NCBI RefSeq assembly: GCF_017876395.1
Contig: NZ_JAGINX010000001.1
Span: 2,480,001 to 2,544,000, forward strand
From: Nesterenkonia lacusekhoensis
Lineage (GTDB): Bacteria > Actinomycetota > Actinomycetes > Actinomycetales > Micrococcaceae
Direction: 5' to 3'
Length of the DNA stretch: 64,000 bases
In this document: positions 1 through 64,000 of the stretch, piece by piece
Layout: every line of letters begins with the position of its first letter
How positions within the stretch are numbered: the first letter of the stretch is position 1
Notes under the pieces: generated by a model
What the model saw: only the letters and a program-made list of their open reading frames with translations
The model's database searches: none
Told to the model about the DNA's origin: nothing
Position numbers and translations under genes: made by a program

Positions 1-1240
1 AGGCGGTCACACGGATGAGCGCGCCCTCCAGCTCCCGGATGTTGGTGGAGATCTTGGAAGCGATGTACTCCAGCACATCGTCCGGGCAGGAGAAGTTCTC
101 CGCTGTGGCCTTCTTCCGCAGGATCGCGATGCGCGTCTCGAGGTCCGGCGGCTGGATGTCGGTGATCAGACCCCATTCGAAGCGGGACCGCAGACGCTTC
201 TCGAAGCCGGAGAGCTGCTTGGGCGGCAGGTCCGAGGTGATCACGACCTGCTTGTTGTTGTTGTAGAGCGTGTTGAAGGTGTGGAAGAACTCCTCCACCG
301 TGCGCTCTTTGTCCGCCAGGAACTGGATGTCGTCCAGCAGCAGCACGTCCACGTTGCGGTAGAGGTGCTTGAAGCTGGCGCCCTCGTCGTCGCGGATGGA
401 GTTGATGAAGTCATTGGTGAACTCTTCTGAGTTCACGTACCGCACGCGGATCCCGCTGTAGAGGCGCTGAGCATAGTGCCCGATCGCGTGGAGCAGGTGG
501 GTCTTGCCCAGTCCGGAGTCCCCGTAGATGAACAGCGGGTTGTAGGCCTTGGCGGGCGCTTCCGCCACGGCATTCGCCGCGGCATGGGCGAAGCGGTTCG
601 AGGAACCGATCACGAACGTCTCGAAGGTGTAGCGAGGATTCAGCCGCGAGGTCTCGGAGAGGCCGGGGCCCTCGGCCTCCGTCGGGTCCGGGACAGTGGG
701 CCGCGGGCGCATCTCCTCGCGGTTGAACCGAGCGCTGTAGTCCTCCTGCACGGGCTCGGGCCGGACCGGCTCCTGTCGGGCCGGTTCATGCCGGCTCAGA
801 TCGGGCCGGTTCAGATCCGGGCGGGACGCGGCCGGGGCCTCATGCGGCGTCGGGCCGGGATACACATCATCGACGGCTGTGGACGAGGCCGAGCTGGCCG
901 AAGGAGCCGTGGCCGCAGTCGATGTGCCGGCGGACTGCTCGGTGCTGGCCTGCTGCTTCTCGGCCAGATCGGGGTCGATCACATAGGCGCAGAGGATGTC
1001 GCGGCCGAAGACTGACCGCAGCGCTTCGCCGAGCTGGTGCTGAAGTGTGGACTGCATGGTCTGGCGGACCCGCTCGCTGGGAACGGCCAGCAGAAGAGTG
1101 TCGCCGATGAGCTGATCACCCTGCGGAACGGTCCGCCCGACGTCGGTGAGTTTGAGCCCGTTCACACCGTGACGGTCACGCAGTTCGGTCTGCACCTGCT
1201 GCCATTTCTGCAGCACGTTGAGCTCTGACTCAGCAGGCAC
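1..1240 (-). CDS. dnaA: Chromosomal replication initiator protein DnaA (3' end outside window)
   Basis: DnaA binds DnaA boxes at oriC and melts the origin. Reading the minus strand from the GTG at 1240 gives about 413 codons before the window edge. Domain I begins [15 protein letters not shown], a variable Pro/Arg-rich linker runs from about residue 90 to 185, and the AAA+ core starts at [12 protein letters not shown]. Walker A GDSGLGKT lies near residue 240 and Walker [11 protein letters not shown] near 300. The visible part ends in sensor-type sequence [12 protein letters not shown], so the DNA-binding domain IV is missing only because of the window boundary. The GTG is preceded by a GAGGGG ribosome binding site. 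The gene diverges from rpmH, the usual origin arrangement. Confidence 0.97.
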
Positions 1241-1329
1241 GCTGCTCCCCTCGTCGATGGTCACGTCCAATCTGTCGACAAGTATTCCACAGCTGGGGAA
1301 ATCGCCCGAGTGCTGAGGTGTGGGCAGTT

Positions 1330-1338
1330 ATGCACAAG
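1330..1338 (+). promoter_or_regulatory. DnaA box upstream of dnaA
   Basis: TTATGCACA matches the relaxed box TTATNCACA, 90 bp upstream of the dnaA start in the dnaA-rpmH gap. A weaker relative, TATTCCACA, lies at 1283-1291. This suggests DnaA autoregulation and/or part of the origin; the dnaA-dnaN gap, the usual oriC, is outside the window. Confidence 0.6.
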
Positions 1339-1443
1339 GTTCTGCACAGGTGTTAACTAGTGGGTGCCCGGGATGATCGTCGTCTCGGCGACAGGCCCCT
1401 CCGGTCGGTCCGAGTTGACGACTCGCCGTGTTTTCCCCTAGTG

Positions 1444-1468
1444 TTGACAGGTCGCCCTGCGGTATAAG
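1444..1468 (+). promoter_or_regulatory. Possible rpmH promoter
   Basis: TTGACA (1444-1449) and TATAAG (1463-1468) lie 65-90 bp upstream of rpmH. Each hexamer matches well, but the 13-bp spacer is shorter than the usual 16-18 bp, so only one of the two may be used. Confidence 0.4.
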
Positions 1469-1533
1469 CGTGCCCGCGCATGCTCGTCAGATACCGCCTA
1501 ATGACTTCGAACCATCCATTTTGGGAGTACACA

Positions 1534-1671
1534 GTGAGCAAGCGGACTTTCCAGCCGAGCAACCGCCGTCGCAGCCGCAAGCACGGCTTCCGTTCCCGTA
1601 TGCGCACCCGCGCCGGCCGTTCCATCATCTCGGCCCGCCGCAGCAGCGGACGCAAGAAGCTCTCGGCCTGA
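1534..1671 (+). CDS. rpmH: 50S ribosomal protein bL34
   Basis: This 45-residue, extremely basic protein of the large ribosomal subunit begins [20 protein letters not shown] and ends [11 protein letters not shown], the complete bL34 signature. The GTG at 1534 is chosen over an upstream in-frame ATG at 1501 because it gives the family length and follows a GGGAG Shine-Dalgarno sequence. It is the first gene of the conserved rpmH-rnpA-yidD-yidC run, and a strong hairpin separates it from rnpA. Confidence 0.97.
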
Positions 1672-1696
1672 TACCGGCCACCGGCTGACCTTTCAC

Positions 1697-1729
1697 GACG
1701 GCCCGCGCCCTTTGGGGAGGCGGGCCGTC
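1697..1729 (+). terminator. Hairpin between rpmH and rnpA
   Basis: A perfect 10-bp stem, GACGGCCCGC with GCGGGCCGTC, around a 13-nt loop, followed by TCTGT. It sits 25 bp after rpmH and probably acts as a partial terminator, so bL34 can be made in excess over RnpA. Confidence 0.75.
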
Positions 1730-1784
1730 TCTGTATCGGCTGACGGTCCCGCCTCCGTCAGAGACCAGCTGAGACAGGAGCATC

Positions 1785-2255
1785 GTGCTGCCCCGTGACC
1801 ATCGCCTGACCGCCTCACGCGACTTCGGTGCCGTGATGCGCCGCGGTGCCCGCGCCGGGGGTTCTGCCGTCGTGGTCACGGTGCTGTTCACAGATGCTGC
1901 CCCGGAGAGCGAGCACGACGCCGACTCCGCGCCGTGGCGCGGCGGCTTCATCGTGTCCAAAGCGGTGGGCAACGCCGTGGTCCGGCACCGGACTCAGCGG
2001 CGGCTGCGGCATATCCTCGCCGCGCTGATGGCCGAGCCGGGGCTGGTGCCGGAGGGGGTCGGCGTCGATGTGGTGGTCCGTGCCCTCCAACAGGCCCCAC
2101 AGACCAGCCATGAGCAGCTGGTGGGGGAAGTCCGTTCGGCGATCCGCCGTGCGGTGAAGAAGGCTCAGCGGCACCGGGAGCGCCTCGTACAGGAAGACGT
2201 CGGGCAGAAGAACGCTGCGCAGGCCCGTTCCGACCAGGACTCTGCCGATGCCTGA
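1785..2255 (+). CDS. rnpA: Ribonuclease P protein component
   Basis: RnpA is the protein subunit of RNase P, which matures tRNA 5' ends. The start [20 protein letters not shown] is the canonical N-terminus, and the basic helix [20 protein letters not shown] carries the RNA-binding motif in its actinobacterial R-H-R form. At 156 residues it is longer than the usual 115-125: there is an acidic insertion (about residues 38-50, [10 protein letters not shown]) and a polar tail. The GTG at 1785 follows an ACAGGAG site. Its 3' end overlaps yidD by 8 bp, implying translational coupling. Confidence 0.95.
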
Positions 2256-2679
2256 GCAGATGTGGGTCCAGCATCGGGATTTCTATGTCACCCCGGGGGA
2301 GACCCCCGGAGTTCCGGGACCTGCGCCTGACGAGCAGGTTCTGCGGCATCAGCACTGGGGGAGGCTCCGCCGGGCGCCCTCGGCGCTGATGGCGCTGCTG
2401 CTCAGGGGGTATCGGAAGGTGATCTCCCCGCTCTATGGTCAGGTGTGCAGCTTCTACCCCAGCTGCTCGGCCTATGGACTGGAGGCTGTGACGGTCCACG
2501 GGGTGTTCAAGGGGTCAGCGCTGACCGCCTGGAGGATCCTGCGCTGCAACCCCTTCAACAGCGGTGGTGTGGACCCTGTCCCACAGGGGGAGAGGATTTG
2601 GCCGCAGGGTGCAGTACCCACGATCATAGAGACAAACCATCCGCCAATCCCCGGAGACACAGGGCAGAACGCTCCCTAG
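2248..2679 (+). CDS. yidD: Membrane protein insertion efficiency factor YidD
   Basis: YidD is a small amphipathic protein that assists YidC-mediated membrane insertion. The core runs from about residue 45 to 120: [14 protein letters not shown], then [16 protein letters not shown] and [18 protein letters not shown], containing the three conserved cysteines and the NP..GG.DPVP end. The N-terminal 40 residues and the tail after IWPQG are longer than in most homologues. It overlaps rnpA and precedes yidC by 70 bp. Confidence 0.95.
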
Positions 2680-2748
2680 GAGCGGCTGTGTCCTTGGGCC
2701 GGACACGCATGACGCACTGGCCGTCCGGTCGACTCACTAGAGAGATAC

Positions 2749-3717
2749 ATGGGCTTTTTCGACACGATCATGGCGCCCTTCACCTGGGCCGTCTCGTTCA
2801 TCCTGAGCATGTTTCACAGCCTGCTCACCGCGCTGGGCATGGACTCGGAATCGGGATGGAACTGGACCATCTCCATCATCCTGCTGGTGATCCTGATCCG
2901 CGTGATCCTGATCCCGCTGTTCGTGCGGCAGATCAAATCTCAGCGCGGCATGCAGATCATCCAGCCGGAGATCCAGAAGCTTCAGGCCAAGTACAAGGGC
3001 AAGAAGGACCCGGTCTCACGCCAGGCGATGGCTCAGGAGCAGCAGGCGCTGTTCAAGAAGCACAAGGTCAACCCCTTCATGACCTGTCTGCCGATCCTGG
3101 CGCAGATGCCGATCTTCTTCGCGCTGTTCTGGATGCTCAACCGGATGCGCGAGCCCCAGAACCAGGCGGAGGGCTATGGCGCACTCTCGCCGCAGGAGGT
3201 GCAGAGCTTCGACGGCTCCTCGATCTTCGGGGTGCAGATGTCGGACATCCTCCTGCCTTCCTTCCAGGCCGAGCCCACGCGGTGGGATGTGGTCATCCTC
3301 GCCGCTGTGCTGATCGTGTGCATGGTGAGCAGCCAGTTCTTCACTCAGAAGCAGCTGATGTCGAAGAACATGTCCGAGGCCGCACTGCAGGGTCAGTTCG
3401 CCCAGACGCAGAAGATCATGCTCTACATGCTTCCGCTGGTCTTCGTCATCGGTGGTGTGAACTTCCCGGTGGGCGTGCTCATCTACTGGACCGCGACCAA
3501 CTTCTGGACCATGGGCCAGCAGTGGTGGGTCATCCGCAACAACCCGACGCCGGGCTCGCTGGCTGAGAAGGAGCTGAACCTCCGCCGCGCCGCCAAGGGC
3601 CTGCCCCCGGTCAACGAGGGCCACGCCGCCAAGGCCAAGGATGACAAGCCCAAGCCCACCGGCAAGCACCTCGGCCAGCAGGCGCAGCCCGCGAAGAAGA
3701 AGAGGAAGAAGAAGTAG
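2749..3717 (+). CDS. yidC: Membrane protein insertase YidC (Oxa1 family)
   Basis: YidC inserts and folds membrane proteins, alone or with SecYEG. The 322-residue protein has the Gram-positive form with no large extracytoplasmic domain. TM1 is near residues 8-30, and the segment with the conserved groove arginine is IILLVILIRVILIPLFVRQI (about 43-62). A positively charged hairpin of about 65-105 follows, then further membrane segments near 115-135, 185-205 and 225-260. The C-terminus is a Lys/Pro-rich tail ending KKKRKKK, typical of ribosome-contacting actinobacterial YidC. No lipobox is seen. jag starts 3 bp downstream. Confidence 0.96.
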   Translation: MGFFDTIMAPFTWAVSFILSMFHSLLTALGMDSESGWNWTISIILLVILIRVILIPLFVRQIKSQRGMQIIQPEIQKLQAKYKGKKDPVSRQAMAQEQQALFKKHKVNPFMTCLPILAQMPIFFALFWMLNRMREPQNQAEGYGALSPQEVQSFDGSSIFGVQMSDILLPSFQAEPTRWDVVILAAVLIVCMVSSQFFTQKQLMSKNMSEAALQGQFAQTQKIMLYMLPLVFVIGGVNFPVGVLIYWTATNFWTMGQQWWVIRNNPTPGSLAEKELNLRRAAKGLPPVNEGHAAKAKDDKPKPTGKHLGQQAQPAKKKRKKK

Positions 3718-3719
3718 CC

Positions 3720-4364
3720 ATGAGCGATCACCAGACGCAGGACACCCTGGAGCCCGAAGAGACTGAGGCCCCGGAGAGCTCCCAGGGGGAGTCGGCCCAG
3801 GAGGCCGAGGAGCGCCAGGTTGAGCACGCGCAGCCTGAGGACGCCCAGCCAGAGGATCAGCAGGATGACGCCGCCGAAGAGAGCACTGAGGCTGAGGGCG
3901 GCGGACCGGCCGATGAGGGCGACATCGCGGCCGACTACCTCGAAGAGCTGCTGGACATCGTCGATCTCGACGGCGACCTCGACATCGAGGTCCGCGGCGA
4001 GCGTACCTTCATCTCGATCGTGGCCGATGAGGGCGGCGACGAGCTGGACGATCTCGTCGGACGCAAGGGCGAGGTCCTGGACGCGCTCCAGGAGCTGACC
4101 CGGCTGGCTGTGCTGACCGCCACCGGCAGTCGCACCCGCCTGGTGCTGGATGTGGCCGGGCATCGGGAGCAGCGTCAGTCCCAGCTGAAGAAGCTCGCCG
4201 ACGACGCCGTGGCTGAGGTCAGGAAGCATGGCAACGTGGTGCACATGGAGCCGATGAGCGCCTATGAGCGCAAGATCGTCCATGACTTCGTGGCCGAGGA
4301 GGGGCTGGTCAGCGAATCTGAAGGTGAGGGCAAGCGCCGTCACGTTGTGGTCAGCGCAGGCTGA
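3720..4364 (+). CDS. jag: Jag/KhpB-type KH-R3H RNA-binding protein
   Basis: This 214-residue protein has a strongly acidic N-terminal third (about 1-70). A KH domain follows, with the GxxG loop in DDLVGRKGEVLDALQEL, and then a C-terminal R3H domain with the R-x3-H signature in YERKIVHDFVAEEG. Jag/KhpB homologues bind RNA, and in Gram-positive bacteria they influence cell elongation and division. It lies 3 bp after yidC, the classic partner, and 17 bp before rsmG, so the three are probably cotranscribed. The Jag-N domain of firmicute homologues is absent, as in other actinobacteria. Confidence 0.94.
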   Translation: MSDHQTQDTLEPEETEAPESSQGESAQEAEERQVEHAQPEDAQPEDQQDDAAEESTEAEGGGPADEGDIAADYLEELLDIVDLDGDLDIEVRGERTFISIVADEGGDELDDLVGRKGEVLDALQELTRLAVLTATGSRTRLVLDVAGHREQRQSQLKKLADDAVAEVRKHGNVVHMEPMSAYERKIVHDFVAEEGLVSESEGEGKRRHVVVSAG

Positions 4365-4380
4365 GCAGAGAATAGATCCC

Positions 4381-5229
4381 ATGACTGATCAGCCGGAGCA
4401 GAAGTCGCCCTTTCCCCATGCCGGGGGAACCTTGGACACCGCCAAGGCCGCCGAGCAGAACCCCGACGTGGAGACCGAGGAAGGTCGCACCGACGCGGAG
4501 TCTGTCCAGGCCGATCGCGCCGAGGAGCAGGCTCTGCAGGTGGAGGAGGCCCACGCCGACGAGCCCGGCCTGGGCGGCGAGGGACCGCAGCAGCAGCGCC
4601 CGGAGCTCAGCGCGGATGAGCGCACCGCCGCGGAGAAGATCTTCGGCGACCGGCTGGAGCTTGCTGAGAGGTTCGTGGATCACCTCTGCAGCACCGGTAT
4701 CGAGCACGGCCTGCTGGGCCCGCGAGAAGTGCCGCGTATGTGGTCCCGCCATGTGCTCAACTGTGCCGTGCTGGCCCCTGAGCTGCCCGCTGGGGGAGAG
4801 GTCGCCGACGTCGGCTCGGGAGCCGGCCTGCCGGGCATCGCCCTGGCGATCGCTCGCCCGGATGTGGACTTCATGCTCATCGAGCCGATGGAGCGCCGTG
4901 TGCAGTGGATGGACACTGTGGTGAAGGATCTGGGCCTGGACAACGTTCGGCTGATCCGGGCACGTGCTGAGGACGCCGTGGACGAGGTCATGGCCGATGT
5001 GGTCACCGCTCGTGCCGTGTCAGCACTCAAGAAGCTTCTGTCCCTGACAGTTCCGCTGCTCGCCGATGAGGGTGAGCTCATGCTCCTGAAGGGCCGCAGC
5101 GCTGAGGCTGAGATCGATGCTGCGTCGAAGGCGATCAGCAAGCATAAGCTGCAACGTCCTGAGGTTCTGCAGCTTGGAGAGAATCTTCTCGAGGAGCCGA
5201 CCACGGTGGTTCGCTGCCAACGTCGGTGA
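4381..5229 (+). CDS. rsmG: 16S rRNA (guanine527-N7)-methyltransferase RsmG
   Basis: RsmG (GidB) methylates G527 of 16S rRNA using SAM. The SAM-binding motif is VADVGSGAGLPGIALA (about residues 141-156), preceded by the family motif PRMWSRHVLNCAVL. The C-terminal half has LIRARAEDA and TARAVSALKKLLSL. At 282 residues it is longer than usual because of an acidic, Glu/Gln-rich extension of about 75 residues. The ATG at 4381 is preferred over in-frame ATGs inside jag, since it starts just after the jag stop. Confidence 0.94.
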   Translation: MTDQPEQKSPFPHAGGTLDTAKAAEQNPDVETEEGRTDAESVQADRAEEQALQVEEAHADEPGLGGEGPQQQRPELSADERTAAEKIFGDRLELAERFVDHLCSTGIEHGLLGPREVPRMWSRHVLNCAVLAPELPAGGEVADVGSGAGLPGIALAIARPDVDFMLIEPMERRVQWMDTVVKDLGLDNVRLIRARAEDAVDEVMADVVTARAVSALKKLLSLTVPLLADEGELMLLKGRSAEAEIDAASKAISKHKLQRPEVLQLGENLLEEPTTVVRCQRR

Positions 5230-5308
5230 CCTGTCACCTGCGGGTACTAGACTGCACAGTGCCTGGTAGCTTCCAGGTGCGCCATCACACTCCACGGAGG
5301 GAAGTTCA

Positions 5309-6283
5309 GTGTCAGCGGACGACGTTTCACGTGAAACCAGCGGTGCTGCTGAAGCGGCCAAGCAGGCGGCGCAGACTGCTGAGAACACCTCGGTGATCGA
5401 CAGCGTCATGGCCTCCTCGCCTCTGGGGGCACAGCTGGCGGACGAGTCGCGACGCCGGAAGGCCCTGGAAGCCGCTGACCTGGAACGACCCGAGCAGACA
5501 CGAGTCCTGACCGTGTCCAATCAGAAGGGCGGAGTCGGCAAGACCACGTCCACCGTGAACATCGCGGCCGCTCTGGCAGATCAGGGCTTCAACGTCCTGG
5601 TGGTGGACATCGACCCTCAGGGCAACGCCTCCACCGGGCTGGGAGTCCCTCACTCCGCCGAGACCGACTCCATCTATGACGTTCTGATCGATGATCTGAG
5701 CTTCGCCGATGTCGTCGCCGACTGCCCGGACCTGGACCGTCTGCAGGTCATCCCCGCAACGATCCATCTGGCCGGTGCAGAGATCGAACTGGTGTCCTTG
5801 GTGGCGCGTGAGCAGCGGCTCCAGCGTGCTTTGGATCAGTATCACCGGTATCGCGACGAGAACGGCCAGGAGCGGCTCGACTTCGTCTTCATCGACTGCC
5901 CTCCGAGCCTGGGCCTTCTGACCGTCAACGCCTTTGTGGCGGCTCGCGAAGTCCTCATCCCGATCCAGTGCGAGTACTACGCGCTGGAAGGCCTGAGCCA
6001 GCTGCTCAACAACATCAACATGATTCAGAAGCACCTGAATCCACCGCTGCAGGTCTCCACCATTCTTCTAACCATGTATGACGGGCGCACCAACCTGGCG
6101 TCCCAGGTGGCGGAAGAGGTCCGTGAGCATTTCCCGGACGCTGTCCTCAACGCCATGATTCCGCGCAATGTGCGGATCTCCGAGGCGCCCTCGTACCAGC
6201 AGAGCGTCATCACCTATGACCGCAGCTCCACCGGTGCTCTGGCCTATCTCGAGGCGGCCGCCGAACTTGTTCAACGGGGCTGA
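5309..6283 (+). CDS. parA: Chromosome partitioning ATPase ParA (Soj)
   Basis: ParA is a deviant Walker-A ATPase that binds DNA nonspecifically and moves ParB-parS complexes to segregate origins. The deviant P-loop VSNQKGGVGKTTSTVNIAAA starts near residue 69. Walker A' is VVDIDPQGNASTGLG, and FVFIDCPPSLGLLTVNA and IQCEYYALEGLSQLL are further family blocks. The 68-residue N-terminal extension is Ala/Ser-rich and includes a parS site that is translated as VSRET. The GTG start follows CGGAGGGA. The gene is followed by an unusually large gap before parB. Confidence 0.97.
   Translation: MSADDVSRETSGAAEAAKQAAQTAENTSVIDSVMASSPLGAQLADESRRRKALEAADLERPEQTRVLTVSNQKGGVGKTTSTVNIAAALADQGFNVLVVDIDPQGNASTGLGVPHSAETDSIYDVLIDDLSFADVVADCPDLDRLQVIPATIHLAGAEIELVSLVAREQRLQRALDQYHRYRDENGQERLDFVFIDCPPSLGLLTVNAFVAAREVLIPIQCEYYALEGLSQLLNNINMIQKHLNPPLQVSTILLTMYDGRTNLASQVAEEVREHFPDAVLNAMIPRNVRISEAPSYQQSVITYDRSSTGALAYLEAAAELVQRG
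5324..5337. other. parS site inside parA (perfect palindrome)
   Basis: GTTTCACGTGAAAC, the full 14-bp palindromic ParB-binding site, at codons 6-10 of parA where it encodes VSRET. Confidence 0.9.
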
Positions 6284-6460
6284 AGTGTAGTGGTCAGGAC
6301 GCCCCCCCTGTGGGTTCTCGGCTGTTGTGGTTGGGTCTGAGCCGGCCTTCGTCGCCGGTGGAGCCGACTCTGCCGTCCACCACGATTCGTCCTCATGGAA
6401 TGACCGCGCTGACGGTGTCCTGATGGGGAGAAGTCCGTTGTGATCGTTCTGCGAGCAGCG

Positions 6461-6474
6461 GTTTCACGTGGAAC
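6461..6474. other. parS site
   Basis: GTTTCACGTGGAAC: one position off the perfect palindrome. It is the first site after parA. Confidence 0.85.
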
Positions 6475-6527
6475 TGTGACCGCTGAGGTGGATGATCTCA
6501 GGGCGCGGTCGGGCCCTGAGGGCCCGG

Positions 6528-6869
6528 TCAGGGTGTGGAGCCAGCTGGGGAAATGCTCTTGGGGTAGTAGGGCTGAATGCTGATCCAGTCTGGGGTGGAG
6601 GCTTCGACGAGAGGGATCAGCTTCTCGAACACCTCACGTAGGAGTGATGCCCGCTCGTCGTTGACGTACTGATTCTCACCAGCGAGGAAATTGTTGGTCC
6701 GGCTCTCCTCCCACCATCTGAGGAGCTCGAGGAGCGGTGGGTCTACGTACCTCTCTGCGATCTCCTCGTCGAGTGACCGAGGGTGGAGTGTGTGGAGAGA
6801 CCGACTGGGCTGAAGAGGGAAGTTCGCCTGGCTCGGCCGCATGATGAAGCTGTGCTGCATGGTGTGCAC
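6528..6869 (-). CDS. Possible small hypothetical protein in the parS region
   Basis: A 113-residue frame whose C-terminal 80 residues have balanced protein-like composition (SLDEEIAERYVDPPLLELL, WWEESRTNNFLAGENQYVN, EVFEKLIPLVEAS). This contrasts with the Arg/Ser/Pro-rich shadows around it. The local sequence is less GC-rich than its surroundings. A 7-bp GC hairpin (6510-6526) lies directly after its stop. No family is recognised, no clear ribosome binding site precedes the ATG at 6869, and the true start could be the ATG at 6842. It may be a remnant of a larger gene. Confidence 0.33.
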   Translation of the reverse strand: MHTMQHSFIMRPSQANFPLQPSRSLHTLHPRSLDEEIAERYVDPPLLELLRWWEESRTNNFLAGENQYVNDERASLLREVFEKLIPLVEASTPDWISIQPYYPKSISPAGSTP

Positions 6870-7007
6870 CTCGAACTGCCTGGACGACTGACATCGTCCC
6901 GCCGTTCATATGTGTAGGTGTGTTCGCTGCCTGCTACCCGCTTTCGGGAGCTGGCTCTTGGGACTGGGCGGTTTCGCGGTGGGAACCCTGGGGCGGGGTG
7001 GTTGTCT

Positions 7008-7021
7008 GTTCCACGTGAAAC
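7008..7021. other. parS site
   Basis: GTTCCACGTGAAAC, the reverse-complement orientation of the intergenic variant. Confidence 0.85.
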
Positions 7022-7296
7022 GCGACGCATGGACAACCTACGTTGCACGTGATGCTCGAGCCAGTTGGCTCTGTTCGGGTGCTGGTGCGTTGGTGCGTCA
7101 GGGCGTCGCTTATGAGTCGTCAGGTGGAGGGCAACTCTGAGTCCCTGGGGTCCGGTCGACAGCTCGTTCCGGAGCTTCGGATTGCTGGTTGGTGGCAGTT
7201 CTGGGCTGCAATCGTGGGATTCACAGTCAGGATGGACAGTCCGCGCCGGGGTCTGGATGACGCAGGGATGTCTGTCGCCTGACGCGGCAGGTGACT

Positions 7297-7310
7297 GTTC
7301 CACGTGAAAC
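7297..7310. other. parS site
   Basis: GTTCCACGTGAAAC, in the same orientation as the 7008 site. Confidence 0.85.
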
Positions 7311-7402
7311 GGATGCTCTGCTCTGCCGTCGCTGGACGTCGCGTGCTGAACTCCTTGTGCAGGCGTCTCGGACACGGGCGTGGTCGGTGCTGGTGACGAC
7401 GG

Positions 7403-7416
7403 GTTTCACGTGGAAC
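7403..7416. other. parS site
   Basis: GTTTCACGTGGAAC, 92 bp after the preceding site and in opposite orientation. Confidence 0.85.
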
Positions 7417-7986
7417 GGTCTATTCGTCGCGGTGAAGCAGCGCGCTGGCGGACTCATTGGCCCCGGGGAGGGTGTATTCAAGTGCACCGGTCAGGGGCAG
7501 GAAGCGCAGCACAGGGGCAGACAGCGGGCCGTCCGCGGGAGCGTTTCCGCCAAGACGAGGAATACTGTGCCCGGCGGACGCGCGGTCGCAAGCGGATCAT
7601 CGGGCCGCGACATGGGTCAGCCGGTCGAGGGGCGCGGAGCAGGCGCTGGGATTGACGTTTCTTGACCTGATCCTGTGCTCACGCAGGGACGTGGTGCGAC
7701 CTATTCTGGAGGGCAGCTCGTGCCGTTCGTCGTATGACGAACCGGGGGAGGGAGCGGGGCGGTGCTTGTGAGGAAGGACGGCATAGGTTCATAGGGAGTG
7801 ATGGGCTGTGTCCCTCCAGAGTCGATGGATCGGTGCAGGTCCGACGCTTTGTAGCCCCGCATGGTCAGATCTCGTGCCGCGTAATCTGCGCTGACGTTCT
7901 GCAGCGCGTCGCGCGATAGCGATCGGAGATCACAAAGTCACGTTCCGGTGAATCGGCCCCGGGCGGGTTGGTGCTCGATCTTCGAC

Positions 7987-8000
7987 GTTTCACGTGGAAC
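7987..8000. other. parS site
   Basis: GTTTCACGTGGAAC; first of a tight group of four in about 400 bp. Confidence 0.85.
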
Positions 8001-8065
8001 CCTCAACCGATGGCGATTGCAGGGACGCTGACGCCTACGGATCGGAAGCCAATGGGATGTCCCAT

Positions 8066-8079
8066 GTTTCACGTGGAAC
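8066..8079. other. parS site
   Basis: GTTTCACGTGGAAC, 65 bp after the 7987 site. Confidence 0.85.
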
Positions 8080-8294
8080 GGTGGTTCGGACAGTCGAGTC
8101 GCGGGCGTGCAGTGCTGCGCCGAAGGGAGGTCCTTGCGAGGTTGTGGGGGAGTCTCCATAGGGGGCAGGTTCACCGATCACGAGTCTGAGGCTGGTGGAC
8201 CCGTGATTCACGTGGGACGCCCCGCCGCAGGCGCGTGGCGGGTGCGGCCGATGGGGCTTGTACTGGTGGGCATCCGAGTTGACGTCGACAATTG

Positions 8295-8308
8295 GTTTCA
8301 CGTGGAAC
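8295..8308. other. parS site
   Basis: GTTTCACGTGGAAC; the degenerate copy at 8205-8218 lies between this and the previous site. Confidence 0.85.
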
Positions 8309-8366
8309 GGGCTGTTGAACGGCGGAGCGAAGGGACGGCCTGGGACGGTTTGCTCGCAGAGCTGGT

Positions 8367-8380
8367 GTTTCACGTGGAAC
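8367..8380. other. parS site
   Basis: GTTTCACGTGGAAC; last site before the parB start, 350 bp upstream of it. Confidence 0.85.
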
Positions 8381-8731
8381 TGCCACCCCTTCCTGCAGCA
8401 TGCAGCGCAGGGGACGGGATAGTGGAACCGTGCACGGGTGTCCGAGGGTGTTGGCCGCCCACCGCCTGATCCACACTCCGAGGGGCGTACACGGATCGCG
8501 GCAGGGGCTGAGCGTAGGCCGATGCCCCGGAACACGACGAGGCAGCACCGCGGGTTTCGACGTGATGTGCTGCTCGGATCAGACGTGGGCCCCGCAGTAC
8601 AGCCTCAGCTGCAGGATACAGAGTCTCACGTACAGGATGAATCAGAGGGCTTCTCCTTCCAGGGAGACTACGTAGAATCGAACCTGTTCGTCCTGCAGCG
8701 AGAGCTGCGTGTGTGGAAGTGGGGAAATGCG

Positions 8732-10132
8732 ATGGCAGAGCGGAAGCGGCGAGGTCTCGGCCGGGGGCTCGGTGCACTGATCAATACCGACGCCGAAGAG
8801 GAAGAGGTCTCAGGCGCAGCTGCCCAGGTGGCTGCGGAGTCTGAGCAGACGGCCACTGATCAGATGGTGGAATCGGCAGCTGCACTGGAGGAGCGCGCCA
8901 AGGGCGTGGCAAGTCGTCCCAAGAAGGGCACCGTTCCACGTGAAACCACTCAGCAGGAGAGAGAAACAGGCGGTTCCGGTGAATCTGCCGACGCTCCTGC
9001 TCCGGCGGCAGCAGGGGGTCGCCCGATCGACGTCTTCTTCTCGGCCAAGTCGAATATCGGGACTCAGACGGTTTCACGTGAAACGCGCGACGCCGCAGCG
9101 AAGAGTTCCAGTGTGCCGCGCACTCGCACCGCCGCCAAGGGTAAGCGAGCAGAGATGCCCGACGTATTGGGTCAGCGCCGCAGTAGTGCCCCTTCGGCGG
9201 GCTCGGCCGAGCAGCCCACCTCCGGCTCTGCAGCTGAGGACGCTGTGATCGCGCCCGCTCCCCAGCAGGCGGAGGACCACTCATGGACGGACGCCGTTTC
9301 ACGTGAAACGGGGGGAGCGGTGGACGGTGCGGAGTTCCGTTCCCTGCCAGTCGCCAGCATCCAACCCAATTCCCGCCAGCCTCGTACAGAGTTCGATGAG
9401 GAAGACATGGCCGAGCTGGTGCACTCTGTGCGCGAGATCGGCGTGCTGCAGCCGATCGTCGTGCGGCCCTTGGGAGATGACACCTACGAGCTCGTCATGG
9501 GTGAGCGTCGCTGGCGGGCATCCAAAGTGGCAGAGCGGGAGACCATCCCCGCGATCGTGCGGAGCACCAAGGACGATGACCTGCTGCGGGACGCACTCCT
9601 GGAGAATATCCACCGTTCCGAGCTGAACCCCCTGGAAGAGGCCGCCGCGTACCGCCAGCTGCTCGATGACTTCAGCTGCACCCAGGACGAGCTGTCCACG
9701 AAGATCGGCCGGTCCCGCCCGCAGATCTCCAACACTCTGCGCCTGATGAAGCTCCCTCCCACCGTGCAACGGCGGGTGGCCGCCGGAGTGCTGTCCTCCG
9801 GGCATGCACGTGCCCTGTTGGGACTCCAAGACGATGAGCAGATCGAAGAGCTGGCCGCGCGCATCGTGGCCGAAGGACTGTCGGTCCGGGCCACAGAAGA
9901 GGCCGTCACCCTCATCAACCAGGGGGAGAAGCAGCAGAAAGCTTCACGTGACACCAAGGAGACGCCGCAGACAGCTCGTCAGCAGCAGTTGGCCGAGCTT
10001 TCTGATGCGTTGATCGACCGTCTGGACACGCAGGTGAAGATCAGTCTGGGGGCGAAGAAGGGACGCATCTCCATCGACTTCGCATCTATGGACGATCTCC
10101 ACCGCCTGATGGAGCTCATCGGCAACAGATAA
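8732..10132 (+). CDS. parB: Chromosome partitioning protein ParB (Spo0J), CTPase
   Basis: ParB loads at parS, binds CTP and spreads along DNA, and is moved by ParA. The ATG at 8732 gives the canonical start [17 protein letters not shown], so the open frame upstream is not coding. After a long low-complexity linker (about residues 25-195), the CTP-binding domain begins [20 protein letters not shown]. It contains GERRWRAS (near 257) and [16 protein letters not shown]. The parS-recognition helix-turn-helix is [18 protein letters not shown], and a C-terminal dimerisation region ends the protein. At 466 residues it exceeds the usual 280-380 because the linker is expanded. Three strong parS sites and one weak one are inside the gene, all read as V/A-S/P-R-E/D-T. 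Confidence 0.96.
8933..8946. other. parS site inside parB
   Basis: GTTCCACGTGAAAC at codons 68-72 of parB, encoding VPRET in the disordered linker. Confidence 0.88.
9071..9084. other. parS site inside parB (perfect palindrome)
   Basis: GTTTCACGTGAAAC, 138 bp (46 codons) after the previous coding site, encoding VSRET. Confidence 0.9.
9296..9309. other. parS site inside parB (perfect palindrome)
   Basis: GTTTCACGTGAAAC, 225 bp (75 codons) after the previous one, encoding VSRET just before the folded ParB core. A weak fourth copy, GCTTCACGTGACAC at 9941-9954, is read in the same phase as ASRDT. Confidence 0.9.
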
Positions 10133-10185
10133 GAGCGAGGAGCCCCCAGACTCCTAGACCTGGGCTCACCCGCCTCTGGACACAG

Positions 10186-10237
10186 AAAAGGCGCTGAGCA
10201 AACCCCTAAGAGGGAGGGGGTTTGCCCAGCGCCTTTT
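10186..10237. terminator. Bidirectional terminator between parB and trxA
   Basis: A long inverted repeat (AAAAGGCGCTG...CAGCGCCTTTT outside, GCAAACCCC...GGGGTTTGC inside) with A and T tracts at opposite ends serves both convergent genes. Confidence 0.92.
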
Positions 10238-10253
10238 CGTAACCCGAGAAACC

Positions 10254-10580
10254 TCAGGCGAGGAAGTCTGCGAACTCCTGCTCCAGCACCTGCTTGGGCT
10301 TGGCGCCGATGGAGGACTTCACATGCTCTCCACCCTGGAAGCCGTAGACGGCCGGGATAGAGGTGATGCCGAACTTCGCCGCAGTGGCGGGGTTCTCATC
10401 CACGTTGACCTTCACAACCTCGATCTTGTCGGGGTTCTCCGTGGCCAGCTCCTCCAGGATCGGGGTGAGCATGCGGCACGGGCCACACCACTCTGCCCAG
10501 AAGTCCACGATCACGGGCTTATCGGCCTGGAGGACATCCTCATCGAAGCTTGCGTCAGTGACACTCTTGAGCTCTGCCAT
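10254..10580 (-). CDS. trxA: Thioredoxin
   Basis: This 108-residue cytoplasmic dithiol-disulfide oxidoreductase has the active site FWAEWCGPCRML (CGPC near residues 32-35), the cis-proline loop TSIPAVYGF, and the typical GAKPKQVLEQEFADFL C-terminal helix. It lies 17 bp after trxB on the same strand, so reductase and substrate are co-transcribed. The start is preceded by AAAGGAAAGACACC. Confidence 0.96.
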   Translation of the reverse strand: MAELKSVTDASFDEDVLQADKPVIVDFWAEWCGPCRMLTPILEELATENPDKIEVVKVNVDENPATAAKFGITSIPAVYGFQGGEHVKSSIGAKPKQVLEQEFADFLA

Positions 10581-10597
10581 GGTGTCTTTCCTTTCGT

Positions 10598-11647
10598 TCA
10601 GGAGGTGAATACTGAAGTCTCTGCTGCGTCCGTGGTGGTGTTCGCAGCCAAGTAGTGTTCGACATCGAGAGCCGCCACGCAGCCGGAGCCGGCGGCAGTG
10701 ATGGCCTGACGATAGGTGGGGTCCAACACGTCGCCTGCGGCGAAGACGCCGGGGAGCGAGGTCTTGGAGGTGCGGCCGTCCACCCAGAGGGTCCCGTCTT
10801 CGGTCAGCTGGAGCTGATCCTCGAAGAGGGAGACGCGCGGGTCATGACCGATCGCCACGAACAGTCCTGTCACATCCAGTGTCGACTCGGTGCCGTCCAC
10901 CAGGTTCTGCAACGTGAGCTGGTTCAGCTTGCCGTCACCCTCGACCGCTGTGACTGCCGTGTTCCAGAGGAACTCGATCTTCTCGTTGGCCTTGGCGCGG
11001 TCCGCCATGATCTGAGAGGCGCGGAGTTCGTCGCGGCGGTGGATCACCGTGACCTTGGAGGCGAACTTGGTCAGGAAGAGGGCCTCCTCCATCGCGGAGT
11101 CGCCGCCGCCCACCACGGCGATGTTCTGCTCGCGGAAGAAGAAGCCGTCGCAGGTGGCACACCAGCTGACGCCGTGACCCGAGAGCTCCTTCTCCCCGGG
11201 GACGCCGAGCTCACGGTAGGCAGAGCCGGTGGCCAGGATGACGGTGCGGGCGTGGAGCACATCGCCGGAGGCGGTGGTGATCTCCTTGACCGGCAGGTCC
11301 AGCTTCACCTCGGCGGCATCCTCATGACGGATGTCGGCACCGAAGCGCCGGGCCTGCTGCTCCATGTTCATCATCAGCTCCGGGCCCATGATGCCCTCGG
11401 GGAAGCCGGGGAAGTTCTCGACGTCGGTGGTGTTCATCAGCTCGCCACCTGCGGTGACGGAGCCCGCCAGCACCACGGGATTGAGATTGGCGCGGGCGGT
11501 GTACACGGCGGCGGTGTATCCGGCGGGGCCGGATCCTACGATGACCACGTCATGGACCTGATCGGGCAGCTGGTCGGTCACGTCTGAGTCCTTCGGGATG
11601 TCGTCGGGGGAGAGGGCCGCAGCCTCGTCTCTGTGTGAGTTCTGCAC
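10598..11647 (-). CDS. trxB: Thioredoxin-disulfide reductase
   Basis: TrxB uses NADPH and FAD to reduce thioredoxin. The FAD-binding motif [20 protein letters not shown] lies near residues 34-53, and the redox cysteines are in [11 protein letters not shown]. The NADPH-binding motif is [18 protein letters not shown], and the FAD-closing motif is [10 protein letters not shown]. The 349 residues include an acidic N-terminal extension of about 30 residues; an internal start nearer the Rossmann fold is possible. The operon continues into trxA. Confidence 0.96.
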
Positions 11648-11721
11648 ACTGAAACTACCAAGAGGATGCAGCTATTCCGCAGGAGGTCTGCCTCTCAGCG
11701 GAAGGGTCTGGGCCGGGAGTC

Positions 11722-13767
11722 TCACTCCACGGAGATCTCAGCGAGGTTCAGCGTGTAGGGCAGGCCCGCGACCTGCGGCGGAGTGTGCTGAGGAAGCTCA
11801 TCGATGGCGATGAGCACATACTGGCCCTCGGCGCCCTCGTCCAGCTCCACTGTGGTCTCTGTCCACTCGAAGCTGCCGCTGCCCACAGTCTCCGCGCCGT
11901 CGGTGTTGGGCTGGTCGTTGACCAGCACCTCGAAGGTGCCCCCGGAGGTCTCGCCCTCCTGGGTCACGGTCACAGCGGAGACGGGCGCAGACTCCTCCAG
12001 CTCCATGACCAGGTACATGGTGGAGGCGAAGTTGCCGAATGATGCGGTGCCGTAGGAACCGGGGTTCCACGTCGTCGCGGTGTCGCCGTCGTGGATGGCG
12101 GACAGGTCGGCGTCGTTGCCGGCACCCAGATCGGCAGAGTCCGGCACCGAGCGGGTCACCGCGGCCACAGCCGGTACGGGGGTGTCCTCTTCAGCCGGCT
12201 CCTCGCCCTGCTGAGCGCCTTCCTCGCCGTCCTGCGGCTCCTCAGCCTCAGGGCTCTGTTCGTCCTCTGCAGAGCCCTCCTGGGCCGTCTCATCGGGTTC
12301 TCCGTCGGTGAGGACGAAGAAGGCGGCCACTGCGATCACAGCGATGATCGCGGCCAGGCTGATGATCCCCAGCCAGCGGCGGGGCGTGGGCTTCTCATCC
12401 TGGAAGTCGGCACCCTCACCAGCGCCACCAGCACCGGCACCACCAGCACCGGATTCACCGAGCCCGCCGGCATCAGCACCAGCGCCGGCTTCGCCGGCCG
12501 CGACGGTCAGCGGCTCCTCGGCGCCGGAGGCCGCGGGAAAGGCGGAACGGGTCTGTGGGGGAACCGCCCTGATCACACCGGTGAAGCTGCTGGCGTCCTC
12601 GGTGGCGCCCAGGGCATTGCGGCCGCCGTCGCGCTCCTGAGACCCCATGGACTTCAGTCCGGCCAGAGCCTCGGACTCCCGGTCCCCGGAGAGGCCGGCG
12701 GCATCGGCCGGAGTCGGAGCGGGGCGCTGGTCGTATTCGGCCACCGGCTCCTCGGGCGGATCGTCGACGACCTCCTCGCCGTCGTCCAGCTCGTCCTCAG
12801 CCTCCTGCGGCTGCGTGGCGGGCGAGCCGGACGAGGCTGCCTGCGCGGCCACAGTGTCCAGGGGCACAGAGGGCATCGCCTCGACCACTTCGCCGTCCTG
12901 CTCCTCGGAGGTGCCACCCTCGGGAGCATCCTGGCTGGCCTTCGCAGCAGCACCTCCAGGGGCATCTTCAGCAGCGGCACCCGCAGCAGCCGCAGCCCCG
13001 GCGGCGTCGGCTCGTGATGAGAAGGGCTCAGAGGGGTCTGTCGCGGCTTCGAAGGACTCCTGGCCGTCAGCCGCCGGACTGACCTCCACCAGCTCCATAT
13101 CCGACTGCAGAGTCAACGCACCGAGGGCCCCGCCAGCCCCAGCACCAACACCAGCAGCGGCGGCCGCGGGCCCCTCGGCCTGCTGGCCCGGGGATGCGGG
13201 GAGGATGCGGTCGGCGTCGCGGTCAGTGCCCAGACGCTTGTTCAGCGAGTCCGAGACCTTGTCCAGGAAGGCGGGGCGGCGGCGTCGGGGCTTGCCGTCC
13301 TCCTCGGGCTGCTCGGTGCCCGTGTCCTCGTTCAAGCCGTCGTGGAGGCGTGCGTAGTACTCGAGGTCGTCCTCATAGGTCTCCGGCTCCATCACACGGG
13401 ACTGGCCGAAGATCTCCTGGCCCAGCGAGTCGGTGAAGAACGGCTCCACGTAGGGGGCGGCGTCGGGCACCACCAGGTCCAGCAGCAGGTTGGGATCGAC
13501 CTGGTTGGAGATCAGATAGGTGCGGTCTTCGGCCAGCCCCAGGTCCATGACCTGGACGGCGGAATCGCGCTCCCCGGTGGCCAGCTCCTTCGCCGAAGTC
13601 GCCACCTGCTTGGCATTGGCCCTGGAGGCGAGCAGGATGCTGATGTCGCGGTCCAGGACCTCGTCTGTCGCCTGGAAGACGATGTCCTGATCCGCCGAGG
13701 TCACCACATGGTGGGTGATGCGGTATCGCCCACCCACTACATCGCCGACGCCGAACGGCTGCGCCAC
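11722..13767 (-). CDS. Membrane-anchored pseudokinase with C-terminal sugar-binding-like domain, MurJ partner
   Basis: The N-terminus (FGVGDVVGGRYRITHHVV, VFQATDEVLDRDISILL) is a Ser/Thr-kinase N-lobe without a recognisable catalytic loop or DFG, so it is probably a pseudokinase. A very long Ala/Glu/Asp/Gly-rich disordered region follows (about 170-455), then one TM helix WLGIISLAAIIAVIAVAAFF near 460-480. The C-terminal beta-sandwich-like domain (ADLSAIHDGDTATTWNPGSYG) resembles discoidin/carbohydrate-binding modules. In mycobacteria such pseudokinase and sugar-binding domains are fused to MurJ/MviN and recruit FhaA. Here they form a separate protein directly after murJ. The GTG at 13767 is preferred because a perfect AGGAGG precedes it; an in-frame GTG at 13803 is the alternative. 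Confidence 0.8.
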   Translation of the reverse strand: MAQPFGVGDVVGGRYRITHHVVTSADQDIVFQATDEVLDRDISILLASRANAKQVATSAKELATGERDSAVQVMDLGLAEDRTYLISNQVDPNLLLDLVVPDAAPYVEPFFTDSLGQEIFGQSRVMEPETYEDDLEYYARLHDGLNEDTGTEQPEEDGKPRRRRPAFLDKVSDSLNKRLGTDRDADRILPASPGQQAEGPAAAAAGVGAGAGGALGALTLQSDMELVEVSPAADGQESFEAATDPSEPFSSRADAAGAAAAAGAAAEDAPGGAAAKASQDAPEGGTSEEQDGEVVEAMPSVPLDTVAAQAASSGSPATQPQEAEDELDDGEEVVDDPPEEPVAEYDQRPAPTPADAAGLSGDRESEALAGLKSMGSQERDGGRNALGATEDASSFTGVIRAVPPQTRSAFPAASGAEEPLTVAAGEAGAGADAGGLGESGAGGAGAGGAGEGADFQDEKPTPRRWLGIISLAAIIAVIAVAAFFVLTDGEPDETAQEGSAEDEQSPEAEEPQDGEEGAQQGEEPAEEDTPVPAVAAVTRSVPDSADLGAGNDADLSAIHDGDTATTWNPGSYGTASFGNFASTMYLVMELEESAPVSAVTVTQEGETSGGTFEVLVNDQPNTDGAETVGSGSFEWTETTVELDEGAEGQYVLIAIDELPQHTPPQVAGLPYTLNLAEISVE

Positions 13768-13806
13768 TTGTCCTCCTGGGAGTTCTTTGGGATATCCGGT
13801 CACAGC

Positions 13807-15585
13807 CTACCGGCTGAGCCTGCCCAGAGCCGGGATCCGCCGGGCCAGCGGTTGGATGAAGTCATCGAACTCGCGCACCTTCAGGCTGCGCAGCATCACC
13901 ACGAAGACGGTGGCCATCACCAGCCCGACCGCGGCACAGCTGAGCAGCGCGCTGCCGATCGAGTCCCACGCGAAGCCCCACGTGTAGCCGCCCAGCAGCC
14001 ACAGCACAGCGGCACCGGCGACGCCGGCCACCACGGCTGCGGCGCCCGAGCGGGAGTAGGCGGCCAGCACGGTGCCGAAGCCGAAGCCGCCCCAGCGGCG
14101 GACCACCAGCACGTGGCAGATCACATACTGGAGCATGTGCAGCACGCTGAACATGCCCACCACTACGAAGGGTACGTGATAGCTGGGCAGGATCTGTGCC
14201 GAGATATGGGTGACCGTCAGGCCCACCGCCGCGATGATGGCGTAGATGAACATCGGCGTCTTGGCGTCCTCTGCCGCGTAGAAGACGCGCAGCAGGTAGA
14301 AGTTCGCCGAACGGAACGGCATGCCCAGGGCGTGGAGGACCAGCAGCTGCCCCACCGCGGCGCCGGCCAGGTGGGCATCGGCCGCGGAGCCGCCGAAGAT
14401 GCGCCCCAGCGGCCCGGCCACCACCAGGATGGCGATCATGAAGAACATCACCGGGATGGCGAAGATCCGCAGCCCCTCGTTGATGAGTTCGCGGGCGCGT
14501 CCCAGGTGGCCCAGGTCCATGGACCGGGAGAGCTGGTTGAACAGCACTGTGGCGATGGAGAGCACGAAGACCGAGTGCGGCAGGATCACCATCAGCTCGG
14601 CGATGTTCGCTGAGGTCTCACCGGGGATGGAGGCCGGGGAGATGCCCTCGGCCGCCACCTCCTGGCGGCCGGCGGTGGCGCCGGAGATCAGTCGGAAGTA
14701 GAGCAGGTTGGCCACATTGCCGATCAGCATGGCCACCAGGGTCCAGCCGGCGATCTTGCCGGTGGTCTTCAGGCCCATGCCGCGGATGCCGAACTTGGGC
14801 CGGATCTTCATGCCCAGCTTGGAGAGCGGCCAGAGCAGCAGCAGCGCCTGAGCCACGATGCCGGCAGTGTGTCCGGCGGCCAGCCAGATGGTCTGCTGGG
14901 TGGTCCATTCGACCATCTGATCATCTGTGGCGGAGTAGCTGCCGAAGGTGATGATGAAGCTGATGATCACGGTGATCGCGATCATGTTGTTCAGTACCGG
15001 AGCCCACATGTACCAGCCGAATCGGGCATTGGCGTTGAGGATCTGGCCCACGACGGCATAGAGCCCGTAGAAGAAGATCTGCGGCAGGGTCCAGGCCGCG
15101 AAGGCCGCACCGAGGACCAGCATGGGCTCGGTCCAACCGCGGGTCAGCGTCATGACGATGGGGTAGGCCATGACCGTCAGCAGCAGTGTGAAGACCGCCA
15201 GGATCACCGTGGTCAGTGTCAGCAGCCGGGAGGTGTAGTCGGCGCCGCGGTCCGGACGCTTGGCGGCCTTGATCAGCTGGGGAACCAGCACCACGTTGAA
15301 CATGCCGCCCGCCAGCAGCAGATAGATCACGTTCGGGATGGTGTTGGCCTTCTCGAAGACATCCGCGATCAGCGTGGTCTGGCCGATCGCCACCGCGAGC
15401 AGCGCGGTCCGGACGAAGCCCAGCACGCGGGAGAGGAGCGTTCCTGCGGCCATGACGGCGCTTGCTTTGGCCATGCCGTTCTTGGGCAGGTGGGAGTCCG
15501 GGTCGGCTGCGGCGTCGGGGGCTCGGCCGGCGTCGGGATCCTGCTGATCCGCTGCCGTCCGGGCTGAGGGGGAAGTCTGTGTCAT
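13807..15585 (-). CDS. murJ: Lipid II flippase MurJ (MviN)
   Basis: MurJ flips lipid II across the membrane for peptidoglycan synthesis. The 592 residues include about 14 hydrophobic segments. The MOP-superfamily start is AVMAAGTLLSRVLGFVRTAL (about 40-59), followed by ADVFEKANTIPNVIYLLLAGGMFNVV with the conserved central residues. A soluble acidic N-terminus of about 38 residues precedes TM1. It is the promoter-proximal gene of a pair with the pseudokinase (3-bp gap or overlap depending on start). This separates the catalytic flippase from its regulator, unlike mycobacterial MviN. Confidence 0.93.
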   Translation of the reverse strand: MTQTSPSARTAADQQDPDAGRAPDAAADPDSHLPKNGMAKASAVMAAGTLLSRVLGFVRTALLAVAIGQTTLIADVFEKANTIPNVIYLLLAGGMFNVVLVPQLIKAAKRPDRGADYTSRLLTLTTVILAVFTLLLTVMAYPIVMTLTRGWTEPMLVLGAAFAAWTLPQIFFYGLYAVVGQILNANARFGWYMWAPVLNNMIAITVIISFIITFGSYSATDDQMVEWTTQQTIWLAAGHTAGIVAQALLLLWPLSKLGMKIRPKFGIRGMGLKTTGKIAGWTLVAMLIGNVANLLYFRLISGATAGRQEVAAEGISPASIPGETSANIAELMVILPHSVFVLSIATVLFNQLSRSMDLGHLGRARELINEGLRIFAIPVMFFMIAILVVAGPLGRIFGGSAADAHLAGAAVGQLLVLHALGMPFRSANFYLLRVFYAAEDAKTPMFIYAIIAAVGLTVTHISAQILPSYHVPFVVVGMFSVLHMLQYVICHVLVVRRWGGFGFGTVLAAYSRSGAAAVVAGVAGAAVLWLLGGYTWGFAWDSIGSALLSCAAVGLVMATVFVVMLRSLKVREFDDFIQPLARRIPALGRLSR

Positions 15586-15608
15586 CGGGGAGGACTATAG
15601 CGGAGACG

Positions 15609-16178
15609 TCAGAGCGAGTCCTGGATGACCTGTTGGGCGAGGCTGACGATCCGGCGCTCGTTGGGGAAGGAGAGGACGCGCTCCAGCTCGTCCAGATTCA
15701 CCCAGGCCACGTCCACGGCTTCGTGGTCGGGGTCCTTCTCTGTGGTCAGGTCACCGCCCACAGCCTCCAACAGGAAGTGGTGGACCGTCTTATGCACCCG
15801 ATGGGTGGGCACGGTGAACCAGTACTCGATGCTGCCCAGGCTGGTCAGGATGGAGCCCTCGATGCCGGTCTCCTCGGCGACCTCGCGGACCGCCGCCTCC
15901 TCGTGGGTCTCCTGGCCTTCGGGGTGGCCTTTGGGCAGGCACCATTCCATGCGGCCGCCACGGTTGTAGCGGGCGATGATGGCCGCATCGAAGCCCTGGG
16001 GGGCCGGACGGATGACCACGCCTCCGGCGCTGACCTCCTCCACCGTGGGCAGCGCACCCCGGGCTCGGGGCGGGTGCGGCACCGGAGCGCGGCGGGAGGA
16101 GCGCGACGGCGTGCGGGCAGCACTGATCGACGCCGTCAGAGGCGTCTGCCGTTCACCCTCGGTTCCCGAACTGGTCAT
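15609..16178 (-). CDS. Nudix hydrolase
   Basis: The Nudix box GHPEGQETHEEAAVREVAEETGI fits Gx5Ex7REUxEExGU. It is flanked by VEEVSAGGVVIRP and, downstream, GSIEYWFTVPTHRVHKTVHHFLLEA. Proteins of this kind at the cca-murJ locus in actinobacteria are diphosphate hydrolases of the MutT/Ap4A type; the substrate cannot be told here. The ATG at 16178 gives 189 residues with a basic, Ser/Arg-rich 55-residue lead; an upstream in-frame GTG/ATG would overlap the cca promoter. It is divergent from cca and 23 bp upstream of murJ. Confidence 0.88.
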   Translation of the reverse strand: MTSSGTEGERQTPLTASISAARTPSRSSRRAPVPHPPRARGALPTVEEVSAGGVVIRPAPQGFDAAIIARYNRGGRMEWCLPKGHPEGQETHEEAAVREVAEETGIEGSILTSLGSIEYWFTVPTHRVHKTVHHFLLEAVGGDLTTEKDPDHEAVDVAWVNLDELERVLSFPNERRIVSLAQQVIQDSL

Positions 16179-16258
16179 ACCCACTACTCTAATCGGCGCA
16201 GGCAACGCTGGTGTGTCAGGGTCCACGCTGACCAGCGGCGGGGGAGCGGGATCCGGCT

Positions 16259-17704
16259 GTGTGGGAAACTGAGAAGGCTATGCCTTACCTTCCCTCTGGT
16301 TTCCCTGACGGCGCGTGGCTGTCGGATGTCGTCGTCGATCTCGGCGAAGTCTTCGCCGCCGCCGGATTCGAACTGTCGTTGGTCGGCGGGCCGGTGCGTG
16401 ACCTCTTCCTGGGCCGCACCTCCCCGGACCTGGACTTCACCACGGACGCGAGGCCGGACGAGATCATCTCCGCGGTCTCCGGCTGGGCCGATGCTCATTG
16501 GGACATCGGCCGGGACTTCGGCACCATCGGCATCCGCAAGGGCGATGACACCATCGAGGTCACCACCTACCGGGCCGAGGCCTATGACCCGGAGTCGCGC
16601 AAGCCCGAGGTGCGCTTCGGCCGGGATCTGGGCGATGACCTGGTCCGCCGCGACTTCACCGTCAACGCCATGGCGCTGAAGCTGCCCAGCTTTGAGCTGG
16701 TGGACCCCCACGGCGGGGTCCGGGATCTCTACGCCGGGCAGCTGCGCACCCCCGCGACGCCGGAGGAGTCCTTCTCCGATGACCCGTTGCGCATGATGCG
16801 GGCCGCCCGCTTCGCCTCCCAGCTCGGACTGGACGTGGCTGAGGGGGTGCGTGGGGCGATGACCGCGATGGCCGAGCGGATTTCCATCGTCTCCGCCGAG
16901 CGGGTGCGTGAGGAGCTGGTGAAGCTGATCATCGGTGATCACCCGCGCGCCGGCGTCGACCTGCTGGTGGAGACCGGCCTGGCCGAGATCGTGCTGCCAG
17001 AGGTCCCTGCGCTGAAGCGTCTGGATGATGAGCACAACCGACATAAGGACGTCTATCAGCATTCGCTGAAGGTGCTGGAGCAGGCCGCTGACCTGGAGAC
17101 CGACGCCGACGGCCCGGTCCCCGGCCCGGACTTCATCCTGCGCTTCGCCGCCCTGATGCACGATGTGGGCAAGCCCAAGACCCGGCGCTTCGAGGCCCGC
17201 GGCGGGGTGAGCTTCCGTCACCACGATGTGGTCGGTGCCAAGCTGACCCGTAAGCGCATGCAGGCGCTGCGCTTCGACAAGGAGACCATCCGGGCGGTCA
17301 CCCTGCTGGTGGAGCTGCATATGCGCTTCTACGGCTACGGAGACCAGGGGTGGACCGACTCTGCGGTGCGCCGCTATGTCACCGACGCCGGAGACCAGCT
17401 GGAGCGCCTGCACCGGCTCACCCGCTCAGATGTGACCACCCGCAACCGGAAGAAGGCCGCCCGGCTGGACCACGCCTATGACGATCTGGAGGACCGGATC
17501 GCCGCACTGCGCGAGCAGGAGGAGCTGGATAAGATCCGGCCGCACCTCGATGGTCAGCAGATCATGTCGATCCTGGAGATCCCGCCCGGACCCACGGTGG
17601 GCAAGGCCTACAAGTTCCTGCTCGAGCACCGGATGGAGAACGGTCCGGTGGCGGAGGAACAAGCAGCGGCCCTGCTCAAGCAGTGGTGGGCGGAACAAGA
17701 CTGA
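16259..17704 (+). CDS. cca: CCA tRNA nucleotidyltransferase
   Basis: This enzyme adds or repairs the 3' CCA of tRNAs. The class II polymerase-beta head is LVGGPVRDLFLGRTSPDLDFTT with the DLDF metal-binding acidic pair, followed by RRDFTVNAMALKL and DPLRMMRAARFASQL. An HD phosphohydrolase domain follows (FAALMHDVGKPKTR, then FRHHDVVGAK). The 481-residue length matches actinobacterial enzymes. The GTG at 16259 has a GGGGAG 12 bp upstream; the in-frame ATG at 16280 is the alternative. It is divergent from the Nudix gene. Confidence 0.95.
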   Translation: MWETEKAMPYLPSGFPDGAWLSDVVVDLGEVFAAAGFELSLVGGPVRDLFLGRTSPDLDFTTDARPDEIISAVSGWADAHWDIGRDFGTIGIRKGDDTIEVTTYRAEAYDPESRKPEVRFGRDLGDDLVRRDFTVNAMALKLPSFELVDPHGGVRDLYAGQLRTPATPEESFSDDPLRMMRAARFASQLGLDVAEGVRGAMTAMAERISIVSAERVREELVKLIIGDHPRAGVDLLVETGLAEIVLPEVPALKRLDDEHNRHKDVYQHSLKVLEQAADLETDADGPVPGPDFILRFAALMHDVGKPKTRRFEARGGVSFRHHDVVGAKLTRKRMQALRFDKETIRAVTLLVELHMRFYGYGDQGWTDSAVRRYVTDAGDQLERLHRLTRSDVTTRNRKKAARLDHAYDDLEDRIAALREQEELDKIRPHLDGQQIMSILEIPPGPTVGKAYKFLLEHRMENGPVAEEQAAALLKQWWAEQD

Positions 17705-17758
17705 ACTGGGCACGACAGCGCTGAGCAGGCCAGAGCGGGCGAGGGTCGAGCCCGGCTC

Positions 17759-18844
17759 CTAGCGCTCCACCTCTCCGCGGATGAAGGCCTCCACCGCCTC
17801 GTGGGCCTCGGCGTCGTGGAGCTGCTCGGGCGGGGACTTCATGAAGTAGCTCGAGGCGGAGGTCAGCGGACCGCCGATGCCTCGGTCCAGTCCGATCTTC
17901 GCCGCGCGGACGGCGTCGATGATCACCCCGGCAGAGTTCGGAGAGTCCCAGACCTCCAGCTTGTATTCGATGGAGACCGGAGCATCGCCGAAGTTGCGGC
18001 CTTCCAGACGCACATAGGCCCATTTGCGGTCATCGAGCCACTGCACATAGTCGGATGGGCCGATGTGCACGTCCCCGTCCTGAAGGTCCGCTGAGGTGTT
18101 GGAGGTGACGGCCTGGGTCTTGGAGACCTTCTTGGACTCCAGCCGGTCGCGTTCGAGCATGTTCTTGAAGTCCATGTTGCCGCCGACGTTGAGCTGATAC
18201 GTCCGGTCCAGGATGACACCGCGCCGCTCGAACAGGTGCGCCAGCTCCCGGTGGGTGATCGTCGCCCCGATCTGGGACTTGATGTCATCGCCGACGATCG
18301 GGACTCCGGCCTGCTCGAACTTCTCAGCCCACTCGGGCACCCCCGCGATGAACACCGGCAGGGCATTGACGAAGGCGACGCCGGCGTCCAGGGCGGCCTG
18401 GGCATAGAACCTCGCGGCCTCCTCGGAGCCCACCGGCAGATAGCAGACCAGGACGTCCACGGCGGCCTCCCGCAGAGCTGCGACGACGTCCACGGCCTGC
18501 GCCGGGGACTCCTCGATCATCTCCCGGTAGTAGCGGCCCAGTCCGTCCAGGGTGGGGCCGCGCAGCACCTCCACGCCGGTGGGTGGGACATCGGCGATCC
18601 GGATGGTGTTGTTCTCCGAGACCTCGATGGCCTTCGACAGATCCAGGCCGACTTTGGCGGCGTCGACGTCGAAGGCGGTCACGAACTCGATGTCGGCGAT
18701 GTGGTACTCCCCGAAGCGGACATGCATGAGTCCGGGGACCTGCTGATCGTCTGGGGCGTCCTTGTAGTACTGCACTCCCTGGATGAGGGAGGAGGCGCAG
18801 TTTCCCACACCTACGATCGCGACACGGATAGGGTTTGAGGCCAA
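17759..18844 (-). CDS. ino1: Inositol-3-phosphate synthase
   Basis: Ino1 converts glucose 6-phosphate to 1L-myo-inositol 3-phosphate, the first step to mycothiol and phosphatidylinositol in actinobacteria. The NAD-binding motif [19 protein letters not shown] is at the N-terminus. [19 protein letters not shown] and [14 protein letters not shown] are hallmark active-site blocks. The ATG at 18850 abuts the AAAGGAG ribosome binding site with no spacing. The TTG at 18844 lies six bases after that site and is the more plausible start (361 residues). It is divergent from the mannosyltransferase-like gene. Confidence 0.94.
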
Positions 18845-18915
18845 GCTCATCTCCTTTGAGAATAGGTCGGAGGCGTTCGGATGAGGCTCACTCTAATCGA
18901 GGAGACCCCAGGTTG

Positions 18916-20391
18916 GTGACGAGGACCATATCTCGAGACGGGGTCGTCGCACCCACCCAGGACGACCCTCTCGTCGCGCACCTCAGCGAGCGTGCCGGCG
19001 GGCCGACCGGGCGCCGCCTGAGGAGCTCCGACCCCGGCACGGCCTCAGGGCTGAGCGGTGCGGAAGGAGCCGGCGGCGCCGGGCGCTTCTGGAGCGTCCC
19101 CCGGGTCCTGGTGGCCATGACTGTGGCGATGATCCTGCTCTCTGCGCTGTCCATGCAGTGGTGCCGGGTCAACGGCTGGGCTGGGGACGGGATGAACCTG
19201 CACGGCTGTTACTCGGACGTCGCCGCGCTCTACTCCGCCCGCGAGCTGGACCAGAACCCCTGGGCCCCCTTCTCCGGGGAGCACCGGTTCGAGTACCCGG
19301 TGCTGACCGGCCTGGTGGCTGCGGTCGCCGCACTGATCACCCACGGGTTGGATGCGCTCTCCGTCGGCTACTGGGGCGCACGCACCGAGCTGCTCCACTG
19401 GGACATCAGCTTCCTGCTCACAGCCGCCGTGTGGATCGTCCTGGTGCTCACCGTGATGCGCACCGCCGGACGCGACGCCGGCCCCTCCGCCCGGGGCCGG
19501 CCTTGGGATGCGGCCATCGTGGCCCTGTCTCCGGCCATCCTCTTCGGAGCCGGCATCAACTGGGACCTCTGGGCCACCGCCTCCCTGGCCCTGGCCGTGC
19601 TTCTCCACGTGCGCGGCCGACACCTGGGCGCGGGGGTGATGGTCGGAGTCGGGGTCTCCTTCAAGATCTTCCCACTGTTCCTGCTGGGAGCCGTCCTGGT
19701 CCTCGCGCTGCGGCATGAGCTCAGCCGACGGGGCATGCTGGGCGGACGCGCCAGCAGCGGACGGATCGGTCTGCGCGAGTTCGGCCTGACCGCCGCCGGC
19801 GCCGGAGGCAGCTGGCTGTTCATCAACCTGCCGGCCATGCTCGCCAGCTGGGACTCCTGGCAGCAGTTCTACAGCTTCTCGGCCGAGCGTGGGGCCGGCA
19901 ACTCCTCGATCTGGCACGTCTGGCTCCTGGCTGATGGCCAGGGCCTCAGCGCAGACCAGGTCTCCTTCTGGAGCTTCACGCTGTTTCTGCTGTCCTGTCT
20001 GAGCGTGCTCGCTCTGGGCCTGTTGGCCCCGGAGGAGCCGCGCATGGTCCAGCTGCTGCTGCTGATCGTGGCCGCGTTCATGATCTTCAACAAGGTGTAC
20101 TCGCCGCAGTTCATGATCTGGCTGATCCCCCTGATCGCCCTGGCCCGTCCGCGCTGGCGGGATGCGCTGATCTGGCAGGCCTTCCAGGTCCTGCACTTCT
20201 GGGCCATCTGGATGTACTTCCTGGGCCGGCAGCCTGAGGCCCTTCCGCAGCACACCCTGGGGGAGGGGGTCTTCGCCGCGGCGGTGATCGCCCAGTTCGC
20301 CGCCACCGGATACCTCATGGTCCAGGTGATCCTCGACGTATGGCGCCCGCAGCGGGATCCGGTGCGCTCGGGCGGATTAACCTCTGTGTAA
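18916..20391 (+). CDS. Polyprenol-phosphate-mannose-type glycosyltransferase (GT87/DUF2029 family)
   Basis: This is a multi-spanning membrane protein with about 10-12 hydrophobic helices and an N-terminal soluble lead of about 55 residues. GT87 enzymes use lipid-linked mannose on the outer face to build lipomannan-type glycolipids. Family-like features are GDGMNLHGCYSDVAALYSAR after TM1, FEYPVLTGLVAAVAALITH, INWDLWATASLALAVLLH and VGVGVSFKIFPLFLLGA. It shares a promoter region with ino1, and inositol phospholipid is the anchor of such mannolipids, which supports the link. The GTG at 18916 is one of several possible starts. Confidence 0.75.
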   Translation: MTRTISRDGVVAPTQDDPLVAHLSERAGGPTGRRLRSSDPGTASGLSGAEGAGGAGRFWSVPRVLVAMTVAMILLSALSMQWCRVNGWAGDGMNLHGCYSDVAALYSARELDQNPWAPFSGEHRFEYPVLTGLVAAVAALITHGLDALSVGYWGARTELLHWDISFLLTAAVWIVLVLTVMRTAGRDAGPSARGRPWDAAIVALSPAILFGAGINWDLWATASLALAVLLHVRGRHLGAGVMVGVGVSFKIFPLFLLGAVLVLALRHELSRRGMLGGRASSGRIGLREFGLTAAGAGGSWLFINLPAMLASWDSWQQFYSFSAERGAGNSSIWHVWLLADGQGLSADQVSFWSFTLFLLSCLSVLALGLLAPEEPRMVQLLLLIVAAFMIFNKVYSPQFMIWLIPLIALARPRWRDALIWQAFQVLHFWAIWMYFLGRQPEALPQHTLGEGVFAAAVIAQFAATGYLMVQVILDVWRPQRDPVRSGGLTSV

Positions 20392-20472
20392 TCGGTCACT
20401 TGTGTAGGATTTCAATCACACTCGCCGGTCGGATGGCCCGGCCGGAGCACTCCACCTGATGAGGAGACGACC

Positions 20473-21468
20473 ATGAGGATCCGACACACTGCGACAGCAG
20501 CCACGGCCGCCGCTGCGCTGCTGGCCCTGTCAGCATGCGGCAACGGTGACGGCGACGGCGGCGGGGACGCCGACTACACCGAGGACCTGACCTTCGCCAC
20601 CGGCGGCACCGGCGGTGCCTACTACCCCTTGGGCGGCGAGCTCTCCAGCATCTTCGAGAGCGAGACCGACGCCAGCGTGAACTACGTGGAGTCCGGCGGC
20701 TCGGTGGACAACCTCGGCCAGATCCTGCAGGGCGACGCTCAGCTGGCGATGACCCAGAACGACACCGCCGCTGATGCGGTCAACGGCGACCTGGACATCA
20801 GCGAGGACGGCGAGGACGAAGAGTTCATCACCGTGGACAACCTCGGCTGGATCGCCAACCTCTACCCCGAGGCCATGCACATCGTGGTCACCGAGGATTC
20901 CGGCATCGAGTCCATCGAGGACCTCGACGGCCAGACCATCGCGGTGGGAGACGTGGGCTCCGGAACGCGCGCCATCTCGGACGCCATCCTGGAGCACTAC
21001 GACATCGACTACACCGCCGAGGAGACAGAGTTCGGCGACTCCACCGAGATGCTGGCCGACGGTCAGATCGATGCTTCCATGTTCGTGGTGGGTGTGCCCG
21101 TGGCCTCCCTGACCCAGTTGGCCGAGACCACCGACGTCAGCCTGCTCTCGCTGGAGGACAGCGACGCCGAGGAGATCGCCGCAGACGGCTTCTACGAGGC
21201 GTACACGATCGAGTCCGACGCCTACGGCTTCCTGGAGGAGGACGTCACCACCCTCTCGGTGTTCGCCGCACTGGTGGCCTCCACCGATGAGGTCAGCGAG
21301 GACCTGGCCTACGACATCACCGCGGCACTCTTCGACAACATCGACCAGATCACCGTGGACCAGGGCGCCAGCATCGACATCGAGGAGGCCTTCAACGGTC
21401 TCGGCGACATTCCGCTGCACCCCGGCGCGCAGCGCTACTTCGAAGAGAACGACATCGAGGTGCCGTGA
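20473..21468 (+). CDS. TAXI-family TRAP transporter solute-binding lipoprotein
   Basis: This is the extracytoplasmic receptor of a TRAP uptake system. A lipoprotein signal peptide ends in LALSAC (lipidated Cys22). The mature part begins with an Asp/Gly-rich spacer and then LTFATGGTGGAYYPLGGELS, the TAXI binding-domain opening. VNYVESGGSVDNLGQILQG and ALTQ-like AQLAMTQNDTAADAV follow. The protein is extremely acidic, consistent with a salty habitat. It has a GAGGAG site at the ATG and overlaps the permease start (GTGA), so the two form one operon. TAXI ligands are often glutamate or other carboxylates; the ligand here is unknown. Confidence 0.92.
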   Translation: MRIRHTATAATAAAALLALSACGNGDGDGGGDADYTEDLTFATGGTGGAYYPLGGELSSIFESETDASVNYVESGGSVDNLGQILQGDAQLAMTQNDTAADAVNGDLDISEDGEDEEFITVDNLGWIANLYPEAMHIVVTEDSGIESIEDLDGQTIAVGDVGSGTRAISDAILEHYDIDYTAEETEFGDSTEMLADGQIDASMFVVGVPVASLTQLAETTDVSLLSLEDSDAEEIAADGFYEAYTIESDAYGFLEEDVTTLSVFAALVASTDEVSEDLAYDITAALFDNIDQITVDQGASIDIEEAFNGLGDIPLHPGAQRYFEENDIEVP

Positions 21469-23606
21469 CCGATCAGGCAGCTGAGCGGTCTCGGGCGCGG
21501 TCCGCACAGGGTGGGGCCACCCCCGGGGCCGCTGCTGAGGAGCAGACCGAGGAGGTCCTCCGCGAGCACGACATCTCCAGCCGGTTCCGCACGGAGCTGG
21601 GCTGGTGGGGTTGGCTCGTGGGGGCCCTCGCGGTCGCCTTCACCGCGTACCACCTCTTCGCGGCGTTCTACCGTCCCTACAACACCTGGATGCACGGGTC
21701 GCTGCATGTGGCCGGTGCCCTCGGACTGATCTTCCTGCTCTATCCGGCCTCCCGGAGGCTGCTGCGCCCGGCGGCCGCGGACAGCAGCCGCTGGATCAAC
21801 CTGCTGATCGGTCGGCATCACGGTGTGGCCTGGTACGACGCCGTCCTGGCGGCTGCGGCCATCTACTGCAGCACCTATATCTTCGGCAACTACGGCTATC
21901 TGGTGTCCAACCGGGTGCAGATGCTCGGCTACGAGGACTGGGACATCCTGGTGGCCGCCGTCGGTGTGCTGCTGGTCCTGGAGGCCACGCGCCGCTGTGT
22001 GGGTCTGCCCATCGTCATCATCGCCGGGCTGGCCATCCTCTACGCCGTCTACGGCAACGGGCTGCCGGTCTTCTCCCACCGCGGCCAGGACTGGGAGGAG
22101 CTGGTCACCAACACCTTCCTCTCCTCCGGTGCGGGCATCTTCGGCACGCCCATCCAGGTCTCGGCGAACTTCATCTTCCTGTTCCTCTTCTTCGCCGTGG
22201 TGCTGCTGCGCACCCACATCGGCCAGTTCTTCAACGACCTGGCCTTCCGGGCCGCGGGGCGGTTCACCGGCGGTCCGGCCAAGGCCGCCGTGGCAGCCTC
22301 CGGACTGCAGGGGATGATCTCCGGCTCCTCGGTGGCCAACACGGTGGCCTCGGGCTCGTTCACCATTCCGATCATGAAGAAGGCCGGCTTCAAGCCGCAT
22401 ATCGCAGCGGCCACCGAGGCCACCGCCTCCACCGGCGGGCAGATGATGCCGCCCATCATGGGTGCCGCGGCCTTCATCATGGCTCAGAACATCGGGGACC
22501 TGGAGTACAACGAGCTGATCGTCATCGCGATCATCCCTGCAGGTCTGTACTTCCTGGGTGCGATGCTCAGCGTGCATTTCGAGGCCAAGCGCAACGGACT
22601 CAAGGGCATGGCACCGGAGGAGCTGCCCTCCTGGCGCTCACTGCTGGTGCGGATGGATATGCTGCTGCCGCTGGTGGTCATCATCACCACGCTGCTCTCC
22701 GGGATGTCTGCGATGCGAGCCGCGCTGTTCGGCATCGGCACCGCCCTGGCCATCAGCCTGCTGCGGGCGATCTCCGAACACTTCATCCCGGTCATCGCCG
22801 AGGGCGTCAGACAGGGCAGGAGCCCGTGGGTGGAGACGGGCAAGCTGCTGCTGGCCCTGGCCCATGCCGTTGTCAACATGTTCATCGCCGGGGCGCGGAC
22901 CGCGCTGCCGGTGATCGCCGCCTGCGCCAGTGCCGGCATCGTGGCCGGCACGGTGACCTCCACCGGTCTGGGCGGCCAGCTCGGTGCCGGTCTGATGAAC
23001 CTGGCCGGCGGGAACTTCCTGCTGCTGCTGTTCTTCGTGATGATCGCCTGCATCGTGCTGGGCATGGGCCTGCCGACCACGGCGAACTATGTGGTCACCG
23101 CGACGATCGCTGCGCCCATCCTCTACAACAACTTCGATGTGCCGCTGATCGCGGCGCATATGTTCGTCTTCTTCTTCGGCATCCTGGCTGACATCACTCC
23201 GCCGGTCTGTCTGGCCGCCTATGCCGGTGCGGGCATCGCCCACGCCAATCCCATGGCCGCCGGTGTGGCGGCGCTGAAGATAGCTTTCGCCGGGTTCCTG
23301 ATCCCCTATGCCTTCATCCTGGAGCCGGCGCTGCTGCTGCAGGGCACGGTGACAGAGCTGCTGCTGGCCCTGGGGACTGTGATCCTCGGCCTGATATCCC
23401 TGGCCTCCGGGCTGGCCGGCTACCTGCTGACCCGGGCGAACTGGGTGCAGCGTGCACTGCTGCTGGGGGCCGGCTTCCTGCTGATCTACCCCGACCCGAT
23501 GGTCTCCGGGGCCGGGCTGGTCATGCTGATCGCGGCGGTGACCCTGCAGCTCTTGACCCGCGGGCGCAGCGGAACCACCGCGGAACCGGCAGCGGCGGCC
23601 GCCTGA
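21465..23606 (+). CDS. TRAP transporter fused permease (4TM/12TM)
   Basis: This 713-residue protein combines the small (DctQ-like, about residues 40-190) and large (DctM-like, about 200-690) membrane subunits of a Na+-driven TRAP transporter, as usual for TAXI systems. Large-subunit motifs include ISGSSVANTVASGSFTIPIM, EATASTGGQMMPPIMGAAAF and VLGMGLPTTANYVVTATIAA. The GTG start overlaps the receptor stop by 4 bp. It works with the preceding lipoprotein to import an organic acid. Confidence 0.93.
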   Translation: MTDQAAERSRARSAQGGATPGAAAEEQTEEVLREHDISSRFRTELGWWGWLVGALAVAFTAYHLFAAFYRPYNTWMHGSLHVAGALGLIFLLYPASRRLLRPAAADSSRWINLLIGRHHGVAWYDAVLAAAAIYCSTYIFGNYGYLVSNRVQMLGYEDWDILVAAVGVLLVLEATRRCVGLPIVIIAGLAILYAVYGNGLPVFSHRGQDWEELVTNTFLSSGAGIFGTPIQVSANFIFLFLFFAVVLLRTHIGQFFNDLAFRAAGRFTGGPAKAAVAASGLQGMISGSSVANTVASGSFTIPIMKKAGFKPHIAAATEATASTGGQMMPPIMGAAAFIMAQNIGDLEYNELIVIAIIPAGLYFLGAMLSVHFEAKRNGLKGMAPEELPSWRSLLVRMDMLLPLVVIITTLLSGMSAMRAALFGIGTALAISLLRAISEHFIPVIAEGVRQGRSPWVETGKLLLALAHAVVNMFIAGARTALPVIAACASAGIVAGTVTSTGLGGQLGAGLMNLAGGNFLLLLFFVMIACIVLGMGLPTTANYVVTATIAAPILYNNFDVPLIAAHMFVFFFGILADITPPVCLAAYAGAGIAHANPMAAGVAALKIAFAGFLIPYAFILEPALLLQGTVTELLLALGTVILGLISLASGLAGYLLTRANWVQRALLLGAGFLLIYPDPMVSGAGLVMLIAAVTLQLLTRGRSGTTAEPAAAAA

Positions 23607-23609
23607 TCC

Positions 23610-24845
23610 ATGCAGCGTCTGCGTGAGGTGGACGCCCTGCGGGCCCTGGCCCTGCTGGGCATCCTGGCGGCCAACGTCTGGTACTTCGCCGAACCGGAGT
23701 TCCTGGAGTCCGGGTGGCGCAGCGCCGCGCGGGACGCTCCGGGAGATCAGCTGGTCTCCTCCGCGACCACACTGTTCGTCGAAGGCAAGGCCTACGTGGT
23801 CTTCTCCTTCCTGTTCGGGCTCTCCTTCGTGTGGCAGTGGACATCGGCCCAACGGGCCGGCGTCGGCGAAGTCGGACGGTCGCTGCGGCGCTTCGCCTCA
23901 CTGGCCGTGCTGGGGGTTATCCATGGGGTCCTGCTGTTCAGCGGCGATATTCTGCTGGCCTACGCGGTGCTGGGCTGTCTGCTGCTGGGCATGCGCAGAG
24001 TGGGGGCCCGCTGGGCGGTGCTGTTCGGTGTCGTGCTGCTGGTGGGCCTGCCGCTGCTGCTGGTGGCCAGCGCCTTCCTCACCCTGGGCGGGGACGGGTT
24101 CTCAGCACCTGGTGCGGGGGATCCAGAGGCGGCCCGCGCTGCCTATGCCGGCGGGCTGTCCTCGTATCTGAGCTTCCAGCTGGAGGCGTATGCCTGGGTG
24201 ATGCCCAACGTTCTGCTCGGTCAGGGGCCGATGGCCTTCGGCGCCTTCCTGATCGGACTGGCGGTGGGCCGTGCCCAGCTGATTGAGCGCATCCTGGGCC
24301 GCGAGATCGCCACGGCTCGGCTGATCACCTGGATGGTCCCGGCGCTGGTGGTGGGCCTGATGATCAGCTGGGTGGCCGCACAGCAGCTCTGGGGCCCGCC
24401 GGGCTCCACCGACGCGGCCGGGGCCAGCTCCGCCGAGGAGCCCGCCGCAGAGCTGGTGGGTCAGACGCTGATCTTCCTGGCCGGTCCCGTCCAAGCGTTC
24501 GGGTACGTGATCGCCGCTCTGCTGGTCCTGCGCAGCGAGTCGTTCCGAGGGCTGACCCACCGGCTGGCCCCGGCCGGACAGATGTCGCTGAGCAACTACC
24601 TGGGGCAGTCGCTGGTGCTGGCGCTGATCTTCTCCGGACTCGGTCTGGGACTGGCGGGGCAGCTGAGTGCGGCTGCCGTGGGCGCCGTCGTGCTGATCCT
24701 GTGGACGGCTCAGGTGATCCTCTCAGCCCTGTGGCTGCAGCACCTGCGCCGGGGGCCGATGGAGGTGCTGGTGCGTGCGGTGACCTATGGCCGCCTCATC
24801 CCTGCCGGACACCCCAAAGCCGGTCACCCCAAAGGTGGAGCCTGA
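23610..24845 (+). CDS. DUF418 family (YeiB-like) membrane protein
   Basis: This 411-residue polytopic protein begins MQRLREVDALRALALLGILA, the R-x-x-x-x-D-x-L-R-G/A-x-A-L opening shared by DUF418 and acyltransferase-3-like proteins. LASLAVLGVIHGVLLFSGDIL follows, and a C-terminal DUF418 block runs AGQMSLSNYLGQSLVLALIF. The molecular role of DUF418 proteins is not known. It begins 3 bp after the TRAP permease, so it probably belongs to that transcript. Confidence 0.85.
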   Translation: MQRLREVDALRALALLGILAANVWYFAEPEFLESGWRSAARDAPGDQLVSSATTLFVEGKAYVVFSFLFGLSFVWQWTSAQRAGVGEVGRSLRRFASLAVLGVIHGVLLFSGDILLAYAVLGCLLLGMRRVGARWAVLFGVVLLVGLPLLLVASAFLTLGGDGFSAPGAGDPEAARAAYAGGLSSYLSFQLEAYAWVMPNVLLGQGPMAFGAFLIGLAVGRAQLIERILGREIATARLITWMVPALVVGLMISWVAAQQLWGPPGSTDAAGASSAEEPAAELVGQTLIFLAGPVQAFGYVIAALLVLRSESFRGLTHRLAPAGQMSLSNYLGQSLVLALIFSGLGLGLAGQLSAAAVGAVVLILWTAQVILSALWLQHLRRGPMEVLVRAVTYGRLIPAGHPKAGHPKGGA

Positions 24846-24915
24846 GGTCATCCTCAGGGGTGGTTCCATCGGCCTTCCGCACGCGTAGTTTGGGAAGCGT
24901 GGGAAGGAGCTCACT

Positions 24916-25827
24916 ATGATCACCGCGGAGAACCTGCGGAAGACCTACGGGTCCAAGAACGCTGTGGACGGCATCAGCTTCACCGCGCAGCCCGGCCGGG
25001 TCACCGGATTCCTCGGGCCCAACGGCGCCGGCAAGTCCACCACGATGCGTATGGCCATGGGGTTGGACCGGCCCAGCGGGGGCAGCATCACCGTCAACGG
25101 GCGGCCCTTCGCCCAGCACCGCGCGCCGCTGCGCGAGGTCGGCGCAGTGCTCGACGCCGGCGCCACCCACCCCGGACGCACCGCTCGCCAGCACCTGAAG
25201 GTCCTGGCCGCCACCCACGGCATCGGCGCTGCGCGGGTCCAGGAGGTCATCGAGCTGACCGGTCTGGAAGCTGTGGCGAAGAAGCGGATCAAAGGCTTCT
25301 CGCTGGGCATGAACCAGCGCCTGGGCATCGCCGCCGCTCTGCTGGGAGATCCGGCCACGCTGATCTTCGACGAGCCGGTCAACGGTCTGGACCCCGAGGG
25401 CGTGCGCTGGGTGCGGCAGATGTGCCGCCAGCTGGCCGCCGAGGGCCGGACCGTGTTCCTCTCCTCCCATCTGATGAGTGAGATGTCCCAGACCGCGGAT
25501 CACCTGGTGGTGCTGGGCCGCGGCCGGATCATCGCCGATGCCCCCATCCAGGACATCATCGACTCCGGCGGGCCCGGGCGGGTGCTGGTGCGCAGCGCAC
25601 AGGCCACCACGCTGATGAACGCGCTCTCGGCCCCGGAGGTCACCCTGACCAGCCGCGACGCCGAGACCTTCGAAGTCTCAGGTCTGGACCCCCGGACTGT
25701 GGGCCAGCGGGCCCTGGAGGTCGGGGCCGCCCTGCATGAACTCACTCCGCTGCAGTCCTCTCTGGAGGAGACCTACATGCAGCTCACCGATGACGAGGTG
25801 GAATACCGGTCAGGAGGCCTCTCATGA
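24916..25827 (+). CDS. ABC transporter ATP-binding protein
   Basis: This ATPase subunit has Walker A GPNGAGKST (residues 34-42), the signature FSLGMNQRLGIAAALLG, Walker B LIFDEPVNGLDPEG and the H-loop SSHLM. It belongs to the DRA/CcmA group of lantibiotic/bacitracin-type exporters, which pair with a 6-TM permease lacking a binding protein. It overlaps the permease start by 4 bp (ATGA), and a sensor kinase/regulator pair follows. This is the common arrangement for stress- or antibiotic-responsive exporters. The ligand is unknown. Confidence 0.93.
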   Translation: MITAENLRKTYGSKNAVDGISFTAQPGRVTGFLGPNGAGKSTTMRMAMGLDRPSGGSITVNGRPFAQHRAPLREVGAVLDAGATHPGRTARQHLKVLAATHGIGAARVQEVIELTGLEAVAKKRIKGFSLGMNQRLGIAAALLGDPATLIFDEPVNGLDPEGVRWVRQMCRQLAAEGRTVFLSSHLMSEMSQTADHLVVLGRGRIIADAPIQDIIDSGGPGRVLVRSAQATTLMNALSAPEVTLTSRDAETFEVSGLDPRTVGQRALEVGAALHELTPLQSSLEETYMQLTDDEVEYRSGGLS

Positions 25828-26657
25828 ACATGAACACCGCCCAAGGAACCTCCCCGGCACAGACGCTGCAGCGCGCTGAGACGGACCCTTCGCTGAGCGG
25901 GCTGAGCTTCTTCGGAGTGCTGCGCTCCGAGTTCGCCAAGCTGATGGCGCTGCGGACCACCTTCTGGCTCTCGCTGATCTCCGTTGTTCTCTCGGTGCTG
26001 ATCGCCGTGGCTATGGCCGCGACTGTCCAGCCCGGGGACGATGCGGCGTGGGTGGTCCAGGGAGCCGTGGTGGGACTCTGGTTCGCCATGATGCTGCTCG
26101 GTTCGCTGGCGGTCATCTCCATGACCACGGAGTTCACCAGCGGCTCGGTGCGCTCCTCGCTGGCGGCTGTGCCGCGGCGCAGTACGCTCTACCTGGCCAA
26201 GACCCTGGCCGCCGCCGCGCTGATCGGACTGGTCACAGCCGTCATCGTGGTGCTGTGTCATGTGGTGGTCGTGTTCTTCACCGATTCGGTGACCATGACC
26301 GCGCCGTTCGAGAACTCTGCGGTGCTGCACCACTACCTCGCCAATTGGGCCGCCGTGGTGGTCACCGCGGTGCTCAGCGTCGGGCTCGGTGCGCTGCTGC
26401 GCAGCTCGGCGGGCGGCATCGTGGTGCTCACGGTGTTCCTGTTCGTCCTGCAGACGGTGCTGTTCATCGCGTGGGGCATCATGCAGGCGGACTGGCTCCA
26501 GACCCTGCTCGACTACGAGTACGCCACCCTGATCGAGACCTTCACCAACCCTGAGGCCAGCGACCCCGGCCCGCTGTTCGGCGGGATCGGGATGCTGATC
26601 TGGGCAGCCGTGCCCTTCGGGCTGGGCTGGCTGGCGTTTGTGAAGCGGGACGTGTGA
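25824..26657 (+). CDS. ABC transporter permease (ABC-2 type)
   Basis: This 277-residue integral membrane partner of the preceding ATPase opens with FGVLRSEFAKLMALRTTFWL, the typical coupling segment of ABC-2 permeases. About six helices follow, including FTSGSVRSSLAAVPRRSTLY between helices 2 and 3. A final TM before VKRDV ends the protein. A hydrophilic lead of about 25 residues precedes the first segment. It is translationally coupled to the ATPase and lies 25 bp before the histidine kinase. Confidence 0.9.
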   Translation: MNMNTAQGTSPAQTLQRAETDPSLSGLSFFGVLRSEFAKLMALRTTFWLSLISVVLSVLIAVAMAATVQPGDDAAWVVQGAVVGLWFAMMLLGSLAVISMTTEFTSGSVRSSLAAVPRRSTLYLAKTLAAAALIGLVTAVIVVLCHVVVVFFTDSVTMTAPFENSAVLHHYLANWAAVVVTAVLSVGLGALLRSSAGGIVVLTVFLFVLQTVLFIAWGIMQADWLQTLLDYEYATLIETFTNPEASDPGPLFGGIGMLIWAAVPFGLGWLAFVKRDV

Positions 26658-26682
26658 GGCCCGCCCCGGTAGTCTCGGACAG

Positions 26683-28071
26683 ATGAACACCGGCAGGACC
26701 ACGGCGCCGGACGAGACCGGGCAGAACCAACCGCTGAAGGGTTGGGAGGAGCTCGGCATCGTCCGGCGCCGCGGTGTGCGCGGATGGTTCCGCCGGCACC
26801 CGCGGGTGATGAACGCCGTCGTGGTGCTGATCTACCTGCTGCTGTCGGTGGGGAACCTGGGGTTCCTCTTTGCGGATATGGCCGAGCGCGGCTGGCTGAT
26901 CCTCGGGATCGACCTGGTGATCGCGGCCCTGCTGATCTTCCGGCATCGTGCACCGCTGACCGTCACCGCCGCGGTGACCGTGGCGGAGGCCGCCGCGCTG
27001 ACCATCTACCCCTGGCACAACGCGCAGCTGATCGGTCTGTGCTTCGCTCTCTACTGTGTGGGCCTGGCCCTGGGCCTGAAATGGGCCCTGCCCGTAGCTG
27101 CGGTCTCCTGGGCCTTCTCATACGTTCCGGTTCTGCGGCTCTCCGCCTGGGAGGCCGAGTACGGAACCTCCGTGCTGGTGGAGTCCATGGACGAGCCGAT
27201 GAGCAGCGCGTCCTTCTTCTGGGCGGCGGCACCGGTGATGCTGCTGTTCTGCGGGATGTCCGCCGGTATCGGAGCTGCGGTTCGGCGAGGGCGCGAGCAC
27301 CAGCGGGAGATCCTCGAGTGGGCCCAGCGCTCCCAGGAGATGGCACAGGTGGGGGAGCGGAATCGGATCGCCCGGGAGATGCACGACGTGGTCGCCCACT
27401 CGCTCTCGGTGATGATCTCCCTGGCCGACGGCGCCCGCGTGGTGGTGCGTCGGGATCCGGAGCGCGCCGCTGAGGTGTTGGAGGAGCTCTCCGGGACCGG
27501 GCGCAGCGCGTTGGGAGATATGCGGCGGATCATCGGTGTCCTCAAGCGCGGCGACGACGTCGCGGAGGCCCGCGAACAGGAGCGCGGCCCGGTCCGGGAG
27601 ACCCTGGAGGAGCTCTATGAGGGCTTCCGCCAGGCGGGGCTTCCGCTGACGGTGACCACAGTGGGGCCGCCGCTGCCCGACGACACCGGCTTCGGGCTGA
27701 CAGTGCATCGGATCATCCAGGAGTCGCTGACCAATGTGCTGCGCTACGGCCGGCAGGTCAGCCAGGTGGAGGTCCGCGTGGAGCACCAGACCGGCCTCAC
27801 CGAGGAGGAGTCCGAGCGGCTCCGCGATGAGGAGGGTCTGAGCCAGGAGGAGCAGGACGCGCTGGGGATGGGGCGCAGCTGTCAGGTGGTGCTGACCATC
27901 ACCGACGACGGCCTGCCCAGCAGCGGCGGGCAGCGGGCCGAGTCCGTGGGCTCCGGGCAGGGGATCCACGGCATGGCCGAACGGGTGGCCTTCTACAACG
28001 GATCGATCTACGCGGGGCCCGGGCACCCGCGCGGATGGACCGTACGGGCGGTGCTCCAGCCGCCTCACTGA
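26683..28071 (+). CDS. Two-component sensor histidine kinase (HisKA_3/NarL type)
   Basis: The 462-residue protein has about five or six N-terminal TM helices (residues 40-205) with little exposed sequence, implying a membrane-embedded or transporter-derived signal. The dimerisation/phosphoacceptor motif is RNRIAREMHDVVAHSLSVMI (His near residue 233). The catalytic domain has VHRIIQESLTNVLRYGR (N-box), an insertion rich in Glu at about 370-400, and the G-box GQGIHGMAERV. It follows the ABC genes and precedes its regulator, which supports control of the transporter. Confidence 0.92.
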   Translation: MNTGRTTAPDETGQNQPLKGWEELGIVRRRGVRGWFRRHPRVMNAVVVLIYLLLSVGNLGFLFADMAERGWLILGIDLVIAALLIFRHRAPLTVTAAVTVAEAAALTIYPWHNAQLIGLCFALYCVGLALGLKWALPVAAVSWAFSYVPVLRLSAWEAEYGTSVLVESMDEPMSSASFFWAAAPVMLLFCGMSAGIGAAVRRGREHQREILEWAQRSQEMAQVGERNRIAREMHDVVAHSLSVMISLADGARVVVRRDPERAAEVLEELSGTGRSALGDMRRIIGVLKRGDDVAEAREQERGPVRETLEELYEGFRQAGLPLTVTTVGPPLPDDTGFGLTVHRIIQESLTNVLRYGRQVSQVEVRVEHQTGLTEEESERLRDEEGLSQEEQDALGMGRSCQVVLTITDDGLPSSGGQRAESVGSGQGIHGMAERVAFYNGSIYAGPGHPRGWTVRAVLQPPH

Positions 28072-28204
28072 TGGTTCAGCTGTCGTGCAGGTGCCGGAAG
28101 GGCGCCGAAACGAGAGGTTTTCCGACATCTGCGCGACAATCAGACGGAGATGGCGCTGCTGCCGCAGACGGCGACAGCGCTGGAGAGGGGAAGAGGGACG
28201 GACC

Positions 28205-29068
28205 ATGGAGACGACGCAGAGTCACGGCACGGATGAGGGCGGCGGGCCCATCCGGGTCATGCTCGTGGACGATCAGCATCTGCTGCGCATGGGCTTCCGG
28301 CTCATCCTCGAAGGCGAGGACGATCTGGAGGTGGTCGCCGAGGCCGCCGACGGCGTGGAGGCGCTGGAGATCCTGAAGCAGCCTGAGCAGCCGGTGGACG
28401 TGGTGCTCATGGACGTGCGGATGCCGCGTATGGATGGGATCGAGGCCACGCGTCAGGCGGTGGAGCTGAATCCGGAGGTCCGGGTGATCATCCTGACCAC
28501 CTTCGACCTGGACGAATATGCCTTCTCCGGGCTGCAGGCCGGTGCCAGCGCCTTCCTGCTCAAAGACGTGGCTCCGGAGGATCTGGTCGACGCCGTCCGC
28601 GTGGTCTCCGAGGGCGACGCGGTGGTCGCGCCCAGGATCACTCAGCGGCTGCTGGACACCTTTGTGCGCAAGCCTGGGAGCTCCGGCCCGGGGTCAGTCG
28701 GACCCAGCGCTGTCGGACCCAGCGCGGTCGAGCCCGCCGTCGTTGAGGATCCTGGTGCTGCGGCTGGTTCCCCGGCAGTCGGCTCCCCGTCCGCCGTGCC
28801 GGCAGCCGGTGGTGCTGCGGCGACGCCGACCGGCGCGGAGGTATCGGCCGCGCTGGAGGACGGCACCCCTCGGGAGGCGCTGACCCAGCGGGAGGCTGAG
28901 GTGCTCTTCGCCGTCGCCGAGGGGCTCTCCAATGCGGAGATCGCCCAGAAGTTCTTCCTCTCCGAAGCCACGGTGAAGACCCACGTGCGCCGGATCCTCA
29001 CCAAGCTGCATCTGCGCGACCGCGTCCAAGCCGTGGTCTATGCGTACCAGACCGGTCTGGTGAGCTGA
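28205..29068 (+). CDS. Two-component response regulator (NarL/FixJ family)
   Basis: The receiver domain runs from about residue 16 to 135 with the acidic pocket LVDD, phosphorylated Asp70 in VVLMDVRMPRMDG, Thr in IILTTFD and Lys in FLLKDV. The C-terminal LuxR-type helix-turn-helix is TQREAEVLFAVAEGLSNAEI...EATVKTHVRRILTKL. The linker is unusually long (about 70 residues) and low-complexity, with GPSAVGPSAVEPAVV-type repeats. The ATG at 28205, after GAGGGGAAGAGGG, is chosen over an in-frame GTG at 28085. It is the cognate partner of the upstream kinase. Confidence 0.92.
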   Translation: METTQSHGTDEGGGPIRVMLVDDQHLLRMGFRLILEGEDDLEVVAEAADGVEALEILKQPEQPVDVVLMDVRMPRMDGIEATRQAVELNPEVRVIILTTFDLDEYAFSGLQAGASAFLLKDVAPEDLVDAVRVVSEGDAVVAPRITQRLLDTFVRKPGSSGPGSVGPSAVGPSAVEPAVVEDPGAAAGSPAVGSPSAVPAAGGAAATPTGAEVSAALEDGTPREALTQREAEVLFAVAEGLSNAEIAQKFFLSEATVKTHVRRILTKLHLRDRVQAVVYAYQTGLVS

Positions 29069-29088
29069 GCCCGCATAGGATGGGGCCT

Positions 29089-30423
29089 ATGAGCAACAGC
29101 GCTGAATCACCCGAGAGCACCGACCGTCTCATCGAGGATCTGGGCGAGTTCGTCATGGAATCCCCTTCCTCCTACCACGCCGCAGAGGCCGTGGCGCGGC
29201 GTCTGGTGGCTGCCGGCTTCACCCAGCTGGGCGAGCACCAGGACTGGTCCGCCGCCCCCGAATCCGCAGGCCCCGGCCGCTATGTGCTGGTCCGCGACGG
29301 CGCAGTGCTCGCCTGGATCGTCCCCGAGGGCGCGACGCCGACCACTCCGGTCCGCATCCTCGGCGCCCACACCGATTCCCCCGGCTTCAAGCTCAAGCCA
29401 CGGTCCACCGTCCTCTCCCACGGCTGGGTGCAGGCCGGCACCGAGGTCTACGGCGGCCCGCTGCTGAACTCCTGGTTGGACCGCGAGCTGCGCCTGGCCG
29501 GCCGGCTGGTGACCCGCGACGGCGCCACCCACCTGGCCGCCACCGGCCCGGTGGCCCGCATCCCTCAGCTGGCCATCCACTTGGACCGCCAGGTCAACGA
29601 AGGACTGAAGCTGGGCAAGCAGGCCCACACCACGCCGGTGCTCAGCCTGGCCGGATCCGCGCAGGAGGCCGCCGAGGCAGACGTGCTGAAGGTGATCGCC
29701 GACGCCGCCGGGGTCGCAGCCGATGAGGTGGACGGCTACGACGTGGTCGTGGCCGACTCCCAGCAGCCGGGGGTCTTCGGCGCAGAAGGTGAGTTCTTCG
29801 CCTCGGGGCGTCTGGACAACCTCTCCTCGGTCCACGCCGGGGTGGTGGCGCTGGAGCAGGCTGCCGAGGAGGCGGCGTCGGGTGAGGCCATCCCCATGTT
29901 GGCGGCCTTCGACCACGAGGAGCTGGGGTCGGCGTCGCGCTCCGGTGCGGCCGGACCGTTCCTGGAGGAGGTGCTCGGCCGGATCTATGCGGGCCTGGGT
30001 GCCACCGTCACCCAGCGGGCGCAGGCCCTGGCCGCATCCTGGCACCTGAGCTCCGACGCCGGTCACGCCGTGCACCCCAACTACGCTGAGCGGCACGATC
30101 CGGCCAACCGCCCGCTGCCCAACGGTGGTCCGCTGCTGAAGATCAACGCCAACCAGCGCTACACCACCGACGCTCCCGGCGCGGCCATGTGGGTGCGGGT
30201 CTGCCGCGACGCCGGCGTGCCCACCCAGGAGTTCGTCTCCAACAACGACATCCCCTGCGGCTCCACCATCGGCCCGATCACCGCCACCCGTCTGGGGATC
30301 CGGACGGTGGACGTGGGGATCCCGCTGCTGTCCATGCACTCGGCACGGGAGATGTGCGGCGTCGAGGACGTGGTGTACCTGACCCGTGCGGTGCGCAGCT
30401 TCTTCACCGCTGAGCTCGGCTGA
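29089..30423 (+). CDS. apeB: M18 family aminopeptidase
   Basis: This cytoplasmic metallo-aminopeptidase releases N-terminal (often acidic) residues. Zinc-site blocks are ILGAHTDSPGFKLKP (His and Asp), FDHEELGSASRSGAAG, the histidine in SSDAGHAVHPNY, and GSTIGPITATRLGI near the C-terminus, ending with SMHSAREMCG. The 444-residue length is normal. The ATG at 29089 is preferred over 29080 because AGGA then has 8-bp spacing. It converges on the LysR gene across a shared inverted repeat. Confidence 0.93.
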   Translation: MSNSAESPESTDRLIEDLGEFVMESPSSYHAAEAVARRLVAAGFTQLGEHQDWSAAPESAGPGRYVLVRDGAVLAWIVPEGATPTTPVRILGAHTDSPGFKLKPRSTVLSHGWVQAGTEVYGGPLLNSWLDRELRLAGRLVTRDGATHLAATGPVARIPQLAIHLDRQVNEGLKLGKQAHTTPVLSLAGSAQEAAEADVLKVIADAAGVAADEVDGYDVVVADSQQPGVFGAEGEFFASGRLDNLSSVHAGVVALEQAAEEAASGEAIPMLAAFDHEELGSASRSGAAGPFLEEVLGRIYAGLGATVTQRAQALAASWHLSSDAGHAVHPNYAERHDPANRPLPNGGPLLKINANQRYTTDAPGAAMWVRVCRDAGVPTQEFVSNNDIPCGSTIGPITATRLGIRTVDVGIPLLSMHSAREMCGVEDVVYLTRAVRSFFTAELG

Positions 30424-30473
30424 GCTGGTTGGGCCGACTCGCGCTCGGCTGATCCTGGGCCACCGCTCGCCGG

Positions 30474-30538
30474 ATCGCCCCGGGTTCTGCCTGAGAATCA
30501 GGCGAAATCGCCGATTCTCAGGAGAAGCCCGGGGCGAT
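30474..30538. terminator. Large inverted repeat between the M18 and LysR genes
   Basis: Two 26-bp arms (30474-30499 and 30513-30538; 22 of 26 positions pair) around a 13-nt loop. The right arm overlaps the last codons of the LysR gene. It is placed to end both convergent transcripts, although there is no long T tract. Confidence 0.65.
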
Positions 30539-31462
30539 CTGCGTCTGCCCCGTCGGCCCCGGCCCCGCCTCGTCCGGCCCCGCCTCTGCCAGAGCGCGGT
30601 ACACCGCCTCCACGGCGGGATTGCGCATGGCATCGGGGCGGATGACCGCCCAGTAGGAGAGCGGATGCGCGATCTCCTCAGCCAGCACCGGCTGCAGCCG
30701 AGGATCCTGCCGGGCCACGTAGTCCGGCAGCAGGCCGATGCCGGCGCCGGCGAGGGTCGCGGTGACGTGGGCGAGGATGTTGGTCGAGGCCACTCCGCGG
30801 CGCATCCGCGGCAGGCGAGCCACAGCCCGGTCCAGATCATCCACGGTGAGGACGGACTCCACGTAGTAGTTCAGCGGGTGCTCGGAGAGCTCCGACGCCG
30901 ACTGCGGAGTGCCGTTGCGCTCCAGGTACTCCCGGGTGGCGTAGAGCCGCAGCGCATAGTCGGTCAGATGGGACGCAGTGGCGTGCCGGATCTCCGGCTT
31001 CTCGACGACGACCTCCAGGTCCAGGCCTGAACGCACCTGCCGGGCCCGCTGGGTGGCACTGATGTTCTCGATGCTCAGCTGGGGGTAGCGCCGCAGCAGC
31101 CCTGCCATGGCCGGCGCCGCGATATGCACCGAATAGGCGTCCGGGGCTCCCAGGCGCACGGTGCCGGTGAAGGCCGCGTGGTCCTGTTCGCGGTCGGTGA
31201 GTCCACCCATCGCCTCCTCGATCTTCTCCGCGGCCTCCACTGCGCGCTGCCCGAGGTCTGTCAGCGCCCAGCCGGAGGCGGCGCGCAGCATCACGCGCCC
31301 ACCGAGCGCGCGCTCCAGGGAGCTGATCCGGCGAGAGACGGTGGAGTGATTGACGCCCAGGGACTCGGCGGCTGCGGTGTAGCGGCCCAGTCGACCCACG
31401 GCCAACAGCGTCATGAGCTCGTCGAGGTGGTCGGTCATCACGCGGAGATCTGGGGCGTTCAT
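30518..31462 (-). CDS. LysR-family transcriptional regulator
   Basis: The N-terminal winged helix-turn-helix is LMTLLAVGRLGRYTAAAESL followed by GVNHSTVSRRISSLERALGG (about 15-58). A periplasmic-binding-protein-like effector domain continues to about residue 290. It is divergent from the valine-catabolic genes mmsB-mmsA. LysR proteins usually control the adjacent divergent operon, so regulation of branched-chain amino acid breakdown is likely. The gap contains GTGTGC...GCACAC arms (31470-31487) and a separate CRP-like palindrome. Confidence 0.9.
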   Translation of the reverse strand: MNAPDLRVMTDHLDELMTLLAVGRLGRYTAAAESLGVNHSTVSRRISSLERALGGRVMLRAASGWALTDLGQRAVEAAEKIEEAMGGLTDREQDHAAFTGTVRLGAPDAYSVHIAAPAMAGLLRRYPQLSIENISATQRARQVRSGLDLEVVVEKPEIRHATASHLTDYALRLYATREYLERNGTPQSASELSEHPLNYYVESVLTVDDLDRAVARLPRMRRGVASTNILAHVTATLAGAGIGLLPDYVARQDPRLQPVLAEEIAHPLSYWAVIRPDAMRNPAVEAVYRALAEAGPDEAGPGPTGQTQIAPGFS

Positions 31463-31544
31463 CGTTCAAGTGTGCATAGACGCACACCAGCGGTGCAAAA
31501 TCTCCAGTCTCCTGTGCCTTCAGCTCACACTCGTGAGCCGCTAG

Positions 31545-31560
31545 CGTGATGCGCATCACA
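31545..31560. promoter_or_regulatory. Candidate CRP/GlxR-type site upstream of mmsB
   Basis: CGTGATGCGCATCACA matches TGTGA-N6-TCACA at 9 of 10 defined positions and contains the perfect palindrome GTGATGCGCATCAC. It lies 29 bp upstream of mmsB, in the gap shared with the LysR gene. Confidence 0.5.
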
Positions 31561-31588
31561 TCAGCGTGAGCAGGAGGAGTGAGCAGCG

Positions 31589-32539
31589 ATGACAGATGGA
31601 TCAGAATCCCAGTACGGCTGGATCGGGCTCGGCAATATGGGCGGACCCATGACCGGCAACCTCGTCGACGCAGGCCACAGCGTCCGCGGATTCGACCTGG
31701 ACCACCGCAGCCTCGGCGATGCCCAGCAGCGCGGAGTCACCCCCGTCACCGGCATCCCGGAGGCTCTGGAGGGCGCCGACGTCGTCTTCACCATGCTCCC
31801 GGCCGGCCAGCAGGTCCGTGAGGTCTTCGCCGGAGAGGGCGGGATCTTTGAGCATGCCTCTCAGGACACGCTGCTGATCGACAGCTCCACGGTGGACTTC
31901 GAGACCTCCCGCTGGTGCCACCGCGAGGCCGAAGCCCGGGGGCTCCGTTTTGTGGACGCTCCGGTCTCCGGCGGCATCTCCGGTGCTGAGGCGGCCACCC
32001 TGACCTTCATGGTGGGCGGGCGCCCCGAGAACGTGGAGCAGGCCCTGCCCTTCATCGAACCCATGGCCGGCAACACCTTCCCCGCCGGCGGGCCCAGCGC
32101 AGGGATCGCGGCCAAGCTGGCCAACAACATGATGCTCGGCATCAGCATCATGGCCGCCGCTGAGGGGTCTCAGCTGGCCGAGCGCCTGGGCCTGGACCCG
32201 AAGGTCTTCTGGGACATCGTCTCGGTCTCCTCAGGACAGTCCTGGGCCCAGAAGACCTGGTATCCGGTGCCGGGGATCGTGGAGAGCGCGGCGGCCAACA
32301 ACAACTATGACGCCACCTTCCGCGCGGACCTCGCCCTGAAGGACCTGACTTTGGCCACTCAGGCCGGCAGGGAGGCCGATCTCTCGCTGACCGCTGCCGA
32401 GCTGGCCACCTCACAGCTGCAGGCACTCGCCGATGAGGGCCTGGGCCATAAGGACTGCACGCTCATCACCAAATACGTCTCCCCCGAGGGCGAGGCGCCC
32501 GGCTACACCGCAGAGCACGACGTCGCCGACGCCGCCTGA
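31589..32539 (+). CDS. mmsB: 3-hydroxyisobutyrate dehydrogenase
   Basis: This NAD-dependent enzyme of valine degradation oxidises 3-hydroxyisobutyrate to methylmalonate semialdehyde. The Rossmann motif is YGWIGLGNMGGPMTGNLVDA, the substrate-binding signature FVDAPVSGGISGAEAATL, and the catalytic lysine is in AAKLANNMMLG. The C-terminal helical domain is complete (NYDATFRADLALKDL). The 316-residue length is slightly above the usual 295 because of short extensions at both ends. mmsA starts 14 bp after its stop, and the enzymes are consecutive in the pathway. Confidence 0.93.
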   Translation: MTDGSESQYGWIGLGNMGGPMTGNLVDAGHSVRGFDLDHRSLGDAQQRGVTPVTGIPEALEGADVVFTMLPAGQQVREVFAGEGGIFEHASQDTLLIDSSTVDFETSRWCHREAEARGLRFVDAPVSGGISGAEAATLTFMVGGRPENVEQALPFIEPMAGNTFPAGGPSAGIAAKLANNMMLGISIMAAAEGSQLAERLGLDPKVFWDIVSVSSGQSWAQKTWYPVPGIVESAAANNNYDATFRADLALKDLTLATQAGREADLSLTAAELATSQLQALADEGLGHKDCTLITKYVSPEGEAPGYTAEHDVADAA

Positions 32540-32553
32540 TGAAAGGACCCACC

Positions 32554-34086
32554 ATGACCCAGGCCCCAGCCACTTCCCCTGTCTCTGACCCCACAGCGCT
32601 GCCCACCATCGGTCACGTGATCGCTGGAGAGTCCGATGCCGGAACCGATGCCGGCCGCCTCGCCCCCGTCTACAACCCCGCCACCGGCCAACAGACCGCC
32701 CAGCTGGCCCTGGCCGATGCACAGTTGGTGGACCGGGCTGTGTCCACCGCCGCTGAGGCTCAGCGTGCGTGGTGCAGCACCGGCCTGGCCAAGCGGAGCC
32801 AGATCATGTTCACCCTGCGCCAGATCCTGCAGGAGCGGCGTGGGGAGCTCGCCGCGCTGATCACCGCCGAGCACGGAAAAGTGCTCTCCGACGCCGACGG
32901 CGAGATCACCCGCGGGCTGGAGAACGTGGACTTCTGCGCCGGTCTGATGCATCACCTCAAGGGCGAATACGCCGAACAGGTGGCCGGCGGACTCGATGTC
33001 CACCAGGTGCGTCAGCCGCTCGGCGTCGTCGCCTGCATCACGCCGTTCAACTTTCCGGCCATGGTGCCGCTGTGGATGATCACCACGGCCATCGCCGCGG
33101 GCAACGCGGTGATCCTCAAGCCCTCGGAGCGCGACCCTTCGGCCGCCGTGTTCCTGGCCCAGGCCTTCAAGGACGCCGGGGTGCCCGACGGCATCCTCAA
33201 TGTGGTCCATGGGGATAAGGCTGCCGTGGACGCACTGCTGGACCACCAGGGCATCAGCGCGGTCTCCTTCGTGGGATCCACCCCGATCGCCAAGTACATC
33301 TACTCCCGCAGCGCCGAGCAGGGCAAGCGGGTCCAGGCCCTCGGCGGGGCCAAGAACCATATGGTCGTGATGCCCGACGCCGACCTGGACTCAGCCGCCG
33401 ACGCCGCCGTCAGCGCGGCCTACGGTTCCGCAGGAGAGCGCTGCATGGCAGTCTCTGTGGCCGTCGCCGTCGGGGATGTCGCCGATGAGCTGGTGGAGAA
33501 GATCCGTTCCCGCGCCCAGAGTCTCACCGTCGGAGACGGTACGGATGCCGGCTCGGAGATGGGGCCGCTGATCACTGCTGAGGCGCTGCAGCGGGTGCGC
33601 GGCTATGTGGCCGGTGCTGCAGAGGAGGGCGCTGATGTCGTCGTCGACGGCCGTGACTGGTCCTTCGAGGGGGAGGGCTACTTCATCGGTCCCACACTGC
33701 TGGACCGCGTGAAGCCCGGGATGTCGGTCTACGACGATGAGATCTTCGGTCCGGTGCTCTCCGTGGTGCGCGTGGAGACCTATGACGAGGCGGTGGAGCT
33801 GATCAACGCCAACCGCTACGCCAACGGCACCGCGATCTTCACCCGCGACGGCAAGACCGCCCGCGAGTTCGAGTTCGACATCGAGGTCGGGATGGTGGGC
33901 ATCAACGTGCCGATCCCTGTGCCGGTGGGAGCCTTCAGCTTCGGCGGGTGGAAGGACTCGCTGTTCGGAGACACCCATATGTATGGACCCGAGGCCTTCA
34001 ACTTCTACACCCGGCGGAAGGTGGTCACCCGCCGCTGGCCCGAACCCAGCGAGTCCCAGGTCAGCCTCGGATTCCCCACCCACTGA
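32554..34086 (+). CDS. mmsA: CoA-acylating methylmalonate-semialdehyde dehydrogenase
   Basis: MmsA converts methylmalonate semialdehyde, NAD+ and CoA to propionyl-CoA. It is an aldehyde dehydrogenase of 510 residues. ITPFNFPAMVPLWM and ILKPSERDPSAAV are NAD-site blocks, VSFVGSTPIAKYIY follows, and the catalytic cysteine is in YGSAGERCMAVSVAV. The PVGAFSFGGWKDSLFGD ending is typical of the MmsA subgroup. The ATG at 32554 follows AAAGGA in the mmsB-mmsA gap. Confidence 0.95.
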   Translation: MTQAPATSPVSDPTALPTIGHVIAGESDAGTDAGRLAPVYNPATGQQTAQLALADAQLVDRAVSTAAEAQRAWCSTGLAKRSQIMFTLRQILQERRGELAALITAEHGKVLSDADGEITRGLENVDFCAGLMHHLKGEYAEQVAGGLDVHQVRQPLGVVACITPFNFPAMVPLWMITTAIAAGNAVILKPSERDPSAAVFLAQAFKDAGVPDGILNVVHGDKAAVDALLDHQGISAVSFVGSTPIAKYIYSRSAEQGKRVQALGGAKNHMVVMPDADLDSAADAAVSAAYGSAGERCMAVSVAVAVGDVADELVEKIRSRAQSLTVGDGTDAGSEMGPLITAEALQRVRGYVAGAAEEGADVVVDGRDWSFEGEGYFIGPTLLDRVKPGMSVYDDEIFGPVLSVVRVETYDEAVELINANRYANGTAIFTRDGKTAREFEFDIEVGMVGINVPIPVPVGAFSFGGWKDSLFGDTHMYGPEAFNFYTRRKVVTRRWPEPSESQVSLGFPTH

Positions 34087-34156
34087 TCGGCCGACCGGGG
34101 GCCGGCGGCCGTGCGCGCCGTCGGGCCCCGGACAGGCATGCCCTTGAGGAGGAGCT

Positions 34157-35257
34157 GTGATCCTCGGTCTCTTCGGAATTCTGCTGTCCCTCGCGCTGCT
34201 GATCACCCTGGCCTACCGCGGGATGACGATCATCATCGCCGCCCCGCTGTGCGCCCTGGTGGCGATGCTCTTCTCCGGCGCACCCGTGTTGGTTAACTAC
34301 ACCGACACCTTCATGCCCGCTCTGGCGGACTTCATCGGCCAGTACTTCCCGCTGTTTCTGACCGGTGCGATCTTCGGCAAGCTGATGACGGTTTCGGGCT
34401 ACGCCACGGACCTGGCCGCCTCCATCACCCGATGGGTGGGTCCCAAGCGCGCCATGTTGGCCACAGTGCTGACCACAGCACTGCTGACCTACGGCGGGAT
34501 CAGCGTGTTCGTCGTCGTCTTTGTGATGTTCCCGCTGGCCCGAGAGCTGTTCCGCCAGGCCGGGATCCCGCGCAGGCTGATCCCCGGGGCCATCGCCCAC
34601 GGCATGCTGACCTTCACCATGACGGCCCTGCCCGGCAGTCCCCAGGTGCAGAACATCATTCCCGGCCAGGCCTTCGAGACCAACACGTTCGCGGCTCCGG
34701 GAGTGGGCATCCTGGGCGGCACGGTGATCTTCATCCTGGGCATGCTCTGGTTGGAAGGGCGAAAGCGCCGGCTCCTGGCCGCAGGGGAGACGTTCTGGGA
34801 TCCCACCGCGGCGGAGCGCAAGGTCGATGCCGCCGAGGCTCGGGCGCAGTCGGACGGTCCAGGTGCCGCAGCTGTCGGCTCCGCCGCCCCCGCGCGGTCC
34901 ACTCAGTCCACGCAGCCTGCGGCACAGCCCGACGCCGGCCAGCAGCCGGCGCTGAGGCCGCCGAACCACCTGGTCCCGTTCATCCCGATTCTGATGGTCT
35001 TCGCGATCAACTTCGGCTGCACCGTCCTGGTGTTCCCCGCCATGGATTGGGGCCACCTGGATGACTATGAGACCAGTCTGGGGGAGCGCAGCGGAGTCTG
35101 GGCGGTGCTCTGTGCCATGCTCGGCGCCATCCTGAGCATCCTGATGCTGAACCTGCGGAACCTGCGCAGACTCCGCGGCGCTGATCCCTCTGGTCCTGGC
35201 AACCGGCGTCTTCTGAGCCTGACCTGCTGGTTCGCGGGAGTTCGCCGGAGGCGGTAA
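34157..35257 (+). pseudogene. GntP-type permease, C-terminally truncated
   Basis: About eight membrane helices resemble GntP-type carboxylate permeases: ITLAYRGMTIIIAAPLCALV, FPLFLTGAIFGKLM, LLTYGGISVFVVVFVMFPLA, MTALPGSPQVQNIIPGQAF, then HLVPFIPILMVFAINFG. The family usually has about 450-490 residues and further helices. Here sense ends after LSILMLNLRNLRRL near 35170 and the last 25 codons are polar out-of-frame sequence. Read in another phase, the same bases give ALIPLVLATGVF and a stop. The end is therefore broken by a small indel and deletion. The GTG start follows GAGGAGGAGCT and the gene is downstream of mmsA, so it probably once imported a related acid. Confidence 0.6.
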
Positions 35258-35360
35258 GATTGCTGAGTTGACTGCCCGTGATGGGCAGATCTACGTGATC
35301 GATTGAACCTCCTGTTACGGAAATCCCGTGACCGCAAGACCGAAGGAGGTGGGTTCACTC

Positions 35361-35660
35361 ATGCGTCACTACGAACTGATGGTGCTCGTCGACCCCGAGG
35401 TGGATGAGCGCACTGTGGAACCGACTCTCGCCAAGTACATGGAGATCGTCAAGAAGGACGGCGGCTCCGTGGACGAGATCGACGTCTGGGGACGTCGTCG
35501 CCTGGCGTACGAGATCCAGAAGAAGTCCGAGGCGATCTACGCCGTCGTGAACTTCCACGCCACTCCCGCAGCATCGGCAGAGCTTGATCGCCTGCTGCGT
35601 CTGAACGAGACGATCCTGCGCACCAAGATCATCCGTCCCGAAGAGTTCAAGGTCGCCTGA
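35361..35660 (+). CDS. rpsF: 30S ribosomal protein bS6
   Basis: This 99-residue protein binds 16S rRNA with bS18. It has the complete bS6 pattern: [20 protein letters not shown] at the start, [16 protein letters not shown] in the middle and [10 protein letters not shown] at the end. The ATG at 35361 follows a perfect AAGGAGGTGGG site; an upstream in-frame GTG at 35328 is not needed. First gene of rpsF-ssb-rpsR-rplI. Confidence 0.97.
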
Positions 35661-35703
35661 CCAGGCGACACCTGGGTACACCACTCGAAAGCAGGTACAG
35701 AAC

Positions 35704-36264
35704 ATGGCAGGCGAAACCATCATCACCGTCGTCGGGAACCTGACGGCGGATCCCGAGCTCCGCTTCACCCCTTCCGGTGCTGCGGTCTCGAACTTCGTCA
35801 TCGCCTCGACGCCCCGGTTCTTCGACCGGCAGGCGAATGAGTGGAAGGACGGCGAAACGCTGTTCGTCCGCTGCTCGCTGTGGCGTGAGGCGGCCGAGAA
35901 CGCTGCGGAATCCCTGACCAAGGGCACCCGCGTGATCGCTCAGGGCCGACTGAAGGCTCGCTCCTTCCAGACCAAGGAAGGCGAGAGCCGGACCTCCTGG
36001 GAGCTCGACGTCGACGAGATCGGTCCGTCGCTGCGCTTCGCCACGGCGAGCATCCAGCGCCAGGGCCGCGGAGGCGGCGGCGGTGGCTTCGGCGGAGGTG
36101 CTGCAGCAGGCGGCGGCTTCGGAGGAGGCGACTCCTTCAACGGCGGCAGCCCTGGGCAGAGCTCCGGCGGCTGGGGCAACGACGGCGGAGCCGATCCGTG
36201 GGGCGGACAGCCCTCCGGCGGCGGAGGCTGGGACACCCCGGGCAGCAGCGAGCCCCCGTTCTGA
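35704..36264 (+). CDS. ssb: Single-stranded DNA-binding protein
   Basis: SSB coats single-stranded DNA during replication and repair. The OB fold occupies about residues 1-110 ([53 protein letters not shown]). A Gly-rich flexible linker follows, and the tail SSEPPF is the acidic tip that recruits partner proteins. Its place between rpsF and rpsR is universal in bacteria. Confidence 0.97.
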
Positions 36265-36333
36265 TCCTGCACCACTGAATCTATTCACCATCCCGCACCC
36301 AGTGCGGGCTCCACACAGAGAAGGAGCACCACG

Positions 36334-36573
36334 ATGGCAAAGGCTGAACTGAAGAAGCCGAAGCCCAAGGCGAACCCGCTGAAGGCTGCTGACATCAAGG
36401 TCATCGATTACAAGGACACCGCCCTGCTGCGGAAGTTCATTTCCGACCGAGGCAAGATCCGCGCACGCCGGGTGACCGGCGTGTCCGTCCAGGAGCAGCG
36501 GAAGATCGCTCAGGCGATCAAGAACGCCCGCGAGGTGGCTCTGCTGCCTTACTCCGGCGCTGGCCGCGGCTGA
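36334..36573 (+). CDS. rpsR: 30S ribosomal protein bS18
   Basis: The 79-residue protein has a basic N-terminus ([11 protein letters not shown]) and then [40 protein letters not shown] and [13 protein letters not shown], the full bS18 signature. No CXXC zinc motif is present at the N-terminus, so this is the zinc-independent form. It follows ssb by 69 bp. Confidence 0.97.
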
Positions 36574-36601
36574 TCGGACTGAGGAAGGAAAGGAACACAC
36601 C

Positions 36602-37054
36602 ATGGCAAAGCTCATCCTGACTCAGGAAGTGACCGGTCTCGGCGCTGCCGGCGACGTCGTCGAGGTCAAGAACGGCTACGCACGCAACTACCTGCTGCCC
36701 CGCGGCTACGCAATGACGTGGACCAAGGGCGGCGAGAAGGACGTCGAGCGTCTGCGCGCGGCCCGTCAGGCCCGCGAGATCGCGACCGTCGAGGAGGCGC
36801 AGCAGATCGCTGAGAAGCTGCAGTCCCAGCCGGTCAAGATCGCTGTGAAGACCGGCGAGAACGGCCGCCTGTTCGGCACCGTCGGCGCCGCTCACGTCGC
36901 TGAGGGCGTTGAGGCCGCAGGCCTCGGCTCCATCGACAAGCGCACCGTCGAGATCCCCGAGCGGGTCAAGACGACCGGCAACTACACCGCAACGGTGAAG
37001 CTGCACGCCGATGTCACCGCCACCGTCGACCTGCAGGTCGTCGCTGAGAAGTGA
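36602..37054 (+). CDS. rplI: 50S ribosomal protein bL9
   Basis: The 150-residue two-domain protein starts [20 protein letters not shown] and [20 protein letters not shown], the bL9 signature. A long connecting helix (about 45-80) follows, and then the C-terminal domain with [16 protein letters not shown] and [16 protein letters not shown]. Last gene of the rpsF operon, followed by a strong terminator. Confidence 0.97.
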
Positions 37055-37106
37055 TCATCATGGCTGAGGACGGCCCTCGCTGAGGGCTGATCCGGCAGTG
37101 AGCAGA

Positions 37107-37140
37107 AGCGGCCCCGGGACATGATCCCGGGGCCGCTTTT
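37107..37140 (+). terminator. Rho-independent terminator after rplI
   Basis: AGCGGCCCCGGGA...TCCCGGGGCCGCT with a short loop, followed by TTTTCTGTG. Confidence 0.95.
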
Positions 37141-37163
37141 CTGTGCGCTGGGGCGCTGCGCGC

Positions 37164-37243
37164 GTGGGTGATCAGAAAAACCCATCTCGGGGGCCGAAAC
37201 CACGGCGTGTCGCGCTGAGCAGTGGGTTTTATTGATCACCCAC
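37164..37243. repeat. Long inverted repeat between rplI and glsA
   Basis: Two 21-bp arms at 37164-37184 and 37223-37243 share GTGGGTGATCA...AAAACCCA with two mismatches and enclose 38 bp. They lie 24-57 bp beyond the rplI terminator and 40 bp before glsA. Function unknown: a second terminator, a regulatory structure for glsA or a small mobile repeat. Confidence 0.7.
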
Positions 37244-37282
37244 GGATGAAAGTGGCGGAGTCGGCGTCGTAGCCTGGGTGGC

Positions 37283-38413
37283 ATGTCCCAGTCAGATTCC
37301 CAGCAGCCCCAGCAGAGCCAGGCCGAGCCCACCGACGTCATCGAGACTGCGGCCCACCAGCCGCATCCCGAGGAGATCGACGCCCCGGAGGACGTCCATG
37401 ACGATGCGATGGGCACCTACCTCGCCGAGATCCTGGAGCACACAGCCGCGGACACCTCCGGAGCGGTGGCGGACTACATCCCGCAGCTTCGCGCTGTGGA
37501 TCCGGGGCTGCACGCCCTGGCGGTGACCACGGCCGACGGAGTCAGCCATTCGGCCGGCGACGACGGCCACCAGTTCACCATCCAGTCGATCTCCAAGGCC
37601 TTCGTCTACGCCATGGCCGTGGATGACCTGGGCCTGGACCAGGTGATCACCGCAGTGGGGATGGAGCCCTCGGGGGAAGCGTTCAACGAGATGTCGCTGG
37701 AGGGCGGCACCGGACGCCCGCTGAACCCCATGATCAACGCCGGGGCCATAGCGGTGCACCCGCTGCTGGACGGCTCCGAGCATGATCCCATGGCCGGCGG
37801 CCGGGAGCACCACACCCGCACTGAGGCGGTCCGGCGGCGCACTGCGCGGATCGTGGAGGGGCTCTCCTGCTTCGCAGGCCGCGAGCTGACCGTGGACTTC
37901 GCCTCAGCGGACTCGGAATACGACTCCGCCCACCGCAATCTGGCCATCGCCCATATGCTGCGCATCCACGAGATCATCACCGGAGAGCCGGCCGAGGCGG
38001 TGCGCGGCTACCTGGACCAGTGCTCGGTGCTGGTGACCGTGAAGGACATCGCGCTGATGGCTGCCACCCTGGCGAACAACGGGGTGAACCCGGTGACCCT
38101 GGAGCGGGCCTGCTCCCAGGAGGCCGCCCGGCTGACGCTGTCGGTGATGGCCACCTGCGGGATGTATGACGCCTCCGGCCGCTGGCTGGCGCGGATCGGC
38201 ATCCCGGCGAAGTCCGGAGTCTCCGGCGGGATCATCGGCGTGCTGCCCGGTCAGGTGGGTATCGCCAGCTTCGCCCCACGCCTGGACGGTGCGGGCAACA
38301 GCGTCCAGGGCGTGGAGATGTTCGAGAAGCTCTCCTCCGAGATGGGCATGCACCTGATGAGCAACGAGCCGCGCTTCGGCGCCGTGGAGGAGGCGGACCC
38401 GGAGGAGGACTGA
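37283..38413 (+). CDS. glsA: Glutaminase
   Basis: This beta-lactamase-fold enzyme hydrolyses glutamine to glutamate and ammonia. The catalytic SxxK is in FTIQSISKAFVYAMAVDDLG (about residue 105), followed by GMEPSGEAFNEMSLEGGTGR and PLNPMINAGAIAVHPLL. Later blocks are DQCSVLVTVKDIALMAATLA and GIPAKSGVSGGIIGVLPGQV. The 376 residues include an acidic 50-residue N-terminal extension. Glutamate supply can serve osmoprotection. It is apparently monocistronic. Confidence 0.94.
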   Translation: MSQSDSQQPQQSQAEPTDVIETAAHQPHPEEIDAPEDVHDDAMGTYLAEILEHTAADTSGAVADYIPQLRAVDPGLHALAVTTADGVSHSAGDDGHQFTIQSISKAFVYAMAVDDLGLDQVITAVGMEPSGEAFNEMSLEGGTGRPLNPMINAGAIAVHPLLDGSEHDPMAGGREHHTRTEAVRRRTARIVEGLSCFAGRELTVDFASADSEYDSAHRNLAIAHMLRIHEIITGEPAEAVRGYLDQCSVLVTVKDIALMAATLANNGVNPVTLERACSQEAARLTLSVMATCGMYDASGRWLARIGIPAKSGVSGGIIGVLPGQVGIASFAPRLDGAGNSVQGVEMFEKLSSEMGMHLMSNEPRFGAVEEADPEED

Positions 38414-38427
38414 GCCTCCGTCAGCCC

Positions 38428-39546
38428 TCAGCTCTCCTTCTGCGTGCCTCCGGGGACCGGCTCGCGGCCTTCGGCCTTGCGGGCCTTGAGCAGCTCGTGG
38501 GTGGGCGGCTGCGGCGTGCCCTCGGGCTCACGGGCCGCGACCTCCTTGCGCAGCACCGGCACGACCTCCTCGCCCAGCATGTCGATCTGTTCCAGGACGG
38601 TCTTCAGCGGCAGGCCCGCATGGTCGATCAGGAAGAGCTGGCGCTGGTAGTCCCCGGCGTACTCGCGGAAGCTCAGCGTGCGCTCGATGACCTGCTCAGG
38701 CGTCCCCACGGTCAGCGGGGTCTGCTCGGTGAAGTCCTCCAGCGAGGGGCCGCCGCCGTAGACCGGGGCGTTGTCGAAGTAGGGCCGGAACTCGCGGACC
38801 GCATCCTGGGAGTTCCGCCGCATGAACACCTGGCCGCCCAGGCCCACGATGGCCTGTTCAGCGGTGCCGTGGCCATAGTGCTCGAAGCGCTCCCGGTAGA
38901 GGTCCACCATGCGTCCGGTGTGCTCCTTGTTCCAGAAGATGTTGTTGTGGAAGAAGCCGTCGCCGTAGTACGCGGCCTGCTCGGCGATCTCCGGAGAGCG
39001 GATGGATCCGTGCCAGACGAAGGGTGCGACGCCGTCCAGCGGGCGCGGAGTGGCGGTGAAGTTCTGCAGCGGGGTCCTGTACCGGCCCTGCCAGTCGACG
39101 CCCTCCTCGCGCCACAGCCGGTGCAGCAGCGCGTAGTTCTCCACGGCCAGCGGGATGCCGGAGCGGATGTCCTTGCCGAACCACGGATAGACCGGACCGG
39201 TGTTGCCGCGTCCCAGCGTCAGGTCCACGCGCCCGCCGGTGAGGTGCTGGACATAGGCGTAGTCCTCCGCGATGCGCACCGGGTCGGTGGTGGTGATCAG
39301 TGTGGTCGCCGTCGAGAGCTGCAGCCGTTCGGTCTGGGCGGCGACGTGAGCCATGAAGATCGGCGGGTTCGCCGGAGCGATGAAGGGCGGGTTGTGGTGC
39401 TGGCCGATCGCGAAGACGTCGAGGCCCACTTCCTCGGCCTTCTTCGCGATGGTCACGGTGGCCTGGATCCGTTCGTGCTCGGAGGGGGTCCGGCCCGTGG
39501 TGGGGTCCGGGGTGACGTCGCCGATGCTGAAGATGCCGAACTGCAT
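38428..39546 (-). CDS. LLM class flavin-dependent oxidoreductase
   Basis: This 372-residue luciferase-like monooxygenase starts MQFGIFSIGDVTPDPTTGRT. It has FAIGQHHNPPFIAPANP, ERLQLSTATTLITTTDPVRI, and ALTLGRG-like VDLTLGRGNTGPVYPWFGKD, the FMN/substrate barrel blocks. Such proteins oxidise small organic compounds with FMNH2; the substrate is unknown. A palindrome with TTCAA...TTGAA arms lies about 40 bp upstream, which suggests control by a repressor encoded elsewhere. Confidence 0.9.
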   Translation of the reverse strand: MQFGIFSIGDVTPDPTTGRTPSEHERIQATVTIAKKAEEVGLDVFAIGQHHNPPFIAPANPPIFMAHVAAQTERLQLSTATTLITTTDPVRIAEDYAYVQHLTGGRVDLTLGRGNTGPVYPWFGKDIRSGIPLAVENYALLHRLWREEGVDWQGRYRTPLQNFTATPRPLDGVAPFVWHGSIRSPEIAEQAAYYGDGFFHNNIFWNKEHTGRMVDLYRERFEHYGHGTAEQAIVGLGGQVFMRRNSQDAVREFRPYFDNAPVYGGGPSLEDFTEQTPLTVGTPEQVIERTLSFREYAGDYQRQLFLIDHAGLPLKTVLEQIDMLGEEVVPVLRKEVAAREPEGTPQPPTHELLKARKAEGREPVPGGTQKES

Positions 39547-40138
39547 GAGGAGCTCCTTGCTCGTGAGCCTGCGATCAGGGGTATTTCAAAATTGAAGTAT
39601 ACCAGGGTGTGGATAACGTGTGGATAAAAGGCGGCGAAAGGTGCCTATACACCCAACTCAGGGCAAACGACAACCCCTCACAGAGGGGGTGCTGTGGGGT
39701 GGGAAAAACCTTCAATTCACAGGTGTGTGGATACATCGTTCCAGGTCAGCGGGATATCGAGGGGTGAAGATCAAGTCTCTCCACAGAGTTGTTCCCATGT
39801 TCTGCACAGAACACGCCGTGCAGTCCACATCTTATCCACAGGGGTTGTGGGTCAGGCTATTGCCCCGGGCGAGAAGTCCCCATATCGTGTGAGGCGTCCC
39901 TCGCGCAGTGAGTGGGTATTGGCCGGCAGAAGTCGGCGTGCATCCGCTCCTGTGAACCCCCGGGGCGGCGCCCAGCCTCCCGGACGAGAACAGGGCCCGC
40001 GGCGTGTGCGGCCCCCTGCTCGAAGGACGGAATGCGCTTCGCGGCCGTCCGGTGAGCAGATGAGCGAGGGCCTGGTACGGATCGTCGGGCTCGGCGGCGA
40101 AGGGAAGGGAATCACGGCCGCGGTCGTGATTCTGCCGC
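39547..40138. other. Gene-free region with DnaA-box cluster
   Basis: No convincing coding sequence is seen in this 592-bp gap between two minus-strand genes. It contains perfect DnaA boxes at 39608-39616 and 39619-39627 (TGTGGATAA, minus orientation, 11 bp apart) and 39832-39840 (TTATCCACA). TGTGGATAC at 39726-39734 is a near match. The box-bearing half is clearly richer in A and T than its surroundings. The other half (39880-40138) is GC-rich and shows nothing recognisable. Possible roles are an auxiliary DnaA-titration site or origin element; see findings. Confidence 0.75.
39581..39602. promoter_or_regulatory. Candidate operator upstream of the LLM oxidoreductase
   Basis: An AT-rich near-palindrome, GTATTTCAAAATTGAAGTAT followed by AC, with TTCAA/TTGAA core arms, 35-56 bp upstream of the start. 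The form suits a MarR-type regulator; no regulator gene is adjacent. Confidence 0.5.
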
Positions 40139-40939
40139 TCAGCCCGGCGATCCGACGCTAACCGGATGGGCCGCCACGAAATCTGCCGTCCGCGTCGGCC
40201 ATGTGTTCAGATCCTCCGGCGTCTCCGCGATCCCCAGCTGCGCCTGCGGCAGCAGCCGCTGCAGCTCCTCCGCCGTCGAGACCGGATGGGCATGGTCATC
40301 CACCCAGGCCAGGATCTGCACGGGAACCTCGACGCCGACCACCTCGTCCTTCGGCGGAAGATCGGTCAGAGCTGCGCCCCGGAAGATCGAGGGCAGAAGC
40401 TCCTGGCTCACCGCCGGCACCCGTTCCCGGGGGCGGTCCGCCAGAGCCGGCGGCGGCAGCACCGAGGCACCGACGCGCACGAAGGCCCCGATGCCGCTGC
40501 CTTCCACCAGATCTGCGGACCTCCGGTAGCTCTCGGTCTGGGAGGCTCGGGTATCCCAGGCGGTGGGCGGGACCAGCAGAGTCAGCGAGGCGAAGCGCTC
40601 GGGATCCTTCAGCGCCGCATAGAGCAGAGTCGCGGTGCCCATCGAAGGGCCCGCGGCGTGGACCTGCTCACCGGGGCAGAGCTCATCGAGCAGGGCGAGC
40701 AGATCATCGGCCAGCCGCGGCCACAGATAGTCCTCCGGGACGGTGCGGCCGGTGGAGGAGCCGTGTCCGCGGGCGTCATAGCGCAGCACCTGGAAGCCGC
40801 TCAGCGCTCCACTCATATCCAGTCCTGCGCGGTGCTCACGTGAGGCGCAGGAGGTCAGACCGTGGAGCTGGACGAAGGTGGGACCGGCCCCGGTGATCTC
40901 ATAGGCGAGTTTCGCCCCGTCGGTCTGGAATATGCCCAC
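40139..40939 (-). CDS. Alpha/beta hydrolase
   Basis: An alpha/beta-hydrolase fold of 266 residues, with oxyanion segment TFVQLHGLTSCASREH, LRYDARGHGSSTG, nucleophile elbow AAGPSMGTATLLYAAL and acid-bearing loop ILAWVDDHAHPVS. The usual C-terminal catalytic histidine motif (GH-x-x) is not evident: the equivalent stretch reads LGIAETPEDLNTWPTRTADF. It may use the histidines of the DDHAHP loop or be inactive. The GTG at 40939 (VGIFQTDGAKLAYEITG) is preferred, since sequence upstream lacks protein character and overlaps the divergent gene. It is divergent from a condensation-domain protein. Confidence 0.82.
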   Translation of the reverse strand: MGIFQTDGAKLAYEITGAGPTFVQLHGLTSCASREHRAGLDMSGALSGFQVLRYDARGHGSSTGRTVPEDYLWPRLADDLLALLDELCPGEQVHAAGPSMGTATLLYAALKDPERFASLTLLVPPTAWDTRASQTESYRRSADLVEGSGIGAFVRVGASVLPPPALADRPRERVPAVSQELLPSIFRGAALTDLPPKDEVVGVEVPVQILAWVDDHAHPVSTAEELQRLLPQAQLGIAETPEDLNTWPTRTADFVAAHPVSVGSPG

Positions 40940-41026
40940 TGTTCCGCTGCCACCTCTTCGGTTCCGCTCGCCGCAGTGCTCTGCGCGGCGCTGATCCCAG
41001 CATCTCGCGGATGTGTAAACCTCAGG

Positions 41027-41039
41027 TTTCCCGCGCGAC
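41027..41039. promoter_or_regulatory. Candidate operator between the hydrolase and condensation genes
   Basis: AAACCTCAGGTTT is a perfect 6-bp inverted repeat about one central base, in the divergent gap and 37 bp from the condensation-gene start. The regulator is unknown. Confidence 0.4.
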
Positions 41040-41075
41040 ACATAGCGTACGCGAAGCCTCCCTAGACTGCGTGAT

Positions 41076-42461
41076 ATGCGGTTGACGAACGTCTCCCAGA
41101 TGCAGGTGCAGCCTGGCCGACTGCACAGCTGCGTGGTGACCGCCACGCCGGAGGACACTGAGCGGCTGCCCCTGTCCTTCGACCAGCGCCGTCACGTCAG
41201 CTTCGGCTCCAGGCCGGGCTCCTGGATGGCAGCGTCCTTCCGACTGCTGCATCCCACCGGGCTGGAGCAGATCGCCGAGGCCTGGGAGCACGTCCTGGGC
41301 CGCCACGGCACGCTGCGCTCGGTCTTCACCAGCGCGGAGGAGCCCGACGGCGGCGAGGACGGGGGACCGGCGGGAGCGCATGGGGACCGGACGGGCGGGC
41401 AGGGCCCGCAGCTGCGGCTCAGCCGTGCCGATCCCACCGGCAGCCGCTGGCAGCGGCTCACCGACGACGCCGCCCCGGCCGAGCTGAGGGCTGCGCTGCG
41501 GGATCTCTTCGACGTGGCCTGCGACCCTTTCGCCCAGCCCGCGCACCGGCTCTGCGTGGTGGAGCCCAGTCCGCAGGATCCTGAGCAGCAGGGCCCGCAG
41601 ATCATCATCGGAGCCGACCATGCCCACGTGGACGCCTGGTCCCTGCTGGTGCTGATCCGGGACCTGACCTCCTGCCTGGAGGACCTCGACGCCGGCCGCC
41701 CCCTGGGCGCCCGTCTGCCGGAGGCCGCCTCCTTCGCGGCCCACACCCGCCAGATGGCCGCCAAGCCCACCGCACCCGAGGAGATCACCGCGCGCTGGCG
41801 GGAGATCCTCGATGCCGGCGGGGGAGCCATGCCCAGCTTCCCGCTGAACCTCGGAGACCTCTCCGTTCCGAGGCAGGAGGTGGTGGAGGTCCGTGACGTC
41901 GTCGATGCCGAGGCGCTGGCCTTCCTCGAATCCCACGCCGCGCAGCAGGGGGTGCGGCTGATCGGCGTCGCCGTCTCTGTGATGACTCGTCTGGCGCGTG
42001 AACTGGCGGATCAGCCGCTGCGCACCGTCTTCCCGGTGCACAGTCGGGAGGATCCGCGCTGGTTCGACTCCGTGGGCTGGTTCATCACCAACTCGGTGCT
42101 GGAGAACGATGACGAGGGCTATGCCGCCAGCTACCGCACGGTCAAAGAGGCCATCCGGTTAGGCTCCTATCCGCTGGGGCCCATCATGGAGCCCTACGGT
42201 GGGATGCCTCAGGAGCCGGGGATGTTCGCGATGTCCTGGCTGGACCACCGCAAGCTGCCGGTCAACGTGGCTGAGGATCTGCAGCCCCAGCACGTCTCCG
42301 CGGTGATCCGCACCGACGGGGTGATGATCTGGTTCGTCATCAACGACTCCGGGATGCACCTGCGCTGCCGCTATCCGGACACCCGACAGGCTCGCCGCGC
42401 TATGCGCACGTGGTTGGCGGGGCTGGTCTATGGCCTGCGGGCCCCGCTGGAGGCGGGATGA
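41076..42461 (+). CDS. Stand-alone condensation-domain protein (acyltransferase-like)
   Basis: This 461-residue protein resembles NRPS condensation domains and PapA-type acyltransferases. The catalytic HxxxD is in IIIGADHAHVDAWSLLVLI, a variant of HHxxxDG with Ala in place of the last Gly. An N-terminal block is LPLSFDQRRHVSFGSRPGSW. The C-terminal half has RTVFPVHSREDPRWFDSVGW and IGWFxNxVP-like WFITNSVL, as expected for the second lobe. No adenylation or carrier domain is nearby. It would therefore act on a free or lipid acceptor, perhaps assembling an acylated product with the divergent hydrolase; that is inference. Confidence 0.75.
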   Translation: MRLTNVSQMQVQPGRLHSCVVTATPEDTERLPLSFDQRRHVSFGSRPGSWMAASFRLLHPTGLEQIAEAWEHVLGRHGTLRSVFTSAEEPDGGEDGGPAGAHGDRTGGQGPQLRLSRADPTGSRWQRLTDDAAPAELRAALRDLFDVACDPFAQPAHRLCVVEPSPQDPEQQGPQIIIGADHAHVDAWSLLVLIRDLTSCLEDLDAGRPLGARLPEAASFAAHTRQMAAKPTAPEEITARWREILDAGGGAMPSFPLNLGDLSVPRQEVVEVRDVVDAEALAFLESHAAQQGVRLIGVAVSVMTRLARELADQPLRTVFPVHSREDPRWFDSVGWFITNSVLENDDEGYAASYRTVKEAIRLGSYPLGPIMEPYGGMPQEPGMFAMSWLDHRKLPVNVAEDLQPQHVSAVIRTDGVMIWFVINDSGMHLRCRYPDTRQARRAMRTWLAGLVYGLRAPLEAG

Positions 42462-42528
42462 CACAGAGTGCAGCCGTGAGCCTGAGCCGAGCCCTGCGCC
42501 TGGGACGAGCCCCGCGGTCGGGTGGAGC

Positions 42529-43080
42529 TCAGTCCAGCCCGAGCTCCGACTTGGAGTAGGCGAAGAGATAGGGCACGCCGGCCTCCTGCTCGACGCGCTC
42601 CTTGGCACCGGTGTCCCGGTCCACCAGCACGGCCACGGCCTGGACCTCGCCGCCGGCCTTGCGCACGCCTTCCACGGCGGTCAGCGCAGAGCCACCGGTG
42701 GTGGAGGTGTCCTCGAGGATGACCACTGTGCGGCCCTCCACCGAGGGGCCCTCGACCTGGCGCTGCATGCCGTAGTCCTTCTGCGCCTTGCGCACCACGA
42801 AGGTGTCCACCAGGCGGCCCTGGCCCGCGGTGTGGTGCATGATCGCCGCACCGACGGGATCTGCGCCCATGGTCAGCCCGCCGGTGGCCTCAAAGCTGAC
42901 GCCGGCCTCGTCGAGCATCTCGGTCATCACAGCGCCCACCAGGGGAGCGGCCTCATGGTGCAGCGTGATGCGGCGCAGGTCCACGTAGTAGTCGGCTTCC
43001 TCTCCCGAGGAGAGAGTGACCTGTCCCCGGACGACGGCGAGCTCGGTGATCAGTTCCTGCAGGCGCGTGCGATGACTCAT
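42529..43080 (-). CDS. pyrE: Orotate phosphoribosyltransferase
   Basis: PyrE makes orotidine 5'-phosphate from orotate and PRPP in pyrimidine synthesis. The PRPP-binding loop is VVILEDTSTTGGSALTAVEG, LSSGEEADYYVDLRRITLHH is the orotate-site block, and FVVRKAQKDYGMQRQVEG is the flexible loop. The ATG at 43080 gives the usual 183 residues. It is separated from the rest of the pyrimidine genes and converges on the condensation gene. Confidence 0.95.
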   Translation of the reverse strand: MSHRTRLQELITELAVVRGQVTLSSGEEADYYVDLRRITLHHEAAPLVGAVMTEMLDEAGVSFEATGGLTMGADPVGAAIMHHTAGQGRLVDTFVVRKAQKDYGMQRQVEGPSVEGRTVVILEDTSTTGGSALTAVEGVRKAGGEVQAVAVLVDRDTGAKERVEQEAGVPYLFAYSKSELGLD

Positions 43081-43144
43081 GGGCGCCATCCTACTCATCC
43101 ACAGGGGCGCTCGAGCACTCGGCTCCACCCGGTATTGTGGAACG

Positions 43145-44506
43145 GTGAGTTCCGACGTCTATGACACCAGTGCGCCGGCCGGGGCGGAATCCCGCACCCC
43201 GCCGCAGGACATGGCCGCCGAGCAGTCCGTGCTGGGCGGCATGATGCTCTCCAAGGACGCCATCGCCGACGTCGTCGAGATCGTCCGCGGCCCCGACTTC
43301 TACCGGCCTGCCCACGAGATCATCTATGACGCCATCGTGGACCTCTACGGCCGCGGAGAGCCGGCCGACGTCGTCACGATCTCCGACCACCTGACCAAAC
43401 GTCAGGAGCTGCAGCGGATCGGCGGCCCGGCCTATCTGCACAACCTGGCACAGTCGGTCCCGACGGCGGCCAACGCCTCCTTCTACGCCGAGATCGTGCG
43501 GGAGCGCGCCATCCTGCGCCGCCTGGTGGAGGCCGGCACCAAGATCGTCCAATTGGGCCACGGCGCCGACGGCGAGGTCGACGCCATCGTCAATGAGGCC
43601 CAGTCGGAGATCTACAACGTCGCGGAGAACCGGCAGTCGGCCGACTACGTCTCCCTGGGTGAGGTACTGGTCCCCACGATCGATGAGATCGAGACCAACG
43701 CCTCCCACGACGGCGGCCTGACCGGCATCCCCACCGGCTTCCGGGAGCTCGATGAGCTCACCCACGGCTTCAGCGGCGGTCAGATGATCATCGTCGCGGC
43801 CCGTCCCGCGATGGGTAAATCCACCCTCGCTCTGGACTTCGCCCGCTCGGCCGCGGTGAACAACGGGATGACCGCAGCCTTCTTCTCCCTGGAGATGGGG
43901 CGCAATGAGATTGCGATGCGTCTGCTCTCCGCGGAGGCGCGCATCCAGTTCCAGGACCTGCGCAAGGGCGACATCCGGGATGAGGACTGGGACAAGATGT
44001 CCTTGGCGGTGGACCGGCTGAACGAGGTGCCGCTGTTCATCGATGACTCCCCGAACATGTCCCTGATGGAGATCCGCGCGAAGTGCCGCCGCCTCAAGCA
44101 GCGGAACAACCTGAAGCTGATCGTGCTGGACTACCTGCAGCTGCTCTCCTCCGGAAAGCGCGTGGAGTCCCGCCAGCAGGAGGTCTCGGAGTTCTCCCGA
44201 ACGCTGAAGCTGCTGGCCAAGGAGCTCGACGTCCCGATCATCGCGCTCTCGCAGCTGAACCGCGGTTCCGAGCAGCGCACCGATAAGCGTCCTCAGGTCT
44301 CCGACCTGCGTGAGTCCGGCTCCATCGAGCAGGACGCCGATATGGTCCTGCTGCTGCACCGCGATGAGGTCTATGACAAGGAGTCCCCGCGCGCCGGTGA
44401 GGCCGACATCATCGTGGCGAAGAACCGTGCCGGTCCGACGCGAGACATCGTCGTCGCCTTCCAGGGCCATTACGCCCGCTTCCAGGACATGGCTCAGGAC
44501 ATCTGA
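43145..44506 (+). CDS. dnaB: Replicative DNA helicase DnaB
   Basis: DnaB is the hexameric 5'-3' helicase of the replisome. The N-terminal domain starts PPQDMAAEQSVLGGMMLSKD. The RecA-like core begins TGIPTGFRELDELTHGFSGG with Walker A RPAMGKSTLALDFA (near residue 220), Walker B LKLIVLDYLQLLSS, and PIIALSQLNRGSEQRTDKRP followed by SDLRESGSIEQDADMVLLLH. The GTG at 43145 (VSSDVYD) yields 453 residues without an intein, although actinobacterial dnaB often has one. It is found downstream of rplI in many actinobacteria; here about 6 kb of other genes intervene. Confidence 0.96.
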   Translation: MSSDVYDTSAPAGAESRTPPQDMAAEQSVLGGMMLSKDAIADVVEIVRGPDFYRPAHEIIYDAIVDLYGRGEPADVVTISDHLTKRQELQRIGGPAYLHNLAQSVPTAANASFYAEIVRERAILRRLVEAGTKIVQLGHGADGEVDAIVNEAQSEIYNVAENRQSADYVSLGEVLVPTIDEIETNASHDGGLTGIPTGFRELDELTHGFSGGQMIIVAARPAMGKSTLALDFARSAAVNNGMTAAFFSLEMGRNEIAMRLLSAEARIQFQDLRKGDIRDEDWDKMSLAVDRLNEVPLFIDDSPNMSLMEIRAKCRRLKQRNNLKLIVLDYLQLLSSGKRVESRQQEVSEFSRTLKLLAKELDVPIIALSQLNRGSEQRTDKRPQVSDLRESGSIEQDADMVLLLHRDEVYDKESPRAGEADIIVAKNRAGPTRDIVVAFQGHYARFQDMAQDI

Positions 44507-44515
44507 GCACCTGAC

Positions 44516-44556
44516 AGCAGGAGCGCCCCGCGAACCTCTCGCAGGGCGCTCCTGCT
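44516..44556 (+). terminator. Hairpin after dnaB
   Basis: AGCAGGAGCGCCC pairs with GGGCGCTCCTGCT around a 15-nt loop, 10 bp after the stop. There is no T tract. Confidence 0.6.
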
Positions 44557-44625
44557 GCCTCCGGGGTGGGGCGGTTGATCGTGGCCGGGCGTCTTCGCCG
44601 AGAACACTCCGATAGGATCACCGCT

Positions 44626-45534
44626 GTGACCTCAGAACCGCGCGTCGACCGTTCGTACGACTCCGCACACACAGATGCGGGGGCCGGAGCCCCCGCAGAA
44701 GCCGTCGCCCACCCGGGGCGCCCCCGCCTGGTGGCCTTCGACATCGACGGCACGCTGTTGGGCTCCGATAAGGTCCCCCAGCCGGGCACGTTGCGTGCCT
44801 TCGAGGCGATGCGCGCCGCCGGCACTCGGATCATGCTGGCCTCCGGCCGGCCGATCCCCGGGCTGAAGGCTCTCGCCGCCCGCTGCGGCCTGGGAGGGGA
44901 CCTGATCTTCGCCGGACTCAACGGGTCTGTGGTGGTGGACCAGGCCAGCGAGGAGACCCTCGCGCGGCACCCGGTCCCCGCGGAGACCGCCCAACCGATC
45001 ATCGAGCTGGGCCGACAGCACGGCGTGGTGGTCATGCTCCCGCACGACGCCGAACTGGTGGTCGGCTCCGAGCATGCGGATCACCCCCAGGTGAGGCATG
45101 AGGCGGCCGGCAACGGGCTGACCGTCCGCGGGATCGGGGATATCGCCCGCCCGGACATCGCTCCCACCAAAGTGCTCTTCAGCGCAGAGCGTCCCGAGCT
45201 GGAGGTCCTGGAGCAACGGCTGCGGGCCGAGTATGCCGATCAGATCGAGCTGACCTACTCCTCACCCATCTACTTGGAGGCCACGGCGGCGGGAGTGGAC
45301 AAGTCCACCGCCATCGGCGACTTCTGCCGGACTCAGGGCATCGCAGCGGAGGAGACCATGGCCTTCGGCGACAACGGCAATGATGTGACCATGCTGCGCG
45401 CCGCCGGCGTCGGGGTGGCCATGGGCAACGGGATCGCCGAGGCCAAGGAGGCCGCCGACGTCGTGACCAGCACCAACGACGATGAAGGCATCGCCCGCGT
45501 GCTGTCTCAGCACTTCGCCGTAGAGATCAGCTGA
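44626..45534 (+). CDS. HAD-superfamily phosphatase (Cof type)
   Basis: HAD motif I is LVAFDIDGTLLGSDKVPQPG (about residues 36-55), motif II is in IMLASGRPIPG, and motifs III/IV are SSPIYLEATAAGVDKSTAIG and TMAFGDNGNDVTMLRAAGVG. A C2 cap of the Cof subclass lies between. Such enzymes hydrolyse sugar phosphates or nucleotides; the substrate is not predictable. The GTG at 44626 removes an unlikely upstream extension that overlaps the dnaB terminator. Confidence 0.9.
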   Translation: MTSEPRVDRSYDSAHTDAGAGAPAEAVAHPGRPRLVAFDIDGTLLGSDKVPQPGTLRAFEAMRAAGTRIMLASGRPIPGLKALAARCGLGGDLIFAGLNGSVVVDQASEETLARHPVPAETAQPIIELGRQHGVVVMLPHDAELVVGSEHADHPQVRHEAAGNGLTVRGIGDIARPDIAPTKVLFSAERPELEVLEQRLRAEYADQIELTYSSPIYLEATAAGVDKSTAIGDFCRTQGIAAEETMAFGDNGNDVTMLRAAGVGVAMGNGIAEAKEAADVVTSTNDDEGIARVLSQHFAVEIS

Positions 45535-45543
45535 AGCTCCGGC

Positions 45544-45990
45544 TCAGGTGAAGACCCCGAGGATCCGGTCCAGGAAGACGAAGCCGAGCACGGCGTAGAC
45601 CAGCCCGATCCAGAGGCTGTGGGTGAGGCTCTTCCAGAAGCGGCCGGTGCCGATCACCAGCCCGAAGGCCCACGGCACGCAGGCCAGCACGTACCCTGCG
45701 GCGATCATCCAGAGTCCGATGAACTCGGTCTCGGCCACCATCCACAGACCCACGCTCAGGCACCACAGCATAGTGGGCTCGAAGAGCATGGCGGCCAGGA
45801 TCAGAGCGGTGACGGTCGCCCACAGCCAGCGGCCCCAGGCGATGCCTCCGCGGAGCAGGCGCGACCGTTTCGAGGCGTTCTCAGCTGATGTGCGTTCCCG
45901 CTGGCCGCTGCGCGTCTTCTGGCTGGCTGCGGCGGCCGGATTCCGGGTGGGGGAGGGTTTCTTCGCCGGAGCCTTCTTCTTTCTGCTCAC
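45544..45990 (-). CDS. Small membrane protein of unknown function
   Basis: This 148-residue protein has a Lys/Ala/Ser-rich cytoplasmic lead (about 1-48, starting MSRKKKAPAKKPSPTR). Four hydrophobic segments follow: LWATVTALILAAMLF, MLWCLSVGLWMVAETEFIGL, WMIAAGYVLACVPWAFGLVI and LWIGLVYAVLGFVFL. No family is recognised. The GTG start follows CTGGAG and lies 10 bp after a 49-residue membrane peptide gene on the same strand, so the two are probably one transcript. Confidence 0.7.
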   Translation of the reverse strand: MSRKKKAPAKKPSPTRNPAAAASQKTRSGQRERTSAENASKRSRLLRGGIAWGRWLWATVTALILAAMLFEPTMLWCLSVGLWMVAETEFIGLWMIAAGYVLACVPWAFGLVIGTGRFWKSLTHSLWIGLVYAVLGFVFLDRILGVFT

Positions 45991-46000
45991 TCACTCCAGA

Positions 46001-46150
46001 TTACATCCGGCCGAAGTACGGCAGCAGCAGCACCAGGACCAGCAGCGCGATGCCGAGCACCAGGCAGATGCCCACTGCACGGTTGGAGGAGGGCGCAGAG
46101 TGGCTGCCCTCCGGGCTGTGGTGCGTTCCTTCCGGCTCCCGCGACGTCAT
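46001..46150 (-). CDS. Small single-span membrane peptide (49 residues)
   Basis: ATG to TAA encodes 49 residues: a hydrophilic lead (MTSREPEGTHHSPEGSHSAP) and one helix, VGICLVLGIALLVLVLLLPY, ending FGRM. A GAGGTG ribosome binding site is present. Although below usual length limits, the composition, binding site and tight spacing to the following membrane gene support a real gene. Function unknown. Confidence 0.6.
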   Translation of the reverse strand: MTSREPEGTHHSPEGSHSAPSSNRAVGICLVLGIALLVLVLLLPYFGRM

Positions 46151-46267
46151 GAGCACCTCGCTGCGCGGATAGGGACCAGGTACGTCACCTGCGCAACTGT
46201 AGGCAGACTTGCTGGAAACGGCCTGAGCGGAGCGTCAACCGGGGCTCGGCAGGCTCCCGACGTCGGC

Positions 46268-47662
46268 TCAGACCCGCCGGGCGGCGGCTGAGGGTGCCAC
46301 GTCGAGGAAGCGCAGGCCCGAGTCGACCTTCAGCGCGGCCGCGGCCACATCGGCGATCCTGTCCTCGTGGACGAGCACCAGCACCGATCCGCCGAACCCG
46401 CCGCCGATCAGGCGGGCCCCGGCGGCGCCGGCGCCCAGGGCGGCGTCGACGATCCGGTCTGCGGCCGGGAAGGACACCTCAGCCTCATCGCGCATGCTCA
46501 CGTGGCCTGCTGTCATGATCTCGCCGATCTCAGCGGCCATATGGTCCAACCCGAAGGCCTCCTCGGCCAGCAGCGTGTGCAGCTTCTCGGAGCGGAGCAT
46601 CTCCATCAGCGCATGCTTGAGGCGACGCCGACAGGAGGCGGGATCGTAGTCCTGGCCGTCCGGGCCGGTGATCCGGGCGCGGTCGGCGGTCTTCTCGTCG
46701 AACTCGGCCAGACGTTCGGAGACGTGCAGCTTCTTGGGCTTGCGCTCCGGCAGAGCCTCGCGCAGCTGGTGGCCCTCGGCCGCGGAGAAGCCCAGCAGTG
46801 CGCCGGCGGCCTCGGCCTCGGCGCGCCGGGCGGCGAACTGGCCGTCTCCCAGCCAGTGCGCCTGGCGGGTGTCCACAGCGAGGAAGCGATAGCCGCGCAG
46901 CAGGCAGGCGGCGTTGAGCTGGCTCACCGTGAAGTCGCGGCAGTCCAGGGAGAGGATCCGGTTCTCTGCCCCACGCAGGCTCACCGTCTGATCCAGGCCG
47001 CCGGTTCCGGCGCCCACGAACTCCACCTCGGCGCGGATGCAGGCCTGGGCGAGCAGCGCCCGGTGATCATCGGACAGTGCGGAGGTCAGCTCGTCCTCCG
47101 GGTGTTCGTGGCCCAGAGGCGTGCCCAAGCCCACGAAGGCCAGGGCGCAGGCGCATTCCAGTGCGGCCGAGGAGGAGAGCCCGCCGCCGACCGGGACGGT
47201 GGAGAGGATCAGCAGATCCGCGCCGAAGCCGTCCTCAGGGGTGAGATCTGTCACCAGGGCGGGGTCGGCGTCGTCGGTGATGTCCACCGCGTCGGTCCCC
47301 AAGCCTTGCAGCGCCCAGAGGACGCCCGAGACGTAGTGGGTCCAGGAGGGGGCGTCCGGCCCGGAGGCGATGACTCCGCTGTCCAGCTCGGGGTCCAGGG
47401 TGCGCATCTGCAGGATGCCGTCGGTGCGCGGGGCGGCCGCCACGTAGGTGCCGTGGGGCAGGGCCATCGGCAGGCAGCGGCCGCCGTGGAAGTCGATGTG
47501 CTCCCCGTTGAGGTTGGCGCGGCCGGGGGCGAACCAGGTTCCAGCGGCTTCGCGTCCGAAGGTGTTGAGGAACTGAGCCCCCAGGTCTTGGGTGATCTGT
47601 TCAGGGTCTCCGGCAGGGTGCCGGGCGGCGTCGAGTGTTCGCACGAGGCACCATTGTGCCAC
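46268..47662 (-). CDS. galK: Galactokinase
   Basis: GalK phosphorylates galactose (GHMP kinase family). The galactokinase signature is PGRANLNGEHIDFHGGRCLP (family consensus GRVNLIGEHTDYN). The ATP-binding motif is STVPVGGGLSSSAALECACA, and motif 3 is GARLIGGGFGGSVLVLVHED. The 464-residue length is somewhat above the usual 390-420. No other galactose genes are adjacent. The Asn-for-Ile and Ile-for-Thr changes in motif 1 leave the precise sugar open. It is divergent from the ohr gene. Confidence 0.88.
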   Translation of the reverse strand: MAQWCLVRTLDAARHPAGDPEQITQDLGAQFLNTFGREAAGTWFAPGRANLNGEHIDFHGGRCLPMALPHGTYVAAAPRTDGILQMRTLDPELDSGVIASGPDAPSWTHYVSGVLWALQGLGTDAVDITDDADPALVTDLTPEDGFGADLLILSTVPVGGGLSSSAALECACALAFVGLGTPLGHEHPEDELTSALSDDHRALLAQACIRAEVEFVGAGTGGLDQTVSLRGAENRILSLDCRDFTVSQLNAACLLRGYRFLAVDTRQAHWLGDGQFAARRAEAEAAGALLGFSAAEGHQLREALPERKPKKLHVSERLAEFDEKTADRARITGPDGQDYDPASCRRRLKHALMEMLRSEKLHTLLAEEAFGLDHMAAEIGEIMTAGHVSMRDEAEVSFPAADRIVDAALGAGAAGARLIGGGFGGSVLVLVHEDRIADVAAAALKVDSGLRFLDVAPSAAARRV

Positions 47663-47727
47663 TGACTTCCATGTGATGTTCTAAGGGGTGGAAGGTCTCT
47701 TCCCCCATCGAATGAGAGGACACGAAG

Positions 47728-48156
47728 ATGGCTGTCGAATCCGTGTACACCGCAGAAGCTCTCGCCACCGGCGGCGGCCGTGATGGCCAGGCCAAGACCA
47801 AGGACGGGGCACTGGACCTGACGCTCGCTCCGCCGAAGGAGATGGGCGGCTCCGGCGACGGTGTGAACCCCGAGCAGCTGTTCGCCACCGGCTGGTCGGC
47901 CTGCTTCCTGGGCGCCCTGAAGAAGGTCGCCGGCGACGACTACAACACCGACGACGCCGCCATCGGCGTGAAGGTCAGCATCGGCAAGGACACCGAGGAC
48001 GACGGCTTCGGCCTGGCCGCTGAGATCGAGGTCGTGCTGCCCCACGAGGAGCAGGCACGCGCTGAGGAGCTCGCGGAGAAGGCCCACGCCTTCTGCCCCT
48101 ACTCCAAGGCCACCCGCGGCAACATCGACGTGAAGGTCACCACCAGCCAGGACTGA
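47728..48156 (+). CDS. ohr: Organic hydroperoxide resistance protein (OsmC/Ohr family)
   Basis: Ohr reduces organic hydroperoxides using two reactive cysteines. Both are present: Cys59 in FATGWSACFLGALKKV and Cys123 in AHAFCPYSKATRGN. The protein begins MAVESVYTAEALATGGGRDG and is 142 residues, the family length. No MarR-type OhrR gene is adjacent. It is preceded by a good ribosome binding site and followed by a bidirectional terminator. Confidence 0.95.
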   Translation: MAVESVYTAEALATGGGRDGQAKTKDGALDLTLAPPKEMGGSGDGVNPEQLFATGWSACFLGALKKVAGDDYNTDDAAIGVKVSIGKDTEDDGFGLAAEIEVVLPHEEQARAEELAEKAHAFCPYSKATRGNIDVKVTTSQD

Positions 48157-48193
48157 TCCCGGCTGTGCGGCGGGCCTATCGGCCCGCGGTGAT

Positions 48194-48240
48194 CGAGAAA
48201 GGCCCTGCGGACTGCGATGCGGTCCGTGGGGCCTTTCTCG
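48194..48240. terminator. Bidirectional terminator after ohr
   Basis: CGAGAAAGGCCC pairs with GGGCCTTTCTCG, with an inner CGGAC/GTCCG extension. It serves ohr and the convergent GntR gene. Confidence 0.92.
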
Positions 48241-48265
48241 TGGCTGTTCTTCCGGGGACTGTGGC

Positions 48266-48616
48266 TCAGCCGCGCCGCAGGCGGTGGATCCAGGCGAGGG
48301 CGTCGTCGTCGGTGTGGCCCAGCGCGGCCATGGACGCCAGATAGTCCTTGGTCAGCTGCTCGGCGGCTTGGGCCGTCGGTTCCTGCAGCACGAAGGTGCC
48401 GCGGCGTCCCCGGCCTTTCACCGCACCGGCCGCCTCCAACTCTCGGTAGGCCCGAGCCACGGTGTTCGGGGCCAGACCGAGATCGCTGGCCAGGCGCCGC
48501 ACCGGGGGCAGAGTCGTCCCTGGGCTCAGCTGCCCCTGCCGGATCTGAGCCATGAGCTGCTCCCGCAGCTGTTCATAGGGCGGGCGAGCGGCATGCGGGT
48601 CGATCCTCAGCATCAT
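48266..48616 (-). CDS. GntR-family transcriptional regulator (YtrA subfamily)
   Basis: This short regulator of 116 residues has the winged helix-turn-helix PPYEQLREQLMAQIRQGQLS, then LPPVRRLASDLGLAPNTVAR and AYRELEAAGAVKGRGRRGTF. Only a small C-terminal helical tail follows, which defines the YtrA group. YtrA regulators normally control the membrane or ABC genes in their own operon. Here the start overlaps the stop of an upstream membrane protein gene, which is its likely target partner. Confidence 0.9.
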   Translation of the reverse strand: MMLRIDPHAARPPYEQLREQLMAQIRQGQLSPGTTLPPVRRLASDLGLAPNTVARAYRELEAAGAVKGRGRRGTFVLQEPTAQAAEQLTKDYLASMAALGHTDDDALAWIHRLRRG

Positions 48617-49659
48617 GCGGAATCCCGCCTGTGCCGCGGTTCCGCAGGGGGCGCACCGCCGTCGGAATCTGTTCCACGGGGCTCGGCAGCGCCGGACTCA
48701 ACAGTGCCGGGCAGGGCAAGCTCTGAGGCTGCCGTAGCCGAGTCCCCAAGGCCGGCTTCCACGCCTCCGTCAGTGAAGTCGGTGCCTGCCCACAGCCTCC
48801 GGAGCACATGCCGGTGCGTCCCCCGACCGAACTCCTTCAGCAGCGGCACCAGGAAGATGCCGACCAGCAGCAGGGTGACCAAGAACATGCCTGAGCCCAC
48901 GAGCAGCGTCTCGTCCATGGCATCCTCGCGCACCTCAGGGGCGGTGGCCACCAGCCCCACTGGGGTGACAGCCAGCAGGCAGGTCAGCCCGGACAGCGCG
49001 ACGGGCAGGGCGTAGAGGTGGCGCAGCGCTTCGGAGCGGCAGCAGTCGTCCCAGGCCAGCTCGAGTTCGGAACCGGCATGTTGGGGCCGGCGGAGCACCG
49101 CGGCAGCTGTCAGCTCCACGGCGAACCAACAGAGGGCCAGCGTCGGCACGCTCACTCCGGCGGTCGTCATCCAGTCCCACCACAGGCCGGCCGCGGGGAC
49201 CTCGAACGGCGCGTAGTTCAGTGCCGTCCAGGCCAGCAGCACGGCTGCGACGGCCAGCGGCGGTCCCACCCGGGCGGCCCACAGCAGCCCCTCGGGAACG
49301 TAGTCGGACTTCTCGGTGGCCTGCAGACGGGCCACACGGGGTCCGTCAGGCAGCCGGCCCTTGCGGCCGAGCAGGGTGGTCGCCGTCCCGCCGCAGGCCA
49401 TGCCCAGCAGGGCGGCGAGCACTACCAGACCACCGTGCTGGTCAGCGAGCTCGGACAACAGAAGAACAGCAGCGCCGACCGCTAGGCCGAGCAGCCCACC
49501 GATCTGGGTGGTACGGGCTTGGGCACGCAGACGTCGACTCACCGGGCGGTGCAGCGCCGAGGGCAGGGGGAGTCCGGTCTTCTGCTCCGCAGGGCTGGGA
49601 CTGCTCGCGGCGGAGAGGATGATGGCCAGGGCGATGAAGCTCCACAGGATGAAGCTCAT
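48613..49659 (-). CDS. Multi-spanning membrane protein co-transcribed with GntR regulator
   Basis: This 348-residue protein has about seven hydrophobic segments: FILWSFIALAIILSAA at the N-terminus, IGGLLGLAVGAAVLLL, GLVVLAALLGMACGG, PPLAVAAVLLAWTALNY, VSVPTLALCWFAVELTAAAV, LTCLLAVTPVGLVAT and LVTLLLVGIFLVPLL. A polar acidic tail of about 65 residues follows. It resembles the DUF1648/SdpI-like membrane proteins that travel with YtrA-type regulators, but no diagnostic motif is certain. It overlaps the GntR start by 4 bp. Confidence 0.7.
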   Translation of the reverse strand: MSFILWSFIALAIILSAASSPSPAEQKTGLPLPSALHRPVSRRLRAQARTTQIGGLLGLAVGAAVLLLSELADQHGGLVVLAALLGMACGGTATTLLGRKGRLPDGPRVARLQATEKSDYVPEGLLWAARVGPPLAVAAVLLAWTALNYAPFEVPAAGLWWDWMTTAGVSVPTLALCWFAVELTAAAVLRRPQHAGSELELAWDDCCRSEALRHLYALPVALSGLTCLLAVTPVGLVATAPEVREDAMDETLLVGSGMFLVTLLLVGIFLVPLLKEFGRGTHRHVLRRLWAGTDFTDGGVEAGLGDSATAASELALPGTVESGAAEPRGTDSDGGAPPAEPRHRRDSA

Positions 49660-49684
49660 GACACGTCCTTCCGTCGCGATACTG

Positions 49685-50926
49685 CTAACTATGTGTCAAT
49701 ACAGAATCCCCGACAAGAGCTCCGGGCTGGGAAGGAGAGTCAGCCCGTGCAGACGCCACAAGCGGTGTGGTCCGCTCCGGCTCCAGCGGCACCGTCATGC
49801 TGCTGGTCGCCGGTGAGCCTGCGTTGACCGAAAGGCGCAGCCGCGGGCCCTCGCCACCTGCGCGGGGCGAGAGTCCGGCGCCCAGCACGACGGCGGTTCC
49901 AAGCTCGGCCCGCTCGAGCGCCTCCGCGACCAGGTTCAGATACTCGGCCTCCACCGCCTCGACGTCCAATTCAGCCTCGGTCTGGGCCAGGGTGCCCAGC
50001 ACATCCGCCGTGTGCCCGGCGCCGTGCTCGCGGCCCTCCAGGGTCAGGACGAAGCGGTGCTCCGGATGATGCTGTTGCAGCCGGTGCTGAGCGCGAAGCA
50101 TCAGCGACGCCGCCGAGGTGCGCTGCAGGCGTCCGGCGCCAGCAGAATCCAGCAGACCTGCAGTGTTCTCCAGGCCAGCAGTCTTCTCCAGATCAGCCGG
50201 GACCATCAGATCGTTCAGCGGCACAGTGGGCTCAGTCGCCTCGTCAGGAAGGGGGCGGACCGGGGTCACCATCCAGTCGGCGTCGTCGTGTCGTCTGCGC
50301 CGGCGTCGGCCCAGGATCTGCTGGACCAGCCCGATGCCGAACCAGGACGCTGCGCTGACCAGCAGCAGTGCGGCCGTGGAGATCCAGGTGAAGGTCCAGA
50401 GCGTGTCTGCGACGTCCTCCTCTGCGGCGGCGGTGAAGTGCACCACGAGGAAGGCGCCGTCCTGATCGGTGAGGACCTTGCCCCAGCGGATCTCGCCGAA
50501 GCCGGGGGCTGCCTCCGCGCCGGAGGCGGCGTCGGCCTGCAGTAGGGAGTCGAAGGCGGGGCTCTCCTCGACGAACCGCTGACCCATGCCCTCCTGCGAG
50601 TTGTCCAGGAGGATGGTCTCGCCCCCGGAGACCGCCACCAGCACCGTGTGCTCCTCCGGAGCCCGGCGGGCCAGGAACTCGCGCATCAGGGCCTCCTCGG
50701 TGTCGAGCTGCTCACCTGATCCGGCCCGGAGGTCCTCGGAGCTCTGGCCGCCCTCCACCGAAGCGATGAACTCGTCCACTCCGTCCACGATGGCCTCATC
50801 AGCGCTGCGGTCGACCTGATTCAGCAGCACGGTCCGCACCGTCAGCAGCGTCAGCAGCAGCACGAGGGCGCCGTTCACCCCGATCAGGGCTACGAGCGTC
50901 ATGCGGGTGCGAGCGTTCTGGGTCAT
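49685..50926 (-). CDS. Sensor-like two-TM protein lacking recognisable kinase motifs
   Basis: 413 residues. TM1 (TLVALIGVNGALVLLLTLLT, about 11-30) and TM2 (FTWISTAALLLVSAASWFGI, about 205-225) flank an extracytoplasmic domain of about 170 residues. This is the layout of a sensor histidine kinase (RTVLLNQVDRSADEAIVDGV is typical just after TM1). The cytoplasmic part after the Arg-rich stop (GRRRRRRHDD) shows no H-box, N-box or G-box. EAVEAEYLNLVAEALERAEL could be a decayed ATPase helix. The ATG at 50926 is six bases after a perfect AGGAGG, whereas the ATG at 50932 abuts it. No response regulator is adjacent. Confidence 0.7.
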   Translation of the reverse strand: MTQNARTRMTLVALIGVNGALVLLLTLLTVRTVLLNQVDRSADEAIVDGVDEFIASVEGGQSSEDLRAGSGEQLDTEEALMREFLARRAPEEHTVLVAVSGGETILLDNSQEGMGQRFVEESPAFDSLLQADAASGAEAAPGFGEIRWGKVLTDQDGAFLVVHFTAAAEEDVADTLWTFTWISTAALLLVSAASWFGIGLVQQILGRRRRRRHDDADWMVTPVRPLPDEATEPTVPLNDLMVPADLEKTAGLENTAGLLDSAGAGRLQRTSAASLMLRAQHRLQQHHPEHRFVLTLEGREHGAGHTADVLGTLAQTEAELDVEAVEAEYLNLVAEALERAELGTAVVLGAGLSPRAGGEGPRLRLSVNAGSPATSSMTVPLEPERTTPLVASARADSPSQPGALVGDSVLTHS

Positions 50927-51040
50927 CCTCATCCTCCTGGCCCCAGCATGCTGGGCTTCTGTGAGAGGCAGATGAGAGTGAGGGGCCAGCGGCGGCCGGA
51001 GTCCCTGGGCGAATCTGTTCACATTTGAAACGATGGGCCC

Positions 51041-52285
51041 ATGAGCGCCGAAGCCAATCCCGTCAACGCCACTGAGCAGGTCTGCATCAACAGCTCGGAC
51101 ACGGTGCAGGAGCTCAGCTCCTCCAGCGGACTGCGCGACGGAGTGGTCGTGGGGGAGTCCGGCGTCGAAATGCTCGAGCCGCGCGAGGTGCCGTTGGGCG
51201 GGCCGCGTGCCATGCAGGTCCGACGGACGCTGCCTCAGCGGGCGCGCTCGCTGGTGGGGGCCTGGTGCTTTCTGGACTTCTACGGGCCCGATGACCTGAC
51301 CGAGGCCCAGCCGATGCGCGTGCCGCGCCATCCCCACACCGGTCTGGCCACCGTCTCCTGGCTGTTCTGCGGACGGATCGACCATATGGACTCGGCCGGC
51401 AACTGGGCCACCGTCCGGCCCGGCGACGTGGTGCTGATGAACGCCGGCCGCGGCATCTCCCATTCGGAGTACTCGACGGCGGACACCAAGGTCCTCCACG
51501 GCGCTCAGCTCTGGTACGCGTTCCCGGATGAGCACCGGTTCGTGGAGCCATCACTGGATGCCCACCGGCCCGAACCCGTCCGCGGCGACGGCTGGGAGGC
51601 GAAGGTCTTTCTGGGTTCCCTGCTGGGGTACGACTCCCCGGTGAAGACCTACATCCCCCTCACCGGGGCTGAGCTGCGTCTGGAACCGGGAACGGTGCTG
51701 GAGATCGAGGTCCCCGAAGACCACGAGCACGCGCTGCTGCAGGTCACCGGGGCGGTGCGCTTCAACGGTGAGGACATCCCGGAGGACCACCTGGGCGTGG
51801 TGGAGACCGGCAGTTCGGTGCTGCGTGTGGAGGCCCGCGAGGAGCCGGTGCTGGCGCTGCTGATCGGCGGCGAACCGCTGGGCGAGCAGATCGTCATGTG
51901 GTGGAACTTCGTAGGCCGCTCCCATGAGGAGGTGGCCGCCTACCGCGCCGCCTATCAGGCGGAGATGGGCTTCGAGGCGCCGCAGGAGGATTCGCCGATG
52001 TTCGCACGGCTGGGACTCGACGGCGCCGCGGACGGTGCGGGAGCCGGCGTCGGGAGCTCCGGTGGGCGTGAGACTGCGGCCGAACCCAACGGCGACACTC
52101 GGGAGGTGGACGTGGAGGCCGGTGCGCTCGGCGAACCGATCCAGGGGGAGCTGCGCGATGTCCTGGGCGGGACGCGGTACGACGACGGCCGGCCCTTCCC
52201 GCAGTTCGGAGACTTCCCGGCCGGGCAGTCCGCTCCGCTGCCGGCGCCGCAGCTGCCGAACACCCGCATGAAGCCGCGAGGCTGA
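51041..52285 (+). CDS. Pirin family protein
   Basis: This bicupin of 414 residues has the metal-binding N-terminal cupin block VPRHPHTGLATVSWLFCGRI, HMDSAGNWATVRPGDVVLMN and AGRGISHSEYSTADTKVLHG. The second cupin carries LLIGGEPLGEQIVMWWNFVG and RSHEEVAAYRAAYQAEMGF. Bacterial pirins include quercetinase-like and redox-regulatory proteins. The C-terminal 100 residues are a low-complexity Gly/Glu tail not typical of the family. It is followed by repeats near the FMN reductase gene. Confidence 0.9.
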   Translation: MSAEANPVNATEQVCINSSDTVQELSSSSGLRDGVVVGESGVEMLEPREVPLGGPRAMQVRRTLPQRARSLVGAWCFLDFYGPDDLTEAQPMRVPRHPHTGLATVSWLFCGRIDHMDSAGNWATVRPGDVVLMNAGRGISHSEYSTADTKVLHGAQLWYAFPDEHRFVEPSLDAHRPEPVRGDGWEAKVFLGSLLGYDSPVKTYIPLTGAELRLEPGTVLEIEVPEDHEHALLQVTGAVRFNGEDIPEDHLGVVETGSSVLRVEAREEPVLALLIGGEPLGEQIVMWWNFVGRSHEEVAAYRAAYQAEMGFEAPQEDSPMFARLGLDGAADGAGAGVGSSGGRETAAEPNGDTREVDVEAGALGEPIQGELRDVLGGTRYDDGRPFPQFGDFPAGQSAPLPAPQLPNTRMKPRG

Positions 52286-52288
52286 CGA

Positions 52289-52354
52289 ATCGCGTACCTG
52301 ATTCTCGACGATGAGGTACGCGATCCCGGTATTCACACAGTTCAGGTACACGAT
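52289..52354. promoter_or_regulatory. Three 11-bp operator-like repeats upstream of the FMN reductase
   Basis: ATCGCGTACCT (52289-52299) is the exact inverse of AGGTACGCGAT (52314-52324). A third copy, AGGTACACGAT, lies 30 bp further (52344-52354). The first pair could also form a terminator hairpin for the pirin gene. The third copy and regular 25- and 30-bp spacing suit a repressor site. Confidence 0.55.
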
Positions 52355-52386
52355 TTCCCCGCGGCCAGGCCCGCTAGGGTGGGGCC

Positions 52387-52926
52387 ATGGTGAGAATCGG
52401 CTACATCATCGGCAGCACGGCAGAGGGCTCCCTCAACCAGAAGCTGGCACGGCTCCTGGTGGATCAGGCACCGGAGCGGGCAGAGATGGTCCACATCCCC
52501 ATCCGTCATCTGCCGCTGTATCACCGGGACATGGATGACGACTTCCCGCAGGTCATGGCCGACTATAAGGCCCAGGTCGCAGAGGTGGACGGACTGCTGC
52601 TGGTCAGCCCCGAGCACAACCAGAGCTTCCCCGCCGCGGTGAAGAACGCGCTGGACATCCTCACCCGCCCCCAGGGGAAGAACATCATCGGCGGCCTGCC
52701 GCTGGGGATCGCCGGGGCCTCACCCGGACGGTTCGGCACGATCAACGGCCAGTCCCAGCTGCGTCAGTTCCTCCCGCCTCTGGGCGTGAAGCTCATGGGC
52801 TCACCGGTGCTGGCGGTCCACGCCGCCAAAGAGACCTTCACCGACGACGGCGCCGATGAGCAGACCACCCGGCGCGCGGCCTCCTATATGGAGGCCTTCA
52901 CCGAGTTCGTCGCTGGGCACCGCTGA
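52387..52926 (+). CDS. NADPH-dependent FMN reductase / quinone reductase
   Basis: A flavodoxin-like fold of 179 residues: RIGYIIGSTAEGSLNQKLAR at the phosphate-binding loop, then LLLVSPEHNQSFPAAVKNAL, the SPEYN-type FMN-ring motif of the YieF/ArsH-like group. GGLPLGIAGASPGRFGTING follows. It reduces FMN or quinones with NAD(P)H and often protects against electrophile stress. The neighbouring pirin gene and operator-like repeats suggest redox-responsive control. Confidence 0.9.
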   Translation: MVRIGYIIGSTAEGSLNQKLARLLVDQAPERAEMVHIPIRHLPLYHRDMDDDFPQVMADYKAQVAEVDGLLLVSPEHNQSFPAAVKNALDILTRPQGKNIIGGLPLGIAGASPGRFGTINGQSQLRQFLPPLGVKLMGSPVLAVHAAKETFTDDGADEQTTRRAASYMEAFTEFVAGHR

Positions 52927-52945
52927 GGGCCGGGAAGGCGCAGCC

Positions 52946-53932
52946 TCAGATTCTGCCGAACTCTGCTGAGTCCACGGTCCAGGCGCGAGCCTGGTCACTG
53001 ATGGTGATGCCCAGTCCGGGCCGGTCCGGAATCAGCATGCGCCCGTCCTTGGTCTCCAGGCGCATGAACTGTGTGATTCCGCCGACCCGAGGTGCATCGG
53101 GCTGAATGATGTCGCAGGCCCCGCCGTCGATCAGCCGTTCGTGCTCTGCCACGGAGGCGAGCATCTCACCGGTGGCGATCGGTGTGTCCAGGGTTCGGGT
53201 CAGACGTGCGTGGCCTTCGACGTCGTAGGCATCCAGGGGCTCCTCGATCCAGACCAGGTCGAACTCCTCCAGGCGGCGCCCCATGCGCAGCGCAGTGCTG
53301 TGGTCCCACTGCTGGTTCGCGTCGACCATGAGCGGGACGTCGTCGCCGATGTGCTCACGCACTCCACGCACGCGCCTGATGTCCTCGGCGCTGTCCGGCA
53401 GGCCCACTTTGATCTTGATGCCGCCGATGCCCTCTTCCACAGAGCGGCTCGCGCGATCTCTGACCTCATCCAGGGAGGCGTTCAGGAAGCCGCCCGAGGT
53501 GTTGTACGTCCGCACCGAGTCACGGTGGGCGCCCAGCAGCTTGGCCAGGGGAAGATCGGCTCGTTTGGCCTTGAGGTCGTAGAGCGCGATGTCGACGGCG
53601 GCCAGCGCCTGAGTGGCCAGACCGGAGCGTCCCACGGAGGCCCCTGCCCACTGCAGCTTGGTGATCAGCCGACCGATGTCATTGGGGTCCTCCCCGATGA
53701 GTCCTTCGGCCACTTCCTTGGCATGGGCGAACTGAGCGGGTCCGCCGGCGCGCTTGGAGTAGCTGAACCCGATCCCCTCAAGGCCTTGTTCGGTGCTGAT
53801 CTCGGCGAAGAGGAAGGCGACTTCCGTCATCGGCTTCTGACGGCCGGTGAAGACCTTGGCATCTGAGATGGCCGTCTTCAGCGGGAGGGTCACGGAGGAC
53901 AGTTTGACGCCTCGGATGGAGTCAGCGGACAT
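52946..53932 (-). CDS. Enolase-superfamily (MR/MLE) sugar-acid dehydratase, internally deleted
   Basis: 328 residues. The family features are present up to the fifth barrel strand: KxK base motif GIGGIKIKVGLPD, and metal ligands in LMVDANQQWDH, LVWIEEPLDAYD and PIATGEMLASV. After DAPRVGGITQFMRL the sequence jumps to ETKDGRMLIPDRPGLGITIS, the normal C-terminal end. The intervening 40-50 residues, including the catalytic His region and the seventh and eighth barrel strands, are missing; relatives are about 370-390 residues. The gene stays open (in-frame deletion near 53050-53065), but the product should be inactive. The ending resembles L-talarate/galactarate-type dehydratases. Confidence 0.78.
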   Translation of the reverse strand: MSADSIRGVKLSSVTLPLKTAISDAKVFTGRQKPMTEVAFLFAEISTEQGLEGIGFSYSKRAGGPAQFAHAKEVAEGLIGEDPNDIGRLITKLQWAGASVGRSGLATQALAAVDIALYDLKAKRADLPLAKLLGAHRDSVRTYNTSGGFLNASLDEVRDRASRSVEEGIGGIKIKVGLPDSAEDIRRVRGVREHIGDDVPLMVDANQQWDHSTALRMGRRLEEFDLVWIEEPLDAYDVEGHARLTRTLDTPIATGEMLASVAEHERLIDGGACDIIQPDAPRVGGITQFMRLETKDGRMLIPDRPGLGITISDQARAWTVDSAEFGRI

Positions 53933-54053
53933 GGGTCTCCTCAGGGGCAGAGCGGATCGATGTGAGATGGATCATGGTCTGGTGACCTGAGGTTAGACCC
54001 GGGCTCGATGCCTGTCTAGGACAAAATGAGGATCGCTCGATACCGCTGGGGAA

Positions 54054-54305
54054 TCAGCTCGGCCCCAGTCCGTCTGCGCGGAGGTGCTCGAGCAGGCGTT
54101 CTACGACCGGGTTGGTGTTCTCCGGCGACCAGAGGGCGTGAAGCTCGATGCGGGAGTCCTCGCCATGGTCCAAGGGCAGGTACTTCACCGAAGGCGTCGC
54201 GATCTGCTGGGTGGACTCCGGCACGAACGCCAGGCCTCGCCCGGCTCCCACCAGTGCCAGGATCGTGAGCACCTGAGAGGTGCGATGCACGATCTGATCA
54301 TCATC
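54054..54305 (-). pseudogene. LysR-family regulator, C-terminal remnant
   Basis: About 80 codons of the effector-domain end: IVHRTSQVLTILALVGAGRG, LAFVPESTQQIATPSVKYLP, and VVERLLEHLRADG before the stop. The helix-turn-helix and most of the effector domain are gone. At its broken 5' side it runs into a rhamnulokinase remnant on the other strand, so a deletion joined the two genes. It was probably the divergent regulator of the sugar-acid cluster. Confidence 0.75.
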
Positions 54306-55141
54306 GATGGGCAGCTGCTGATGGTGCCCGACCTGCTGGGCTACTGGCTGACCGGGCAGCGCTGCGCCGAGAGCACCCGATGACCCTGGTGGGCTCCCAT
54401 GACACCGCCTCCGCCGTGGTGGGGACCCCGCTGTCGGGGCCGGACGCCGCCTACATCTCCTGCGGCACCTGGGGACTGGTCGGCCTGGAGCTGGAGGCGC
54501 CGGTGGTCACCGAGGACTCCCGGCAGGCCAACTTCACCAACGAGGGCGGGGTGGACGGCACCACTCGTTTCCTGACCAACGTCATGGGCACCTGGCTGCT
54601 CTCCGAGACGCTGCGCACCTGGGCACGGGAGGACGCCGCCGCAGCGGGGCAGGAACCCAGTCTCACGGCCCTGCTGGAGGCCGCAGCCGAGGTGCCGGCC
54701 GAAGCCGTCGTCTTCGACGTCCAGGACGAACGGTTCGTCGCCCCCGGTGATATGCCGGCGCGGATCGCCGCACTGTGCACGGAGCAGGACCTGCCGGTGC
54801 CGGGCACTCGTGCCGAACTGGTGTGCAGCATCGTCGAATCCATCGCGGCCGGCTTCGCCCGCGCGCTGGATGATGCGGCGCGGCTCTCCGGGCGGAGTCC
54901 CGGTGCTGTGCATATGGTCGGGGGAGGATCGCAGAACGCGCTGCTGTGCCAGGCGACCGCGGACCGCTCCGGGCTGACCGTGGTGGCCGGCCCGGTGGAG
55001 GCGACCGTCCTGGGCAACCTGCTGATCCAAGCCCGCTCCGCAGGGACGCTGAGCGGCGGACTGCCCGACCTGCGGGAGCTGATCTCCCGCACGCAGCGGC
55101 TGAGAACCTATAGGCCTGCCCCGGCAGCAGGCCGTGGCTGA
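54296..55141 (+). pseudogene. rhaB: Rhamnulokinase (FGGY kinase), internally deleted
   Basis: Two pieces of an FGGY sugar kinase most like RhaB. 54296-54379 encodes the middle segment LLMVPDLLGYWLTGQRCAES. From 54380, in another phase, comes the C-terminal domain: TLVGSHDTASAVVGTPLSGP, AYISCGTWGLVGLELEAPVV, TNVMGTWLLSETLRTW and the ATP-site block VHMVGGGSQNALLCQATADR. The N-terminal domain and a stretch between the two pieces are missing, and they are not in the same frame. An intact RhaB has about 480 residues. The 3' end keeps operon spacing to lldD (12 bp). Confidence 0.8.
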
Positions 55142-55153
55142 GAGGAAAGCACG

Positions 55154-56410
55154 ATGACAGAACCCAAGAACCGGAACCGGATCCAGCGCCAGGTGCCCAA
55201 GCCCCGTGACCTCGCGCCGCTGATGAAGTTCAAGGCGATCGATCTCAACGCGTCCCGGCGGCGGCTCAACGCGGCCCTGACCATCGAAGATCTGCGGAAG
55301 GTGGCCAAGCGCCGCACTCCCAAGGCTGCCTTCGACTACACCGACGGCGCCGCTGAGGGTGAGCTCTCCCTGGCCCGGGCTCGCCGGGCGTTCGAGGATG
55401 TGGAGTTTCACCCCTCGATCCTGCGTGACGTCTCCGCAGTGGACACCTCCACGGAGATCTTCGGCGGGTCCTCAACACTGCCCTTCGGCATCGCGCCCAC
55501 CGGGTTCACCCGTCTGATGCAGACCGAGGGCGAGGCCGCCGGAGCCGGTGCGGCCGGGGCGGCAGGCATCCCCTTCACCCTCTCCACGCTGGGCACCACC
55601 AGCATCGAGGACGTCAAAGCCGCCAACCCGCAGGGCCGCAACTGGTTCCAGCTCTACGTGATGAAGGACCGGGAGGTCTCCTACGAGCTCACCCGCAGAG
55701 CCGACGACGCCGGCTTCGACACCCTCTTCTTCACTGTGGACACTCCGGTGGCCGGGGCCCGCCTGCGCGACACCCGCAACGGCTTCTCCATTCCGCCGCA
55801 GCTGAGCGTGAACACCATCCTCAACGCCGTGCCGCGCCCCTGGTGGTGGATCGACTTCCTGACCACCCCGCCGCTGGAGTTCGCCTCACTGACCTCGACC
55901 GGCGGCACCGTCGGCGAGCTGATCGACAAAGCCTTCGACCCCTCCATCAGCTTCGAGGACCTGAAGATCATCCGGGACCTGTTCAGCGGCCGGATCGTGG
56001 TCAAGGGCGTCCAGACGGTCGAGGACGCGAAGAAGCTGGCCGAGCTCGGGGTGGACGGCGTCGTGCTCTCCAACCACGGCGGCCGTCAGCTGGACCGGGC
56101 GCCGGTGCCCTTCCATCTGCTGCCGGAGGTGGTGCGCGAGGTCGGGCAGGACCTGGACGTCACGTTGGACACCGGGATCATGAACGGCGCCGACATCGTC
56201 GCCTCGCTGGCGATGGGCGCGAAGTTCACCTTCATCGGCCGGGCCTATCTCTATGGGCTCATGGCCGGCGGTCGCCCCGGTGTGGACCGGGCGATCGAGA
56301 TCCTGCGGGACCAGATCGTGCGGACGATGAAGCTTCTGGAGGTCTCCGAGGTCGCCGAGCTGGAGCCCAAGCACGTCACTCAGCTGGAGCGTTTCCACCG
56401 CCGAGGCTGA
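55154..56410 (+). CDS. lldD: FMN-dependent alpha-hydroxy-acid dehydrogenase (L-lactate dehydrogenase type)
   Basis: A complete 418-residue member of the glycolate oxidase/lactate dehydrogenase family. [20 protein letters not shown] and [20 protein letters not shown] hold the FMN N-terminal site. [20 protein letters not shown], the catalytic histidine block [20 protein letters not shown] and [20 protein letters not shown] complete the barrel. It oxidises an L-2-hydroxy acid, most likely L-lactate. In the surrounding deoxy-sugar cluster, lactate would come from rhamnose or fucose breakdown. It appears to be intact while most neighbours are broken. Confidence 0.92.
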
Positions 56411-56505
56411 GCGGGAGTCGTCGCGGATCCGCTTCTGCCGCGGCTGCACTCTCGCTGCGCTCAGCGCTCCTGGGCTCGGTCCTGCTGTGCCCAGTCTTGC
56501 TCAGC

Positions 56506-56800
56506 TCAGTTCTCGTGACTTTCTGCATGGGCCGAGAGCACCCGCCTGCTGGCGGTGGCCATATGGGCTGCCATCGCCTCGGCGGCCCCCTGAGGGTCCC
56601 GTGCGGTGATGGCGTCCAGCACGGCGGTGTGCTCGTCGCGGGCTCGGCAGGCGTGATCGGGGGAGTGGACGCTGCGGTCCACCCACACGCGCAGCAGCGC
56701 TCGGACGCTCTGCAGCACCACGGCCAGCGCCGTGTTCTGTGAGGCTGCCGCAATGCCCTGATGGAAGTGCGCGTCCGCCTCGACGAAGGCCTGGGGGCGC
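56506..56800 (-). pseudogene. GntR/FadR-family regulator, C-terminal remnant
   Basis: The end of an FCD ligand-binding domain: AFVEADAHFHQGIAAASQNT, then VVLQSVRALLRVWVDRSVHS, DEHTAVLDAITARDPQGAAE and AMAAHMATASRRVL. The N-terminal helix-turn-helix and first FCD helices are absent. At its 5' side it abuts a permease remnant on the opposite strand near 56795, indicating a deletion between two divergent genes. Confidence 0.75.
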
Positions 56801-57357
56801 TGATCGGCCAACCGGGCTTCGCTCTGCTGCTGACCGTGGCCCTGGCGATCTACGTGCTGGGTGTGCGCAACGGCTGGAGGATGGAGGAGCTCGGCGGCCT
56901 CATGGACGCCTCCCTGGCTCCTGCCGCCATCGTGGTCTTCGTGACGGGTGCCGGAGGCGTCTTCGCCCGCATCCTCACCGACACCGGCATCGGGGAGACG
57001 ATCTCTGCCCTGATGCTGGACACCGGTGTGCCGATCCTGCTGCTGGCCTTCCTGCTGGCGAGCGTCTTCAAGGTCGCGCAGGGGTCCGGCACGGTGGCCA
57101 CGCTTGCCGCTGCGGGCCTGGTGCAGTCCACGGTCACCGCCGGTGACTACACCTCCCTGCAGGTGGCGCTGATCGTCCTGGCGATCGGCTGCGGCTCCAC
57201 CGCGCTGTCCCACGTCAATGACTCCGGCTTCTGGGTGGCCAATAAGTTCATGGGCCTCTCCGTCGCCGACGGGCTGCGGACCTGGACGGTATTGACCACG
57301 ATCCTGGGATGGGCTGGAATGCTGATCATCAGTGCGCTGTGGATGGTGATCTCGTGA
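56795..57357 (+). pseudogene. GntP-family permease, C-terminal remnant
   Basis: About 188 codons matching the C-terminal part of gluconate-type permeases: FALLLTVALAIYVLGVRNGW, LAPAAIVVFVTGAGGVFARI, KVAQGSGTVATLAAAGLVQS and CGSTALSHVNDSGFWVANKF, ending TILGWAGMLIISALWMVIS. GntP proteins have about 450 residues, so more than half is missing. It lies 14 bp before the SDR gene, so permease and dehydrogenase were one operon. Confidence 0.8.
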
Positions 57358-57371
57358 GAGAGGGGCGAGCA

Positions 57372-58189
57372 GTGAAGGACACTCCGGCTCAGGACGGGTC
57401 CGCACCGTCTGTGACGCTGCCTCTGCGGGGCCAGCGGGTGCTCGTCACCGGCTCACCGGCGCCGGCTCCGGCATCGGCGAGGCCACCGCGCGGATGGCCG
57501 CGGAGCAGGGCGTCGCCGTCGCCGCGGCAGACATCGACCACGCAGCAGTCGGCAGAGTCGCCGAGGAGATCAGGTCACGCGGAGGATCCGCGACGGCGCT
57601 GACGGCCGATGTCTCCCAGGAGGATCAGGTGCAGCGGCTGTTCACCGAGGCCGCGGCGGAGCTCGGTCCGATCACCGGCGTGGTCAACAACGCAGGGGTC
57701 ATCGTCACCAAACCCCTGGTGGAGACCACGCAGGAGGAGTGGGACCGCTGCCTGGACGTCAACGCCCGGGGTGTCTTCTTCGGCTGCAAGCACGCGGTGC
57801 TGCATTTTCGCGAGCACGGGATCCAGGGGTCGATCGTCAACACCGGGTCCATCTCTGCGCTCACCGGCCAGCACCGCCAGGCGGCCTATGCGGCGTCGAA
57901 GGGCGCGGTGGTCCAGCTGGCCCGCCAGATCGCAGTGGAGCACGCGGCCGAAGGGATCCGGTGCAACTCGGTGGGTCCCGGCTCCGTGCACTCCGCGGTC
58001 CTCGACTCCTTCCTCAGCGGACAGGACGACCCTGCCGCCGCGGAGAGGAAGCTGGCACAGACCCACCCCATGCAGCGGGTCGGACGGGCCGAGGAGATCG
58101 CCGCGGCGAACTGCTTCCTGCTCTCCTCCGCGGCATCCTTCATCACCGGTTCCAACCTCCAAGCCGACGGCGGGTACACCGCCGCATAA
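57372..58189 (+). pseudogene. SDR-family dehydrogenase with frameshifting 8-bp duplication
   Basis: From the GTG at 57372 the protein runs to VTLPLRGQRVLVTG. There TCACCGGC is present twice in tandem (57445-57460), shifting the frame inside the NAD-binding glycine motif. Removing one copy restores VLVTGAGSGIGEATARMAAE, and the gene then continues in the later frame. VVNNAGVIVTKPLVETTQEE follows, the catalytic Ser and YAASKGAVVQLARQIAVEHA, and a terminal SSAASFITGSNLQADGGYTA. The restored protein would have about 269 residues and probably oxidised a sugar or sugar acid. No other damage is seen, so the mutation looks recent. Confidence 0.85.
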
Positions 58190-58243
58190 CCCGCAGCCCA
58201 TGTGACCGCCGCACCGCACACCGCCCGACGAGAGGAGAGGCCC

Positions 58244-59206
58244 GTGCAGCCCCTGCCCGCAGAACTGATGGCACCCGACGCCCAGCTCACCCAGGTGGCC
58301 ACCGGGGCCACGTGGTCCGAAGGGCCCTGCTGGATCCCCGACGCCGGCGTGCTGCGCTGCTCCGACATCCACGGCGACCGCATCCTGCAGTACACCCCCT
58401 CCTCAGATGACCCGCGGCGCGGAGAGGTGACCGAACACCGCACCGGTGTGGAGTTCACCAACGGGCGCACCTGGCATCCGGAGGGCTATGCGGTGCAGTG
58501 CTCCCACGGGCTGCGCCGTGTGGAGGCGGAGCGCGACGGCGTCGTGGAGCCGTTGGTCGACTCGTGGAACGGAGTGCGGCTGAACTCGCCCAATGATGTG
58601 GTGGTCGACGGCGACGGCTCCGTCTGGTTCACCGATCCGCACTATGGGCTCACCTCGCCGGGGGAGGGGTATCCGGGCGAGATGGAGTACGGCGCCTGCT
58701 ATGTCTTCCGCTGGGAGCCGGCGTCGGGACGTCTGGATCCGGTGGTGACCGATATGGAGGAGCCCAACGGGCTGGCCTTCTCCGCAGACGGCGCCACGCT
58801 GTACGTGGCCGACTCCTCGGCAGTGCGCAAGCCTGAGGGCGTGGGCAACCGGCATGTGCGGGCCTATCGCGTGGAACGCGCTGATGATGCTGACGGCGTG
58901 GGTCCTGAAGGTGCAGGCCCTGCCGTGCGCTGCACCGAGGGCCGGACCCTCTTCGAGATCCCCGCAGGCGTCCCGGACGGGCTGCGCGTGGACGAGTCAG
59001 GACGAATCTGGTGCTCAGCGGCTGACGGAGTTCACGTCTATACTCCTGAGGGCGAGCACCTGGGGCATCTGCCGGTACCGGAGGTGGTGGCGAACCTCTG
59101 CTTCGGCGGAGAGGATGGCAGGGACCTGTTCATCACAGCGACCACCAGCATCTACCATCTGCCGGTCACCGTGCGTGATGCCGCCTGGACGAGGATCTCC
59201 GCCTAG
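58244..59206 (+). CDS. SMP-30/gluconolactonase family protein
   Basis: A beta-propeller lactonase of about 320 residues. Metal-site blocks are WSEGPCWIPDAGVLRCSDIH, GVEFTNGRTWHPEGYAVQCS, LNSPNDVVVDGDGSVWFTDP, EEPNGLAFSADGATLYVADS and PDGLRVDESGRIWCSAADGV. It would hydrolyse a sugar lactone formed by the neighbouring dehydrogenase to the acid used by the dehydratase. The GTG at 58244 after GAGGAGAGG is preferred to an in-frame GTG at 58202. It appears intact and is the last gene of the cluster. Confidence 0.9.
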   Translation: MQPLPAELMAPDAQLTQVATGATWSEGPCWIPDAGVLRCSDIHGDRILQYTPSSDDPRRGEVTEHRTGVEFTNGRTWHPEGYAVQCSHGLRRVEAERDGVVEPLVDSWNGVRLNSPNDVVVDGDGSVWFTDPHYGLTSPGEGYPGEMEYGACYVFRWEPASGRLDPVVTDMEEPNGLAFSADGATLYVADSSAVRKPEGVGNRHVRAYRVERADDADGVGPEGAGPAVRCTEGRTLFEIPAGVPDGLRVDESGRIWCSAADGVHVYTPEGEHLGHLPVPEVVANLCFGGEDGRDLFITATTSIYHLPVTVRDAAWTRISA

Positions 59207-59233
59207 GTCCCGCGGGCGGACTTCCTCAGATAT

Positions 59234-59249
59234 AGTGCTGTGCATCACA
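59234..59249. promoter_or_regulatory. Possible CRP-like site before the stress-protein gene
   Basis: AGTGCTGTGCATCACA has a perfect TCACA half and a poor left half relative to TGTGA-N6-TCACA. It is nested in CAGATAT...ATATCTG arms (59227-59255), in an AT-rich promoter region. Confidence 0.3.
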
Positions 59250-59290
59250 TATCTGTCTGATCATAGGTTGAATATAAGAGGAGCATCATC

Positions 59291-59719
59291 ATGACCGGTC
59301 CGATCATCGTCGGCGTCGACGGCAGCCCCACCGCACGCAAGGCCGCAGAGACTGCCAAGGATCTCGCCGCGAAGCTCGGAGTGTCCCTGCACGTGGTCTC
59401 CGCGCACACCGAGCACAAGATCACCCACACCAACTCCGGCTCCGACCAGTGGGAGATCTCCAGTGCGGACAACGCCCTCTACATCGCCGAAGAGGTGGTG
59501 AAGAAGCTGCGCACCCCGGGTCAGAACATCGTGCCCGCCTCCGCCCACGGCAAGCCTGCAGAGGCGCTGATGAGCTACGCGGACAAGGTCGGGGCCCACC
59601 TGATCGTCGTCGGCAACCAGCGTATGCGCGGTGTCACCCGTGTTCTGGGCAGCGTGGCCAACTCGGTCTCGCACAACGCCACCTGCGACGTCTACATCGC
59701 CAACACCTACGAAGACTGA
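59291..59719 (+). CDS. Universal stress protein (UspA family)
   Basis: A single-domain Usp of 142 residues: PIIVGVDGSPTARKAAETAK at the N-terminus, and the ATP-binding loop HLIVVGNQRMRGVTRVLGSV ANSVSHNATCDVYIANT at the C-terminus. This approximates G-2x-G-9x-G-S/T, with Asn where the first loop usually has Gly-x-Gly. It follows AGAGGAGC and an AT-rich promoter. The exact function is unknown; family members bind ATP and are induced in stress or starvation. Confidence 0.92.
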   Translation: MTGPIIVGVDGSPTARKAAETAKDLAAKLGVSLHVVSAHTEHKITHTNSGSDQWEISSADNALYIAEEVVKKLRTPGQNIVPASAHGKPAEALMSYADKVGAHLIVVGNQRMRGVTRVLGSVANSVSHNATCDVYIANTYED

Positions 59720-59796
59720 GCCTCAGGTGCCGGCGGAGGGCAATCAATCCGCCGGCACCCCTGCAGGTTCGGCAATTCCATGGAAGAATCCCGGGC

Positions 59797-59938
59797 ATGT
59801 CCCACATTCCAGATTCTTCTGTGCCCGACGGCGACGGCCTGACGCCCAGCGCTGAGGAGCCCTCGGCGGGTGAGAAGAACCGGCGCCACGGCATCTTCCA
59901 GCGCTTCCTCGACGGCGTCGAGCTGGTCGGCAATAAGC
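59797..59938 (+). pseudogene. AbgT-family transporter, N-terminal remnant
   Basis: The ATG at 59797 starts MSHIPDSSVPDGDGLTPSAE and reaches RHGIFQRFLDGVELVGNK, the N-terminal cytoplasmic segment of AbgT (p-aminobenzoyl-glutamate-type) transporters, which normally continues with LPHP and twelve helices. At 59939 the reading enters the terminal repeat of an insertion sequence. No continuation of AbgT is found beyond either insertion element, so the rest was lost. Confidence 0.65.
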
Positions 59939-60005
59939 GGCTCTTCGCAGATGAGGGTGTAGAGACAGGTCCCAGTGGTCTGGGCGTGGCGGTGTCCGGA
60001 TAGAG

Positions 60006-60060
60006 GTCGAGGCCTTCCGACGATGGGAGTTACCACACAGCCCATCCGAAAGACCTCGAC
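60006..60060 (+). promoter_or_regulatory. Hairpin abutting the element 1 transposase start
   Basis: GTCGAGGCCTTCCG...ATGGG (60006-60027) pairs with CCCATCCGAAAGACCTCGAC (60041-60060), which ends immediately before the GTG start codon. It would hide the ribosome binding site in read-through transcripts and so limit transposition. Confidence 0.5.
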
Positions 60061-61371
60061 GTGCCCCAGCCTACGTTCACCGCCCCGGATCTCGACACCT
60101 TCTGCATGGTCGACGCGCTCGGCCTGACCGTCACCGGCCAGCACCTCGAACCTGAGAGAGCAGTGCTTCAGTGCCGAGTCCGTGAGGATGATCCCTGGTG
60201 CCGCTCCTGCGGCGGCGAAGGCATCCCGAAGGGCACGGTGCTGCGGAAATTGGCCCACGTCCCCTTGGGGTGGCGGCCCACCCAGCTCTGGATCCGAGTT
60301 CGCCGGTATCGGTGCCCAGACTGCCTGCGGGTCTGGCGCCAGGACACCACCGATGCCGCGGCCCCGCGGGCGAAGCTCTCCAGGCACGCGGTGCTCTGGG
60401 CGCTGAAGTCCGTGGTCATCGACAGGATGTCGATCGCTCGCCTCGCCGCCGGGCTGGACTGCTCATGGCACACCGTCAACGATGCCGTCCTCGCAGCGGG
60501 CCGGCAGCTACTCCTCGAGGATCCTCGCCGGTTCGATGGGGTCGCGGTGATCGGGGTCGATGAGCACTGCTGGCGCCACACCGGCCACGGATCCCACTAC
60601 GTGACCGTGATCATCGATCTGACCCCGGTCCGAGAACGTCGAGGCCCGGCCCGGCTGTTGGACATGGTCGAAGGACGCTCCAAGGCCGTGTTCGCCACCT
60701 GGCTCGGGACCCAGAGCGAGGACTTCCGCGCCGGGGTCGAGGTGGTCGCCATGGACGGGTTCTCCGGGTTCAAGACTGCCGCAGCAGAAGAGCTGCCCGA
60801 GGCCACCGCAGTGATGGACCCATTTCATGTCGTCGCGCTGGCCGGCGACGCGTTGGACCAGGCCCGGCAGCGCATCCAGCGTGAGACCACCGGCCACCGG
60901 GGGCGATCGGGTGATCCGCTCTACGGGGCGCGGAAGACGCTGCGCACCGGGGTCGATCTGCTCACTCCGGGCCAGGGGTCCAAGCTCGATCGAGTCTTCG
61001 GTTCTGATGAGCATGTCGAACTCGAGGCCACCTGGAGTGTGTATCAGAAGGTCGTCGCCGTCTACCGGCACCCGAAGACGAGCACCGGCAAGCAGTTACT
61101 CATCGAAGTCATCGATGCCCTGCGCCGCGGGGTGCCCAAGCGGTTGCCGGAGCTGATCAGCCTGGGCCGGACCCTGAAGCACCGAGCAGTGGACATCCTG
61201 GCCTACTTCGACCGGCCCGGCACCTCGAACGGACCCACTGAGGCGATCAACGGCCGGCTCGAGCATCTACGTGGGACCGCTCTGGGCTTCCGGAATCTGG
61301 CCAACTACGTCACCCGAGCGCTGCTGGACACTGGAGGATTCAGGCCCTTGCTACACCCTCATCTGCGATGA
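60061..61371 (+). CDS. tnp: ISL3-family transposase (element 1)
   Basis: 436 residues. An N-terminal zinc ribbon (WCRSCGGEGIP and YRCPDCLRVW) and a helix-turn-helix (IARLAAGLDCSWHTVNDAVL) precede the DDE catalytic domain. The first Asp is in GVIGVDEHCW-type AVIGVDEHCWRHTG, the second in EVVAMDGFSGFKTAAAEELP, followed by DPFHVVALAGDALDQARQRI. The Glu is in SNGPTEAINGRLEHLRGTAL GFRNLANYVTR. The gene is complete, so the element may be active. The GTG start abuts a hairpin. Confidence 0.93.
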   Translation: MPQPTFTAPDLDTFCMVDALGLTVTGQHLEPERAVLQCRVREDDPWCRSCGGEGIPKGTVLRKLAHVPLGWRPTQLWIRVRRYRCPDCLRVWRQDTTDAAAPRAKLSRHAVLWALKSVVIDRMSIARLAAGLDCSWHTVNDAVLAAGRQLLLEDPRRFDGVAVIGVDEHCWRHTGHGSHYVTVIIDLTPVRERRGPARLLDMVEGRSKAVFATWLGTQSEDFRAGVEVVAMDGFSGFKTAAAEELPEATAVMDPFHVVALAGDALDQARQRIQRETTGHRGRSGDPLYGARKTLRTGVDLLTPGQGSKLDRVFGSDEHVELEATWSVYQKVVAVYRHPKTSTGKQLLIEVIDALRRGVPKRLPELISLGRTLKHRAVDILAYFDRPGTSNGPTEAINGRLEHLRGTALGFRNLANYVTRALLDTGGFRPLLHPHLR

Positions 61372-61426
61372 GCCTGCTAAGTGGCGCTCGTGAGGGCCGT
61401 ATGACGATCGGCCTCCGGGGGCGCCT

Positions 61427-61434
61427 GCTATTCC
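61427..61434. repeat. Target-site duplication of element 2, left copy
   Basis: GCTATTCC, identical to 62922-62929 on the other side of the element. Confidence 0.9.
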
Positions 61435-62921
61435 GGCTATTCACCGTTGAGCGTGGAGTCCCTGTTGGTGGGGGATCCTGCGGCGTCGGCGTGTCTGCCT
61501 GATGCTGGTGCCTAGGATACGGGATTGATAGTTCTTCTGGTTGCGGAATCCGCGGCCGGTGCGTTTGATGTGCTTGATCCCGGTATTTGCGGCTTCAGTA
61601 CGTGCGTTGGTGACTTGGGTGCGGATGAAGACTTTGATCTCGGTCCACCAGTTCGCGACGGTGGCGGCGAGCTTATCCGTCTCGGCCATGTCAGCGGCTG
61701 CCACGGCCATCTCGAAGTCGATCCGGGTGTTCTGGGCCGCTGGGATGTCCTTGGCGGCCAGCATTGCCCGCAGGCGCTCTTTGACTGCCCAGGCGGCAGC
61801 GACCTCCTCGAAGTCGGCATCCTCGAGGACTTCTTCTAGCCGGTACAGCCCGGCCTCGGTGAGTCGGTCCCCGGCTCTTAGCAGCAGCATCCGGTGGGCC
61901 CACACTGAATCGTCTTTGCGGCCCCGCCGACCCAAGACCTCGCGGGTGACTCGTTGGCGGACCTCGGTGAGCATCTGGTTACCCAGGCGCACTACGTGCC
62001 AGTGATCAACTGAAATCTCCACCGCCGGCAGCACCTGGCGCACCGCGTTGCGGAACGCGGAAGCGGGGTCGATCGCCACGACCTCCAGCTGGTCCAGCCA
62101 GGCTTGGGAGCGTTGGTTCAGCCAGCGGGTGATGTTCGCACTGGAGCGGCCATCGACGACGCCGAGGATGTGGCCGGTGTCGGCGTTGACGAAGGTCGAC
62201 ATCCACGGTTCAACCCGGCACCACTGAGCAGTCTCGGGGTGCTTGAACCACTTCGCTCGAGCGAAGCGGTGCTCATCGATCCCCAGCGCCCGCACCGGCA
62301 CCAGATCAGGATCAGGGATAGTGAGCGTATCGGCTACTACTGCGGCGTTGATCGTTGCCCAGCCCAGCCGGTGACGGGCACAAGCCCGCCAGATCGGCAT
62401 CCCCTCATCCAGCACCGCCTCGACAGCGGCGGCCTTCAACCGGGCGGTGCACCGGGCACGGAAGGGCAGCTGGCTGGTGACCTGGGTGAAGGTCCGCCGA
62501 GCACAGGCAACCTCGGTGCACAGGAACCGAGGCTTGATGACTATCAGCTCGATGTTCTTGCCGCCGACCCCGAGGTCCTTGACCCGCTGGCGGGTGCGCT
62601 GATGCACCCGGGAGGAGATCGCCCCACAGTCTGGGCAGGCCGCCTCGACGCTGTTGGCGACGGCGATGACCCGGCGGCCACCCATCGGCAGATCACACGC
62701 TGTGACCACCTGGTAGCCGGGCAGGTTGAACACCACCGAGTCCGGATCCCGAAAGAGCTCGGCAGTGCTGCTGGCAGTGGGCAGGGACAGGTCAGGGCCC
62801 GTAGGCTGGAACATAGCTCGCGTCCTTCGTGTAGACGATGTGATTCCTCGCAGAACCCATCATCCAACAAGGGCGCGAGCCCCTTGACCCACGACACCTC
62901 CACGCTTAACCGCGAATGGCC
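61435..62921 (-). mobile_element. ISL3-family insertion sequence, element 2
   Basis: A 1,487-bp element with imperfect terminal repeats of about 24 bp. The left end reads GGCTATTCACCGTTGAGCGT and the right end, inward, GGCCATTCGCGGTTAAGCGT. It is bounded by the exact 8-bp target duplication GCTATTCC. One complete transposase on the minus strand ends within the left terminal repeat. The intact duplication shows simple, probably recent, transposition. It lies only 60 bp from element 1 and faces the other way. Confidence 0.92.
61441..62814 (-). CDS. tnp: ISL3-family transposase (element 2)
   Basis: A 457-residue transposase distinct in sequence from that of element 1. The zinc ribbon is ACPDCGAISSRVHQRTRQRV with RFLCTEVACARRTF. 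The DDE domain has VRALGIDEHRFARAKWF, LEVVAIDPASAFRNAVRQVL, SVDHWHVVRLGNQMLTEVRQ and, for the Glu, NARTEAANTGIKHIKRTGRG FRNQKNYQSR. The C-terminus is Arg-rich (RQTRRRRRIPH). No frame break is seen. Confidence 0.93.
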   Translation of the reverse strand: MFQPTGPDLSLPTASSTAELFRDPDSVVFNLPGYQVVTACDLPMGGRRVIAVANSVEAACPDCGAISSRVHQRTRQRVKDLGVGGKNIELIVIKPRFLCTEVACARRTFTQVTSQLPFRARCTARLKAAAVEAVLDEGMPIWRACARHRLGWATINAAVVADTLTIPDPDLVPVRALGIDEHRFARAKWFKHPETAQWCRVEPWMSTFVNADTGHILGVVDGRSSANITRWLNQRSQAWLDQLEVVAIDPASAFRNAVRQVLPAVEISVDHWHVVRLGNQMLTEVRQRVTREVLGRRGRKDDSVWAHRMLLLRAGDRLTEAGLYRLEEVLEDADFEEVAAAWAVKERLRAMLAAKDIPAAQNTRIDFEMAVAAADMAETDKLAATVANWWTEIKVFIRTQVTNARTEAANTGIKHIKRTGRGFRNQKNYQSRILGTSIRQTRRRRRIPHQQGLHAQR

Positions 62922-62929
62922 GCTATTCC
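62922..62929. repeat. Target-site duplication of element 2, right copy
   Basis: GCTATTCC, identical to 61427-61434. Confidence 0.9.
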
Positions 62930-63001
62930 CGTCTGCCGTTCAGCGCTTGACCGTAACCCTCAGCGAGGGCGTCAGGCTACGACCAGCACTTGAGGACAGC
63001 G

Positions 63002-63036
63002 GAAGAGGACCCCCGCTGGTGGCGGGGGTCCTCTTC
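63002..63036. terminator. Strong terminator downstream of the permease/Cys-rich peptide operon
   Basis: A perfect 15-bp stem, GAAGAGGACCCCCGC with GCGGGGGTCCTCTTC, and a 5-nt loop. It lies 44 bp beyond the stop of the minus-strand Cys-rich peptide gene. Between element 2 and this hairpin (62930-63001) nothing is recognised. Confidence 0.85.
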
Positions 63037-63079
63037 GTGGTCCCGGTGACGGTGACCGGGGTTTTGGATTTCTGGAGTG

Positions 63080-63247
63080 TCAGCCTTGAACTCTGTCGTC
63101 TTGGCAGCAGCGTCCGTCTTCCCGTTGGGATGCCTCAGCGTTGTCGTTCTGCTGGGTGTCGTCTTCGTCGGTGGGGACGATTTCGACGGTGCAGCAGTCC
63201 GACTGCTCCTTGCTCGAACGTCCGGTGAGCAGGTCTTTCAATCCCAT
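63080..63247 (-). CDS. Small Cys-Cys...Cys-Cys protein linked to the permease
   Basis: 55 residues from ATG 63247 to TGA 63080. It starts MGLKDLLTGRSSKEQSDCCT and continues VEIVPTDEDDTQQN, with the second cysteine pair in DGRCCQDDRVQG. The cysteine pairs are at residues 18-19 and 47-48. A strong AGGAAAGGA ribosome binding site precedes the ATG. It lies 47 bp after the permease gene on the same strand and before a strong terminator. Vicinal cysteine pairs beside a UPF0718-type permease suggest binding or delivery of a thiophilic ion such as arsenite or another metal; that is inference. Confidence 0.72.
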   Translation of the reverse strand: MGLKDLLTGRSSKEQSDCCTVEIVPTDEDDTQQNDNAEASQREDGRCCQDDRVQG

Positions 63248-63294
63248 GGTGGTTCCTTTCCTTCAGGGGTGTGCTGGGACGGTTCTGGGTTGGG

Positions 63295-64000
63295 TCAAGC
63301 GGTGATCGAGATGATGTAACCACCACCGATCGCCACGGCCAGGATGGTGATGACGAACGTGGCCAGGAGTCGTGGTTTGAAGATCGCCGCAAGCATCGAC
63401 ACCTCCGGCGGGGAGGCCCCGGCCCCGCCGATCATCAGGGCGAAGATGGGGCCGACGGCCACACCGGCGGACTGTAGGGCGAGGCCGACCGGGAGCATGG
63501 TTTCCAGCCGGATGTAGAGCGGGATGCCGATGACCGCCGCCAGGGGCACGGCCCACCAGATGTTGGCCCCGGCGAACGCGGTGAGCTGGTCCGCGGGGAC
63601 GAAGCTATAGATGCTTGCCCCGATCGCCACGCCGACGAGCATCGGGATGAGCAAGGGTCGCAGATCGGTCCAGGCTTGCCGCAGCGCTCCGGGCATCTCA
63701 CTGCGAAGACCGTTCCATGGCTCAGGCGTCCCCTCTCCCTGTACGCGCACGCGCTTGAGGCTCTTTTCCATGCCCAACGCGCCCCAGGCCCACGGGGCGA
63801 TCAACGACACGGCAAGCGTGAAGATCGTGTAGGTGATCGCAGTCTGCCACCCGAAGATGATGCCGACGCCACCGACGATGATCGGGTTGAGCAAGGGCGA
63901 GGAGATGAGGTACGTCATCGCCGTTTGGAAAGCGACTCCGGCGTTGAGCATCCCGACCAGCATGGGCAGTGTCGAGCAGGAGCAGAACGGCGTCACCGCC
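63295..64000 (-). CDS. UPF0718/ArsP-like permease (5' end outside window)
   Basis: The visible 235 codons begin AVTPFCSCSTLPMLVGMLNA; the vicinal C-S-C in a membrane helix is the hallmark of the UPF0718 permease family, which includes organoarsenical exporter ArsP. Further blocks are ISSPLLNPIIVGGVGIIFGW, LLIPMLVGVAIGASIYSFVP, IPLYIRLETMLPVGLALQSA and GGAGASPPEVSMLAAIFKPR, with about six helices visible. A cytoplasmic loop of about 45 polar residues (EKSLKRVRVQGEGTPEPW) separates the two halves. It is followed by a small Cys-pair protein gene. The substrate is unknown. Confidence 0.85.
   Translation of the reverse strand, partial: AVTPFCSCSTLPMLVGMLNAGVAFQTAMTYLISSPLLNPIIVGGVGIIFGWQTAITYTIFTLAVSLIAPWAWGALGMEKSLKRVRVQGEGTPEPWNGLRSEMPGALRQAWTDLRPLLIPMLVGVAIGASIYSFVPADQLTAFAGANIWWAVPLAAVIGIPLYIRLETMLPVGLALQSAGVAVGPIFALMIGGAGASPPEVSMLAAIFKPRLLATFVITILAVAIGGGYIISITA

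Follow-up and report, generated by a model that had tools for sequence, protein, structure and literature searches.

Among the described systems that resemble the locus reported here are those of mycobacteria, where an in vitro pull-down with DnaA of M. tuberculosis yielded five highly enriched regions, one of them (Rv0057) upstream of dnaB, and where ChIP-seq in M. smegmatis recovered homologues of the same five regions (PMC7738170). DnaA boxes were also predicted upstream of dnaB in Caulobacter, where dnaB belongs to the DnaA regulon (PMC8203912), and blocks of imperfect DnaA sites occur at least 94 kb from dnaA in Kineococcus (PMC2587704). DnaA-box clusters outside oriC are further documented in B. 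subtilis and S. coelicolor, those of B. subtilis limiting initiation, and E. coli datA depends on IHF and stimulates the hydrolysis of ATP bound to DnaA (both from PMC5742627). The E. coli loci DARS1 and DARS2 are described as regenerating ATP-DnaA, DARS2 with the use of IHF and Fis. Both consist of few DnaA boxes in a fixed arrangement. Streptomyces DnaA-box clusters were reportedly treated by Smulczyk-Krawczyszyn et al. in 2006. To our knowledge, how actinobacteria restrain DnaA between replication rounds is still largely open.

The locus described here belongs to Nesterenkonia lacusekhoensis and was found in a 64,000-nucleotide stretch of contig NZ_JAGINX010000001.1 (positions 2,480,001 to 2,544,000), hereafter called the window, in whose coordinates features are given. 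Gene order in the window is rpsF, rplI (ribosomal protein L9, 36602-37054, plus strand), a glutaminase gene, a luciferase-like monooxygenase gene (38428-39546, minus strand), the element, an alpha/beta hydrolase gene (40139-41158, minus strand), a condensation-domain gene (41076-42461, plus strand) and the replicative helicase gene dnaB (43079-44506, plus strand), with dnaA at the left end. The boxes occupy the gap between the monooxygenase and hydrolase genes. Box A (39608-39616) and box B (39619-39627), 11 bp apart, are exact copies of TTATCCACA on the minus strand; box C (39777-39785, plus strand, here CTCTCCACA) lies 158 bp from B, and box D (39832-39840, plus strand, again exact TTATCCACA) 55 bp from C. 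A near match, GTATCCACA (39726-39734, minus strand), falls outside these four fixed positions, and a weak box, AGTCCACA (39822-39829, plus strand), stands between C and D together with the most conserved block, TGCACAGAACACGCCG (39803-39818, plus strand), which contains ACACGCCG at 39811-39818. The initial annotation had reported three perfect boxes, two of them in tandem 11 bp apart, and one near match; these were recovered at 39608, 39619, 39832 and 39726, and box C, overlooked in that sequence-only reading, became visible only through alignment.

This grouping was beyond chance. The three exact boxes of the window all fall within 233 bp, a span holding four boxes at one mismatch or fewer, and 300 first-order Markov simulations of the window produced no 233-bp span with more than two boxes at that threshold or more than one exact box. 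Genome-wide, 16 exact boxes were counted against 6 for the reversed-pattern control, and exact boxes 300 bp or less apart were restricted to this group, a pair near dnaA-dnaN and, roughly 10 kb away on the far side of dnaA, a palindromic pair. The surroundings were largely as first described. The stretch was indeed unusually AT-rich (GC content 0.524 for 39608-39840 against 0.671 for the window, a value as low being found in 0.1% of 233-bp windows) and appeared gene-free, the two open reading frames crossing it having no match in Pfam, on which ground a coding explanation was discarded; its distance to dnaA, first given as about 38 kb, was 39.5 kb when taken to the DnaA domain of that gene. 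The statement that no replication gene is adjacent proved true only in a narrow sense, for the immediate neighbours in the window: the element does not lie directly upstream of dnaB here, but dnaB starts 3.2 kb away with genes between.

The possibility that such a cluster would be absent from relatives, which was to have told against it, was not borne out: an element of about 230 bp with fixed box geometry was present in 27 of 29 Nesterenkonia genomes (this one and 28 congeners), the two remaining loci (G021 and G028) lying on short contigs, 5.3 and 7.2 kb long, in which no boxes were seen. In the common design, A and B are reverse and 11 bp apart, C stands 156-168 bp from B (156-158 bp in 22 of 25 loci) and D 54-55 bp further on, both C and D being forward. 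This four-box arrangement scored 30-34 of 36 letters in 25 of the 29 loci, the present one included. Two variants, placed in the alignment by hand, aligned along the element, one with an A-B spacing of 12 bp (G013) and one with fewer near-exact boxes (G012). Tandem boxes with at most two mismatches were found at 19 sites in 17 of 30 genus genomes (own included) and were absent from the other 13, the reversed-pattern control giving one site; 18 of the 19 were at most about 1.35 kb distant from the same monooxygenase gene. The most constant block was not a DnaA box: ACACGCCG, which adjoins TGCACA, was invariant in all 25 sequences (own and 24 congeners). Mean top-base frequency in 27 sequences was 0.25-0.39 in the 100 bp to the left, 0.44-0.91 inside the element and 0.41 just past the hairpin described below, the conserved zone being limited to about 39600-39950. 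CAGGTCAG (39742-39749) was likewise well conserved within the genus. Among the fetched entries, L286 is a 20-base placeholder and entered none of the comparisons.

A group of DnaA boxes within an AT-rich gap, here close to dnaB, would also suit an oriC, and the initial annotation had considered a relocated or auxiliary origin, naming a box count between dnaA and dnaN and GC skew as checks. Boxes were found in the dnaA-dnaN region of all 27 loci, as a pair 180-182 bp apart in 24 of them (the region was located here by its own coordinates and in 26 congeners by applying that offset). Summed across 344 kb, G-C reached its minimum at contig position 2472001, some 7 kb past the dnaA-dnaN gap and some 48 kb away from the element, and GC skew was -0.016 to the left of the gap, +0.027 from the gap to the element and +0.008 beyond the element. 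G089 and G185 carry the element at distances of 240 and 260 kb from dnaA; in both, mean skew was below zero to either side of the element and rose above zero only beyond dnaA. The sign change thus lay near dnaA and away from the element in three genomes, with weak skews, sampled stretches and single stretches that vary in sign. The distance from element to dnaA varied from 21 to 260 kb (median 57.5 kb) in family genomes outside the genus, as computed for 35 of 54 genomes with dnaA located. Because of the skew and of the boxes in the dnaA-dnaN gap, oriC is probably located at dnaA, and on the same two grounds we rejected a relocated or auxiliary origin at the element as extremely improbable.

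Models of the element were searched beyond the genus. R1, a sequence-only model running from box C to the promoter, matched 224 of 295 family genomes in 26 of 32 genera (71 genomes had no match), with a single match in nearly all genomes listed. Among the R1 loci used from outside the genus, dnaB was directly downstream in 18 of 19, the DnaB match beginning 116-437 bp after the R1 start in 18 and 2.9 kb on in one. Many of these other-genus matches ended near model position 75-120; some included a promoter-like pair, e.g. positions 6-133 of 134 in G197. R3, a core model derived from 6 Nesterenkonia loci and 19 loci of other family members, matched 217 of 394 class genomes (90 of 137 genera) and left 177 without match, and dnaB was directly downstream in 27 of the 28 best non-genus R3 loci checked (three of them from the same family), the exception being a 1.8-kb piece. 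Because DnaA boxes form part of R1 and R3 and both models score nothing but sequence, the weaker class matches may be other box clusters. R3 scores in named genomes were 74 bits in Citricoccus, 34 in Streptomyces tuirus, 26 in S. coeruleorubidus, 26 in Yaniella, 18.5 in Nocardia and 15 in one Tessaracoccus; the present genome reached 72 bits, its own sequence being among those from which R3 was built. R3 had no match in two Brevibacterium, Rothia and another Tessaracoccus, and Rothia and the two Brevibacterium showed no near-exact box upstream of dnaB (12 of 16 named dnaB loci were examined, two of the 12 being unreadable with a split DnaB match). The Nesterenkonia element carries the conserved core between boxes C and D that marks the dnaB-upstream loci. 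ACACGCCG itself is widely kept in the family but is missing from the class alignment, whose common part consists of boxes and spacing. Several actinobacteria (L335, L338-L344) showed split or partial DnaB matches within long open frames of 749-1373 aa, probably inteins in DnaB. A second DnaB homologue (39% identity) was recorded in the present genome on a small contig, C2 (34601-35884), perhaps a plasmid or prophage.

From these neighbourhoods we infer that the element ancestrally occupied the gap upstream of dnaB, after rplI, and judging by its sequence the Nesterenkonia element is a displaced homologue of this dnaB-upstream DnaA element. In the 26 genomes with element and dnaB on one contig (this one and 25 congeners, leaving out G001 with dnaB on another contig, G010, from which no orthologous locus was retrieved, and the short contigs of G021 and G028), the two were 156-5252 bp apart, 1.6-5.3 kb in 24 genomes and less than 600 bp in only two, and the element was inverted relative to dnaB in six. 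Intervening genes would have parted the element from dnaB, as would an inversion in some species, with geometry, promoter-like pair and hairpin kept. In most of these genomes a plain role as dnaB promoter is hardly possible for the element, promoter-like pair and hairpin, which are nevertheless retained. This retention speaks most strongly for an independent function; a residual, weaker link to dnaB is possible given that all 26 elements lie within about 5.3 kb of it. The loss of dnaB as a neighbour would suit a decaying relic of the dnaB promoter, free of selection, but box geometry, the invariant ACACGCCG and compensatory changes persist throughout the genus whereas the flanks do not, which makes such a relic very improbable.

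The monooxygenase gene is the present neighbour of the boxes (its closest named relative among the matches listed is from N. cremea, 94% identical). A minus-strand promoter-like pair, found in a consensus scan, overlaps box B, as would be expected if the boxes regulated this gene. In several congeners, however, the gene lies more than 1 kb away behind another gene, and outside the genus dnaB follows the element in the loci checked. The four-box design occurred in only three of 80 loci around monooxygenase relatives, all of them Nesterenkonia; elsewhere the element tracks dnaB. Given that the position of this gene with respect to the element is not constant, an operator for the monooxygenase was discarded, and we regard it as barely conceivable.

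All 25 aligned sequences displayed TATTGC (TGTTGC in one) to the right of box D, followed 17-18 nt on by TANNGT, with TCCC soon after in 24 of them. In the window, a promoter-like -35 (TTGCCC, 39860-39865, plus strand) and -10 (TATCGT, 39883-39888, plus strand), 17 nt apart, were named by inspection. They precede a hairpin (39901-39954, plus strand), probably of RNA, whose internal loop is 4x4 (ATTG / GYGC) and in which compensatory changes occur. The hairpin motif followed the element in all 27 genus genomes, and the two-stem fold with this loop was that of lowest energy in 26 of the 27, L187 folding otherwise. Among 15 sequences, 8 of 14 pairs had changes on both sides, 94.8% of cells paired, and the covariation score reached 0.469, compared with 0.242 for shuffles and no more than 0.143 for slid controls, the structure having been derived from the same alignment used to score it; further pair types were not above shuffles (19 against 17.1, with 88 of 500 as high). 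One pair was G-U in 11 of the 15 and A-U in four, a pattern that points to folding of the plus strand, as RNA. No match was obtained in Rfam at the gathering score or at E up to 5, and identity with a known structured RNA was set aside on that account. Two overlapping terminator-like stems were also seen inside the element on the minus strand (39673-39690; 2 against 0.3 expected in shuffles).

A hairpin model, R2, built from 15 of the 27 sequences, gave one match each in 34 of 295 family genomes, which represent 4 of 32 genera; 23 of these genomes are Nesterenkonia, none of those listed going unmatched, and 11 are others. In these other genera, dnaB followed on the same strand in all seven loci checked (of 11). 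The R2 hairpin precedes dnaB in L372 of G030, yet that genome has no R1 match, so the hairpin may occur without a recognisable box array.

These features nourish the main rival explanation, a DnaA-controlled promoter that would drive dnaB in most relatives and, in Nesterenkonia, a short hairpin RNA or the distant dnaB; we consider it possible, if doubtful. The promoter-like pair is conserved in the aligned sequences and lies inside some other-genus R1 matches, the hairpin is genus-wide with pairs changed on both sides, and in the seven loci checked outside the genus it stands before dnaB on the same strand. It is also conceivable, at a similarly tentative level, that boxes beside the -35 would let DnaA repress or activate the transcript. 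Against this, 11 of the 13 congener loci that were inspected have the opposite-strand hydrolase as the next gene after the hairpin, the six genomes with an inverted element would have a transcript heading away from dnaB, the array begins about 250 bp upstream of the -35 and so exceeds the needs of a simple operator, and the consensus scan did not list the pair. As promoter-like pair and hairpin persist, the RNA rather than the holding of DnaA could be what is selected; both readings may also apply together.

Compared with the described systems, the Nesterenkonia element shares with the mycobacterial Rv0057 site its relative place before dnaB, from which it has become detached, and neither box geometry nor a hairpin is described for that site in the accessible text (PMC7738170). 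The likeness concerns position, the Nocardia locus matching R3 weakly, at the score given above. With the Streptomyces clusters it shares an extra-oriC location, together with the R3 matches found upstream of dnaB in the two named Streptomyces. The B. subtilis clusters resemble it as extra-oriC groups of DnaA boxes (PMC5742627). Like datA, the element is a DnaA-box cluster outside oriC, and like DARS1 and DARS2 it has few DnaA boxes in a fixed arrangement. A literature search, to which most subscription papers were closed, found no description of the four-box geometry, the hairpin or the detachment.

Other DnaA-box sites accompany the element. A palindrome of two exact boxes, TTATCCACAGTGTGGATAA, lies with near matches outside the window (contig 2469322-2469447), about 10 kb from dnaA on its other side, between tRNA-Ala and a rhomboid gene. 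Similar palindromes (17-18 of 18 letters) were present in 9 of 14 congener stretches, the other five of which may not cover the place. In where it lies and how it is built, it resembles Rv0010c-Rv0011c, a palindromic site of mycobacteria (PMC7738170). Between dnaA and rpmH, at window positions 1320-1350, TTATGCACA (1328) and a TTCTGCACA site were also observed, in the same position as the mycobacterial rpmH-dnaA DnaA site. Judged solely by position and form, four of the five mycobacterial DnaA sites may therefore have a counterpart in this lineage.

Among the three alternatives raised by the initial annotation, the origin found no support, and the other two are compatible with the data: a DnaA-regulated promoter, to which the conserved promoter-like pair and hairpin beside box D and the dnaB-upstream loci outside the genus would point, and a titration or modulation site, which retention after separation from dnaB would favour. 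With modest confidence, we prefer to see a conserved DnaA-binding element of the dnaB upstream region in many actinomycetes that was cut off from dnaB yet kept in Nesterenkonia, where it would hold or modulate DnaA. It would now be at least partly independent of dnaB, probably acting on DnaA in this way near the origin, and its near-unchanged upkeep after separation suggests that it contributes in its own right to the control of DNA replication.

By analogy with the mycobacterial dnaB upstream region, DnaA would bind the element in Nesterenkonia; an effect on initiation and transcription of the hairpin are likewise predicted. DnaA would most likely assemble on the ordered strong and weak boxes. 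Lying near oriC, the element would be duplicated early and so add DnaA-binding capacity, which would lower free active DnaA after initiation and limit re-initiation; alternatively, it might alter the nucleotide state of DnaA. The same DnaA complex may gate the adjacent short transcript.

A wider reading, speculative and on balance rather unlikely, would make the element a class-wide replication-control module of actinomycetes with a role in initiation timing independent of dnaB, the hairpin RNA perhaps itself acting on replication. Its independence would follow from the Nesterenkonia element having been separated, even inverted, and yet conserved. Equally speculative are the parts of this module: an ordered DnaA-box array with a promoter, a structured RNA in some genera and a constant non-box motif in the family (ACACGCCG in Nesterenkonia).

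For the preferred reading, a DnaA-holding or modulating element, Nesterenkonia represents a natural uncoupling from dnaB that allows a DnaA modulator to be tested against a mere dnaB operator. Conserved family-wide and still recognisable at class level, the element yields searchable models, a covarying hairpin without a match in Rfam and a constant motif for a partner search.
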